DNA of 64,000 nt from Siphonodentalium dalli (taxonomy: Eukaryota > Mollusca > Scaphopoda > Gadilida > Siphonodentaliidae). Both the position numbers and the translations under genes were made by a program. The stretch covers positions 50,214,443 through 50,278,442 of the forward strand of contig CP136068.1 of the NCBI GenBank assembly GCA_032622095.1. The letters run 5' to 3'. The first letter of the stretch is position 1. Each line of letters begins with the position of its first letter. The notes below the pieces were generated by a model, which was not told where the DNA came from, did not search any database, and saw only the letters and a program-made list of their open reading frames with translations. This document shows, one piece after another, positions 1-64,000 of the stretch.

Positions 1-60
1 TCGCATATATAAGAGAATGCATTGGCACAGGGTTTTCGCAAATTTCAGAAAGCTCCAGCA
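1..60 (+). mobile_element. Truncated right end of a hairpin-core (piggyBac-like) element
   Basis: The first bases repeat the hairpin arm (CGCATATATAAGAGAATGCA) seen at about 4.50, 42.3, 62.9 and 63.8 kb. The following bases resemble the right end of the 4314-4567 element, including 'ctccag', but the closing AAGGGTTAA is not preserved. The element is cut by the window edge and lies just downstream of exon 104-262 of a minus-strand gene. Confidence 0.6.
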
Positions 61-103
61 ATGCACCTTAATAAGTGATCCACTGGGGCTCCTGTATGCT
101 TAC

Positions 104-262
104 CGTGACATGGATTCTCTTCGTGTTTAATAGAACGGTCTCTACTGTGGCTGTCATGAACGTTCTGAGGTTGGAAATCTCCTGTTCACCGTAACCACGG
201 ACACGCTCCTGAATGTGTATCCCTGCCTCTTCAATGAACGCCATCAAGTTATGCATGTCAAT
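104..262 (-). CDS. Internal coding exon of an unrecognised gene (gene A)
   Basis: On the minus strand a good 3' splice site (taactgcctttcag) precedes 159 nt with no stop, followed by a good 5' splice site (CACG then gtaagc). The exon is 53 codons, phase 0 to 0. The peptide starts IDMHNLMAFIEEAG and ends TVLLNTKRIHVT; it looks helical and amphipathic, with no cysteine-rich or membrane segment. Upstream exons should lie at higher coordinates and downstream exons left of the window, but I could not identify a convincing upstream exon before 6 kb. I do not recognise the family. That it is coding is likely from both splice signals and the open frame; its function is unknown. Confidence 0.7.
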
Positions 263-428
263 CTGAAAGGCAGTTATTTATTACACCATATACATATGGT
301 GTACACTGCGAGGCTGTTCTGGCGATGTCAGTGGAGACATGGAGGTTTCGATTTATAGAAATGTGATTAAAAAGGTACTAGCAATTTCCGTACCGATTAG
401 ACTAACTTTGCAGGATGTATGTAATAAC

Positions 429-466
429 GACCCCGCTCGGCGCGCTTGCGCGCCAGAGCTCGGGTC
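429..466. repeat. GC-rich hairpin
   Basis: An imperfect palindrome with GACCC pairing to GGGTC outside and GGCGCGC pairing to GCGCGCC inside, around a 3-nt loop. It sits immediately left of the AAGAAA-rich element and is far more GC-rich than its surroundings. Confidence 0.5.
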
Positions 467-496
467 ATGTATAGGTAACAGGTGGGCGCGCGTACA

Positions 497-1040
497 CTGC
501 CAAAAATATTTTCTCAATTCAGGAAAAAAAAAATCTTGAAATGAGATATTATCTTGGGAGAATAGCTAGAAAAATAAGAAAAAACATATTTTCTAGGTCA
601 AGAAATGAAAGGTTGGGTAAATTTCTTGTCTGAGAAAATTTCTTGTCTGAGAAAACACAGTAATCTTAGTAAGAAAATCCTAGTAAAAAAATCTTAGTAT
701 AGATTTTTTTTCTTAATGTAGGAAAGATTGTTTTTCTCACATAAGTTTATTTTTCTTGAAATAAGATAAGTTTAAGATACTGCGATTATCTTGGGAGAAT
801 AGCTAGAAATTTAAGAAAGCTATACAATTAATCTAGAACAAGAAATTATATTTTCTATAGTTAGAAATATCGTCAAGATATTTTTTCTTAAGTGATGCCA
901 ATTTTTTCTAGAATGAGATTTTCTCAAGCAGGAAAATAAATCTAAGTAAGGAAAACAAGTTTTCTTAACTAGGAATATTTTCCCCAATTAGGAAAGATAT
1001 ATTAGAAAACAATTCTTAATTAAGAAAAACATTTAATTTT
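497..1040. mobile_element. Degenerate AAGAAA/TCTTGAAA-rich element with a CACTGCC terminus
   Basis: The left end is TA then CACTGCCAAAAATATTTTCT. The body is a degenerate mixture of TTTCTT/AAGAAA, ATCTTGAAA and 'cttgggagaatagctag' motifs that are locally self-complementary. The same terminus, inverted (TTTTTGGCAGTG then TA), closes a second such region at 15895-16200. The TA flank and CACTG start would suit a mariner-like non-autonomous element; the family assignment is inference. Confidence 0.5.
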
Positions 1041-2302
1041 AAATTAATATATAATTTCAATTGTGTTTTTAAATATACAATTGACATTTATTCTGAATAT
1101 AAAAACTTCTTTGTAAATATCATTGTTAAATGTATAATAGAGACAATAAGGGGGCTTAAAGGCACGGGAGGCCTTATAGTTGTCGAAAATATTCATATTT
1201 GTTTCAATCACCGTAAACAGAAAAACATTAAAACGCATACAGTTTTGTTCATATATACCATGACCATCGCGTAAACAGCATGCTATCATAAAGACCCACC
1301 TAAGACCTACCTAAGCAGGAGCCTGATTGTGTTACAGAAGGCAGCACAGTGTTACTGGCTAATCACACACAAATGATATAAATGCTCTTTATTCGTTCCA
1401 TATCAAAATTCAGCAACATTGAACGCTCTTTATGTTTACCATCATAATATAAACAAACACCAGGAAAGTACCTTTTTATGCTTTTGTTTACATAAGAATG
1501 GTCAAGCATATGACAATAACATACTGTTTATGCGATATTTCTTATTTGTATACGGACAAAGTCTGTCTGCATTTTAATATTCTTTCTGTTTGTGGCGGTT
1601 TTTCACAGCATACCCACCGCCAAGGCCTCCCGTACCTTTAAACTTTAAATATCAACAATTTCTCGTTACAGTTATGGGTTTCTAAAATTGCAAGTGGCCA
1701 AACAAGATACTGTGTACATTCGCAAAATGAAACTATACAAAGTACCTGTATCTTGTTCTGCCTCTTGAAATTGTATAAACCTATATACGCAACAAAAAAT
1801 ATGTTGATTGCTAATAATTACATCCCGACACATGATTTTCAATATATTTATAGAAAGAGTTACCTCAAATATGTCGGTTGCAAAAAAAATATATAACAAT
1901 TTCTGTTATTTGAGTATCCAGTTCAAACGATAGGAAAAAAAATCATCACACATGACAAAACAAGCACTGTATGTGCCTTAATAAACATCGTAACCCTGTA
2001 TTTTTAAATGCACATATTCTAGGACGGGTGATGTGTAATAAACAGAAAGACACTTGTATTAATGGATTTGTTGATACGGCACTTGTGCCATTGAGGAAAG
2101 ATAGAACTCTAGGGTGTGCTGTTCATTCCGTCATTGTGCGCTAGCACTCGTGTCATATCAACAAACCCATAAACAAAATTGTGTAATTCTGAGTATATAC
2201 AGCATGGTTTCAATAGCTGTTTCATGAATCATGCAGATTGCAGGTTTACTGTTCAGGTACTAGCCCAAGTCTTTTCGGTATGCAACAACTTGAGATATCG
2301 AA
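1041..2302. other. No gene seen
   Basis: AT-rich sequence with ACATGT-type simple repeats. I see no reading frame with matching splice signals and no clear repeat copy elsewhere in the window. Probably intron or intergenic. Confidence 0.5.
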
Positions 2303-2304
2303 TA

Positions 2305-2517
2305 CAGTAATGCCCCGAGTATAATCGACTGCTTAAACACAGTAGAATTATGGGTAACTTTTCAGGATTTAGTCGGAAATATGGCTTGTTGCCATTCATC
2401 GGAAAGCTCTCTGAGAGCTTTCCGATGAATGGCAACAAGCCATATTTCCGACTAAATCCTAAAAAGTTACCCATAATTCTGCTGTGGTTAAGGAGTTGAT
2501 TACTTAGAGCATTACTG
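2305..2517. mobile_element. Palindromic Tc1/mariner-like MITE, copy 1
   Basis: A nearly perfect fold-back: about 100-bp arms meet at 'gaaagctctctgagagctttc'. The ends are CAGTAATGC and GCATTACTG, with TA on the left flank and CA on the right. Two further copies lie at 29855-30016 and 31529-31745. CAGT termini and TA target duplications are typical of the Tc1/mariner group. It has no coding capacity. Confidence 0.75.
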
Positions 2518-3267
2518 CAGTTGAAACTGTTTTGGATCGAGTCCTGTACGGCTACTCTTCTATAACCTCTCAAGATTTTGAAGTGTTGAATGGGTCACCA
2601 TGAATCGCTCAATTAAACAATCGCAACGGTGTTGAGTGTTTTGCTTATCGCTCACTATTTACTGCTGTATATAAACAAACGATTGACTCACACAAAGTGT
2701 GTTTTGTGGATAATAACGCATTCATATGAACATTATCCTATACTATTAGTATATTCTTGGGAAACTTTTTGTAAATGTTATTTATAAATTATAACCTATA
2801 ACGAAGGCCATCCATTCCTTTAAGTTCCAAAGATATAAGGATAATCACTGCATTTTAATTGCATACCGCATCCATCGTGGTGCTGTTTTGTGTTCAAGTG
2901 ACAACCTTACCATGGTGTTGGAAATTACTGCAGTGTAATACCACAGCATTACCTGGGTAACACCACGTTAGAGATGGTCAATTACTTTAAGTATATGCAG
3001 GTTTGAAATCATCACGCTTGGGAAAGGCTGCCCTCTATGTTCCTATAAAAAAGCGTCACTTTGACCTAATCTGACGAAATACTGGTAGTGCCACAATCAA
3101 GATAACTTCAACCCACAATTCTGGGCGTAAAGTCCATTATAGAAGAGTATCGGGATGGGACTCGGTCCAAAACAGCATCAACCCAACCGATACCACAAGT
3201 TGTGGACAGGGAAAACTTGGTCTAAACAGGTACTAGTACATGCATGTATTACAAGCATTAAAGGGTA

Positions 3268-3477
3268 CACTAAATCCGGCCATTTATGAGACCATCTCCT
3301 TGTATACTCAAAAGAATATATGCAACACCTGTGTGCTCTATGAACAATGCAAACATGGTATTTATAATGATAATGAATTATTGGCTGGAGTCATAAATTC
3401 ATTTTCATTATAATTTATACCATGTTGTTTGCATATATTCTGCTGAGAATAAAAGGAGATGCTCTTAATGCTCAGTG
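3268..3477. mobile_element. TA-flanked MITE beginning CACTAAATCCGGCC, copy 1
   Basis: The left end CACTAAATCCGGCC and the subterminal 'accatctccttgtatactc' match, inverted, the right-end 'aaaaggagatg' block. Both ends are flanked by TA. The centre is a second palindrome around 'attggctggagtcat'. The same family recurs at 22172-22564 with an (AT)n expansion in its middle. Confidence 0.65.
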
Positions 3478-4139
3478 TAAAACACTGCAAATATGGAACT
3501 TAAAGAGCTTTTGTCTATCTTCTACTGGAAACAACTGTTAAATTTATTAAGACTTTATCAAGTCTTTTCACAGTATATAGTCTCCATGTTTAATAGTATA
3601 GCACTAGTACTCACTAGTATTTCCAGACTTTTTGTGATAAAAATGCGGATAAAAGTGCAGAATTCTAAATTGATGCATTAAGTTGCAGAATTTTAAATTG
3701 ATGCATTAAGTGCATGAGCGGCTTTAGAGTTCTTTGAAGTGCGGTCATGCAAAATAACATAAAAGTTTGTAAAACAAGGTACATGTACATACTATTATTA
3801 TAGCGGTATGAAGTGTCTGGAGCACCTTTGATGGATAAAAGCGAATGTATACAGGCCTTAAAATTTTGCAAGAATCAAACTATAGCATTTCTACATCAAA
3901 TCAGCTGCTTTTTACCAGACTCAAACGAAGAATCATGATTCTGACTCTCATCACACTAAAATCCCTACAAAATAATCTACTGGTGTGCAGATATTTCATT
4001 GAGTGTTTCAAATAATTTTAAAGGGACCCAAGGCACTCATAGTGAGTAAATATGCCAAACATATAACATACAACAGTTCGTAAAAACATCACCACTCAGA
4101 AAAACATGAATTCCTGATTCCTATATTAATTATTGAAAG

Positions 4140-4640
4140 TTTTCCAATAACGAAATTTCTCCTGTTGGAACCATTGCTATGTAAACAAAACTGTTACAGT
4201 GATTTGTCAACAAACATTGCTACTAGTAATCGCGTAGAAGGTTAAACATATTTTAGTCTATTAAAATATTATTTTCAGAATATTTTTCAATGCTTTGGCC
4301 ATGCAATGTTTAACCCTTTCATGATGGGAGCTGCGCTGGTACAGCATTAAAGATCATGTACCAGTGAATTCTTGTATATATGCAAGTCTCACATAGGAAG
4401 CCTCATATGTATAAGAGAATGCACTGGATTACAAGGTCAAGGTAAATATTGTTAGGCCATGTATTCTCTTATATATGTGAGGCTCCATTTTGGAGACTCG
4501 CAAATATAAGAGAATGCATTGGCGCAGGGTTTTAGCAACATTTCAAGAATCTCCAGTCATGGAAGGGTTAAGTTTTTATTAAACTTTCGCATCTTATTGG
4601 ACTTATTCAACATTGGATGGTAATGTCACTGTAACAGTGA
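4140..4640. repeat. Dispersed repeat (host of a nested insertion)
   Basis: The segment containing 'aaaactgttacagtgatttgtcaaca' is found again, twice in tandem, at 15500-15850. In this copy a TTAA-flanked element (4314-4567) interrupts it after 'ttcaatg...aatgt', while the 15.8-kb copy reads through without the insertion, giving an approximate empty site. Confidence 0.5.
4314..4567. mobile_element. piggyBac-like non-autonomous element with hairpin core
   Basis: Flanked by TTAA on both sides (4310-4313 and 4568-4571), with ends CCCTTTCATGA and TCATGGAAGGG. A TTAA target with CCC termini is the piggyBac signature. Inside is an inverted pair of the motif ATTCTCTTATATATG around a short loop, shared with elements at 42.2, 62.7 and 63.6 kb. 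Confidence 0.65.
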
Positions 4641-4809
4641 TGTTTATCATAATTGCTAGCATGCAATGACATTCTTTCATATAAATTAATTAACTCACAG
4701 AATATCGAAAGACCAGATGTGAGTATAATATAAATTTATCACCCCATTTTATGCAGGGATACAAAAAATAAAGATAACATATGTTATGCTTTAAAGTCAG
4801 CATGGACAA

Positions 4810-5189
4810 TTAAAGGTAAACAATCTGAATTGATGGTCTCCATACCATCAGATTCCAAGAACAACATTTCTTAATCGATTAAATACCAAAACATAATGCT
4901 AACTAAGTACTGTCAACTCTAGTGTAACATTTTCCAAAACATGTTATATATCAACATTTTGTTCATCGCAACTTGGTATCAAGATTAGGTCAGTCGACTC
5001 AGTCGGCTTGTTGAATATTTGCTAGGCCGGGAAATATTCAAGGCGGTGAAAAATAACATATTTCAAAAATTTATATTTTGTAACTCAGAACTTTAAAGGG
5101 TGTGTTCCTCGACTCGAATCAATTATTTTTACCCCCGAAGCCAAAGAAATAGTAATTGAGGAGCGTGAACTCGGATTATCTATCTTTAA
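4810..5189. mobile_element. TTAA-flanked AGGTACTC-family element, diverged copy
   Basis: Carries the family's landmark blocks in order: 'ttaaaggtaaacaatctg', a 'gatggtctccat' block, and near the right end CTCGACTCGAATCA, TTTTTACCCCC, AAGAAATAGTAATT and 'ctttaaa'. Better copies lie at 27.7-28.6, 46.9-47.3, 47.7-48.1, 53.0-53.4 and 57.8-58.3 kb. Confidence 0.5.
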
Positions 5190-6069
5190 ATGTGCATGTA
5201 TGGTACATGTATAAGCCACTTTAAGCTCCTTGTACAGATTACTTGGTGATACAGCAGGTTGACAAAGATAAAGGAACATTAGAATATTTTGATTCTGTTA
5301 TGGATTTTAAGGCCTGTATGTGTACATGAATCTGATTATATTGACATACTGCAATAATATGTCACTTAAAAGTTCATATCCTTCAGATAAGCTCAGAAAC
5401 AAGGCTTGAGACTGTTGTGCTTTGTGTGGAGATTTGAAACTGGTACACCTCCAAATTCTGGTCAATGTAGTATGAAATATAAAAAAGTTTATGCATACAC
5501 TGGATGCCATAGTGAACATTTTCTGAGACTCCATGAAGCATACACGTACATGTCTGTTGTAGAATTGAATTCACTAACTTCACTTGCCAAGATTTTCACC
5601 ACATAAGTCTGATAAAATGTAGAGGTCACTGATCGGTCTCCATCAAGGAAGGAATGCATACATATTTGTGTCATTTTTGCCTTTGATGAACACATTGATC
5701 GTCATTTGGTTATAAATTAAAGCCTCCCCTTCGCTGCAGTGTGCACTAGTTACCAGGTAAGCATGGTACTGGATTCAGTGCATACCGTCCGTAGGTATAC
5801 ATATGGTACATGTGTATAGCCAGGAGACCCAGGACTCACTGTCACACAGCAACAACACACATGTCATCACCATTGTCATGCATGGACGAATACCGATAAC
5901 ATCTACAGTACATGTTTACAGTACATGTATCCAGAACATGTACACCGAATAACATTTGAAATCCTTCCTCATCCAGTCTTGGACAGAATTAATAATATTG
6001 GTATTAAGGGTCACCATGCAGTGTCTGCAAGAAGCACTCTGACAGGAAACATGATTCTATGATTGGTTA
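5190..6069. other. No confident gene; possible 3' UTR near the right end
   Basis: Several overlapping short open frames on both strands at 5.3-5.7 kb have no matching splice sites and no protein-like pattern. If the exon at 6070-6136 is a real terminal exon, the sequence just left of 6070 is 3' untranslated region of gene C. Confidence 0.35.
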
Positions 6070-6136
6070 TCAGATAATCATATCAGGCCTTGAATGAAAT
6101 TTTGATGTCTCAATCCAGTCAAGCAGCTCCTCCTGT
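6070..6136 (-). CDS. Candidate terminal exon (possibly gene C)
   Basis: On the minus strand a strong 3' splice site (aatctttttttttag, with an alternative AG three bases into ACAG) opens a frame reading QEELLDWIETSKFHSRPDMI and one more residue, then stops at TGA. Phase is 2 with the first AG or 0 with the second. It lies downstream of, and on the same strand as, gene C exons. The direct join to the 10.9-kb candidate would create TGA, so an exon may be missing or the second AG is used. Confidence 0.45.
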
Positions 6137-6636
6137 CTAAAAAAAAGATTTTAATGCTTGTAATGACATCAGAAAAGAGGAATGACTGATCATATACATA
6201 TTATTAAGATACATCATCCAAATTGATAACCCGGGGGCCGAGTTATAACAGTAAATTATATCCATTCAAATGCTGCATGATGGTCAGAAACAGCTACAAA
6301 TACATGTACCGGTATCATATACCGGTGTAACAGATATCTCCTCCTGGATATATCCCCCACTCTGGATACCCCACCCCCCATGAATGACTAAAATAAAATT
6401 TCACTCTTTTGATATATGATACTTGAACAAACAAAAATAAAAAAACAAACTTAAATCTCATAAAACATTTCTTTCTGGCCATTTCAGGGTCAAACGATAT
6501 TAAATGAGTGAATTTTCTTTTAGTCATACATGGGGGAAAATGCCCAGGGTGTGCGAGTGAGATATCTGAGGACATTCGCAAATACACTCCCCCATGGAGG
6601 AAGATATCCAGACAGGAGGAGGTGACGTGTTACACC

Positions 6637-6900
6637 GGCAGAGGCGGACTGGGCCAAGAAACCTGCCCGAGAAATTAATATAATACCGGCCCATCTGTTT
6701 GGGGGGGGGGGGGGGGTGGGGGTGTCCACAGTCCACCTTGGAAAATACCAACTGCCCCCCCCCTTGAATCAGAATCAGACCAAATACATATTTTTGCATA
6801 ATTCCATTTGCACCCCCCCCCCCCCCCCTTGAATCAGATGCAGACCAAATACATGTTTTTGCATAATTCCATTAGCACCTCTGGTCTAATATCATATATA
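6637..6900. repeat. Poly-G/C tracts and a 74-bp tandem duplication with a hAT-like fragment
   Basis: Begins with CAGAGGCGGACTGGGCC, the terminus shared with the hAT-like elements at 7.3-7.6 and 9.7-9.9 kb. It is followed by runs of 16 or more G or C and two tandem copies of 'ccttgaatcagatgcagacc...tttttgcataattcc'. Open frames here are translations of homopolymers. Confidence 0.6.
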
Positions 6901-7309
6901 TTCATAAACCATGGTTCTATATATTCCCGGTATGAGACCATTCAGATATTTTTACCTGAAAAATTGCATAAAATCTAACATCTAGCGGTCTAACTCCAGA
7001 CAAATGCACACGGCTACGGACAAGAGACCAGGACACACCGGGCTGTTCATGGTTGTTCGGCCCGTGGTGAGAACATTTTGAAAACTATACAAGAAAATCT
7101 CGAATCCGATAAACTAGACTGGCATCAACTGAAGCGTTCCTATTTTCTTGTAAATTTCAATTGGGGGAGGGGTGCGTAAGAATTTGTTTGGGATTTACAG
7201 CTGGGAGTTACCGTTAAAATCTCGAGATTAATGGGATCTTTACGTGGTGTTATATGATGCCGACAAGTTCATTTAATGTCAAAATTACGATTAGCCAATT
7301 CGGCTGGTT

Positions 7310-7557
7310 AAACAACACATGTGGCGGCCCACGTCCGGAATTTTCCCGGTCTCCCGATCGGCCATGCAGTCCGCCTCTGCCCACATGTGGCGGCCCACGT
7401 CGGTTTCATTTGCGGCCCACATATACCTACCCCCCCCCCCAAACCGTAAAAAAACCCCTCGGATTCTCGCTTGATAGAAAATCACGTGGAATCAGAATTA
7501 TTCCGGCCTCCGGCCCATCGGGAAATTTCCCGGTCTCCCGATCGGCCAGTCCGCCTC
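7310..7557 (-). mobile_element. hAT-like MITE, inverted copy
   Basis: Reverse complement of 9707-9912: GGCCAGTCCGCCTCTG at its right end, the CCCGGTCTCCCGATCGG palindrome, GATTCCACGTGATTTTC and GGCGGCCCACGT at the other end. CAGAGGCGG-type termini are typical of hAT elements. This copy also has an internal duplication of the 'ggcggcccacgt' block. Confidence 0.6.
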
Positions 7558-7860
7558 TGTACACCGGTACCTGCACCAAATACTCCCAAAAACATTCCAG
7601 ATACATGTATATAGGTACCGGTATGATATCATATTGGTCTTGTAAATATCATATATTTGTAAATGTTTTAAGGCAATTTAAACAGCTTGGGGAGGGAGGG
7701 GGAGGGAAAATTTCCGGCACATATGCCGGGGTGGGTGGGTGGTCAAAGCCACCAACAAGCAGGCAGTTATCGTGTTGTATTTTGTTGCAAATCTTGAAAT
7801 CCAAGATGGCCACTGGCAGCCATGTTTTTTTGGACGAATGACCTCAAAATGACTCATTCC

Positions 7861-9622
7861 TATTTACATGTCCATGTTAACATCCATGATAAATAGTATG
7901 CACAGAAATTCATATACAGCTGTTTACAGTGAATTCCCCCCCCCGCAAATCTCTGTTTTAGTGTTAAAAGGGGGGGTGGGTGTAAAAAAAATGGTCGGAA
8001 AAAACTTCCAAAAACGGAAAAAAAAATTGGCGGTGGGGGTGGGTGGGTACAAAAAATTATCGAAAGGGAAAAAATGCCATACATGCCTGAAATTTGTTTC
8101 CGACCGCCCCCCCCCGGGGGGGGGGGGGGGGGGCGATGTGGCACCCCAAATGTCAATACAACATTTTTTGATTTTATCATCTTTACTTGAATAGGTGAGT
8201 TCACAAATACTCTATTTCCATGCATATACTAGTAAACACAATTATACATAATCATTGGGGAATTGAACAAATTATATTTTATATTGTATAATATACAAGC
8301 ATAATTATGTATACTAGAAGATAGCAGCACAAACTAGTACTTCTGCATGTCAAATATCACACATACCAGTATATACCACTTATACTGCGGATTGACTTCT
8401 TAAAAAATATTGGCCATCATATCAGGGGGGATTTCCGGGCACGTATGCCGGGGTGGATGGGTGGTTGAACTTGATGGGACCAACAAACATTTTTTTCCGC
8501 AACTAAAATGTTTTTTTCCTGCAAGTCGTTTGACTGTTTTTGCAATGAGTTTGGCTTAAAACTCATTACAATAAGAGAAATACCGGTATTTATAAAACAG
8601 AAATGACAAATTTCATGATGATCAGACAAACAGTATAGCTTGTAGCTCATGCTATGGATTGAATTTTGAATTCCAAGATGGCCACCGGCTGGTGACCGGC
8701 AGCCATGTTTTTTTGCTGAATGACCCCAAAATGAGTCGTTCCTATTTACATGTCCATGTTAACATCCATGATAAATAGTATGCACAGAAATTCATATACA
8801 GCTGTTTACAGTGAATTCCCCCCCCGCAAATCTCTGTTTTAGTGTTAAAAGGGGGGTGGGTGTAAAAAAAATGGTCGGAAAAAACTTCCAAAAACGGAAA
8901 AAAAATTGGCGGTGGGGGTGGGTGGGTACAAAAAATTATCGAAAGGGAAAAAATGCCATACATGCCTGAAATTTGTTTCCGACCGCCCCCCCCCCCCCCG
9001 GGGGGGGGGGGGGCGATGTGGCACCCCAAATGTCAATACAACATTTTTTGATTTTATCATCTTTACTTGAATAGGTGAGTTCACAAATACTCTATTTCCA
9101 TGCATATACTAGTAAACACAATTATACATAATCATTGGGGAATTGAACAAATTATATTTTATATTGTATAATATACAAGCATAATTATGTATACTAGAAG
9201 ATAGCAGCACAAACTAGTACTTCTGCATGTCAAATATCACACATACCAGTATATACCACTTATACTGCGGATTGACTTCTTAAAAAATATTGGCCATCAT
9301 ATCAGGGGGGATTTCCGGGCACGTATGCCGGGGTGGATGGGTGGTTGAACTTGATGGGACCAACAAACATTTTTTTCCGCAACTAAAATGTTTTTTTCCT
9401 GCAAGTCGTTTGACTGTTTTTGCAATGAGTTTGGCTTAAAACTCATTACAATAAGAGAAATACCGGTATTTATAAAACAGAAATGACAAATTTCATGATG
9501 ATCAGACAAACAGTATAGCTTGTAGCTCATGCTATGGATTGAATTTTGAATTCCAAGATGGCCACCGGCTGGTGACCGGCAGCCATGTTTTTTTGCTGAA
9601 TGACCCCAAAATGAGTCGTTCC
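7861..9622. repeat. 880-bp tandem duplication with poly-G/C core
   Basis: The block from 'tatttacatgtccatgttaac' at 7861 recurs at 8743 (offset 882) and again at 9623 (offset 880), where the third copy is cut short by the hAT-like element at 9707. The two full copies are nearly identical and differ mainly in homopolymer lengths. A diverged partial copy of the unit end lies at 7690-7845. Apparent 77-codon frames at 8.5 and 9.4 kb are identical only because of the duplication. Confidence 0.85.
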
Positions 9623-9706
9623 TATTTACATGTCAATGTTAACATCCATGACAAATAGTATTCACAGAAATTCATATACAGCTGTTTACAGTGAATCTCC
9701 CACACC

Positions 9707-9912
9707 CAGAGGCGGACTGGCCGATCGGGAGACCGGGAAATTTCCCGATGGGCCGGAGGCCGGAAAAATTCTGATTCCACGTGATTTTCTATCAAGCGAG
9801 AATCCGAGGGGTTTTTTTACGGTTTGGGGGGGGGGGGTATATGTGGTTGGGCGGCCCCAACCACAACTTGGGCCGCAAATGAAACTGACGTGGGCCGCCA
9901 CATGTGTTGTTT
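9707..9912 (+). mobile_element. hAT-like MITE, forward copy
   Basis: Starts CAGAGGCGGACTGGCCGATC, contains the GACCGGGAAATTTCCC self-complementary block and ends in GGGCCGCCACATGTG. It interrupts the third copy of the 880-bp tandem repeat, so it arrived after that duplication. I could not find a convincing 8-bp target duplication. Confidence 0.6.
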
Positions 9913-10599
9913 AACCTGCCGTGTATCCAATAAGATGGCACTCTTCTAAGAATATATTGATTCAGAAATTATTGCACATGTCAAATGTTTTACTTCGGAT
10001 AATGTGTACTGCCAATATATATATATATTTAGGGGGGTTGTCGGAAAACATTTGCATGTAATTTTTTTCCAAATATGTATTTTCAGACTCACAACTTCAA
10101 TTTTCTCTCATTTTATAGAATATGGATTAACCTTAATATCCAAATCATATATACATGAGTAGTACAATCCACATAAATTTTTTTTTGATAACCGCTGTCT
10201 TGGTTTACATGTGATATTGACCCCATTAACCCTCTTAATAATGCCAACTATGTCAGTGTCTACCAGTCGATTGCAGAATTCTACCCTGCAATCGCTTATC
10301 TGGCAAATTTTTACTGCAGAACTATCCAATGTATTAAACAATTTCTCCTCCAATGGTATCAGAAAACAGTTATATGCTGGACCTTGCTGGTATCTCACTC
10401 ATCTCATTTGAATCTTTTTCAAAGTCGAGGTAATGACTAGTTGTCATTTTTTAAAGTGCATACATAGCGTAGCGATCACCAATATACATGTTTGTACATG
10501 TAATGACATCGCGAGGTACAAATCTGCATTATACTGGTAGACAATGACCATTTTAGTCATAATAATCTAAACTAAGTTACCAAGAACCTTCTCGTGAAT

Positions 10600-10820
10600 T
10601 GTATGCTCCCGTGTTTTTTTCGGTTTCCGGTCAAACCGAGTTGTTGTCCGCCTGGGGTAGATTTGATTTTTCTGAGGGGGGGGGGGGCAAATGGTCAGTG
10701 GAAAAAAAATGCAGTTTTTGCTGTTTTGGGGGGGGGGGGGGGGGGTACCCAAACCGAAGAAAACAGTTCTTTCCACCCTGTGTCTGCAGTTTTTTTCCGG
10801 CCCCCCCCCCATTTTTAAGG
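10600..10820. repeat. Poly-G/C rich repeat
   Basis: G-runs at about 10675-10687 and 10725-10746 and a C-run at about 10800. They produce long proline- and glycine-rich translations in several frames that should not be read as genes. The block resembles those at 6.7 and 8.0 kb. Confidence 0.6.
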
Positions 10821-10909
10821 TCCATAAATTTGAGGATAGCGGTATTTACATGTATTGGTGACTATGTACAAATATTCATCTACATGGTAGCTATAGATTA
10901 TAAACTCAC

Positions 10910-10949
10910 CACTGGTATTTTGGCGAACAGACTTCCAGTAATATTTCAC
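10910..10949 (-). CDS. Candidate short exon (possibly gene C)
   Basis: Minus strand: 3' splice site 'atgacag', 40 nt, then a strong 5' splice site (CAGTG then gtgagt). Joined in phase to the 12.6-kb exon it reads G-EILLEVCSPKYQ and ends in phase 2. The acceptor lacks a good pyrimidine tract, and a competing acceptor lies upstream at 11095, so the structure here is unsettled. Confidence 0.35.
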
Positions 10950-11006
10950 CTGTCATTTGTTCATTGCCACGTGTCTAGCTAGACAGGACCGACGCTTAGA
11001 CTAATC

Positions 11007-11094
11007 ATGGGCGAAATCAATCTTCATATGTTGAAGATGAGAGGGCATGATGCCGCATCCACCATGGCTAAGGAATCTGGTATTTCTGTAATTG
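11007..11094. CDS. Ambiguous coding-like patch on either strand
   Basis: On the minus strand a strong 3' splice site (attttttcttcaattacag) opens frames IPDSLAMVDAASCPLIFNI-stop or NTRFLSHGGCGIMPSHLQ... ending in a stop. On the plus strand an ATG at 11007 opens MGEINLHMLKMRGHDAASTM.... The patch is richer in GC than its surroundings. The minus-strand acceptor could follow the 12.6-kb exon in phase. I cannot choose between the readings from sequence alone. Confidence 0.25.
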
Positions 11095-11229
11095 AAGAAA
11101 AAATACATGTACATGTATGCTGCATTTACATGTATGTGATATGGATGCATGTATTTTCATAATTTGCAAACATATTCAAAAACCAAGTGTAAAGTTCATT
11201 CTTCCAACAATATTAGCATTTTCGGCGAT

Positions 11230-11970
11230 TCAGATGTCAGAAGACCATAATTCAATCGTAAGTGGAGGAATCGGGCCTGACAAAATCATGGATAGTTTGT
11301 TACGATGTCATCGCCGATGAGTATATTTAATATTGGTGGTTAACCACGTGATTAACTATCCTATGATATTTCCATTTACTTTGTACGACTTTTACGTACA
11401 CGCAAATTTCACCAAGTGGAGGTAACCAAGGATACGTCACAATTTTGCAATTCGGCATTGATATAACTCGTGATCATGTCGTGAGCATGCGCAGTCCAAA
11501 TATCGGTTATTACCCAAGATGGGAATCTGTCCACTTACAATTGAATCGTAGTCATATGAATCATGAATGTTCACTCAGTGAACGTACAGATGAAAGATAC
11601 AATCTTAAGTGGAGGAACCGGGATCGACGAGATCGTGGATAGTTTGTTCACACGATTACGATGTCGTACATGATGAAATCACAGTTCGTTTATGAAGCAT
11701 GTGATTGACTATCATGCGATCCTTCAGGCCACAATTTTGACATACACATGACTGATTACTGTGATTAGTGATTACGTCGCAAATGGGGATAACCAAGGAT
11801 ACGCCACAATTTTGCTTTAAAAAAAAAACAGTGCATGATTATTGATATTATTTTTTACCTACGATTTTGAGGTGAGCATGCACAGTTGAGCGGTTACTTC
11901 CTACGACAGAAATATTTCCACTTACGATTGTATCGTGGTAATCTGAACGTTCACTTAGTGTTAAATTGGC
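11230..11970. repeat. Dispersed repeat in about 348-bp tandem copies
   Basis: 'atcgtaagtggaggaatcgg...gatagtttgtt' near 11255 repeats near 11603, each followed by 'aaccaaggatacg' and 'gagcatgc.cagt', and ends with CACTTACGATTGTATCGTGG and 'gttcacttagtg'. Related inverted fragments lie at 56.88-57.11 and 59.15-59.23 kb. It has no coding signal. Confidence 0.6.
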
Positions 11971-12584
11971 CATGGCATGACAATATTAAAGAGATTGTGG
12001 GAATTCTATCACTATCACTATCAGGTTGACATTTGTTAGAATAATGGTATGAAGTATAACTGATCATAACTGACAATTTCCTTATAAGCTACATGTATAT
12101 TTTCAATAAATGGGACCTTTTTATTTTCCAACTATTGTCATATTATTAATGTCGACCGATAATACACTGCATTTATGGCAGAATTTGATTTTGCAGACGA
12201 AAATAGCCATTCCGGGATAGTTTTTCCTTTTATGTAACATAAAATTTAGGCCAATTTATAATTCATTAAAAATCGTTTTTGCAGTTGGGAACACAGTTGG
12301 GAATATTGTGTAGGGCTACCTTTATATATGAATCATAAATGCCATATAATCATAGTCCGTCAGAAGTTACTATTTTGACCAAAAAAATGTTCATTTATCA
12401 ATGACAGATTCCATTTTCTGAAATATTTAACGGAAACAAAATTAGGCCGATTTACTATCAAATTTCATTTGAATAAAATGGATATGTCGTGGACTTTTAA
12501 TTGTAGTTCGATTAAGTATTTTACTAGTAACAGTCTGTTCATAATGAGAAACACTTCAATTGATTACTAATTAGTTTCACTTAC

Positions 12585-12651
12585 CTAAAATCCGATCAAT
12601 TTGTATCCTATGAATACGTAAGACGGACGTCGCTTTCCACGAGGCCTCGAT
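12585..12651 (-). CDS. Gene C exon 4
   Basis: Minus strand: 3' splice site 'ttcacctaccggctcag', 67 nt open, then an excellent 5' splice site (TTTTAG then gtaagtgaa). It begins in phase 0, as required by the exon at 20932-21030, and ends in phase 1. Peptide: IEASWKATSVLRIHRIQIDR-IL. It is basic and hydrophobic, and I do not recognise the family. The intron upstream would hold the 384-bp satellite and several transposons. Confidence 0.65.
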
Positions 12652-12895
12652 CTGAGCCGGTAGGTGAAAAATAGGAATGTTTGTGCCCCTGTTGTAAAGT
12701 GGAACGAAATTACACGCATCAAGAACTATTACCTCAAATTGATAATAATAAAAGTTCAACGAAGCAATAGATTGATAAGGCCACCACCAACATGAGCGTG
12801 GAGACAGGGTGATTGGGGTGTATATATCCCAAACAGTTCTAATAATTAAAAATTTCATGACTACCACATTAGTTGTAAACTTCACACCATATAAG

Positions 12896-13250
12896 AGCAC
12901 CCCACCCCCTGGAATACGGAATAATACCAGTTAACACAGAGGGTGGAATACGAAATACCAGTTAACAGTCATATGGATAAATTCTCTATTGCCGTACGAA
13001 CGCCGGTCATCATGTCCATGTCTAAAATGATATAAATTGATGATCGACGATCTGTATGTCAAACCGTGCATTTATTGTGACAAACATCGCATTTATATTA
13101 TTCTTATGATCATTTTTTGGGAAGGTTGGTATACGAATACGAGTATTTTTGGAATACCGAATACCTCCTAACAGAGGGGGCGGAATACGGCGTACCTCAT
13201 AACAGGGCATGGAGTACGGCGTACGAAATGGGAGGGGGGGGGGGGGGTCT
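12896..13250. repeat. Short GGAATACG-type degenerate tandem repeats and a G-run
   Basis: Repeated 'ggaatacg.aa(ta)taccagttaac' and 'ggagtacggcgtac' phrases, ending in a run of G near 13233. No gene is seen. Confidence 0.4.
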
Positions 13251-13341
13251 TATACCGGGTATGACATATATTACATAAAAAAACACACTCACCGCGCTGT
13301 TGAAGGGGGGATGTTTGTGTAACCTTTGTTTATTAATTTAA

Positions 13342-13385
13342 CCCTTTCATAACGGGAGTTAGGCTGGTGCAGCATTAAGGACGCT
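13342..13385. mobile_element. Left end of a piggyBac-like element, right end not found
   Basis: TTAA then CCCTTTCATAACGGGAGTTA closely matches the left end at 4314, including 'gctggt.cagcattaa'. No matching AAGGGTTAA was found before the window of the satellite that follows, so the element is truncated or was overrun by the satellite. Confidence 0.45.
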
Positions 13386-13391
13386 GTTTGT

Positions 13392-15310
13392 ATTAAACAT
13401 TTATCATGGTCAGTGTATGCATTTTAAAACACAGGGCAAGTTAGATTACATCATTTAATTGATATGCTAGTTAAAATAATCTGTGAAACTACTTTAAACC
13501 CACATGTTATGCACCCTGTTTTGCCAACTAAACTATGAAATATAGATATGTTATTTGTTTTATTGTCAGAGAAAAGCATTCTGCAAAGATATGACCTTAT
13601 ACATGTTATAAACATGCAAATAGTGGCTTCATTTGGCCTTTCTTCCATCATTTAGAGAGTCAAATCTGAAGAAATTCCTTTAGTTTGATATTTATTATCC
13701 CATAATTCCATTAACTGGTATTTAAAACCTCAAATGTCAGTATTTCCTATCAGATGGACATATCAACTAATAAATTAAACATTTCCCATGGTCATTACAT
13801 GCATTTTAATATACAAGGCAATGTAGAAAACATCATTTGATGGATATTTTACTTAAAATAGTCAGTGGAAACTACATAAAAGCAATATTGTATGCATCCC
13901 TGTATAGCCAAATCAAATTAAACTATGGATATTGTATTGTTTATTTCATCTGAGACATGTATTCTGTTCAGATATAGCCTTATATATGTTATAAACATGC
14001 CAATAATGGCATCATTTAGGCTTTTTTTCCATAATTTAGAGGGTCAAAGCTGAATAAATTCCCTTATTTCAAATTTGTAACATGCCAAGCCAGCTGAAAT
14101 GGTGTATCAAACCTTAAATGGCAGTATTTCTGATCAGATGGACATCTCTCCCAATAAATTAAACATTTCTCATGGTCACTGCATGCATTATGATATATAG
14201 GGCAAGGTAGAAAACATTATTTGATGGATATCTTACTTAAAATAGTCTGTGGAAACTACATTAAAGCAATATTGTATGCACCCCTCTATAGCCAAATGCA
14301 ATTAAACTATGGATAATTTATTGTGTATTTTATCAGAGACATGTATTCTGTTGAGATATAGCCTTATACATGTCATTAATATGCAAATAGTGGCTTCATT
14401 TGGGCTTTCTTCCATTATTTAGAGAGTCAAATCTGAAGAAATTCCCTTAGTTTGATATTTATGATCCCATAATCCCATGAAATGGTATTTTAAACCTCAA
14501 ATGTCAGTATTTCTTTTCAGATGGACATATCAACTAATGAATTAAACATTTCCCATGGTCATTACATGCATTTTAATATACAAGGCTATGTAGAAAACAT
14601 CATTTGATGGATATTTTACTTAAAATAGTCTGTGGAAACTACATAAAAGCAATAGTGTATGCATCCCTCTATAGCCAAATGCAATTGAACTATGGATATT
14701 TCATTGTGCATTTTATCAGAGACATGTATTCTGTTGAGATATAGCCTTATACATGTTATTAACATGCAAATAGTGGCTTCATTTGGGCTTTCTTACATAA
14801 TTTAGAGAGCCAAAGCTGAATAAATTCCCATAGGTTTCAAATTTAAAAGATGCCAAGCCAGCTGAAATGGTGTATCAAACCTAAAATGTCAGTATTTCTT
14901 ATCAGATGGAGATCTCTACCAATAAATTGAGCATTAATCATGGCCATTGCATGCATTTTAATATATAGGACAAGGCAGAATACATCACTTGATGGATATT
15001 TTACTTAAAATACTTTGTGGAAACTACATAAAAGCCACATTGTATGCTTTCCTATATAGCCACATGAAATTAAACTATGGATAAATTGGATATGTTATTG
15101 TTTGTATCATCAGAGACATGCATTCTGCTAAGATATAGTCTTTTGTGTGTTATAAACATACAATAGGGGCATGGCCTCATTGGGCTTGCTATCATAATAC
15201 AAGAGAGTCAACTCTGAAGAAATACCATCGGTTTGAAATTGGTAGCATCTTCCATCCTTATATAAGAGGGGTATACACCAGCTTGAAGTACCGGTTTAAT
15301 TAATAGGTTC
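13392..15310. repeat. 384-bp satellite with alternating (dimeric) higher-order pattern
   Basis: Five units start near 13392, 13774, 14158, 14541 and 14926, marked by 'attaaacattt.(c)catggtca' (intervals 382-385). Units 1 and 3 share 'gtttgatattta.gatcccataat'; units 2 and 4 share 'gccaagccagctgaaatggtg'. The true period is therefore about 767 bp. The last unit decays near 15240. Confidence 0.85.
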
Positions 15311-15489
15311 AATGCAAGGGGCCACCAAAGAGGTTTGTCTAGTTCGGGATGGTGTGGCAAACCGCCATTTGGAGATTTCAAGGGAGCTCTAGGTCTCCTC
15401 AATGGCGACCCACTATATTGTGCAAACAAAATTTTATTAATATTGTATAAAGGTCAGCATGCCCTAAGAGCATTGAGAAATAGATAAAA

Positions 15490-15850
15490 ACACTTACTGA
15501 CAGATTGCCAATAACAAAATTACATCTGTTGAAACTATTGTTATGTTAACAAAACTGTTACAGTGATTTGTCAACAAATATATAATTCTAGCTGTATTAT
15601 TAGTTCAAATATTTAACTATGAATAACATTTTCAGAATATTTAATCAACAGGTTGGACCTTTTCCAATGTTATGTAAACAAAACTGTTACAGTGAGTGAC
15701 TTGTCAAAAATTATATAATCCTATAGCTGTAGTATTACATGTAGTTCAAATATTTAAGTATGAAAATGAATTTTCAGAATATTTAATCAACAGGTTGGAC
15801 CTTTTTCAATGTTTACCATAAAATTTTGATCACAATTTTGATCTCGTTGG
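15490..15850. repeat. Dispersed repeat, tandem pair
   Basis: Two tandem copies of 'aaaactgttacagtga...ttcagaatatttaatcaacag' homologous to 4140-4640. The second copy lacks the insertion present in the 4.3-kb copy. Confidence 0.5.
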
Positions 15851-15894
15851 ACTTTTACAGTTATTCCAATACAGCAGTAATTTCTGCATAACAA

Positions 15895-16200
15895 TTAATT
15901 CTTGGTTTAGAAATATTTTCTTTAAGTATTTCTTAACTTAGAAAAAAAATCTTGAAACAAGAAATAGATATTTAATTTTTGAAGCCATTTTCTTAGTAAG
16001 GAAATTGTTTCTTGTTTCAAGACTAAAATCTATCTTATTTGAGAAAACTATCTCTTGTCTGGTGGGAGTTTCTTAAATTTTCTTGATGTAGCAGACTTGG
16101 GGGGTATATTTCCCAAAATAAGATTTATTTTCCTGTTTCAGGAAATAGTTTTTCTTGTTTCAAGATATATTATCTTATTAAGAAATTATTTTTGGCAGTG
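15895..16200. mobile_element. AAGAAA/TCTTGAAA-rich element, second copy
   Basis: Same degenerate TTTCTT and ATCTTGTTTCAAGA vocabulary as 497-1040, closing with TTATTTTTGGCAGTG then TA, the reverse complement of the first copy's left end. The open frame across it is low complexity. Confidence 0.5.
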
Positions 16201-18301
16201 TACTTGTGACGTCACACATAAATTACAGTATACCGTGAAAGAGAAATTTTTATTCACACAACATTTTCACGAAAAAATCACGGCAGTGGTTTCACAATAT
16301 TACGGAATCAGCAATGAAACGAATTTGCTACTTCGCAACTTCCGATATGTAGCAATGGACAACTGAAATATTTATTTATTTATAAACAGTAAGTTGTTAT
16401 GAATATGTCCTGCAAAGGTTCATATTAGATCAGTTTCATTTGTTAGCTAACTGAAGGCAGTTACGACGTCATGACGTCAAAACGTCATTTGTCTCTGCCG
16501 CCATAATCCAGACATGACTGAACTTCGCTTAATTGCAATATAGAGGATTTTATTATCAAAGGCCGATATGCTATATTAAGGCTATATTAAGGCATATATA
16601 ATTATCGAAGTCCACTGGCATCCACAACGATCTACATTATTAATCAAGCATTCGTGTCGCTGACATGCGTAGACCCCCTATATGCCTTTAATATAAATGC
16701 ATATAGTTCCCCCACTATTTGCACGACCCTTCGCATTGTCCGTTGTGTTACTATTATGCCGGGGTCGTTCTATATATGCCTTGCATATTATCATATTACT
16801 ATGTATTCGCCGATGTATCTTCGCGGATGTCTCATTGTTGCAGTATGTAAATTTTATGACAGCGTTAATTGCTTTCGATATTTTGGTGTGAACAATGGCT
16901 GGACAACTCTTGACCAGTTTATTGCGGTAATACAATGCATAATAAAATGTTCAAGTAACTTTGCTGTACCGTAAAATGGGGTGACTTTGTACAGCGAATC
17001 TCGCAGGGTACAATAATCTAACGCTTTCTCATGGCACATGCTTTTATAAATCCACTTGTGTTTTACCTGAGGAGTCAACCGTGACCTTCATTTTAAATGA
17101 TGTTTGAGCTCGAATACGTTCCATGTATTACCAGGAACGGTCTGTAACGCAGTTAAAAGTTTTTCTTATTTTTTTTAATGTACGTCATAACATGACGCCC
17201 TGATAATTGCATTAATTGAATGACATATTGAAACCAAATTATGACCGATAAACATGCATTTTATGTGGTCTAAAATGAGACACAAAATAACACTCAACCT
17301 TTTGGATTTTTCACATTGGAAACACCATTTTGTGGACCCTTAAAATTCCTTTGGGGTGATTTCGGACACTAGCCCAAGGTAAGCATCTTCTACCACGACC
17401 GCTAGTATAGCCTATATTCTATTTCACTATAAATGAAATATGTTCAGGCTTGTAATTATGTCTAAAGAAGGTATATATATTTTATTATTCTTAAAGCCAA
17501 CATAGCGACGTTGTTATATTTGTTTGTATTAACCCTTGGTGGTGTAGAAATAACCTCGACAACTCAACACTTTGAACATATGTCTCCGTTGGAATGTAGA
17601 CTAAAGGTCTTATTGCGAAGTATCCGGAGTGTATTTAATCCGATTAGTAGATTTTTGGTTCACATATAGAGGTTTTCTGGTGTGGTGAATGAGAAACTTT
17701 CAATGATTAGCCGCAGTTGTAATAATTTGAAGGATTAGTTGTTTTAACGGAATTCTGAGGTGGTGCTTTATCGAAACCTTGAAGGCATTATGATTAATTA
17801 GTCTCCATTATCGGTGGTGAATGAAACCTTATCGGAAATTATTTCATAATGAGTCTCGAGATTGTTTGTAAATCATTCAGTGGTCAGACGCCGTATATTG
17901 GCTTCTGTCAGACAATCACAGACCTCTATTTCGATCAAAACAAGAACATATAACAAAGAAAAGATAAATGCCAGCCAAAAAAATGTTAATGTCGTATAAG
18001 AGAACCGAGAAACTAACAGTTAGTGTATTTGTCGCGAGCTGGCAACACGTCAACATAATAACATGTCAATCGCCAAGGCGTTTGTTATTTTTTTGGCAAA
18101 TGGGTGTTTGTTTATAACCATTAATATATTGGTGTATCAATGCAATGGCCGTTGCATGTTTGGCAATGCACCTTTCAATCAATTGGAACGTATGCGCCCT
18201 TTGTGAACACATCATCTGTAAGTACATATTTCATAATTATGATAACTCTAGTTTGGCACGTCCGATTTAAAAAATGCTTTCTTATTTTGCATTAAATGTT
18301 C
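16201..18301. other. Mostly unassigned; CRE-like TGACGTCA cluster
   Basis: TGACGTCA-type palindromes occur at about 16207 and 16466-16487, near a GCCGCCATAATCC motif. They could mark a promoter, but no transcript structure is supported. The rest is AT-rich with no repeat copy found in the window, apart from the weak start-exon candidate at 17067-17091. Confidence 0.3.
17067..17091 (-). CDS. Candidate first coding exon, very short
   Basis: Minus strand: AAA ATG AAG GTC ACG GTT GAC TCC TCA G then gtaaaac, giving MKVTVDSS and phase 1. The ATG context and donor are acceptable, but no phase-1 partner exon was found, and gene C can be read without it. Confidence 0.2.
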
Positions 18302-18340
18302 TCTTATCTTATCTTATATTATCTTATCTTATGCTTTCTT
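18302..18340. repeat. TTATC microsatellite
   Basis: About seven imperfect copies of TCTTA/TTATC. Confidence 0.8.
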
Positions 18341-18744
18341 ACCAAGCATATACTATACACATCATATACACACAAAATACATAAAATCAACTATATACAT
18401 AGGCATTACCTATATACACATTTTTCACAATCACTACATTAAAGCTCGAATATATTTTATATATGCCTAATAATATGATCTAGATGGCGTTAGCATTTCT
18501 GACTATGGTTTTCTTGTATATAATGTCCAAGACTTAATGGCAGGTGACACGCGTACCACATTAGTGATTCCATAATAGGCAGACTGATTGTGCGAGCAGA
18601 GTGGCGAGCGACATACTTAACTATGTCATAGTAAATATGGTGGACAATTGTCAGCACACTGCACCACAGAAGGGCAGCATACATATTGCAATCGCTACGT
18701 GGTACGTGTGGCACGGGTCATTTATTGTGTCTATATACAACCAA

Positions 18745-19200
18745 GTCTGAGTTTAGTGTGCCTGTCATTTGCAGAATGAGGTCCCCAGAGGGTGAATTTA
18801 GTGACGCTATCCCGCATAGCGGGCTAGCATCACTAAGTTCACCCTCTGTGAACCTCATTCTGCTTAGGCCTCATCTTCTCTGGAAAGTTTGTTTATTATT
18901 TAATTTCTATAGAAACTTCTTCACATATATTCTATTTATTTTTCAGTTTAGTTTCTCTATATCCCCAAATTGGCAGACGACACATTGCGAAATTGAGGTT
19001 CCCAATGGGTATACGTCACAATATTCACCATTTTGGAACTTCAATCTGAGTCTATTTCTCCCATAGCAGATGATGCCATGTATAATTAGGTCCACATATG
19101 GTGAATTTGGCGATGCTAGCCTGCTGTGCGGGATAGCATCGCTAAACTGACCCTCTGGGGACCTCATTCTGCAAATGGCAGGCACACTAAACTCAGGCCT
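18745..19200. mobile_element. Inverted-repeat element with hairpins nested in both arms
   Basis: Left arm (about 18745-18862) and right arm (about 19084-19200) are reverse complements: CTGAGTTTAGTGTGCCTG...TTTGCAGAATGAGGTCCCC. Each arm is itself a hairpin, with GGTGAATTTAG...GCTA pairing to TAGCATC.CTAA.TTCACC. No coding capacity and no clear target duplication. Confidence 0.65.
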
Positions 19201-19289
19201 GTATAAAACGGACATTATGCCGTGGATTGTGGTCTCAGAGTTTATGAAATTGTTCTTCGGTACAAGAAAATAAAGAGCGTTCATCATTA

Positions 19290-19762
19290 GCCAGTGTCGA
19301 GTCCAATATGACTTGTCACCACAACCTGGACGAGTACAAGAAAACCTCATAATGTACACAACATTGTATAATGACATTCTTATTATCCATCTGTCTGTTT
19401 ATCCAAATTTTGGGAATAAAACTTTTGTGGTTATTTTTGGTATTTGTCGGCACTTAATTCTCAAAAAAGCCTGTATGCTGATCATCAGAAAGCATGATTT
19501 GGAAAAGTAAACACGGAAGTGAGAAAAGAACTCAATGCGGAAGTGAAACGTCTGCTAAAATCCATCAGTGTTGCACGCGCATCACAATTTCACCGATTCA
19601 TTTCGCAATAGAGTTAATTCGTGACGTCACGGAGTCCCAATAAAAAAGTGATATTGTACAGTCGGGAGTCCAGTATGACTTTCGGGAGTCCAATATGACT
19701 TTTTCCAGGACTATCACGTGGCGGCTTTTGCATGCCCAATCGGAAATGGTGTTAGTTAAGGG
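19290..19762. mobile_element. One-armed relic of the CCCTTAACTAAC palindromic family
   Basis: Matches the right half of the element at 21074-21908, from 'gtcgagtccaatatgact' at the palindrome centre to GTGTTAGTTAAGGG at the tip. It shares GTGACGTCACG and ATCACGTGGCGGC along the way. The left arm is missing. Confidence 0.7.
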
Positions 19763-19809
19763 GTGGATAATAATGTACATGCATGGCATGAATAAATGGA
19801 GCTTGTCTC

Positions 19810-20830
19810 ACAAGTTCATATAAGGTATACACAGAGATATGTTGTGTATTTATCGACATATAATTACAACTACTTTCGCTTTGACTAAAATGCGTGCATT
19901 TGATTGGTCAAGGCCCTTAGATACGCTTGGTAGCAATATCTATCAGTGGAGGGAAGTGTCGTTTCCCGCATCACTGGAGGTAGTGATACCTTAAAAAGTT
20001 CGCAAACCAAGTCGAATATCCATGGGGCGAATTTACCCGGAATTTTATTTTGTCCACCAATCAAATCGCAAGAAATCACTTCCGTTTCTAGTGGTAACGC
20101 AAGACACCAAATCTCAGCGAAAAATTTTCGGCGATTAAACAGCAAAATAGAACATTAATTTATTTGGGGATAAAAGAATGTATTACATAACTATTCCACC
20201 ATTAGTATTGGCATTTATCCAGCTTCGTGCCAATACTAGTATGACATGGCAGTGGTCATGAGAGCATAGAATGCACCTTTGTAGCGATTGTTTACTTTTC
20301 GAGTCGCCGGAGACCACAAATTCGGTGGCGAAGTTTGGGAACACCGCTTAGGAATTGCCATCGAATCGGATTGCCTTTATGACAATACATGTTCTAGAAT
20401 CGTTTTAAATAAGTGAAATTTACACCAGCAAGTACAGTTTAATAGTTTACGGTGTGGTATCTTGCTTTTGTGTAGTTGGAATGTCGGAAACAGCGATCGA
20501 ATTGTGTGTGTTCATCTCGAACTTCCGGTCGCCCAATTTATTCTCGACCCAAATTCCCATTTCGGTTAAAAGAGCAGCTGAGTCCAGACACAAATATCAC
20601 TTGGGTAGTTTTACTATTTTAGTGTTTTTAATATAGTTTCTTTAAGCGAAATTATACAGTATGTAATTCGGCATCCGACACTTCTATACGCCGACAGATG
20701 CATCGAAAACGACGTTGATTGCATATATATAAGGTATATATTATACAGAGATATGTCGTGTATTTATCGACATATAAGGTATATATTATACAGAGACATG
20801 TCGTGTATTTCTCGAAATAATACTGTCCCT
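19810..20830. repeat. Short direct repeats bracketing a CpG-richer segment
   Basis: 'aaggtata..cagagatatgt(c/t)gtgtatttatcgacatata' occurs once near 19816-19866 and twice in tandem near 20730-20820. The enclosed 19.87-20.65 kb is richer in CpG and has CCAAT-box and CGGAAGT/ACTTCCG (ETS-like) motifs. Confidence 0.4.
20481..20604 (+). CDS. Candidate plus-strand first coding exon
   Basis: ATG at 20481 opens 41 codons, starting MSETAIELCVFISNFRSPNL and ending HKYHL, followed by a possible 5' splice site (TTGG then gtagtt, phase 1). The patch is GC-richer than its surroundings, with ETS-like ACTTCCGG inside. No downstream partner exon was found, and the reading would be antisense to an intron of gene C. 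It could be chance. Confidence 0.25.
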
Positions 20831-20931
20831 ACTATAAATATTTTTAGGATTAAATGACCCACTTCCGTTTAAAGGCAATGTATTTACTTTTCGAGAGTTA
20901 AACTACACGTTGTTTTTAATATTGAACTAAC

Positions 20932-21030
20932 CTTTCCACTTTCGCTCTTATGTAGAACAGAGCACGCTTCTTCAACCGTCACATTCTTACCAAATAGTAT
21001 ATCAGCATACTCCCTGGGAAATTCCTTCTC
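20932..21030 (-). CDS. Gene C exon 3
   Basis: Minus strand: strong 3' splice site (gatattttattttag), 99 nt (33 codons, phase 0 to 0), 5' splice site GGAAAG then gttagt. The peptide begins EKEFPREYADILFGKNVTVE and ends CSVLHKSESGK. A palindromic transposon is inserted only about 43 bp upstream of the acceptor. No known family recognised. Confidence 0.75.
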
Positions 21031-21073
21031 CTAAAATAAAATATCACCATATCGCCTGGTTAATTACATCTCA

Positions 21074-21908
21074 TATTAGTATCCATCCCTTAACTAACAC
21101 CATTTCCGATTGGGCATGCAAAAGCCGCCACGTGATAGTCCGGGAAAAAGTCATATTGTACTCCCGAATGTCATATTGGACTCCCGACTGTACAATATCA
21201 CTTTGTTATCGGGACTCCGTGACGTCACGAATTAACTCTATTGCGAAATGAATCGGTGAAAATGTGATGCGCGCGCAACACTGGTGGATTTAGCAGACGT
21301 TTCACTTCCGCATTAAGTTTTGTTTTCACTTCATAACGTTATTATACAATGTTGTGTACAGTATATGTTTTTCTTGTACGAGTCCAGGTTGTGGTGAAAA
21401 GTCATATTGGACGAGACACGCCAGTTTCGAGTCCAATATGACTTTTCACCGCAACCTGGACGAGTACAAGGAAAACTCATACTGTACACAACATATTGTA
21501 TAATGACATTTTTATTATCCATCTGTATGTTTATCCACATTTTGGGAATAAAACTTGTGTGGTTATTTTTGGTAATTGTTGGCACTTAATTCTATATAAA
21601 AGCCTGTATTTGGTCATCAGAAAGCATGATTTGGAACAGTAAACACGGAAATGAAGAAAAAAAAACTCAACGCGGAAGTGAAACGTTTGCTAAATCCACC
21701 AAAGTTGCGCGCGCATCACAATTTCACCGATTAATTTCGTAATAGAGTTAATTCGTGACGTCACGGACTCCCAATAAAAAAGTTATATTGCACACTTGGG
21801 AGTCCAATATGACATTCGGGAGTACAATATGTCTTTTTGCCGGACTATCACGTGGCGGCTTTTGCCAAATCGGAAATGGTGTTAGTTAAGGGAATCGATA
21901 ATAATATA
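21074..21908. mobile_element. 835-bp palindromic transposon with 8-bp target duplication
   Basis: The target ACATCTCA is present at 21066-21073 and 21909-21916. The arms are long inverted repeats: CCCTTAACTAACACCATTTC, GCCGCCACGTGAT, and AGTCATATTGGACTCCCGA-type blocks. They meet near 21411-21445 at 'catattggacgagacac..gtttcgagtccaatatg'. There is no transposase frame. The 8-bp duplication suits hAT- or P-like transposition; the superfamily is not certain. Confidence 0.75.
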
Positions 21909-22171
21909 ACATCTCAGAATATCACCTGGTTAATTGCATGTCCTAAAATAAATATCAGCATATTCTGTCGTGCCCGATATTGCGACATTATTTTTTGATG
22001 CGCTCTAATCGCGCAATTTTGGAATATAAGCGCGCGTAATATAGCGATAGAGGTGATTCTCAATTTACCACTTGGTCTGACAGGTACGTGCTTGAATATC
22101 CGACAGTTTATTCACATTATTCAGGATATAACATTGCAATGTGTTTTGAGCTGTCTTAATGGGGCAATGTA

Positions 22172-22311
22172 CACTAAATCCGGCCACGTATATATGGGAC
22201 CATCCCCTTTTATACTCAACATAATATATGCAACAAATGAATGAATTTGAGTCACGTATGGGTGCAAAATACACTCATGTGTTCTAATCACCCCATTAAT
22301 ATGAGGTTTTG

Positions 22312-22364
<53 letters not shown>

Positions 22365-22564
22365 ATAGCTATATATATATATATATATCCATTGGCAGAC
22401 CAAAACACACAAACAGAACACTAATTTATGACTCCATGAGTTTTCATCGTTTATAGAGCGCATGAATGTATTTTGCACTCATCCATGGCTAAAATTAATT
22501 CATTTACTGCGTATATTCTGTTCAGTATAAAAGGAGATGATCCCATAATTGGCGGGATCTAGGG
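22172..22564. mobile_element. TA-flanked MITE beginning CACTAAATCCGGCC, copy 2
   Basis: TA flanks at 22170-22171 and 22565-22566. The left 'gggaccatccccttttatac' pairs with the right 'tataaaaggagatgatccc', and 'tgcaaaatacactcatg' pairs with 'catgaatgtattttgca'. An (AT)n tract of about 60 bp plus a second AT block fills the middle (22315-22390). Confidence 0.7.
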
Positions 22565-22979
22565 TAGTCACCCTGTTAACACAATTCTTGATATTTGGTA
22601 TGAGATTCACATTTGAGAAGACGTTTGTCTTATTCGAATTTGTTCACGTTCCGATGAGTTTGGCGGGTTTATACCATTTTTCGACTTAGATATCACAATT
22701 TTATAGTTATCCGGATTATAACTTGGGTAATGTCTAGCAGAATTTCAGAATACTTGGTATGCACATGTGGTTCACACTTGAGAAGACGCGCGCCAAGTTT
22801 GAAAATGGTCAAGATTCTGTTATTACCGAGAGACAAGGTCATTTGAAATCAATGTTTGTTCAAAGATTTTTGCCACAATATTTTTATTTGTAAACAAAGC
22901 CACCCCCCCCCCCAAAGCTCCCGTGTGAGGACCTGCATCGGCGACATTTTAATTTTATTTTAGACCTTCGCATACGTAC

Positions 22980-23051
22980 ATTCTTGAAGGCCGCTTTCAA
23001 ATTATCTTTTGTGATTGGATTTCCGTCCCCAATGTTATGCTTGCTGAGCAC
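22980..23051 (-). CDS. Gene C exon 2
   Basis: Minus strand: 3' splice site 'ctgattctatccacag', 72 nt (24 codons, phase 0 to 0), 5' splice site AAGAAT then gtacgt. Peptide VLSKHNIGDGNPITKDNLKA then AFKN. The phase agrees with exons on both sides. Confidence 0.7.
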
Positions 23052-23314
23052 CTGTGGATAGAATCAGTGTTACATTCGCCTTTTTCTGAATGTATATAAT
23101 AGTCGGTGAGTTGTGAGTAGTCGGTGAGTTGTGTACATGCATAGAAATGATCGCGTGAATGGGCGTGAACAAAGGGTCCCTGTTAGGGGGGCACCTTCAC
23201 ATTTACAACATCCCATCCGAGCCAGACCTAACTCCCATATTCATACTAACCCATTTGCACCCCCCTGTTGGAACTGCCCAACTGGTACCTCAAACTTACC
23301 AAATATTGAACACT

Positions 23315-23750
23315 AGCTGGTGTGCCCGACTTCGTCCGGGCTATGAAGGGATTTCTTTGTGATCGCCTCTGTCTGGGCAGAATATTGTTCGATCGGTCCA
23401 GAAACGTGCCTTTATGAGCATTTGAGCGAGGTCAAGTTCAAGGTCAAGGTCGCACGTGAAACTGGACACGCCCATATTGTTCCCGGGATCAAAGTAGGCC
23501 TACATACCAAATTTGAATCGGATCGGCCGAGGTCCAGAAACATGCCTATATGAGCGTAAATGAGCAAGATCAATGTCAAGGACATGGTCGCAAATGAAAT
23601 TGGACCCACCCATATTGTTCCCGGGATCAAAGTAGGCCTATATACCAAAATTTGAGTCGGATCGGTCGAGCAGTATTCGAGTCTGTAACACTCAATCATA
23701 CATACACACCCTCACACACACAGACAGAAGTTCCAAAATAGATAATATAT
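23315..23750. repeat. Dispersed lophotrochozoan-type repeat
   Basis: Begins 'actagctggtgtgcccgacttcgtccgggc', has two imperfect tandem copies of 'cccatattgttcccgggatcaaagtaggcctata', and ends in (ACAC)n with CAGACAG. Members of this style are common in marine invertebrate genomes. The superfamily is not assigned. Confidence 0.5.
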
Positions 23751-24154
23751 TTCAAACCTGACACACTCTTAAGGTTGGATAATTTCCAACTGAAGGCCAT
23801 TTCAGACCAAACTTTTGGTTTCAAACATTATAATCCCTTCTAATTACTGGTTGGAAGTTCAAACAATGATAACAGTTTCAACCTATACATGTATATGTGG
23901 TGTAAAATGTCCAACTAATGTTGTGTCAGGCATGAAATTTCCAACTTTTGAATATTTTGACATAAGTTGGGGGTGACCCCCTCTATCACCACGGCTATGG
24001 TCAAGTGGAAGGGCACGATTCCGTCGTTCTGTGCATATATGTCACTTACGGTGTGCAGTCGTGTCCAAATTAGTTTAAATATACCATTAATAAGCTACTC
24101 GATCGTATACGCATTGAGGTTTGAAACTAAGAATGGTACCCCTTGTCTCCTTAC

Positions 24155-24239
24155 CTTCAAGAAAGCGTCTACGGCATCGATGGCCTTCTTGTGTTCAGTT
24201 CTTGCCTTCCTCTTTACTAGATTGAGCTTCCCGCGCTCC
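24155..24239 (-). CDS. Gene C exon 1 (first one found)
   Basis: Minus strand: 3' splice site 'gcctttgatggtttgtag', 85 nt, 5' splice site TTGAAG then gtaagg. It starts with one base completing a codon (incoming phase 2) and ends in phase 0. Peptide ERGKLNLVKRKARTEHKKAI then DAVDAFLK, strongly helical and basic. Upstream exons must lie to the right, beyond the minisatellite and the 13.7-kb element; the only phase-compatible candidate seen is near 40446-40479. Confidence 0.75.
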
Positions 24240-24327
24240 CTACAAACCATCAAAGGCAAAATATTTATTTTAAAGTCGATGTTTAAAATAGGAAACACTA
24301 GATAGTAAAGCAAATATGAAGCAATGA

Positions 24328-24954
24328 ACACTCATACTGAGTCCGTGCCCCCATGACACTCATACTGATTCCGTGCCCCCATAACACTCATACTGAGTCC
24401 GTGCCTACATAACACTCATACTGAGTCCGTGCCTACATAACACTCATACTGAGTCCGTGCCTCCATAACACTCATACTGAGTCCGTGCCTCCATGACACT
24501 CATACTGAGTCCGTGCCCCCATAACACTCATACTGAGTCCGTGCCCATATAACACTCATACTGAGTCCGTGCCCCCATAACACTCATACTGAGTCCGTGC
24601 CTCCATAACACTCATACTGAGTCCGTGCCCCCATAACACTCATACTGAGTCCGTGCCTACATAACGCACATACTGAGTCCTTGCCCCCATAACACTCATA
24701 CTGAGTCCGTGCCTACATAACACTCATACTGAGTCCTTGCCTACATAACGCTCATACTGAGTCCTTGCCCCCATAACACTCATACTGAGTCCTTGCCCCC
24801 ATAACGCTCATACTGAGTCCGTGCCTACATAACACTCATACTGAGTCCTTGCCTACATAACGCTCATACTGAGTCCTTGCATCCATGACACTCATACTGA
24901 GTCCGTGCCTACATAACGCTCATACTGAGTCCTTGCCCACATAACACTCATACT
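24328..24954. repeat. 28-bp minisatellite, left part
   Basis: About 22-23 copies of a 28-bp unit containing CACTCATACTGAGTCCGTGC. Variants CGTGC/CTTGC and CCCCC/CTACA/CTCCA alternate, and CTTGC becomes common toward the right end. The array stops inside a unit, exactly at the left tip of the 13.7-kb element. Confidence 0.95.
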
Positions 24955-25104
24955 CCCATATAAAAATGTACCTGGGTAAATCCACCCAGGTTGTTTGGGC
25001 CGAAACCCAGGTAAAATTCTATCTACCAAGACATCCACCAACCATCAAGACCCCGCAAAACCTGGGTTTTACCATGATTTACCCACCTGAAACTGGATAA
25101 AAAC

Positions 25105-25740
25105 CCTGGTATGGATAAACATGGGTGTAATTACCCAGGTGACCAGACCCAGGTGTACCCTACATGGGTGTTTCCCACCCAGGTGTACCCTGGTGTTTCC
25201 TACCTGGGTGTTTCCCCACCCAGGTGTACCATGGTGTTATTCACCCAGGTGTACCCTGATGTTTCCTACCTGGGTGTTTTCCACCCAGGTTACCTAGGTG
25301 TTATTCACCCAGGTGTACCCTGGTGTTTCCTACCTGGGTGTTTCCCACCCAGGTGTACCTTGGTGTTATTCACCCAGGTGTACCCTGGTGTTTCCTATCT
25401 GGGTGTTCCCCACCCAGGTGTACCTTGATGTTTCCAACCCAGGTGTACCTTGGTGTTTTCTTACGCCGGTGTACCTTGGTGTTTTCTTACCCAGGTGGAT
25501 TTCTCATTGAGATGCACCTGGGTTAGAAAACCCCAAGGTACACACAGGTAAGGAAACACCAAGGTACACCTGGGCAGGAAAACACCAAGGTACACCTGGG
25601 TAAGAAAACACCAAGGTACACCTGGGTAAGAAAACACCCAGGTACAACTGGGTGGGAAACACCAAGGTACACATGGGTAGGAAACACCAAGGAACACCTG
25701 GGTGAATAACACCAAGGTACACCTGGGTGGGGATACCAAA
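25105..25740. repeat. Fold-back minisatellite of ACCCAGGTGTACC units
   Basis: From about 25105 to 25500 units of 'acccaggtgtaccctggtgtttcc(t)' run forward; after 'gatttctcattgagatgc' they run as the reverse complement to 25740. The transcript of either strand would fold on itself. Overlapping frames translate as repeats of VYPGVSYLGV or VPWCF and are not genes. Confidence 0.9.
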
Positions 25741-26899
25741 GTGAAATGATGAGGATGGCAATGAAGTAGATTTTGATGGGATTCAGGGGTATTGTTATCA
25801 ATGGAGTTGTTTTAGTATAATAGAACATTAAGGAAACTGATTGTGCAGCAATACAAGTTTATTCAAGGACAACAAACTAACTAAAGATAAAATACATGTA
25901 TAGAAACACATGTAATATATACATATATAAACTCATTAAACTGCATGGGTTAAAACTTACTGACAACAAGAGTTGGGTTAAAATTTTGATTAAAAAACAC
26001 TTGCAAATTCCCTCTGCATACATGTATATGGTATGTTAGGCAAGTTACATGTACATGTAGTTACAATGTATACCGGTACATGACATACCGGTGGACACAA
26101 AAATCATTATTTTAGTTCCAATGTCATTTACCAGAATACATGTACATGTACATGTTGTACCTTGCAACTACATCTACAGTGAGGTAGTTTTGTCTCATTT
26201 AAACTTTCTAAATGGGTTTCTCCCTTTGAATGACATAAACTAATGTGAGTATACACATGAGCTGTGATGTGAAATACACACCAAAAAATTATTTCTTAGT
26301 CTGAGGACATGTTTCCTGTCATTATCTTACTGCTTACAAATATAGATTTGTAATAATGTGCTGTAATTCTCCAGAAATAGTCATATTTTGTCCTGGTTCA
26401 TAAGAACACATTATTTCTTAGTGTTAGAAGGACATGTTGCCTGTTATTATTTGACTCATAAACCCCCAAATGTACATGTAAACAGAACATTTGGGAAAGA
26501 GACACACCATCTTTATCCTTTTTTATATCAGTAGCAATTGATGAGATAGCAAAATATGCTAAAAATAGATTTCAGATGGTAGAGATTAAACAATCACATT
26601 AATTGCACCAACTCGAAACAGTTAACATACCCTGTAGAATATAGACTATGATCAAGGAGGGTGTCACACACACCCCCACCCCGCTTTGGTATGTGATATT
26701 CAAGCCATTTTCAGGTGGTATGCTATATACATACCCAATGTTATCTGGTACTAGGATTTCACACGGCAATATAACCGGCATTCACGATTCAGCAAAAAGG
26801 CTAGTATGCAGATATAATAGCAGAAAATTATACAAATTTTGAGTATTTTCCAGCTTAAACAGACCCAAGTGATATATTTGTATCTAATTCAGTCTAATG

Positions 26900-27300
26900 G
26901 CTCTTGATATGTTGATGTTTTGGATACTATTTCAGCAAATGTGGCTTCATTGGGGCATCAGCTTGTCTGAAAAATATATTAAGGACCCCTAAATCCGATA
27001 CTACATTTCAGAACAATCCAACCAGTGTCCCATGAAATGGTGGATAATAAACTATCATACCAAATTTGATTCAGATTTGAACACACAAACTAAAATTATG
27101 ATGCGGAAACCAGAAATTAACACAATTCTAAGTCGAAAAAGGGCCATAACTCTCGCAAAAATGGGCGGAGCACACCCATATTCGAACTTGACCTGTATTT
27201 TGGTCTGAATCGTCTGATAAACTTACATACCACATTTGGTTCAGATATGATCACACAAACTGAAGTTATCACCCGGAAACCTACAATTTTCAAAGTTTAA
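26900..27300. repeat. Dispersed repeat with GGGCCATAACTC
   Basis: Contains 'aagtcgaaaaagggccataactct' and two copies of 'ggttcagat.tgatcacacaaactgaa'. It is related to the block at 55980-56310. No gene. Confidence 0.5.
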
Positions 27301-27310
27301 ATGTCTATTA

Positions 27311-27671
27311 GGCGACACCAATTTTAAGTCTGGTTTACGAACATGTGGGCTGATGTGGGGAGAAAAAAAGTAGATGCAGGAGGGAAAAAAATAAAAATCC
27401 AAAAAATTGTCCCCCCAATTTATATCAAGAAAATCTTGAAATTTTACATAAATTTTACAAAAATTGTGAAAAAAAAAAATTTCCAATGAAATTCTGAACC
27501 AAACAAGACATTTCTTGTCATGAAATACATGAAAATATGGATCTGCAAATGATCGTAAGCAGAACCGGATGCGACAGCACATGAAAATCAGTACGCGTAA
27601 AAAAAATGTTCATGAAATGGAAAAAAGTTGTAGGAGGTGTTCGTAAACCGGACTTAAAAATTGGTGTCGCC
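27311..27671. mobile_element. Harbinger-like MITE, copy 1
   Basis: Ends GGCGACACCAATTTTAAGTC and inverted GACTTAAAAATTGGTGTCGCC, flanked on both sides by TTA. TWA 3-bp duplications and GGC termini fit PIF/Harbinger. The interior matches the copy at 32914-33278 in the opposite orientation. The 113-codon frame on the minus strand is the element's own sequence, not a gene. Confidence 0.75.
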
Positions 27672-27701
27672 TTATGTGTATATAACTCATATAGCTAACT
27701 A

Positions 27702-28642
27702 TTAAAGGTGTTCAATCAGATTCGATGGTCCCCATATAATTAGATTCCAACAACAATTTTTTTAGAAATGCTGCTTCAGTTATCAGAATCGATTAATTGC
27801 CCAAAAATAATGCTAACCACTGTCAACTACATGTATAGTATAAAATTGCCTGATACGTTATATTTATCAACATGCTGTTCGACGAAGTTTGGCCTTATTA
27901 TCAACACAAAGTCTCTTCATTTTAGAGTTATCCATCTTCATCCGCAATTTGGTCTGAGACCGTCGGCTCGTCAATTTTTTCTGGGCCACTATTAAGTATC
28001 GATGGTGATAAATATTAAAATTTCAACAATCGATTTCTAATAACTCTGAGCTTTGATACATGCTTTGGTCCCTCGACTTGATTAAAATATTTTTTTACCC
28101 CCCCCCCCCCCCGATTCCATATACATGTAAATAGTAAATGAGGGGCACTTAATCGGATTATGCATCTTTAAACTGTATTTGAATTTAAAGATGCATAATC
28201 CGATTAAGGGCCCCCTGAATTAACGCTCGCACATTACTATTTATTTGGACTTGGGGGTAAAAGATATTTGGTACGAGTCGAGGAACCCACCTATCAAAGC
28301 TCAGAGTTATTAGATATCAATTTTTGAAATATACTATTTTTCACGATCAAGAATTAATAGTGGCCCACGGTCTCGGACCAAATTTCAGATGAAGATGGAT
28401 AACTCTAAAATCAAGAGGCTTTCTGTTGATAATAAGGCCAAATTTTGTAGAACAACATGTTGATAAATAACATATGTCAGGCAATTGTATACTTTAGTTG
28501 ACAGTGGTTAGCATTATTTTAGGGCAATTAATCAATTCTGATACCGTAACTGAAGCAGCCTTTCTAAATACAAATGTATGATGTTGTTGTTGTTGGAATC
28601 TGATTATATGGGGATCATCGAACCGGATTGAGTACCTTTAAA
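27702..28642. mobile_element. Two AGGTACTC-family elements as a 940-bp palindrome
   Basis: Arms of about 460-470 bp (27702-28172 and 28184-28642) are inverted copies separated by 11 bp. Matched landmarks include 'ttaaaggtgttcaatcag' with 'ggattgagtacctttaa', 'gatgcataatccgatta' at the centre, and 'atgttgataaataac' with its inverse. The left arm carries a C-run and small indels. The outer edges are TTAA-like. Confidence 0.8.
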
Positions 28643-29320
28643 ATGAACTGTATCCAGTATAAACATTTTAGACCTGATAATTAATTAGAGCATGCAGTCC
28701 CTGTTGACATGCGGTATCCGCTGGTAATCTTACCACAGTAATATGTGTTAACTGTGATAACCAAGTTAATTGTTTTTACCACAAAAATTCTGAAATCTAT
28801 CTAGACATATTGAAACAATAAACAACATTTCTGGTGTGGCTACAATGTCAACTTTAAAACAAAATTCATATAAACATCGCATGAAAAATACAGCCTAACT
28901 GCAAATGTGAGGTGGACCACATTCTGCGGCGGTATAACTGACTGCGGTTGATCGCATGAACACGCCTGAATACTGCAGTAATACCCGGTGGTCAACCTTT
29001 ATAAGGCGAGTTGATTAATTAAAGCATAGCTGTAATTTTACATGTATGTTCTATGGACTTTGTTGGGAAAGAGAATATAGCTGTGCGACAATGGATGATA
29101 TTTCCCCACCTCAGCAGGTGTCGATTACAGAAAAATATACCAAACATACTGGTAGTCTGTTAATCCTGATGAGCTAAGTTAGAAATTTTTCAATCGAAAC
29201 CTCATAAAAAAAATATAAATTCAGTTCTCAATTTTCGAACACTTCAGGAAATTGTTCAAAAATATTGTTAAAAGATGCCCATTCGATTTGACACTGTAAA
29301 TATACCCCTGTTCAAGTGTT

Positions 29321-29428
29321 CCTGCTAATGTGCTATGGTGCGGTTGGGTCCTGCTTAATTGCTATGAATTGCACTACCCGCATCATAGCAATTCAGCAGG
29401 ACCACCAGCATCATAGCATATTAGCAGG
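29321..29428. repeat. 108-bp imperfect hairpin
   Basis: CCTGCTAATGTGCTATGGTG pairs with the closing CATCATAGCATATTAGCAGG; an inner GGTCCTGCTTAATTGC pairs with GCAATTCAGCAGGACC. Likely a small fold-back element. Confidence 0.7.
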
Positions 29429-29854
29429 ACCACTTGGCCAGTGGTAAAATAGTTTGTTTTCCATACGGATATGTGTTTTCAAATAATCATGTAATGATAT
29501 CTATCATACATGTATATGATCCCATTTATAGGTTTTATTCATCACGGTCAGATAAACTTTGTATACAGACAGTTTTACCAAACTTAGAATTTGTATTAGG
29601 TGCTTTCATTGTAGCTGTAATTACTAGTATTAAAAGTGGGCTCAATAAAGTTTGTTTTATCATTTATGCTCATTTGGAATTTGGATGCTATTTAATTCTG
29701 TTTATCTATATAATTGGCTGCACTGCTAAATTTTGACTCATTTCAGTCATTTGATGTCAGTACATGTAGTTGTCCATCGAAATGGCGAACACAACCAAAG
29801 ACAAATTACAAGAGGAAAGACAACAAATAAATTTGATGTGCACTAAAACAGATA

Positions 29855-30016
29855 CAGTAGTGCCCTAAGAAATCGACCCCTTAACCACAGCAGAATTATG
29901 TGTAACTTTTCAGGATTTAGTCGGATATATGGCTTGTTGCCATTCATCGGAAAGCTCTCCCCGAGTTACCCGTAATTCTGCTGTGGTTAAGGAGTCGATT
30001 AATTAGAGCATTACTG
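29855..30016. mobile_element. Palindromic Tc1/mariner-like MITE, copy 2 (right arm shortened)
   Basis: TA flanks at 29853-29854 and 30017-30018; ends CAGTAGTGCCC and GAGCATTACTG. The inner part of the right arm is deleted between 'gaaagctct' and 'gttacccgtaattctgc'. Confidence 0.75.
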
Positions 30017-30616
30017 TAGTTACAAATGTATGTCTAGCCTCTTGTGAAGTGGTGTGTCACTAATAAGATCTTTAATTCACATACATGTACTATATACCGG
30101 TTCAAGCGTTTACAAGTGTCAGGCATCGAGAAACTGACCAAAAGTTTTGGTAGTATATAATATAGGCTAGCACTGCACCTGGGCTACATGTACATGTACT
30201 GTAAGTGATTATAATGTACTATTTTTATATTCTGCCGTGAAAGTGTTGCTGAATGAAATTTAAGTTTACCCCGATATTCTAAGTCCGCTCGACTAAGATG
30301 GGGTTTTTCTCGAAAACCGATATCTGAATATAAATGTACGTCTTCCACTGGTTGGTATTCCCTCTAAATTGACTAATTTTAACTGATTAGATTAGCCCTG
30401 GTATGGAAAACTCTAACTGTTATAGCCCGATGAGCGGTTTACTGATGCCCGCCGGGGTTTACTGCCAACAGCGGTGATGATATGATGACCAGCGTTGTGC
30501 ATGGCATATGTTGATCCAGGTAAGAATGCTACCATACATTCCAAACATTCATTAAATATCTTATTAATAGTAACCCAAACTACACAAGAGACTAGTATAA
30601 CTAAGATTGGGCTCGA

Positions 30617-30705
30617 TTAATGATGTGACACTTTCAGTACTTCATTTACTAGTAGCCTGGTACTGGTGGGCTTGGCTGCAGATACTTGTTTGGCGTGTTT
30701 GAGGC
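30617..30705 (-). CDS. Gene F candidate terminal exon
   Basis: Minus strand: polypyrimidine acceptor (ctgcccttgtggcttgtgccacag) followed by 2 nt and LKHAKQVSAAKPTSTRLLVN then EVLKVSHH and TAA. The frame is open further upstream (ILIDSAALVACATG), so an earlier acceptor is possible. It lies inside the 13.7-kb element. No family recognised. Confidence 0.45.
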
Positions 30706-31193
30706 CTGTGGCACAAGCCACAAGGGCAGCAGAATCAATTAAAATTTCTCTTATTGTAGTGTAGTACATGTACATGAATAGTACCGGTAGTACAGCACAC
30801 ACAGAGGTATATGGTGCCGGCACATGTACATATATTTTCTCTGTTTTCACACATGTTTTTTTCAATTTAACAAAATGAGTCTTTTATGACACATACTAAA
30901 GTGAAAGTAGGCTTACATGTATATAATGTGCACACAGTATACAGGTACATGTACTGATATATTACATTGAAATACAGTCCGAGTACAATGATATAGCAAA
31001 ATTATGCATAGTAGAATAACAACCTTTTGTACAAACAGTCCTGACAATGATATACCGGGATATCATGGTGATAGTTCATACATTTGGAATTACCGAATAC
31101 CCGAGTTTGTGGTTAGACCGCTTCATGCGATGTTTATGTGAATTTTTATTTTTAAGTCGGCATTGCATAGTCCTATAGACCACACCAGAGATT

Positions 31194-31305
31194 TTTTTTA
31201 TTTTCTTCTGCAATAGCAAATGTCGGTCAGTGACCAACTTATGTTTATGCAATCGATACAATCTGGTTCTGCTTTTGATGTCCAGTTCGATATTTGTGGT
31301 GTGTT
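31194..31305 (-). CDS. Gene F candidate exon 4
   Basis: Minus strand: acceptor 'ttatatttttgcacaag' then 2 nt and a K/R-rich frame HTTNIELDIKSRTRLYRLHK then HKLVTDRHLLLQKKIKKIS. The frame stays open to about 31086, so the 3' end is uncertain; a donor at TCTG/gtgtgg would join the terminal exon in phase, and other donors exist. The opposite strand also has a 96-codon open frame preceded by a pyrimidine-rich acceptor, so strand is not settled. Confidence 0.35.
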
Positions 31306-31528
31306 CTTGTGCAAAAATATAATTCTAACTAATGCGCCAAAAATCAGGTTTATAAATTTATCCATTCTTGAGCAAGAGCAACTCGTAAAACTTGTACGGT
31401 ATAACATTCCAAACTGCGTATTTCTGCTATCGAACCATATGATAATAATGTTGAACCGGACATCGAAATCTGAACCGCATTTATGGATTGCAGCACGTGA
31501 TGTTGAATAAACAGTTATAGAGGATATA

Positions 31529-31745
31529 CAGTAATGCTCTAATTAATCGACTCCTTAACTACAGCAGAATTATGGGTAACTTTTCAGGATTTAGTCGGAA
31601 ATATGGGTTGATGCCATTCATCGGAAAGCTCTCGGTGAGAGCTTTCAGATGAATGGCAACAAGCCATATTTCGGACTACATCCTGAAAAGTTACCCATAA
31701 TTCTGCTGTAGTTAAGGAGTCGATTAATTAGCTCTAGAATAACTG
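31529..31745. mobile_element. Palindromic Tc1/mariner-like MITE, copy 3
   Basis: TA flanks; ends CAGTAATGCTCTAATTAATC and a slightly degraded inverse ending ATAACTG. Full-length fold-back arms around 'gaaagctctcggtgagagctttc'. Confidence 0.75.
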
Positions 31746-32913
31746 TAACATGGTTTATAATATACAAATGTATACTGTATGGGAAACATCAGAGGTTTAC
31801 AAAGTAATAAAAACAGTTGATTTGTTCTTTATTCATGTGGTTATATACACATATTCTAAAAATAAATGTCCTTTACAACGTGGATCAATGAAATGCGGTT
31901 GTTGCATTTAAAATGCATTGAGGGTGCATTGTGTCACGCCACTTTGTAAATGCCTTAACGACAGCATTTAAATTAAATGCACTGCATTGGGAATAATCGC
32001 AGTCGCATTGAAATTACCGATCATTGCGCCGAAAAAGTATACTAGTATGAATACCCAAATAACGATACGATAGTGTATTTTGCAATTTTAGTTTTAATTT
32101 TGTTTAATTTAAATTCACATCTGAATAATTCTGTGTTATTTTCCCACTCCTGGTGTACATGTTCGGAATCGGACATTCATGATGTATTTTCTATTCAAAA
32201 TGGAATAAACATAAATAAACACTGTTGACATTAATTGTTTTATAATCAGAATCTGAGAATCATGATTCTCATTTTGATTCTAGTAAAAAGTCTTGATTCC
32301 CTGTAGAAAGTGAAACACTTAACATTTTGATTATTGCAAAAAATCTGATGGATTTTAAGGCCTGCATCAAGACATTTGTTTGTGAATAAATCAAGGTAAA
32401 TGTGTTAAAATATGAACGCATTTACAAATGCGTTGCTCCAAAATCGCAAAGTAGATTCGAACATGTGGTCGCTTTTCTAAGAAATTTGTGAGTGCTCTGT
32501 ACATGTACATACATGTAAGTTACTTGACCAACTACATGAGGAGTCGAGGGACACAATCAATGAGGACGTTTGTACTAAAAAAAAAATTTACGCAAGGAAC
32601 GAACACAAGGCCAATTTGGGTCTGTACTTTTATTAACTTTCAATGGAATTTCACCCCCTGCACTATTATTTTGGCCTGCACTTTTATTTGGAGCCTGAGA
32701 GTAAGTTGCATTGACATTTATTTTCACGAATTACCATGCTAAGGAACATTGCAACTGGTTTGAAGTAACATGATCGCGTTGCGTCAACACTGGAACTGCA
32801 TTGATGGTAATTTTCAACATGGTCTCACTGAGGTTCTATCAAATATAAATACTAGTATGGTTGAGGGGGACAATTATTTGAGAATATGTGAACCTGTGTT
32901 AACATGAGCCTAA

Positions 32914-33278
32914 GGCGACACCAATTTTTAAGTCTGGTTTACGAACACCTCCTACAACTTTTTTTCCATTTAATGAAAAAAATTTAACTTTTTTTGTCCC
33001 AAAATATTTTACACGCATACTGATTTTCATGTGCTGTCGCATCCGGTTCTGCTTATGATCATTTACATATCCATATTTTCATGTATTTCATGACAAGATA
33101 TGTCTTGAATTCAAAAACATTTTTTCACAATTTTTGTAAAATTTATGTAAAATTCCACGATTTACTTGATATAAATTGGGGGGGGGGACAATCTTTTTTA
33201 TTTTTATTTTTTCCCCTCCTGCATCTACTTTTTTTCTCCCCACATTATCGTAAACCAGACTTAAAAATTGGTGTCGCT
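32914..33278. mobile_element. Harbinger-like MITE, copy 2 (opposite orientation)
   Basis: Ends GGCGACACCAATTTTTAAGT and ACTTAAAAATTGGTGTCGC, flanked by TAA on both sides. The interior is the reverse complement of 27311-27671, with a longer G-run. Confidence 0.75.
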
Positions 33279-33385
33279 TAAATATCATCTGATGGAGTCA
33301 AAATCATTGAACCGTCACTTATGCATGCACATGTACATGTAGTCTTGATGTTGAGTCTGGCTTTCATCATTTTCATTAGTTTTAC

Positions 33386-33492
33386 GGTTTCCACCAAAGG
33401 TTGAGGTGCCATGGAACAACTGTATGGCATCGTATACTGTTATCTTCCGAGTAAATATGGAGTCTCTAATTCTTTTATCAGTCACGCATCTA
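33386..33492 (-). CDS. Gene F candidate exon 3
   Basis: Minus strand: acceptor '...ccatttgatgag' (weak tract), 107 nt, donor GGAAACC then gtaaaa. It accepts phase 2 (TA+T) from exon 2 and leaves phase 1. The peptide starts RCVTDKRIRDSIFTRKITVY and ends STFGGN. The frame runs open beyond the donor to 33315, so it could also terminate there. Confidence 0.4.
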
Positions 33493-34057
33493 CTCATCAA
33501 ATGGTATAATACTTAAATATTTGTAGTCCAGCCTGTCCAGGTGATCTCGACTGCACAGTACATGTATAAACATTCATCTGCAGTGTGTTTTAATTTTCTT
33601 TGCCGTGTAACAACTGTTGTCCCAAGTTTCAATGCCTTGTCCTCCTGGTATGTAGGGATTACCAATTTACAATTGCCGTGTTTTAATTTGCAATTTTGAT
33701 GATGACGCTCACTTGTTGATAATTTTCTTTGTCGTGTGTAACAACTGTTGTACCAAGTTTCTACGCAGCGTCCTCCTGGTAATTAGGGATTACCGTAGTT
33801 TAGTCATGAACGTAGTGCGTATCCTTCTACTGGACAAGAAGCAGCAATCTGTGAAAGCGGTCATGTTGACCTAGGATTACCGGTGCCTTTAATAGTGTCA
33901 GATGCATCATTGCCAGTTAATGTACATTAGAGTGGAACTTAATTAACAATGTCACATTGACACAGTACTCAGTTAAGACCAGTAAAACAGCAAAAGTAGT
34001 ATTATTGTACAGCAGGCTTATCACTATCAGTACTTACTACATGTACAGACCCCTTAC

Positions 34058-34120
34058 TATCGTGGATCAAACTTCTCAATTCTTCGTCTTCTGGACAGGT
34101 TCATGAGCAGGCCACTGGCA
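34058..34120 (-). CDS. Gene F candidate exon 2
   Basis: Minus strand: acceptor 'accgtacaagcatgctgcag', 63 nt, donor CGATA then gtaagg. It starts with the single base that completes the codon left open by exon 1 and reads ASGLLMNLSRRRRIEKFDPR, ending in phase 2. It contains a run of four arginines. Both splice sites are good. Confidence 0.5.
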
Positions 34121-34297
34121 CTGCAGCATGCTTGTACGGTAATACAAATTCAATTTTGCGTATTGTTCTAGCGAGACAATATTCTGGTTATGGGCAGATG
34201 GCCAGGTAGCTGAGGTACTGTTCAATACTATAGTTGATCCGTTTCGTTATCGTAGCTTAATTCTTACTGTTCCGGGAATTGAAATATTTTTTGTCAC

Positions 34298-34335
34298 CTG
34301 AAATTCAGTCTTTTTCGATATTTGCGCACATCCAT
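34298..34335 (-). CDS. Gene F candidate first coding exon
   Basis: Minus strand: ATG at 34335 reads MDVRKYRKRLNF and breaks in phase 2 at TTTCAG then gtgaca. A TATA box (TATATATAAG) lies about 20-30 bp upstream of the ATG. The frame and phase agree with exon 2. The start of the protein is highly basic. Confidence 0.5.
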
Positions 34336-34352
34336 GCGGAAAAATAGGCGAA

Positions 34353-34363
34353 TCTTATATATA
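34353..34363 (-). promoter_or_regulatory. TATA box upstream of gene F
   Basis: CTTATATATAAG reads as a TATA box on either strand. On the minus strand it is only about 20-30 bp ahead of the first ATG, so the 5' UTR would be very short if this is the promoter used. Confidence 0.35.
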
Positions 34364-34819
34364 AGTCCACAGTTTATCCGTTTGTAGCCAATACACCATT
34401 TCCTTCTGTCAATCCGCGTTGATTCGCGACAAAATTTACTCAAAACACCACAAGGAATTCTCCGCGCTAAAATGAAGAACGGTAACTAAAAGTTAAGATT
34501 GTAATTTGGCTGCAGAAACGAAACGAAACGAATTTTTAAACACAATAATTGTATTCACTTATATTTTCCTGTTGGTATATGGTCTACTTTAGTATACGCA
34601 ATCATTTATTTGAAATAATAAGTATCACTTAGAGAATAATTCTTACTGATCATTAGAAATATCTTTATTTTGTATCCCTTTAATATTAAATAATGGCCCT
34701 GAAAATTGTCTGTTTGTCAGTTTAATGTTCACTAATTATAGCTAGGCTGTTAGATAAAGTATGATATTGCTTCATTTGTCCGGGGTAGTGTATTGTCATA
34801 CTGTCATAATAAACTTCAA

Positions 34820-37800
34820 GTAATAAGGTAACTACTCGTCAATGCTGCTTGAATACATAAATGATTAATAAGGTAACAACTACCCGTCAATGATCGACGT
34901 CTTAATATAGAAAGGTTTAATAAGGTAACTAACTACACGGCAATGATACTTAGTATAGAAAGGTTAATAATTTAACTTGTCAATGATGCTTTAATATAGA
35001 AAGGTTAATGAGGTAACTACCCGTCAATAATGCTTTAGTATAGAAATGGTTACTAAGGTAACTAACTACATGTCAATGATGCTTTAATAAAGAAAGGGTT
35101 AATAAGAAAAAGTTCTACACGTCAATGATGCTTTAATATAGAAAGGGCTAATAGGGTAACTACACGTCAATGATGTTTTAATATAGAAAGGGTTAATATG
35201 GTAATTACACGCCAATGGTGCTTTAATATAGAAAGGGTTAATATGGTAACTACCGTTCATGATGCTTTAATATAGAACTGGCTAATATGATAATTACATG
35301 TTAATGATGCTTTATTGTAGAAAGGGTTAATAATGTAACTAATCACCAATGATACTCATTATAAAAAGGGTTAATACGGTAACTACCTGTCAATTATTGC
35401 TTCAATGTAGAAAGGGTTAATAAGGTAATTACACACCAATGGTGCTTTAATATAGAAAGGGTTAATATGGTAACTATCAGTCAATGATGCTTTAATATAG
35501 AAAGTGTTATAATATGGTAACTGCACGTCAATGATTCTTTGATACAAAAATGGTTAATAAGGTAATTACCCGTCAATGGCGCTTTAATATAGAAATGGTT
35601 TATAATGTAACTACTCACCAATGATACTTAGTATAGAAAGGCTTGTTTAATGTAACTACCTGTCAATTCATGCTTTAATATAGAAAGGGTTAATAAGATA
35701 ACTACACGCCAATGATACTTTAGTATAGAAAGGGTTAGTAAGGTAACTACACGACAATGATACTTTAGTATATAGAGGGTTAATTAGGCAACAACCCGTC
35801 AACGATGCTTTAATATAGAAATGGTTAACATGTTAACTACACGTCAATGATATTTTAATAAAGAAAGGGCTAATAAGGTAATTACATGTCAATGCTGCTT
35901 TAATACAGAAATGGTTAATAAGGTAACTTCACGTCAATGATGCTTTAATATAGAAAGGGTTAATAATGTAACTACTCACCAAATGATACTTAGTATAGAA
36001 CGGGTTAATAAGATAACTACCCGGCAATAATGATGCTTTAATATAGAAAGGATTATAATAAGGTAACTACACGTCAATGATGCTTTAATACATAAATGGT
36101 TAATAAGGTAACTACCCGCCAATGGCGCTTTAATATAGAAATGGTTAATAATGCAACTACTCACCAATGATACTTAGTATAGAAAGGGTTAATAAGGTAA
36201 CTACCTGTCAATTAATGCTTTAATATAGAAAGGGTTAATAAGGTAACTACACGACAATGGTACTTTAGTATATACAGGGCTAACAAGGCATGCAACTACC
36301 CGTCAATGGTGCTTTAATATGGAAAGAGTTAACATGGTAACTACACGTCAATGATATTTTAATATAGAAAGGGTTAATAAGGTAATTACACGCCAATGGT
36401 GCTTTAATATAGAAAGGGTTAATATGGTAACTACCGTTCATGATGCTTTAATATAGAACTGGCTAATATGATAATTACATGTTAATGATGCTTTATTGTA
36501 GAAAGGGTTAATAATGTAACTAATCACCAATGATACTCATTATAAAAAGGGTTAATACGGTAACTACCTGTCAATTATTGCTTCAATGTAGAAAGGGTTA
36601 ATAAGGTAATTACACACCAATGGTGCTTTAATATAGAAAGGGTTAATATGGTAACTATCAGTCAATGATGCTTTAATATAGAAAGTGTTATAATATGGTA
36701 ACTGCACGTCAATGATTCTTTGATACAAAAATGGTTAATAAGGTAATTACCCGTCAATGGCGCTTTAATATAGAAATGGTTTATAATGTAACTACTCACC
36801 AATGATACTTAGTATAGAAAGGCTTGTTTAATGTAACTACCTGTCAATTCATGCTTTAATATAGAAAGGGTTAATAAGATAACTACACGCCAATGATACT
36901 TTAGTATAGAAAGGGTTAGTAAGGTAACTACACGACAATGATACTTTAGTATATAGAGGGTTAATTAGGCAACAACCCGTCAACGATGCTTTAATATAGA
37001 AATGGTTAACATGTTAACTACACGTCAATGATATTTTAATAAAGAAAGGGCTAATAAGGTAACTACATGTCAATGCTGCTTTAATACAGAAATGGTTAAT
37101 AAGGTAACTTCACGTCAATGATGCTTTAATATAGAAAGGGTTAATAATGTAACTACTCACCAAATGATACTTAGTATAGAACGGGTTAATAAGATAACTA
37201 CCCGGCAATAATGATGCTTTAATATAGAAAGGATTATAATAAGGTAACTACACGTCAATGATGCTTTAATACATAAATGGTTAATAAGGTAACTACCCGC
37301 CAATGGCGCTTTAATATAGAAAGGGTTAATAATGCAACTACTCACCAATGATACTTAGTATAGAAAGGGTTAATAAGGTAACTACCTGTCAATTAATGCT
37401 TTAATATAGAAAGGGTTAATAAGGTAACTACGCGACAATGGTACTTTAGTATATACAGGGCTAACAAGGCATGCAACTACCCGTCAATGGTGCTTTAATA
37501 TGGAAAGAGTTAACATGGTAACTACACGTCAATGATATTTTAATATAGAAAGGGTTAATAAGGTAACTACACATCAATGATGCTTTAATACAGAAAGGGT
37601 TAATAAGGTAACTTCACGTCAATGATGCTTTAATATAGAAAGGGTTAATATGGTAACTACTCACCAATGATACTTTGTATAGAACGGGTTAATAATGTAA
37701 CTACCCGGCAATAATGCTTTAATATAGAATTGGTTAATATGGTAACTACACGTCAATGATGCTTTAATATAGAAATGGTTATAATAAGGTAACTACACGT

Positions 37801-38345
37801 CAATGATGCTTTAATACAAAAAAATGGTTAATAAGGTAACTACCAGTCAATGGCGCTTTAGTATAGAAAGGGTTAATAATGCAACTACTCACCAATAATA
37901 TTTAGTATAGAAAGGGTTAATAAGGGAACTACTTGTCAATTAATGCTTTAATATAGAAAGGGTTAATAAGGTAACTATATACGACAATGATACTTTGGTA
38001 TATACAGAGTTAATAAGGCAACTAGCCGTCAATGATGCTATAATATAGAAATGGTTAACATTGTAACTACACATCAATGATATTTTAATATAGAAAGGGT
38101 TAATAAGGTAACTACACGTCAATGATGCTTTAATAAAGAAAGGGTTAATAAGGTAACTTCACATCAATGGTGCTTTACTATAGAAAGGGTTAATAATGTA
38201 ACTACTCACCAATTTTACTTAGTCTAGAAAGGGTTAATAAGGTAACTACCTGTCAATTAATGATTTAATATAGAATGGTTAATAAGGTAACTACACGCCA
38301 ATGGTGCTGTAATATAGAAAGGGTTAATAAGGTGACTTCAATGCA
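34820..38345. repeat. 45-bp satellite with a 1181-bp higher-order duplication
   Basis: About 77 degenerate copies of a 45-bp unit containing GGTAACTACACGTCAATGAT and CTTTAATATAGAAAGGGTTA. The block at about 35195-36375 is repeated almost exactly at offset 1181 (36376-37556), for example 'taccgttcatg' at 35251 and 36432. Identical 63-codon frames at 36.0 and 37.2 kb result from this duplication. Confidence 0.9.
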
Positions 38346-38667
38346 GATTATACAGTTTAACAAAATACCACAGGTATATATATCCGGGTGAACACTGCAG
38401 TAAATACCTGGGCGAAACCCTGGTGTAAATACCTGGGTGTAAATACCCGGGTGTGACAGCGTCTTTCTAAATTATATCCGTAAAAACCCGGGTAAACTGG
38501 GGTTTATACCTAACATATATAGAAAACACCAGGGTAAATCTATATAAATCCCTGATTTACCTGGGTGTAACCTGGGTGTGACCTGGGTGGAACCATGGTA
38601 AAACCTATATGTACCGGGGTATACCTAGGTAAACACCAAGATTTACCCAGGTACATTTTTATATGGG

Positions 38668-39368
38668 CTGAGTCCTTGCCCCCATAACACTCATACTGAG
38701 CCCTTGCCCTCATAACACTCATACTGAGTCCTTGCCCCATAACACTCATACTGAGTCCGTGCCTCCATAACACTCATACTGAGTCCGTGCCTCCATTACA
38801 CTCATACTGAGTCCTTGCCCCATAACACTCATACTGAGTCCGTGCCTCCATAACACTCATACTGAGTCCGTGCCTCCATAACACTCATACTGAGTCCGTG
38901 CCTCCATAACACTCATACTGAGTCCGTGCCTCCATGACACTCATACTGAGTCCGTGCCCCCATAACACTCATACTGAGTCCGTGCCTACATAACACTCAT
39001 ACTGAGTCCGTGCCTCCATAACACTCATACTGAGTCCGTGCCTCCATAACACTCATACTGAGTCCGTGCCTACATAACACTCATACTGAATCCGTGCCTA
39101 CATAACACTCATACTGAGTCCGTGCCTCCATAACACTCATACTGAGTCCGTGCCCCCATAACACTCATACTGAGTCCGTGCCTACATAACACTCATACTG
39201 AGTCCGTGCCTACATAACACTCATACTGAGTCCGTGCCTCCATAACACTCATACTGAGTCCGTGCCTCCATAACACTCATACTGAGTCCGTGCCCACATA
39301 ACACTCATACTGAGTCCGTGCCTCCATAACACTCATACTGAGTCCGTGCCTCCATAACACTCATACTA
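38668..39368. repeat. 28-bp minisatellite, right part
   Basis: About 25 copies of the same unit, in the same orientation as 24328-24954. It begins in mid-unit (CTGAGTCC), and its first copies carry the CTTGC variant that is also common at the right end of the left array. Confidence 0.95.
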
Positions 39369-40681
39369 TTAAATTAAAAATAGAACATTAATTTTGCATC
39401 GGTCAACACTGATTATGAATCTATATATATTAAAACGGAATTGTCTCTCATTGAATCCAAGAACGACTATTGGTTTGAAACTGGAGACTATTGGTTTGAA
39501 ATAGATTGTAATTGTTTTCACATACCACCATTAACTTTTATTTCATGTAATTTCCGACCGAATGGCCGCCCATAATGCTACATATAACAATCCCGAAATA
39601 ATAATTCGCCATCGAGTGGCAACACAAAGGATCGTAGCTCTGAATATCAACATCATATCAGGAAGCAGTAAACTCTATATGAACGAATGTTTGTAGGAGC
39701 TGGTGATAGTAAAGTTTTATGTATCAAGATCAATGTTTTCTGAGATTTTGTCATTATGGTTTTCCCTACCCCATGTTCCGATATTAAAATTTGGAGTCAG
39801 TTTACAGAAACATGAGTGAAATCCAGTGACATTCATTGACATATCCAATGTAACGCTATTATTTCAACACTAAGAGGTTTAGGGTAAACGAACATTGCTT
39901 TTACTATTTATACACAAACACCTTTAAAAATGGACAAAAACGCCCCAAAATCGCATTTTTAGAAAAAGGTTAATACAAAGGATTCTTTGGGCCATAAGTT
40001 GATTTTCTACACAATGTGTTTGTAAATTCCTTCAGAGTGTGTGTAACCATGTATACTTAAGTTATGAGAAATACAGGGAAAATAACTCGAAAAATACTGA
40101 ACTTATCTGGGAAAAGTTTTCTGTTCTGTATTCAGGATTGTCAACGCACTTTACAAAATGGATATACAAATGGAAGGCCTTGTGAAATATTTGTTTTTTT
40201 CAATTTTGTTGAAAAGCCATAAATTGAGTATTTTACCAAATTTTGACAAATTTATTTCACAAATTTCATCAATTTCGCCTTTCTTGGTTTTTTTTTTTGT
40301 TAGTATCTTGCTTGTGATGGGTTAATGTACTTATTCCCAAGGAGAAACGTTCGTTGCAATTAGTTTGAGAGGAAACCACAAATGCACTGGACTTTTAAAG
40401 TTCCGGTTTTGCCATCGATATGATTGCTCTAAGCTCTTACGTCACTGGCGTGCCGGTAACACACGTGTGTCTTGCTAAATCATGAGGCCGAATTGAGGGG
40501 GTAATTGTGTGATAAATATATATATTAAATTTATAATACTTTCCAAATATACGTGATTAATTCTTGTAAAATAGTTCATGGGGGATCTGATGCATGTATC
40601 TTCTTGTCTTGTTATTATTGATGTCGACAACGTATGGGTAATCGTGCGTAGTTAGATGTTTTCGCTACGCCATCTACGAGA
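39369..40681. other. No confident gene; one candidate exon near 40446-40479
   Basis: AT-rich. On the minus strand 'ctcatgatttag' precedes 34 nt and a good donor (GTGAC then gtaaga). In one phase it reads RHTCVTGTPV-T and would join gene C exon 24155-24239 correctly across the 13.7-kb element. This rests on a single phase match and is weak. Confidence 0.25.
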
Positions 40682-40682
40682 T

Positions 40683-41367
40683 TGGCTGCGGACACATGTA
40701 CCACAGTAGCGATGGCATAGTAGGTGTGATAATTTATTATGATGGAGATTGGTGACAATTGGTCGTCATAATTAATATGCCATAGCTAGCTATGTCGCCC
40801 GCAGCATATTCGCACAATGAGTCGTCCAAAGTTCGTTACAATCAGTCTTTTTCTTGTTTTTGTCCTTATATAGTTCGCGTTGTTTATCCAGATACTTTCC
40901 ATTAGCTGCATTTCCTCCAACACTTCCCACGCAGCTTCATCGGCCCACATGATAATGTTAGCGGAATTATGCATAACAACATAAAAGAAAAAACGCAATT
41001 GGGGAACCATGAAATTGATATAAGTAGATCAACATGCATTGAGATCATATCAATAAAACTTACAATATACGTGCATGATATGTGAGTAAATGAGGGATTG
41101 CCACAGGTAAACACAATTCTGGACGATCGGTCGTGCAATTATATATATTGTAGATAATACAATGTAGCAAATCGTAATGAGTAGATATGAACCTTGGTGA
41201 GACGCAATGGGTTAATTGGTCCAGTCGACTCATTGTGCGGAAACTCGGCGGGGAACATGGCTAGATTTGGCATATCAATTATGACGACCAATTGTCACCA
41301 ATCTCCTCCATAATAAATTGTCACACCTACTATGCCATCGCTACTGTGATACGTGTGTCCGCGGCCA
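40683..41367. mobile_element. Inverted-repeat element with about 145-bp arms and an internal frame
   Basis: Left arm TGGCTGCGGACACATGTACC...TGAGTCG pairs with right arm CGACTCATTGTGCGG...GTGTCCGCGGCCA. Blocks such as 'gcgatggcatagtaggtgtga' and 'gacaattggtcgtcataatt' are conserved in both. No target duplication could be defined. Confidence 0.75.
40786..40950 (-). CDS. Short open frame inside the 40.7-41.4 kb element
   Basis: ATG at 40950 opens 54 codons: MWADEAAWEVLEEMQLMESI, then WINNANYIRTKTRKRL and a basic tail, ending in TAG within the left arm. A possible donor follows RKRLI (gtaacg). The acidic-helix-then-basic pattern resembles the N-terminus of some transposase or Myb-like proteins, but no diagnostic motif is present. 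It may be a remnant of the parent transposon's coding exon. Confidence 0.35.
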   Translation of the reverse strand: MWADEAAWEVLEEMQLMESIWINNANYIRTKTRKRLIVTNFGRLIVRICCGRHS

Positions 41368-41756
41368 TTAAACAGTTAGGCACAGACTGTACAGCAATAT
41401 TCTATTCAACCCGCCAATTGAGGACAGTGGTCTGAGGCTTGATGATATGTGACTTTATGACACAACATAACTGATTGGCCGAGTGTCTGTGTCGCTAAGG
41501 ACATGGCCTACGTCGCAGTGTTAACAAATTCACAGAAATCCACCTGCTTGGGTATAAAATCGATTTCTCAGCAAATATGTCAATTTCAAAGTTGAAATTT
41601 TCACAAACTATCCACCGATATTTTTTCTGGCTGGCTATTGTCTTGAAATAATTTTTTGAACCGGCATTTATATGAAAAAAATGACATTTGAAACACTGTT
41701 AGTACTGACCCTAGAAAAGAAAATTGAGTATAGATATATTCTAATCCATCAATGGT

Positions 41757-41935
41757 AATAAATAGAGGATATCCACACTTTTTCAGTGGATATGGGTTAT
41801 ATCTCATGAGTGATGACAAAGTATTGAATTTCCACGAGTGGCTTTAGCCACGAGTGGAAATTCAAATGTTTTGTCATCACGAATGAGATTTAACCCATAT
41901 CCACTGAAAAGGTGTGGATATTCTGTTTATTATAT
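41757..41935. mobile_element. Fold-back element
   Basis: TAATAAATAGAGGATATCCA...AGTGGATATGGGTTA...GATGACAAA pairs with its inverse around 'gtggctttagccac'. Small and non-coding. Confidence 0.7.
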
Positions 41936-42230
41936 ACTTTAGTTACTTGCCTATGGCCTCCAATGAATGTCAATACATCAGAAATTTCAAGCTGATATCA
42001 CTCACTAGTGGGATATCACTTATATCTCACTGCTAAAACCTTATAATTCATGGGCAAGTATATAATAAACTATGATATACAAACTATATCACTGGGTCCT
42101 TCACATCCTGGTAAAACACAAAACAGACAAGAACACACAATTTATAAGACATTATGGTGTTCATAAATATATACAAATTCCATTTGCAACTTGAAGAGAA
42201 CTATTTTCAATGTATGGTGAGCCGATTTAA

Positions 42231-42697
42231 CCCTTTCAGTGCCAAGTCCGATTTTTGTATCAACCCATATACCCTGTGCCAATGCATTCTCTTATATATG
42301 CGAGTCGATCATTTGTCTCCTCTCATATATAAGAGAATGCATAGGCCTAACAATTTTTCATCATTTGTTATTATTTAAAAAAAAAATTAAAATTTTAATA
42401 ATTTTTTCTTATATTATTTCATCTTATTTTGTAGGTTTAGTGCCAGGGTTTTTTACGTTTTTCATGGGCATCAAAATTATTACTATGAATACTTGGTGAT
42501 AGTTTTGAGTTATAACATGCCCCTAAGGTTTTATCCAGTTTGTTTTTAAATTCGCTATAGCATGCTTAGGCATACCCAAAACAAATTCAACCCAAAAAAA
42601 TCTTAAAACAAAAACAACATTTATTTTATTTTTTTTAGGGCCGATTTTACAGACCGTAAATTAGGGCCGATGAGATCGGCCCCTGGCACTGAAAGGG
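42231..42697. mobile_element. piggyBac-like element with hairpin core
   Basis: TTAA on both sides (42227-42230, 42698-42701), ends CCCTTTCAGTGCCA and TGGCACTGAAAGGG. The subterminal 'gtccgattttt' and 'gggccgat' blocks differ from other members, but the core hairpin 'gccaatgcattctcttatatatgcga' with its inverse is kept. Confidence 0.75.
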
Positions 42698-42701
42698 TTA
42701 A

Positions 42702-43984
42702 AACAGCTAGGTGTTTTTGTCTGGTATTCTCTGATTTAGGCTCATGGTCAGTCACCTGATTTATTTGTGTTTTGACCAATGCAGCCTGTCATATTTACTA
42801 AACCTCAATGTTTTCTATTAAATCATTTTAGAAAATGGTATGCACCAATAATAATTTATTTTATATTTTAAACTGCGTGTGCGTATGCAAACTGGAAAAA
42901 TATCCTGTTTTGGTTGTGAAATAAAAATTACTATGGCTGAAACCCAATTTCCTGACTTGTGTTGTGGGTTGTGTTTGCAAACTGACTGTTAATTTGAAAA
43001 AGTTCGCTAAGACAGTTTGTATTCCTCCCTTCTCATCCTGATTAGTTTATAACATGCTCAATCAGATAATACTGTGTTTATGTTGGACATTCTCAAACAC
43101 AATATCTTTGATCGCCATGCATTTATTTATTTTGTTCGTAAAAGTGAAATAACACGAGAAAGCTATTTTTTGTATGAGTCACGTGGTCACGGTGGTAGTC
43201 GTAAAAAAGAGTGCAATACTATTAGATTCATAATATGTTTACTAGCTATTTTCGACGCAAACATCTCTATTTTAATTTGTGAAAACCTACAACCAGTGAT
43301 CATTATCGAGAAGATGTCAGAAATCTTTGTATTATATATTGCGCAACAATCGTAAAAAGGCCAGATTCCTGATGAGGCAATTATTTATGTCAACACGGAA
43401 GTGAAACAAATAAAACTACTTCTGCAAGAACGTGTCTGCATTGACAAAATGATCGAACCAATGAAAATATCTGGTTGCTTTATTCCGGCAATCACACTAT
43501 GGGACGCTCTTTATTGCTCATATTAGCCCCATTAAGTCGTCTGAAGTCAACGGCATCTAACTATTGACACTCCATGGGTCAATTTACCCCCATGTTTCAA
43601 TTTTCACCGACCAGTTGCAACCATTTTGGTTATATAATTGATTATTTTTATTTAATCAATAATTATTGCCATTTTAAGACATCAGTTGTTAACGGGGCAT
43701 ATCTAATACAATGTTCTGGATCAACTTACTTCTATATACAAATTGTCAGCTCCGATAGTCCAGCCGTTTCTGTATAAACGATGAGTGCGCGCCAGTAGAT
43801 AAAAGCCAACTGCGTGAGCCTTTCAAGTTTGACACAGCGTGTCGCAAGTAGTCCCTCACGTGACGTCCACGAGCGAACACTTACTATTCAGACTGCATAA
43901 TTATGATGGAATAATAAATCGGCATGAAGTTACGGGCGGCTATCACTCACTTTTCGGCACCGTGCTCAGTGAATTAGCGGCGAT
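42702..43984. other. No confident gene
   Basis: A 94-codon frame at 43074-43355 lacks splice support and is within chance expectation for AT-rich DNA. A CACGTGAC motif and CpGs near 43.8-43.95 kb could belong to a promoter, but no exon can be tied to it. Confidence 0.3.
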
Positions 43985-44430
43985 CTACTCTCTAAAAAAC
44001 ACTGTGTAGAAACGCTACACACTTTGTACACATATATGTGTAACATCTGCTCTCCAACAATTATGTGTAGAAACTGTAGAGCAATTTTGGTACACACAAT
44101 ATGTGTAGCTCTATACACACATGTATGTGTATAGAGCAATTTTTGGTACACACAATATGTGTAGCTCTATACACACATGTATGTGTAGTCGCTATACACT
44201 TGTGTGTAGTAAACAGTTGGTAGACAGTTACTACACAGTTAGTACACAGATAATACACAGTTAGTGTGTACTTTATTTATACACATTTGTGTACATAGTA
44301 CACAGTAGTGTGTACTTTATTTATACACATCTGTGTAACAACCTACACAATTTTGTAGTATATAGTACCCAGTATTGTGCATATTTGGTACACACACTGT
44401 GTACCAACTAATCTATACACTTTATGTGTA
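43985..44430. repeat. Degenerate TACACA/TGTGTA self-complementary repeat
   Basis: Dense TGTGTA, TACACA and ACATATGTGT words without a fixed period, starting at 'cactgtgtagaaacgctacaca'. A smaller patch is at 60000-60065. Frames through it are low complexity. Confidence 0.7.
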
Positions 44431-44733
44431 ATAAATTTACATGCATTCTTTTTGCAAATATTGGACATTTTTGGGTGATGTAGCAACTGTAATGTCGAAT
44501 CAGAATTGCATGGTTGAGGCCACTGAATTTAGGCCATCACAGTAAGAATGTTTGATATTGAAAGCCATAATTATTACTTATTTTTTTTTATTAGCCAAAA
44601 CAAATCATGAAAAACATGCTATCATATGTTATATATGCTGAATGGACCTCATATTACATTGGCATTTACATGTACTGGTATAATAAATTTGCAATGACAA
44701 TGAAATGGGCAAGAAAAGTTTAACTCACTATTT

Positions 44734-45251
44734 ATCTAACTTTTCCGGTTCAATATAATTGTTTAATTGCCAATTTATTTTACAGGCAAATGACAATGCC
44801 AACTATGGGTGATGTTCGATCAATTAAGTGTACTGGATGTATATCTAATGGCACATTCCTCGGGATTTTATTCTGGGTAACATTTTTCTGACAATGCTGT
44901 GTTTTCTCAACAAAATTTATCAATATGATACTTTCATTCTCAGTTTTTGAAGCCACTTCTTCAATTGACAGGGCACGAGGATCTTCGGATTGACTCCAAG
45001 CCACCTCTCCCATGTCAATGACATGAAGATCTTTCAAAAACTGATAATGAAAGTATCATATTGATAAATTTTGTTGAGAAAACACAGCATTGTCAGAAAA
45101 ATGTTACCCAGAATAAAATCCCGAGGAATGTGCTATTAGATATACATCCAGTACGCTTAATTGATCGAACATCACCCATAGTTGGCATTGTCATTTGCCT
45201 GTAAAATAAATTGGCAATTAAACAATTATATTGAACCGGAAAAGTTAGATG
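44734..45251. repeat. 518-bp near-perfect palindrome with exon-like loop
   Basis: Arms of about 208 bp, ATCTAACTTTTCCGGTTC...TTTCATT(C/A)TCAG and the inverse, flank a loop at about 44944-45040. Differences between the arms are only a few bases, so the inversion duplication is recent or maintained by gene conversion. Confidence 0.85.
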
Positions 45252-45740
45252 CAGTCAAGTTTATATTTTAATTGCTTGCATCCAGGATAAGGCATCGAAG
45301 TCACCTCTTCAATTGACAGGGTATGAGGATCTTTAGAATGACTCCAAGTCACCTCTCCCTTGTCAATGACAAGAGGATTTTTCAAAAACTGAGTGAGCAT
45401 GAAAATATCATTTTGATAAGTTTTGACAAGAGGACACAACACTCTCCAAAAAGTATCAACCCATTAGTTATCATATACATGTATAACGGATTTGTGGAAT
45501 GGAACTAACTTCAGAGAAAGTTGGCATTGAAATTCATATATACCGGTACAATAAAATGGCAATGACAATACAAACAATGCTATTATGAATAGAGTTACAT
45601 GCATGTTACATGCATTTTAATAATTGCTCTTATTCTGGAGTCAGCATCGAAGTCACCTCTTCAATTGACAGGGCATGAGGATCTTTGGAATGATTCCAAG
45701 CCACTTCTCCCGCATCAATGACATGAGGATTTTTCGAAAA
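44944..45740 (-). CDS. Three tandem exon-like repeats (about 350-bp period)
   Basis: On the minus strand three copies begin at 45740, 45388 and 45040, each after an acceptor-like 'tgctcag', 'cactcag' or 'ttatcag', and stay open without indels for 33 codons: F(S/L)K.(P/L).VID.GEV then (A/T)W..S.DP..LSIEEV(T/A)S. Copies 3 and 2 run on to stop codons; GAAGAG then gtgact could be a donor. The preceding intron-like sequence is also shared. They could be a tandemly duplicated exon, a decayed gene, or a repeat with accidental coding potential; substitutions are not clearly biased to silent sites. Confidence 0.4.
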
Positions 45741-46287
45741 CTGAGCATATATTAAATTTATCGTTTTTATCTGTTTTGAACTTTTGACGAGACAGCACTG
45801 TCAGATAAGTACTGTTAAAATTTACGAAAGAAGTTACAAGTAAAAGTGGGACCAGCAATTTCTGTTGCGTTACATATACTGTAGTTAGGATACCACCAGT
45901 CATTGAACAGGAATCACTTCTCTATTACTTTCATGGTGTATCATGGCAATTAAGATTCAGTATCAATGCTTACATGTACATTACAATTCAGAAGCAGAAT
46001 ACACAGAACACTGATAAGGTGTCATCACACCAAACACCAAGATAAAATATGGTCTCTTTGATGTTATTTAATTGTACACCCCACTGACTTATCCTATTTT
46101 CAGTAGATAAATAAACCCATATTATATTAAACTGACATCGTTTTTCAATACAATGTTACCACCATTACTTTGATAGAGGAAAGTTTATTCTCAAAGAGTA
46201 TAATTATTTTACATGAACTTTATTTTAATGGTATATAACTACATATCCAACAAATGAAGCTGAAAATTCATATTTCATGTGCTGCAG

Positions 46288-46411
46288 GAGCCTTCAAACT
46301 CTGGTTGACACTACAGTAACAGTTGAGGCACAAGCAGACATGTTCACTGGAGAAATGTTATTAGATAGTCCACTTCAGCTGTTTCAGTCAGTTAATAAAT
46401 TAGAGGAATAA
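46288..46411 (+). CDS. Probable plus-strand terminal exon
   Basis: After 'tttcatgtgctgcag' one base and then a frame SLQTLVDTTVTVEAQADMFT, continuing GEMLLDSPLQ and ending SVNKLEE with TAA TAG. The composition is protein-like and neither other frame is open. An AATAAA lies about 375 bp downstream (46786). Upstream exons were not found. No family recognised. Confidence 0.5.
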
Positions 46412-46873
46412 TAGTATGACCACTGCTCCAATCCTGTAGTTAGCCAAAATCAAGGCTTCTTTTACCATGATTTTAATGAACAGAGAACAGAAAATTCCTT
46501 AGTTGAAGATTGTCAGATCATCAATTACAATAATGTGACTTATCATCCATCCTCCTTCACAATAACAAATTGCATGGTAATTTACAAAGCATGTGTATGA
46601 TATTACACGGCTGAAGATTGTCACACATTTCAGAACTGGTCCATAAATACTGTTTGTCATCCACCTTGAATGGGAAATTCAACTCATGGCATTTTGAAGC
46701 TAGAAGTAGTAACATATCATTACTGTATGGTAGACCTCTACTTCCTCATATAGCACATTGTATATCTGATTCTGTAGTCATCCTGAAAAAATAAATATAT
46801 GAAGTCAGAATTTTAAATTATTTTTTATGTATGTCATGATTTGAACTGAAAAAAATCTATTATAGCATGGATC

Positions 46874-47280
46874 TTAAAGGTACTCAATCTGATTAAGCAC
46901 CCCTAAATTACTATTTCTTCGGCTTCAGGGGTTAAAAATAATTAATTTGAGTCGAGGAACCCATCCATCAAAGCTCAGAATGATCAGATATTGATTCTTT
47001 TTTTAAATTTGTAATTTTCTCGAGATGTGTACTAATAATTGCAACAGAAACATTTATTCAAACGGACGAAGATGGATAACTCTAAAATGAAGCACTGAGA
47101 ACTTCCTTTTGACGGCATGTTCTGGGCCAGAAACAAGAGATAACAAAACTTCAAAAATTTATATCTGATCACTCTGAGGGTTGATGGGTAGGTTACTCGA
47201 CTCGAATCAATTATTTTTTTTACCTCAGAAGCCAAAGAAATAGTAATTTATGAGGGTCTAATTGGATTGAGTACCTTTAA
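46874..47280. mobile_element. AGGTACTC-family element with about 110-bp terminal inverted repeats
   Basis: TTAA at both edges, ends AGGTACTCAATCTGATTAAG and inverted ATTGGATTGAGTACCT. Arms include 'tactatttcttcggcttcagggg' and 'gagtcgaggaaccca' with their inverses. It is the most symmetrical member of the family here. Confidence 0.75.
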
Positions 47281-47655
47281 CATTTAACCAACCATTTTCA
47301 GACACACCTCCCCCCACTTGTTGATGAAAATCCACAAATCAGGTTCCAGCTATCTAGGTCACTTGTACCAATGTTAATCATATTTCCCAAACATGAAATG
47401 ACACACTCTATGATTTCCAGGCTTCAATTTAAAGATGAATTATCTGTTCCCACAACAAGTATATAGTTTCCTCAGTATAACATAAGAGAAATGAATCAAA
47501 AACACCTACCTGGGAACACTACTATCAATTAGTATTGATTTCCTTATATAATGTGACTATCAAGTTGCCCTGTGGGACATATATTTGTCACTATTTTTAG
47601 AAATAGTTATTGCTCAGAACAAACAGAGCTGTAAACTGTTTAAATATAATCAATA

Positions 47656-48080
47656 TTAAGTATGCATCATCCGATTAGATGCCCCTCAATAAGGCTCAAT
47701 TACTATATATTTGGATTCGGGTGGGAGGATATTTGATTTGAGTCGATGAACCCACCCACCAAAGCTAAGAGTTATTACATATTCATTTTTAAATCTATTA
47801 TTTTTCACCATCGAGACTTAATAGTGGCCTGGGAAAAAGTCAACGGGCCAATGGTCTTGGACCAAATTGCGGATGAAGATAACTCTAAAATCAAGTAGCT
47901 TTGTGTTGATAATGAGGCAAAATTTTCATTGAAAAACATGTTGATAAATAACACATTTTGAGTAATTTTATACTATAATTGACATTATTTTTGAGCAATT
48001 AATCGATTCTGATAACTGAAGCAGCATTTAAAAATATGTTGTTGGAAGCTGAATATATGGGGTTCATTGAATCAACTTGA
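47656..48080. mobile_element. AGGTACTC-family element, second type
   Basis: Resembles one arm of the 27.7-28.6 kb palindrome: 'gcatcatccgattagatgcccctcaa', 'gcggatgaagataactctaaaatcaag', 'atgttgataaataac' and 'gcaattaatcgattctgataactgaag'. Confidence 0.6.
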
Positions 48081-48930
48081 GAGTTTGCACGCTAAATTAT
48101 ACATGAAATGCTTTATATAATTATTATACAATGAAGTAAAATAAATAATCACTCCAAATATTAAAAAAACATGTGAGTATAGTTAGTATACAGACTGTCA
48201 ATGCGGTGAACGTTATTGCACCAATTTGTTGGGGCTCAAGTTCCGTGAAATATTACATGAGTGGCCAGTGTCAAATTGCATCTTGCAGCATAACACTTTA
48301 AGATAACAGATAAGTGGACAATTGTTTGCAGGTGTGGTTTGGTTTTGTATTTACTACACACCAATATTCAATCAAGTAATAATATTTGTCCACTACCTAG
48401 GCAAGTTAGTTATATATTGAACATGGCAAGAAATTAAATTAATTCTCTGGTACTGGATAGGCTGTCATGCATGATGTCAAATATGTTGCGAGTCTCAATG
48501 ACATCAGGATTGCACTATCGTGGACAAGCTGAAAAATTATACCAACAATGTAACTGAATTTACGAAATAGACCAAAATATTGCAGCTGTGTAATTAGAAG
48601 TAAAATAAAATAAAGCTTTATTCCACACCTATTGACTATTCAACCAAATCTCACCATTGAATACCTATTATTGTATGCCTCTAGTGGAATAGAAGCCGGA
48701 CCTATTTTTTGTTGATGTTGGAAAGGCGACAAACAGCTATTATAGGTACATTTAGTATGTCAACAATCAGCTTCAGGTGATGTCCCGATCATAACCGGTT
48801 ATCCATCAGACTTAAATCACAATAAAGGTAGCTGACTCATGGATTGACACAATGGTGTAGAATAAATACAGAACACAACTTGTACCATAATCTCAAATAT
48901 TTTATCAAAATCATGGTGGACAGTGCATAA

Positions 48931-49022
48931 TTACATTCTGCTCGAGTTTTGCTGTCGCAAAATATATCCATGCACCTTCTGCAACTCATTTGATAACAGA
49001 TTCTCGATGACACTAGGGGTAA
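48931..49022 (-). CDS. Candidate terminal exon
   Basis: Minus strand: 'tttttttaatatttgcag' at 49038 is a strong acceptor but leads into a cysteine-rich frame (DPKIKLPLVSSRICYQMSCR...). Using the next AG at 49023 gives TPSVIENLLSNELQKVHGYI then LRQQNSSRM and TAA, which looks more like a helical protein tail. The two frames compete. Confidence 0.3.
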
Positions 49023-49494
49023 CTTAATTTTAGGATCCTGCAAATATTAAAAAAATCATATTCAATTAAACATGCTGCTGCATGAGTATATGATTCATAT
49101 TTGATTCAACATCAGCGAAGAATATATCTATATAACATCCATGTTGAGCTTCGCAGTGCTAAAATGAGTGTTCTGTAAGAAGCACACATCGATGGCATTG
49201 CCGTAGAGTCGTAAGCACCCCCTCATTATGAGAGTAGTTCATCTGGATGATTGATTTCAGCATCCTGACCGACTGTACATGTGCATGTAGGTTGTGATAC
49301 ATGTGAGTCCGATCAGGCCAAAACGAAGAATACCTGTGTTTAGGGTAACCCGCCCGCCCCTACTCAAAACCTGCCGCCAAATTCCATTTTATCGTTTTTC
49401 AAAAATTTCCTCCGACTTCATTTTATTTTTTTTATAATTAGGAATTCGCGACTACGGAATTAGCTTAAACAAGTAAACCATTTCCTTGCAAATA

Positions 49495-49813
49495 TCGTCA
49501 ATTCTCGAAAAACGGAAGTGCCGCCATTGTTGTTGTAGTATATTCGTATTCCCTCGTCATTGTTCGGCAAACCTCGCCGATTTCTCGAAAGCGGAAACTT
49601 TTGCCGGAATATGTATTAACTAGCAAATCGAAAGTAACCGGATATTTTGCCGATTGCACATGGCGATTAAATATGGCGGAAACACTTCCGTGTGCGGATA
49701 GATCCTGCATTTTAGCCATTAAACTTCACAAATGCGTTCATATGAATCAGAATAGAAACATCATGGTGCCTGTCAACAATAGCACAGACATGTTGTCGTG
49801 CGTGAACCGGTAA
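49495..49813 (+). promoter_or_regulatory. CpG-rich patch with ETS/YY1-like motifs and opposing short frames
   Basis: Contains AACGGAAGTGCCGCCATTG and ATGGCGGAAACACTTCCG, typical of housekeeping-type start sites (ETS GGAAGTG, YY1 GCCGCCAT). On the plus strand ATG at 49673 opens MAETLPCADRSCILAIKLHK..., 46 codons to a stop that overlaps a possible donor (CCG then gtaaca). On the minus strand ATG at 49719 opens MAKMQDLSAHGSVSAIFNRH..., 73 codons. Either could be a first exon; neither has a partner. Confidence 0.35.
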
Positions 49814-49862
49814 CACACGGATTCTGAACTGACAGAAAAGGACATAGTAATAAAATGTCAGA

Positions 49863-50876
49863 GGGACCTCCTATTTACCGAGAACAACCGAGAACAAGTC
49901 TAAAATTAATAACTAAGTCTTAATAATGTTCAATTATAGTGTACATATCAATCTTAAGTGAATATTATACCATATTTGACATTTTAAATGACATATATGT
50001 AGTTATTATGGGTATATACCGAGAAAATGAAACATGCTTGTTCTCGGTTGGCGGTAACACAAAGGCATAAGCTGTGCCTCTAGAGGTGTTAATTAACTAA
50101 GTACTAGCTGCATGAGGTCTGATTGGTGATCAAATTTCATTGAGTTGAATTATATTTGGTGCAGATATTAACTGTTAATCACGCAAGCAATATACAGAAT
50201 TGAATCAGAAGATATATGACATTGCTTACCATTATTATTATGGTGAATAATCTTCCTCAAAGTAGTTATATTTTACAAATATTATATCTAAATTGACTTG
50301 TTCTCGGTAAATTTGACCGCACATATGGAGAGCGGTGCACTTTTGATATCTCTTAGCTGATCGTTTATACAATATCGAAACGTCTATCAGTTTAATCTGG
50401 CAGTTTTAAGATGTTCTGGTCCGTCGATAATTTAATGTTGTTAATGCATGGACTCGCAAATGCTGTTTTTGTCCAACATTTTGGTATGTTTTTATTTGCT
50501 TTCGAGCGTCAAATATATATGCACTGTCTCATCAAATGTTCGATCCACTTTCACTTGCTAGTTTAAGAAGAAACACAACTCAATGCATGTTGATCACCAA
50601 TCAGACCTATCACGCAGCTAGTTCTTAGTTAATTAACACCTAGGCACGGCTTATGTCTTTGTGTTACCGCCAACCGAGAACAAGAACAGCGGCTGCGCGA
50701 TGTTTCAACTTCTCGGTATATACCAATAATAACTACATATATGTCATTTGAAATGTCAACTATGGTATAATATTAACTTGATATGTACACTATAATTGAA
50801 CATTATTAAGACTTAATTATTAATTTTAGACTTGTTCTCGGTTGTTCTTGGTTGTTCTCGGTAAATAGGAGGTCCG
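49863..50876. mobile_element. 1014-bp palindromic transposon with 8-bp target duplication
   Basis: ATGTCAGA flanks both ends (49855-49862 and 50877-50884). Ends GGGACCTCCTATTTACCG and its inverse, each followed by repeated CGAGAACAA/TTGTTCTCG boxes. Inverted arms of about 270 bp carry 'aattaactaag...gaggtctgattggtgatca' and its inverse. No transposase frame. An 8-bp duplication fits hAT, P or Merlin types. Confidence 0.8.
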
Positions 50877-51355
50877 ATGTCAGATTAAAAATAATTCTGA
50901 CACTTTTGAAATCGACCCAAAGCTAAAAATTCCTGGCATTATTATAGTTTATCCACCTCTCACCGCATCCACCCTGAAAATCATAAGCCTGACGTAACAT
51001 GAGTCTGTGTGTACCCATGCAGTAGGAGTGGTATGTGCCTGGTAGAACTTAATTTTTTCCTAGTTGAACTATTTCTCATTAAATATTCATTAGTTCTACA
51101 GAAAACCGGACCCGATTAATCAACATCTTCTGTGTCGCAATGATACGAATGCAACATCAGTCATAGGGTAATCAATGCACATATATTGTTCTTGGTGCTT
51201 ACTTTGTTTTACATGTGTGAATACCACCACCGCTTTGCATATTGATTATGTTATGTACGTCACGTTGGCGTTGTCGCATGTACATGTATGTGCCATTTCC
51301 AATGGAGGAACTCTTGTTAAATTCACCTTCTGAGTTGAATATTTCGCAAAATTTC

Positions 51356-51440
51356 TTAGTATTCGAGTCGGTGGATAAATAAAATATAAGTGTCTTGTGT
51401 GGGAAATTGAACAGTAATATGTCCACTCGTATGATTTGGC
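51356..51440 (-). CDS. Gene I exon 4 (terminal)
   Basis: Minus strand: acceptor 'agctcggatattacag' then one base completing a codon from exon 3, then PNHTSGHITVQFPTQDTYIL and FIHRLEY with TAA. The other two frames are also open over most of this stretch, so the choice rests on phase. It lies inside the inverted-repeat-bounded segment while exon 3 lies just outside, so this exon may be transposon-derived. Confidence 0.4.
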
Positions 51441-51854
51441 CTGTAATATCCGAGCTTCAGCGTGAACATAAACCGTTTAATTTTCAACACTAGACACTTA
51501 TTCTATATATAATATCATTTAATATCATGCTGTATACATGTCATTGAACTTCTGCAACACCATTAAACTGAGTAAAGCTACCATGGCATTGATTAGTGTG
51601 ACAATGACTTGCCCAAGCTATATATGAGTGACACTGGCAGACGATTAGAAGGCACGAATACTTAAATATTATTCCCCGTGAAAAATAAAATGAAAAAATA
51701 AAATAAAATGAAGTACCGCCCGCCCGCCCCTGTTTTTTTCCCTCATGTTACCCTAAACTCAGGTATTCTTCCTTTTGGCCTCATGTAGCCCCAATGCCCC
51801 GCAAAATTAAAAGATTAGTTGAAATGCAAAGTAACATCATTATATTTTACTCAC

Positions 51855-51973
51855 AGACACAGACTGCCATTGGAAATGTTTTGTCCTCTCACAAATTCCA
51901 GAATTATGGCGAAGTTGTCTTGCAGCAAATTCAGAGGATCACATCACTCATTCTTACGATAAGCTGAGGTTAT
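51855..51973 (-). CDS. Gene I exon 3 with in-frame TGA
   Basis: Minus strand: strong acceptor (tttactaatttttgcag), 119 nt, strong donor (GTGTCT then gtgagt). In the phase set by exon 2 it reads ITSAYRKNE, then TGA, then CDPLNLLQDNFAIILEFVRG and QNISNGSLC, ending in phase 2. One stop interrupts an otherwise convincing exon: the gene may simply end here, may be a pseudogene, or may use readthrough. Confidence 0.45.
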
Positions 51974-52065
51974 CTGCAAAAATTAGTAAACACTTATTAC
52001 AATATTGTTTTCATTAGAAAAAGCTATTACTCAGACTAGTTATTTAATTGCAATTGTATACATAC

Positions 52066-52106
52066 ACATGAAATCTGAAAATTGGCCACAGCAATAACTT
52101 CCAGGG
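52066..52106 (-). CDS. Gene I exon 2
   Basis: Minus strand: acceptor 'tacatatgtgattttatag', 41 nt, donor TCATGT then gtatgt. It accepts phase 1 from the 56.6-kb exon (G+CC) and reads LEVIAVANFQISC, leaving phase 0. Confidence 0.45.
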
Positions 52107-52292
52107 CTATAAAATCACATATGTACTTCACCAACATTCATCAGGGACGTCGATGGAGCGTCTCCATTGGGGAGGGATGCACCTTGAATTTGAAATGTAT
52201 AAAGCCACCCTTCCCCACACCCACCTCCTAAAATATCCAACACATGTTGTATTATATCAGACAAGAAGTCAAATTTGTTTTCAAGTTGGAGC

Positions 52293-52567
52293 AGGAGCCT
52301 CCGGTGGTCGAATCGGTAGAGTGCCAGGTGCATTACACTGTCACAGGCCGTCCAGCGCTGACGAAGATGGTTCGAACCCCGTCATAGGAAGGGTGACTGG
52401 GCAAGTTTTGTCAGTTGCTTTCTGGGGGTTGGTGGTTTCTACATGCAGTGGGACGATTTCTTGGTGAAATCAAGCCTCTGCGTGGTCTTTCCTCCACCAG
52501 TAAAATTGACAACATCATGTGTGGCCTAGCGGCTAGAATGACAATAAACCCTAATAAACCAAACCAA
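52293..52567 (+). mobile_element. tRNA-derived SINE with 12-bp target duplication
   Basis: TCAAGTTGGAGC flanks both sides (52281-52292 and 52568-52579). The head has an A-box-like TGGTCGAATCGGTAGAG and a B-box GGTTCGAACCC at 52369-52379, the Pol III promoter of a tRNA. The body includes 'gggttggtggtttctacatg' and 'ctttcctccacca', like the conserved central domain of metazoan SINEs. The 3' tail is a short AATAAACC repeat. It lies in the large intron of gene I. Confidence 0.85.
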
Positions 52568-53023
52568 TCAAGTTGGAGCCAGTTAAAATTGTGAATTGGA
52601 ACATAAGTACTAGTAGAATGTCTGCTGAACAGTCTCTTTAACGACAATAACTTATGTTGAACTTATCTTGGCCATTTTTGTCGCAAGCATCCATAGCAAC
52701 TCAACTCAAATGTTGAGTTATGTTCTGCATGAAACGGGAAAAAAAGAAGATAAAATAAAAAAAGAGTATTCTCTGTATATGAGCTTTGGTAGCAAGTAAA
52801 GTGCAAGTGCACTCTGACCGACTTTAAAATCGCAGGTGCACAGATTCCCATGGTAATAAATATCTGTGCCATTTAAAAAAAATTAACAAAAAATGTAGGA
52901 ATAATGCAGTTTCCCATGGTACTAAATGTCTGAAAGTTTTGAAACAATTGACCAAAAATTATAGGAACAAAAGCTCAAAAGTAATACCCCTGTATAATAT
53001 ATTAAAACATTTCTTAAAGGTAC

Positions 53024-53416
53024 TCAATCAGATAAAACTCCTCTCAATTACTATTTCAATGGCTTCGCTGGCTTCAGGGGTAAAAAATATTTGATTCGAG
53101 TCGAGGAAGGCACCCATCAAAGCTCAGATTTATTAGATATCGATTTTAGAAATCTATTATTTTTCATTATCAGGAATACTTTCTGTCACAGAAGTTTCCT
53201 GAAAAAGCCGACTGACATACTCTCGATACTAAATTCCATTGAACAAAATGTTGCTATACAACAGATTTTGGGCAATTATATACGATAGTTCACAGTCGTT
53301 AGCATTATTTTTGGATAATTATTTGATTCTGATAACTAAAGTGACCTTTGATAAAATTTTGTTGTTGTTGGAATCTGTTGCGATGGGGACCCTCTGATCG
53401 GATTGAGTACCTTTAA
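53024..53416. mobile_element. AGGTACTC-family element
   Basis: TTAA at both edges; ends AGGTACTCAATCAGATAAAA and inverted ATCGGATTGAGTACCT, with 'gattcgagtcgagga', 'atcaaagctcagatttattag' and 'tgttgttggaatctg' blocks inside. Confidence 0.75.
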
Positions 53417-54238
53417 GTCAAAAAGGGGGATAACTAAAAACAATTGGACAGACTTCATAATCACAGGTGCACAGGTTATCATTGTGGTTGCTGTCTGTGC
53501 CAAGTTTCATGGAAAATGATTAAAAATGACTGAGAAATACTCTGCACAAATTTGTGTCCATGGACAGAAGGAGGGCTAAGATGTTTCCAGTATAACCCCC
53601 CACAACTTGCAGGGGGGGGGTATAATAATAATTTTGGAGGGCATTAAATAATGTCCCGACAGTCAAGGACCACAAATAGGTCCAAGGGCTGTTAATAAAA
53701 CATAACGCTCATGCATGTTATTATTATTAATACAACTCCATCCTTGTGTGATCGGTGACACAGAATTCACTGGGCCGTGTGAGAACATTTGAAATTTGAA
53801 CATACAAATTGCAAAATCCTATAGCATCTATTGAGTAGCCTCAAGGTTTTAGAAACATCAGACCTGATCTGTTGGTCTAACACAAATTATTCCACACTAA
53901 TAGATTGTTTGATAATCAATCTACAAAAAGATTTCAACCTATTGTTTCTTGTGAAATTTCCGACTATAAATGTACTAGTACATGTCTGGAATTCAACGAT
54001 ATTTAGAACAGTTGAAAGTTTTGACCACGGTTGATGGACATAGGTTAATTGTAGCATTACCAGTCTCTGCCCCGGCTATAGGCTAATATGATATTCGCCG
54101 GACATTCGAAGGATATAGTTTACCCGATACCCTTTTGCTGTATACATTGGTCTTTATATCCAGTGATTCTGTCAGGCTACTTTATGCAAGTCGAATTCCT
54201 GTTTTCACAGACTTGCGACTGACGCGTGCGACAACTGA

Positions 54239-54304
54239 GGTTGTGGCTGATGCAGTTAAACCCATTCGATTTAAATATGTGCTTAACTGCATCAGCCACA
54301 AACC
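54239..54304. repeat. Perfect-stem hairpin
   Basis: GGTTGTGGCTGATGCAGTTAA and TTAACTGCATCAGCCACAAAC pair over about 20 bp around a 23-nt AT-rich loop. Confidence 0.8.
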
Positions 54305-55974
54305 CAGTGATTTATATAATATATATGATTTGAAACGTTGTGCCTATATATAACGAGAGGCCGATCACGATCGGCAGATGTTTAACCCATACCTTGGCGA
54401 TAGCGACTAGCCATAACTGACAATTTGTCAAAGATATGATCACAGGAATTAATCCATATATCAGTACCCAACTTGAAATCAAAAGCTCATATTATTTGGC
54501 TTAAGAAAGGGTTAAAGTATTTGGGTTGGGGAGGAGTAGTTTTAAATCTCATAACTCTGTCCCTATTCACCCAAGGACCTCTCACTCTGAGATCCAATGG
54601 TTTAGTGATTTCGGAGGACATGTTTAGTAGTTTAAGTTAACTCATTGGAAGCAAAAGTGATAAATCCCTATCTTTGCCACTTTTGACATGCCAGATATTC
54701 AAAATTTATTATTCACTTCTAAAGAGAAATTATAATTGTTGACAAGCCAGACTGCTTAGAACGACATATATGTAGGGGATTCCATCTCGTATTTAAATGG
54801 TACTTTAATTACCCACCGCCCTTCCCCCATTCTCCCCAGTTATTTGTTTATCAAACATGGACAGATATAAGATCAGATCTGACCTGTGTATTAAATAAGA
54901 TTAAGTGTTTCATAACAGGGGTGTATCATGTATGGTTTTCAAAAATATATGTAGTTTATACAATTCAAAAGTATTATCTATATAATGTTATACAGACATA
55001 ATATGATGGGGATGCTGGCCCCTATGACCATTAAATCGTTCATATAAAAGAAAGTAAGTTAGCCCTCATTTGAATGGTTTCACACATTACAATGTTTTAC
55101 AAGTAGCTTGGGCACCAACAGCCACAACCTTCAATGTTAATCTTCTAAGTGCTCTGTGGCCCCTAAAATTCAATCAACCATGAAAATGTGAACAATTGGG
55201 AAAATAAGGTTCCTGGAAATACTAACATCTACCATATTGATTTTCAAAACAAGTCATCACTTACAATAGTCATGTATATTTATCTGCCTGTTTCCCATTG
55301 CATAGATAAATCATATTGGCTATCAGCTGTTGTTTTAATTTCAAATTGAAAGCACGTGTCAGTCGATACCAAAATTGATAGAAGTGAATAGTGTGCAAAG
55401 ATACCCAATAGATATTAAGAAATATGAGGAAGAGTCCATGTACATTATAGCATGTGTCTATGGAAACCTTGGAAAGGGTTAATTATTTTTGAAGCAAATT
55501 AATGGAATTTAGAAGACACTTATATAGGTGAGGGGGGCCCTTATCTCACCCTGTAATGAAATTTCAAGAATAGGAAAAACACCAGTCTTGTGCTGCCATT
55601 AATCAATTTGACAGTTAGAATAAACAAACAGTCAGCCACCAGTGTTGTTTATCTTGCTTGACCCACCAGAGCTCTGTATCATATGTTATCACTCATTTCA
55701 TAACAGATTTCACTTGGAATGACAACATCTATAAAAATCCTCTCATATACTCTGGATGTTGGATGATCACATGGTAATTTATTGATATCATTATATTACA
55801 TGAAACTATTGCAATAAAATCTTCATATTTTCAAAACAGGATATCACACCTAATTAATCGTATAAAAAAATAAATGAAAGTGTACAATTTTTATTTTATT
55901 TAATATTTAAATTTTTGTTTATTGTTATTTAAGTTCAAACAAAATTTAATATTTGTATATGCTAAATTTAGCAA
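54305..55974. other. No gene seen
   Basis: AT-rich, no supported exon and no repeat copy found elsewhere in the window. Would be intron if the gene I model is right. Confidence 0.4.
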
Positions 55975-56320
55975 GGAGCTAAATCTAAAAAAATATTCGG
56001 ACTCGATCTGTATTTTGGGCTGTGAAACTCAAATACCAAATTTGGTTCCAATCAGATAAAAAATGTTTGAGTTATGGCAGAATGCGTGAATTCTAAGTTG
56101 AAAAAGGGCCATAACTCTGTAACAAAAACTCGGATCAAACCCAAATTCGATCTGTATTTTGGGCTGAGAAATCCATATACAAAATTTGGTTTCGATCGGA
56201 TAGAAAATGTTTGAGTTATCGCATTACTCGTAAAGTGTCTACGGACAGACAGACGGACAGACAGACGGACGAACGACGAGTGGTCAATCCGGGCAACGAC
56301 ACTATGTTTAACATACTATG
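55975..56320. repeat. Dispersed mollusc-type repeat with ACGGACAGACGG tail
   Basis: Two tandem copies of 'ctgtattttgggctg.gaaa...aaatttggtt...gatcgga.a.aaaatgtttgagttat' joined by 'gaaaaagggccataactctg', ending in repeated GACGGACAGACA. This vocabulary is abundant in molluscan genomes and is the main taxonomic hint here. Confidence 0.7.
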
Positions 56321-56582
56321 GTATGGGTGAACATAAAAACCCATCTACATGTAGCCTCATGCATCAGCCGCATGTCTGTAATAGCAGCTTTATACCGACA
56401 TGGGTTGGCAGTCTATACATTTGTATTTATTGAATTTGTGTGCACCAGTCTCTGTCGAGACTAAGTCTGCATTAAGTACATGTGACTATATTTATATACT
56501 GGTACGTATATAAATCGTTCGTTCGAAGAGAGGTCCCTGTCGGTAATTGCCACACAGCAAATGCTGCACATGACATGTTCAC

Positions 56583-56835
56583 CTGAATGGCGATCACCAC
56601 CACCGGGCACTTGCAGTAAAAAGGGCAGTTCGTTCAAAGGGTACGAAGCCCCATGGCTACCCGTGGGCTTGCTATTGACAGTATTATAAGTACTAGTAGA
56701 GGTGGAAATATTTATTCTTTCGAGGTTTCGACACAAGTTTCCAACAACTGTGGTCTGTAATAACTTGTTCGAGCTATAAAAGGTGCAAAAACTAATTTTG
56801 GCTTTTGATGACTTGTGCATATTGCCATATTCCAT
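56583..56835 (-). CDS. Gene I candidate first coding exon
   Basis: Minus strand: ATG at 56835, 84 codons, donor CATTCAG then gtgaac (phase 1). Starts MEYGNMHKSSKAKISFCTFY, serine/threonine-rich in the middle (NISTSTSTYN), ends LLQVPGGGDRHS. The patch is distinctly GC-richer than its surroundings, and the frame stays open past the donor to 56461. It joins exon 2 in phase. No domain recognised. Confidence 0.45.
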
Positions 56836-56869
56836 TAATTCGAAATTAGGTGTGGTTGGAAATTGGAAA

Positions 56870-57120
56870 TGAAATAATATTATCTACTTAGTGAGCTTTC
56901 AGACAACCACGATTCAATCATAAGTGGAAGGATTTTCGTCGTAGGAAGTAACCGATAGTTAGACTGCGCATGCTCACGTCAAAATCACAAGTCAAGAAAT
57001 AATATCAAGCACCGTTTGATTTTAGATTCAAAATTGTGTCGTATCCACTTGTGACGTAATCGCAGTCGTGTATACATAAAAATTTTGGCTGGAAAGATAG
57101 CAGGGTAGTCAATCACATGC
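56870..57120. repeat. Dispersed repeat, inverted relative to 11.2-12.0 kb
   Basis: Contains 'cacgattcaatcataagtgga', 'cgtaggaagtaaccg', 'ctgcgcatgctcac' and 'gtgacgtaatc', the reverse of blocks in the 11.2-11.97 kb repeat. A third fragment is at 59150-59235. Confidence 0.5.
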
Positions 57121-57810
57121 TATACAAACAACCTACTCAGCTTGACAAAACAAGTCTCCACTACTTAACCGTGGTGTGGTTAGCGTTGCCACCGCGGTCA
57201 AAATGCAAAACCTTCTACACCGATGCTCCACCTACTAACTACAGTTGGGCCGCAGTTAGGCTGCTGCGAATATTCGATATTCGATTCGAAAGTCAAATTC
57301 GATTCGAATTAGAGTCGAAATTGCCAACTCGAAATTTCGAATATACTTTGACGGAAACGTAAGCTGTTTACGGACAAGTACACATGTCGATCTTAGCTGT
57401 TTGTGTGGCATTTAATTCCAGAAAATTATGTATATATACACCTAATAATTCTTATTCTACATCGCGGATGTTCGCATGCTATTAAATATAATTATAGCCA
57501 GCAATTAGCCACTATAGGATGACTAAATACGACGGGAATTATAGCTTTAAAATGGTAGCAAAAGCTCGGAGATTGCCGATGGACCGACGACGCGAGTAGC
57601 TATCGGTTGCTATGAGACTGAGCAACCGATAGCGTTATCCATCGTCTATCAGTCTCAGATTCCGCGTTATGTAATATCGTTGAGACTGTAAACAACACGT
57701 GTTCCGGTTTTGAAAAGAGCATTTTGGCGGTGTTTTCTTTTTAAGTTTTCTTTCAGTTTCGGAGCTTTCGTTTACACTGGACAAAATGTCGACAGTCATT
57801 CATGTTTATT

Positions 57811-58261
57811 TCAATGGCTTCGGGGGGGGGGTGGTCAAAAATATTTGATTCGAGTCGAGGAAGTCACCCGTCAAAGCTCAGATTTGTTAGATATCGATTT
57901 TAGAAATCTATTATTTTTCATTATCGGGAATACTTTCTGGCCCAGAACTCAGTCAAAATTGCATTATTATTACCACTTGATTTTAGAGTTATCCATCCTT
58001 GTCTGTTTGAATAGATTTTGGTGTACACATCCCGAGCAGATTATGGCAGTTGAAGGCAATTATTAGTACTCATCTCGAGTAAATAACAAATTTCAAAAAT
58101 CAATATCTAATAACTATGAGCTTTGTTTGATGGGTTCCTCGACTCGAATCAAATATTTTTTACCCCCAAAGAAATAGTAATATAGGACCCTCTGATCGGA
58201 TTGTTGTTGTTGGAATCTGTTGAGATGGGGACCCTCTGTTTGGATTGAGTACGTACTTTAA
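57811..58261. mobile_element. AGGTACTC-family element nested in the hAT element
   Basis: Left end is replaced by a G-run after 'caatggcttcgg'; inside are 'gattcgagtcgagga', 'tcaaagctcagatttgttag' and the inverted 'ttcctcgactcgaatcaaa'. The right end is 'ggattgagtacgtactttaa'. Confidence 0.65.
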
Positions 58262-58469
58262 ACATGATAAAGCTTCAGGCAGTGCAGGGACTTACACGTG
58301 TGATGAATGCAACATGGTGTATAAAACGCAAGCATATGGGACAACTACCCATCTATGGAATCATCTACCCTGCGACTGTTGTTGCGTCTTCAAGTTTATA
58401 ACAACGAGTGTTTCCGAATGCCGAATTGCAATTTTGCATGTACATGCAGACTATATAAATTTTGCGTGA
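58245..58469 (+). pseudogene. BED-type zinc finger relic of a hAT transposase
   Basis: The frame reads YTCDECNMVYKTQAYGTTTH then LWNHLP: a C-x2-C pair, the GTTxxL turn and H-x3-H, which is the BED finger pattern found at the N-terminus of hAT transposases (DNA binding). The finger covers about 58293-58370. Sequence before it derives from the nested repeat, and after it the frame becomes cysteine-rich and ends; no catalytic region follows. A decayed transposase exon is the simplest reading. Confidence 0.65.
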
Positions 58470-58774
58470 TTTTAGTTCCGATAATCCGTTTAGTGGTAAT
58501 ATATTAATTGTTGTGATGGCAGCATGGACGTTTTAATTTGTTTTTTTTTCTCGACAATTATAAATCGAAGTTAATAGTATCTCAAACGACAGTTCATCGC
58601 CACATAAGTTGTGATGGAACTTCATGCATGTAGTTCATAGAACGTTTCACAAATCGTTAACAAAACATGCCTAATTGAGAAGCAACACACATATATGATT
58701 CGATTCGATATTCGATTCGATTTCGTGAATTCGATTCGATCAAAATATCCAATTCACAGGACCCTAGCCGCAGT

Positions 58775-59060
58775 GTACTTGCCATTCGGCCATGGTGTAC
58801 ATGTAGTTGCCACGGTGTACGTTCATTAAACTGAAAAAAGACGATACAAACTAGAAATATAACCATGTTGTACATGCCATTCGGCCCCATTGTAGTTGCC
58901 TTTCGGCCATGGTGCCTTGCCATTCGGCCGCAGAGTATATACTTGCTGTTCGGCCGTGGTGTACTTGCCGTTCGGCCACGGTTCACTTGCCGTTCAGCTG
59001 CAGTGCTCAACTGCTACAAACTCTTCGACTCCGCGGCCGAACGGCAAATACAACGTGGTG
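58775..59060. repeat. Minisatellite of TTGCC(A/G)TTCGGCC units
   Basis: About nine imperfect units such as GTGTACTTGCCGTTCGGCCA, interrupted around 58800-58865. The hAT element inserted next to or inside it. Overlapping frames on both strands are artefacts of the repeat. Confidence 0.7.
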
Positions 59061-59823
59061 CCAATTGTTTTGTCTGAAAGTCCAGCGGGTTCGAGTACTA
59101 GTTCGATATCATCATGTACGACAACATGATGTCAACATCGCAATCATGATCTCATCGGGCCACGATTCCTCCACTTACGTCAGTCAGCTGTCATATACGA
59201 TTGTATCATGGTCGTCTGAATGTTCACTTATAGGCAGATATTAATAAATAATATAAATGTATTTTAACTATTTATCACTCACTGTTCAGAACTCGACAGA
59301 ACTTTCAGTGAAAGTTTCAGAATGCCTGTGGCTGTGCGTGCAGGTTGCCAGTGAACACACTTTACACAGTCAGTGAGTGACAAGCCTGTTGGAGTTTTTT
59401 TCATTTAGAAAAATTAATATGTAAGCATACTTCACATGTTGAGAACTGAGTATAATTTAAGGAATAATACTGCAGAAAGTGCAGTATACGTGTTATCGAA
59501 CACGAAATTATACGAATTTTTACGGCAGAAATAGAAAGGTCAAGGTTTCCGCCAATCCGGCCGCAGGGAAAGCTAATTTCCGGACACATTTGTTCGATAC
59601 ATTTACCGGATTCCGGCTTCCATACTAGACTAAATAACTTTTGAAATTTGGATATATAGTTATTAGTTCCAACTAGTATAATATAACAATACCAATTGAT
59701 GATGCGTCGAGTGTAAATTCCCGAATTAGCATTAGCCTACTGTTTCGTCGAATTTACCTTCAATCAACATTCTGTACGAAGTATCTAATTACGTTCTTCG
59801 TATGTTTGCATAAATATTCTCAC

Positions 59824-59889
59824 CTTTACTAAAAATATTCTTGTATAACGGCTCAAATTCAGTGGTCTTGGTCCTTATTGGAGTCGAAA
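59824..59889 (-). CDS. Gene L exon 3
   Basis: Minus strand: strong acceptor (ggttgttggtgttgatcacag), 66 nt, good donor (AGTAAAG then gtgaga). Only one frame is open: 2 nt, then STPIRTKTTEFEPLYKNIFS and K, phase 1 to 1. No further downstream exon was identified. Confidence 0.6.
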
Positions 59890-60294
59890 CTGTGATCAAC
59901 ACCAACAACCAATATGGCTACCATGATACAACGCGTGCAGATGGAGTTTTATCAGTGCGCATGCCTGGCCAATACCGGTACTCGATACACATATATGTTC
60001 AAGTGTTTACACATATATGTGTAAATATATAAAAACATACACAACATGTGTATACACATGTATACAATACTGTATAGATATTGGAGGTACACACCATGTG
60101 TCCAGTGCCAATGGCATTCTACCTACACAGTAGTTTGCAGAGAGTAGACCTTGATCTAGATCGAAGTAATCCTTTAAATGAAGATTTCGATCGAACAGAA
60201 GAGATAACCAGTCCTATATCCTTTATGATGGTTATGACATCACGACGACATTTATAACATGCGCATATAATTTGATGACGTTGTACCATAATAC

Positions 60295-60335
60295 TAGTAG
60301 TAGTCGTAAATATATCGGTGAGTTTTGCGAACCCG
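60295..60335 (-). CDS. Gene L exon 2 (candidate)
   Basis: Minus strand: acceptor 'ggttgattcattacag', 41 nt, donor ACTACTA then gtatta. It reads GFAKLTDIFTTT and bridges the phases of the exons on each side (2 in, 1 out). The donor is weak. Confidence 0.4.
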
Positions 60336-60404
60336 CTGTAATGAATCAACCCCCTCCAAATGTTGAACCTGTTGAACTTTTTAAAAGCGTTATAACTCAC
60401 TGAC

Positions 60405-60496
60405 CTCCCAAGCGTCGTGTTTGGATAAACAGGTTTCTCGATCCCCGTTCGACTTTCAAGTCTGTGACGCAATATATCCCGCTCGTTTTCTGCGTA
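60405..60496 (-). CDS. Gene L exon 1 (first one found), beside the 68-bp satellite
   Basis: Minus strand: strong acceptor (catgttttacaattacag) directly followed by YAENERDILRHRLESRTGIE and KPVYPNTTLG. Two donors are possible: GGGAG/gtcagt (phase 2, fits exon 2) or four bases further on, GGTCA/gtgagt (phase 0). The acceptor and first 22 coding bases are the parent of the repeat unit of the adjoining satellite. Protein family not recognised. Confidence 0.65.
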
Positions 60497-62375
60497 CTGT
60501 AATTGTAAAACATGTATAATGAAACGTGATCCGAATTATTAATATCCCGCTCGTCGTCTCCGTACTGTAATTGTAAAACATGTATAATGACACATGATCC
60601 GAATTATTATTAATATCCCGCTCGTCTCTCCATACTGTAATTGTAAATCATGTATAATGACACGTGATCCGAATTATTAATATCCCGCTCGTCGTCTCCG
60701 TACTGTAATTGTAAAACATGTATAATGACACATGATCCGAATTATTATTAATATCCCGCTCGTCTCTCCATACTGTAATTGTAAATCATGTATAATGACA
60801 CGTGATCCGAATTACTAATATCCCGCGCGTCGTCTCCGTACTGTAATTGTAAAACATGTATAATGACACGTGATCCGAATTATTAATATCCCGCTCGTCG
60901 TCTCCGTATGGTAATTGTAAATCATGTATAATGACACGTGATCCGAATTATTAATATCCCTCGCGTCGTCTCCGTACTGTAATTGTAAAACATGCATAAT
61001 GACACGTGATCCGTATTATTAATATCCCGCGCGTCGTCTCCGTACTGTAATTGTAAAACATGTATAATGACACGTGATCCGAATTACTAATATCCCGCGC
61101 GTCGTCTCCGTACTGTAATTGTAAAACATGTATAATGACACGTGATCCGAATTATTAATATCCCGCTCGTCGTCTCCGTACTGTAATTGTAAATCATGTA
61201 TAATGACACGTGATCCGAATTATTAATATCCCGCGCGTCGTCTCCGTACTGTAATTGTAAAACATGCATAATGACACGTGATCCGTATTATTAATATCCC
61301 GCGCGTCGTCTCCGTACTGTAATTGTAAAACATGTATAATGACACGTGATCCGAATTATTAATATCCCGCTCGTCGTCTCCGTACTGTAATTGTAAATCA
61401 TGTATAATGACACGTGATCCGAATTATTAATATCCCGCGCGTCGTCTCCGTACTGTAATTGTAAAACATGCATAATGACACGTGATCCGTATTATTAATA
61501 TCCCGCGCGTCGTCTCCGTACTGTAATTGTAAAACATTCATAATGACACGTGATCCGAATTATTAATATCCCGCGCGTCGTCTCCGTACTGTAATTGTAA
61601 AACATGTATAATGACACGTGATCCGAATTACTAATATCCCGCGCGTCGTCTCCGTACTGTAATTGTAAAACATGTATAATGACACGTGATCCGAATTATT
61701 AATATCCCGCTCGTCGTCTCCGTACTGTAATTGTAAAACATGTATAATGACACGTGATCCGAATTATTAATATCCCGCGCGTCGTCTCCGTACTGTAATT
61801 GTAAAACATGCATAATGACACGTGATCCGAATTATTAATATCCCGCGCGTCGTCTCCGTACTGTAATTGTAAAACATGCATAATGACACGCGATCCGAAT
61901 TACTAATATCCCGCGCGTCGTCTCCGTACTGTAATTGTAAAACATTCATAATGACACGTGATCCGAATTATTAATATCCCGCGCGTCGTCTCCGTACTGT
62001 AATTGTAAAACATGCATAATGACACGTGATCCGTATTATTAATATCCCGCGCGTCGTCTCCGTACTGTAATTGTAAAACATGTATAATGACACGTGATCC
62101 GAATTACTAATATCCCGCTCGTCGTCTCCGTACTGTAATTGTAAAACATTCATAATGACACGTGATCCGAATTACTAATATCCCGCGCGTCGTCTCCGTA
62201 CTGTAATTGTAAAACATTCATAATGACACGTGATCCGTATTATTAATATCCCGCTCGTCGTCCTCGTACTGTAATTGTAAAACATGTATGACACGTGATC
62301 CGAATTATTAATACCCCGCCCTTCGTCTCCGTACTGTATTTATAAAACATGTATAATGACACCTGGTCCGAATTA
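60497..62375. repeat. 68-bp satellite carrying a splice acceptor in each unit
   Basis: About 27 copies of a 68-bp unit. Read on the minus strand each unit contains TTTTACAATTACAG then TACGGAGACGACGAGCGGGA, closely matching the acceptor and exon start of the 60405-60496 exon. Copies differ at a few positions (GCTCGTC/GCGCGTC, CATGTA/CATGCA/CATTCA). The repeated 60-codon frames in it are a by-product. Confidence 0.95.
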
Positions 62376-62697
62376 TTAGTACTCGTGACATTCGAAACTT
62401 GGTAACTGTTTCCGCCATATATATAGAGGGGGTGTCCAACAATTTTCGGGGCACGTATGATGGGGTCCGTAGGTGGTCTAGTGGACACCAAAGGAATTTT
62501 TTTCCACAAATAAAAATATGTCCTAGCTATTTTTGGCCTTAAACTTAGAGAAAATGCCATTTTAACTTCAAAAATGCATTTAGACAGCCGGTATAGATTG
62601 TTTCTTTTTGTAAAATTACCAATGACCCGGTATATGTCAGTCTAGGTCACTCCAAACAAAAATGCATGGACACATTGTATAAGCAATCACTGCCATG
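62376..62697. repeat. Fragment related to the 8.4/9.3-kb repeat
   Basis: 'ttcggggcacgtatgatggggtccgtaggtggtct' and 'aatttttttccacaaataaaaatat' resemble the unit end at 8421-8520. No gene is seen. Confidence 0.35.
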
Positions 62698-62701
62698 TTA
62701 A

Positions 62702-63111
62702 CCCTTTACCCAACAAAACGGCCAAAAACGCCCAAATAAAGCTTCAACAGCCTAAAATATCTTCGGTCTGTCTCAATAACACCATACAAATATGGATATC
62801 ATTGGAACCGGTTCATTGACCACATTGTGATGGTTACAGTTATGCCCTGTGCCAATGCATTCTCTTATATATGCGGGTCGACCATAGGTCGCCTCGCATA
62901 TATAAGAGAATGCATTGGCCTAAAAAAAAATTAAAATTTTTTCTTACATTTGTTAACAATTTTTATAATATTTTTCTACATTCTTTGACAATTTTATCAT
63001 TTTTAATATGTGTTAAGCCAATGCATTCTCTTATATATGCGAGGCGACCTATGGTCGACTCGCATATATAAGAGAATGCATTGGCACAGGGCCGTTCTGT
63101 TGGGTAAAGGG
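62702..63111. mobile_element. piggyBac-like element with two hairpin cores
   Basis: TTAA flanks (62698-62701, 63112-63115), ends CCCTTTACCCAACAAAACGG and CCGTTCTGTTGGGTAAAGGG. Inside are two separate hairpins of 'ccaatgcattctcttatatatgcg' and its inverse, about 110 bp apart. No transposase. Confidence 0.8.
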
Positions 63112-63115
63112 TTAA

Positions 63116-63607
63116 ACTAGGCTAATCGCAAACAGCAACTTGTAATATAGGTAGTTAATAGGAAACAGACAGTAAGTGGTCTAGCCGGACGTCCGGACGT
63201 CTGTTCGTTTCCGGATGATAAATTTAGTAAGTCTGAACTGAATGGAATTCAATTTGGTATGTGGGTTGGCTAGCACACAAAAAAAAACAGGTCAAGTTTG
63301 AATTCGGGTTCCGCCCGCCAATTGTTACCAGATTTATGGCCTTTTCGTTGGAAGTTGCACACATATTTAGTTTCCGGATGATAACTTTAGTAAGTCTGAA
63401 CTGATTGAAATGAAATCTATATTCCCTATAGGGGTTTCTTGTTGTGTATGTGACCGCGCTCCTCTGTCGTGCCCACCCACCCTGAGTGAGCGATTTTGAA
63501 TAAATGTTTGCGATGTTGCATCGAAAATGGTGCTTTGTATTTTTGTCCGTTATTCCGTTAAATCAAGGCATTGCCCACCAATTGATGTAGGAAATCCAAA
63601 TGTCTTT
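63116..63607. repeat. Dispersed repeat with TCCGGATGATAA.TTTAGTAAG tandem
   Basis: 'gtttccggatgataa.tttagtaagtctgaactga' occurs twice, about 170 bp apart. No gene. Confidence 0.5.
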
Positions 63608-63611
63608 TTAA

Positions 63612-64000
63612 CCCTTTACCCAACAAACCGGCCAAAACCGGCCAAATAAAGCTTCAACAGCCTAAAATATCTTCGGTCTGTCTCAATAGAACCATACAAA
63701 TATGGATATCATTGGAACCGGCTCCTTGACCACATTGTGATGGTTACAGTTATGCCCTGTGCCAATGCATTCTCTTATATATACGAGTCAACCATAGGTC
63801 GCCTCGCATATATAAGAGAATGCATTGGCCTAAAAAAAAATCTTTTTTTAACACTTTTTACCATTTTTTCTTACATTCTTTAACAATTTAATAATTTTTA
63901 ATGTGTTAAGCCAATGCATTCTCTTATATATGCGAGGCGACCTATGGTCGACTCGCATATATAAGAGAATGCATTGGCACAGGACCCTTCTGTTGGGTAA
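63612..64000. mobile_element. piggyBac-like element with two hairpin cores, cut by the window end
   Basis: TTAA at 63608-63611, CCCTTTACCCAACAAACCGG start, internal sequence nearly identical to 62702-63111, ending at ...TTCTGTTGGGTAA just before the expected AGGGTTAA. Confidence 0.8.

Follow-up and report, generated by a model that had tools for sequence, protein, structure and literature searches.

How does an exon come to stand at the end of a long row of copies of its own splice acceptor, and what does such a row do to the gene that carries it? The question is raised by a 64,000-nt stretch of the genome of Siphonodentalium dalli (C8:50214443-50278442, hereafter the window), in which a sequence-only reading had described about 27 units of a satellite, each holding an acceptor and an exon-like start, beside a single-copy exon. 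We mapped the array, modelled the gene around it and searched the genome (2.2 Gb in 9 contigs) for related copies, all comparisons being between copies within this one genome.

The Array Includes the Native Acceptor of Exon A

Tandem Repeats Finder delimits the array at 60474-62378, with a period of 68, 28.0 copies and 94% matches. Allowing up to three mismatches, we found 28 acceptor motifs TTTACAATTACAGTA within it on the minus strand, spaced 65-70 bp apart, and three further motifs of this kind on the minus strand of the window outside the array. The estimate of about 27 units is confirmed by these counts, and the boundaries proposed for the single-copy exon (60405-60496) proved exact; the exon and array placed at 60405..62375 are real, with the array extending slightly further, to 62378. 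The exon itself, which we call exon A, forms the final one among the 28 motif sites. The elements of the array, all on the minus strand, are the following:

60497..62378, minus strand: the array beyond the exon, with 27 units of 68 bp except for two of 70 bp and one of 65 bp; AG precedes the exon-like start in 26 of 27
60497..60541, minus strand: intron part of the unit, 45 nt, which holds the true acceptor of exon A, from comparison with the units of both arrays
60474..60496, minus strand: exon part of the unit, that is, the first 23 nt of exon A, from repeat and motif mapping
62375..62381, minus strand: TACTAAT at the distal edge of the array, 42 nt before the first acceptor, a candidate original branch point

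The 68-bp unit is made of 45 nt of intron end and 23 nt of exon start and so crosses the intron-exon boundary; the array is contiguous with exon A, whose native acceptor and first 23 nt are part of it. An AG directly precedes the exon-like start at 27 of the 28 sites, the exception being site 60908. The start of exon A differs from the consensus unit of the window at positions 5, 9, 10, and 14, and its state at position 14 is common to 10 of the 27 units. The intron that holds the array is about 8.6 kb long. This arrangement is not a chance one, because the same layout of exon plus array recurs at a second locus, described below. A structural role at the RNA level was considered and set aside, the folding of two units being unremarkable (z -0.27).

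Exon A Belongs to a Patatin-like Phospholipase Gene

By comparing the two loci we built a model of 11 coding exons, in which exon A is the seventh and the final exon or exons are missing. The exons of this model that lie in the window are:

60405..60496, minus strand: exon A, 92 nt, seventh coding exon, encoding YAENERDILRHRLESRTGIEKPVYPNTTLG plus 2 nt, conserved in the sister gene and nine paralogues
24155..24239, minus strand: exon B, 85 nt, from the two-locus comparison and gene model
22980..23051, minus strand: exon C, 72 nt, from the two-locus comparison and gene model
20932..21030, minus strand: exon D, 99 nt, from the two-locus comparison and gene model
104..262, minus strand: exon E, 159 nt, the last exon modelled, ending at a donor-like site

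Exon A is bounded by the acceptor ACAATTACAG/TAC and the donor GAG/GTCAGT (slashes mark the junctions); it is entered in phase 0 after exon 6, which ends in GFSL with its final base at C8:50283515, and its two leftover bases form an Arg codon with exon B. Because exon E ends at a donor-like site, the model stops short of the true 3' end of the gene. Both the window model (495 aa) and the model of the sister gene (507 aa) keep an open frame, their phases fit and their modelled introns are all GT...AG. The protein of the window copy matches the Patatin domain (PF01734) over residues 93-281 with E=2.1e-25; a weak profile match to a tubulin polyglutamylase subunit (E=0.088) is superseded by it. 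The window model carries EGGGSK, GSSAG, and DGG and the sister model EGGGNK, GTSAG, and DGG, which we take to be the glycine-rich loop, the GxSxG and the DGG motifs of patatin-like phospholipases. Among solved structures, those closest in sequence are bacterial patatin-type phospholipases (seven distinct sequences, best E=8.7e-13); the exon A peptide alone gave no match to solved structures. In an exon scan based on splice scores alone, for which, as throughout, we used a generic matrix, exon A was not outstanding among the candidates, and it is the comparison of the two loci that was decisive. On this comparative ground, exon A is a real coding exon.

Other observations concern the introns and repeats of this gene. 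The intron between exons A and B (window 24240-60404) measures 36.2 kb, versus 1.5 kb in the sister gene, and that between exons D and E (window 263-20931) 20.7 kb versus 0.8 kb. One intron of the window contains two arrays of the same 28-bp unit (24327-24954 and 38668-39367); one of these arrays lies 88 bp ahead of the exon B acceptor, and between the two stands a 77-copy array of a 45-bp unit. The minus strand of the A-B intron has, at 44780-45740, three open frames that resemble one another (GEVAWSQSEDPRALSIEE and the like) and are spaced by about 350 bp. Beyond the window, at C8:50284519-50284602 (in L031), the gene contains a 27-bp unit, made of the last part of exon 5 and its donor, that is repeated three times in frame (9 codons) and is present as one copy in the sister gene; the three equivalent donors, which lie shortly 3' of the DGG motif, could yield in-frame isoforms.

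A Sister Gene Carries a Second Array

A genome search with 141 bases around exon A returned at least 48 matches, and every listed one falls at one of two gene loci; a satellite occurring elsewhere without the exon, for which the sequence-only reading had advised a search, was not found among them. At the second locus (C8:154.131-154.135 Mb), 130 bases match at 90% and are followed by a second array. This locus belongs to a sister gene, 104 Mb from the window gene, with the same 11 coding exons in the same order. The two proteins are identical at 403 of 495 residues (81%), and the two genes differ by dS 0.21 and dN 0.097, giving an omega of 0.46 (bootstrap 0.33-0.65), from which both copies look constrained.

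Besides the exon, the sister array comprises 57 units, each about 71 bp long, which makes 58 units at this locus with the exon counted, versus 28 in the window in the one assembly available. The sequence of the outer edge is alike in both arrays, with TACTAAT at both edges, and we therefore consider the array to be older than the gene duplication. At 44 of the 58 sister sites the AG is present; it is lost at the other 14, 12 of which are among the 14 most distal, and a CATG variant precedes 13 of the 58 starts. Because AG is kept at 44 of 58 sites only, we see no sign of selection preserving these sites in the sister gene.

Another duplication that spans a junction occurs in the sister gene at exon D, whose acceptor and start are covered by a 42-bp tandem repeat with 3.5 diverged copies (L009:5773-5917). 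We considered whether tandem duplications arise preferentially at the splice junctions of this gene and rejected it: repeats overlap 4 of 42 junctions (21 per copy) and about six would be expected by chance, given that repeats with units of at least 15 bp make up 15.5% of the 104-kb region and 12.5% of the 220-kb one. A foldback-like dispersed repeat is indicated by palindromic stretches recognized by eye (GCCAATGCATTCTCTTATATATGCGAGGCGACC...), which are found in the window at 62845-63119 and 63755-64000 and in at least six places of the sister region, and by the window block 63608-64000, which has a 97% similar counterpart in the sister region.

The True Acceptor Changes Along with Its Own Array

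Mean identity between units is 93.7% within the window array and 94.0% within the sister array, versus 86.4% between the two. At a cut-off of 0.5, six columns are diagnostic; three (31, 43, and 44) are near-fixed in both arrays, and the true acceptors match their own array at all three. On the intron side, the window junction shares 93.9% identity with its own units and 84.5% with the sister units, and the sister junction 94.2% with its own units and 82.1% with those of the window. Since each true acceptor resembles its own array and not the other one, it is part of the homogenized block. The exon part behaves differently in the two genes: for the window gene its identity to own units is 83.0%, for the sister gene 97.6%, the first 23 nt of the sister exon being the same as the array consensus. 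Judging from these identities, the exon codons are outside the homogenization in the window gene and within it in the sister gene. The match within each locus need not mean continuing exchange; it could also have come about if each gene amplified a few old copies late and independently.

Nine Array-Free Paralogues Indicate the Direction of Copying

Searched at the protein level, the genome yielded 19 matches at E<=1, nine of which are more distant copies of exon A. In all nine, exon A starts with Tyr after the AG (TAC in eight, TAT in L042), and its acceptor and donor positions are identical to those of the window. None of the nine has a tandem repeat across the exon A acceptor, the upstream intron having been examined over 725-755 bases in eight of them and over the whole 10-kb piece for L014. 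L014 has a two-copy 44-bp repeat that overlaps the end and donor of exon A (L014:4252-4339), and a 34-bp unit repeated 23 times upstream of exon A, clear of the acceptor (L014:2782-3574). As nine paralogues possess the exon without the array, the exon start must be coding sequence older than the array.

The window exon starts with TACGCAGAAAAC, and the sister exon, like the consensus units of both arrays, with TACGGAGACGAC. The GCA of the window exon start also occurs in L041 and L014, and its AAC in L041. In a tree of exon A (11 rows, 92 sites), in which one of seven inner forks is well supported and one branch is long, the window tip has zero length and the sister tip a length of 0.11, so that most differences between the two seem to have arisen on the sister branch. 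The simplest reading of these sequences is that the start of the sister exon was overwritten by its own satellite; that the window copy changed independently is a less likely alternative.

A Proposed History of the Array

We propose the following scenario, to which we give a probability of roughly 70%. The acceptor array would have been copied together with the gene at its duplication, each array changing thereafter as a block with its true site, and it would be mostly tolerated, at the price of some transcript decay. Initially, the patatin-like phospholipase gene would have had an ordinary acceptor in front of coding exon 7. A 68-bp segment, comprising 45 nt of intron end with its AG and 23 nt of exon, would then have been tandemly duplicated, the array having begun before the gene duplication. 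Later changes, through unequal exchange, gene conversion or re-amplification, would have affected each array as a whole, with the true acceptor taking part in them. Exon definition from the donor of exon A would favour the last acceptor, which is probably chosen because it is the nearest to a good donor. A minority of transcripts would probably be spliced to the nearest one to three decoys and then degraded, the array being otherwise tolerated in its intron. The anatomy, the conservation of exon A, the direction of copying, an origin of the array earlier than the gene duplication, the co-variation by locus and the stops for every decoy follow from the sequences themselves, whereas exon definition, leakage, decay and the way in which the units were homogenized are the conjectural parts. 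An origin by tandem duplication of the intron end plus the exon start, with the true exon left at the downstream edge, had already been suggested from the window sequence and is borne out by the sister locus and the nine array-free paralogues. The array had also been described as possibly a tolerated intronic satellite, which of the suggested roles fits best, and which had left out the joint change of a real splice site; a role as a sink for splicing factors found no support.

A bolder version of this scenario, which we put forward as doubtful, is that exchange between the array and the edge of the exon continually rewrites the true acceptor and, in the sister gene, has replaced the first codons of the exon (AEN to GDD), the number of units acting as an adjustable decay sink. 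If it were true, protein sequence and dose would be set partly by satellite turnover and not by point mutation and selection. More generally, where a splice site changes together with a satellite, repeat turnover could alter protein codons and expression. The locus also offers a natural experiment on how a spliceosome selects a single acceptor when dozens are nearly alike; built-in controls are the two gene copies with different array lengths and the nine paralogues without an array.

Decoy Acceptors and Alternative Explanations

By the generic matrix, the true acceptor is no stronger than the decoys: 22 of the 28 window sites, including the true one, score 5.8, four score 4.6, one scores 5.0, and one is broken, a score of 5.8 being reached by 7.7% of the 3013 AGs on the minus strand of the window. 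Upstream of the true acceptor lie 27 sites, 26 of them with AG; splicing to them would add 68 to 1837 nt to the transcript and in every case lead to a premature stop, 26 times within the array and once in exon B. In the sister gene, all 57 upstream sites (43 with AG) likewise lead to a premature stop, 55 in the array and two in exons. Since every decoy brings a stop, a generator of protein isoforms is unlikely, which to that extent weakens the earlier suggestion that the array generates alternative 3' splice sites.

These stops are what would be required by a regulatory decoy, in which the number of units tunes the amount of phospholipase through nonsense-mediated decay, like a dimmer that varies between individuals. 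We regard this explanation as rather improbable. The preservation of AG in the window, the equal scores and the persistence of the array since before the gene duplication agree with it, as does a branch-like yTnAy found 39-45 nt before 22 of the 28 window sites. In the range of 15-55 nt, a second branch-like motif, at 23 nt, stands solely before the true acceptor; the function of these motifs is suggested by their sequence and position. At ABCA7, longer alleles of an intronic variable number tandem repeat (VNTR) are reported to go with lower expression, and the unit-retention isoform is unchanged with VNTR length (PMC5954066); the former speaks for a dimmer and the latter against it. Also against it are the concentration of AG losses among the most distal sister sites, the fact that ordinary homogenization would keep the motif as well, and the likelihood that the nearest few decoys alone lie within the usual exon length of the donor.

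The array could instead have a role at the DNA level, its E-boxes (CACGTG) forming, for example, a cluster bound by transcription factors. The motif is present in most units, with 23 occurrences in the window array (60497-62378) and 71 in the sister array. These counts, however, follow from one founder sequence, and the unit of the window adjacent to the exon has lost the motif (CACGTT), so that we consider a role of this kind very unlikely.

Two further proposals concern exons. According to the first, which we judge highly improbable, the satellite came first and supplied exon A with its acceptor and first eight codons. It would account for the identity of the sister exon start with the consensus of its array, but not for the array-free paralogues, which share the acceptor position, Tyr, then Ser or Ala, and then Glu, Asp or Gln, nor for the GCA and AAC that the window exon retains in common with paralogues. 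According to the second, in the sister gene an AG acceptor and the following CATG unit frame a spliceable stretch of about 70 nt, so that units could serve as cassette exons. In the window array, 111 GT sites reach at best 5.2, at the distal edge, and 3.8 in ordinary units; the donor of exon A scores 8.5, and the 11 donors of the gene (5.5-12.2) all exceed the GT sites of the array. A window unit is therefore unlikely to be an exon of its own. Among the 292 GT sites of the sister array, the best reach 6.3 and 5.9 bits, the latter being the CATG variant (CAT/GTACGG), which is within the range of the gene's real donors; the 11 donors of the sister gene have a lowest score of -0.1 and a next of 5.5, so that the best array site surpasses at least one, and exon C uses GTACGT as its donor. 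Because the CATG variant creates a donor-like site, the argument that units cannot be exons is weaker for the sister gene. But the variant, by removing the AG, abolishes the acceptor of its own site, and cassette exons seem hardly probable to us.

Finally, that the array is a chance satellite or mobile element, with exon A as its degenerate edge and not an exon, would agree with the modest splice scores of exon A but is close to untenable, given 11 in-phase exons common to both loci and the restriction of exon plus array to two genomic places among at least 48 matches.

Comparison with Known Systems

Concerted evolution is a known behaviour of satellite DNA, and the arrays described here resemble other satellites in that units are closer within a locus than between loci; here, however, the homogenized segment takes in the splice acceptor of a gene, to which coding sequence is added in one of the two genes. 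Among the literature matches listed, which come mostly from outside subscription journals, we found no long acceptor array changing together with a true site. In human segmental duplications, internal tandem repeats at exon-intron boundaries average about four copies of 30 bp (PMC2812944). They share with our case their position at exon-intron boundaries of duplicated genes and the capacity to alter splicing, but they are described as modifications of exons and introns, not as long acceptor arrays (PMC2812944). In a potato RdRp gene, a tandem duplication across an intron-exon boundary made a new intron and recruited a donor (PMC4974935). There, as here, the 3' end of an intron and the 5' end of the next exon were duplicated; the potato event was a single duplication, whereas the present arrays have dozens of copies and that of the window is without a good donor (PMC4974935).

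Together with the potato case, the closest parallel is the VNTR in intron 18 of ABCA7, whose 25-bp unit starts with a donor GT and is present in about 12 to 427 copies (PMC5954066). Use of the donor of the next unit leads to a frameshift, and stop-bearing transcripts increase after cycloheximide (PMC5954066). The likeness lies in an array flush with an exon, whose units carry the splice site of that exon; its units hold donors, whereas ours hold an acceptor and 23 coding bases, and, unlike the ABCA7 repeat, our array occurs in both copies of a duplicated gene and co-varies with the true site (PMC5954066). By analogy, the ABCA7 VNTR would be a measured precedent, on the donor side, for the leakage and decay that we propose for the acceptor array of this phospholipase gene.
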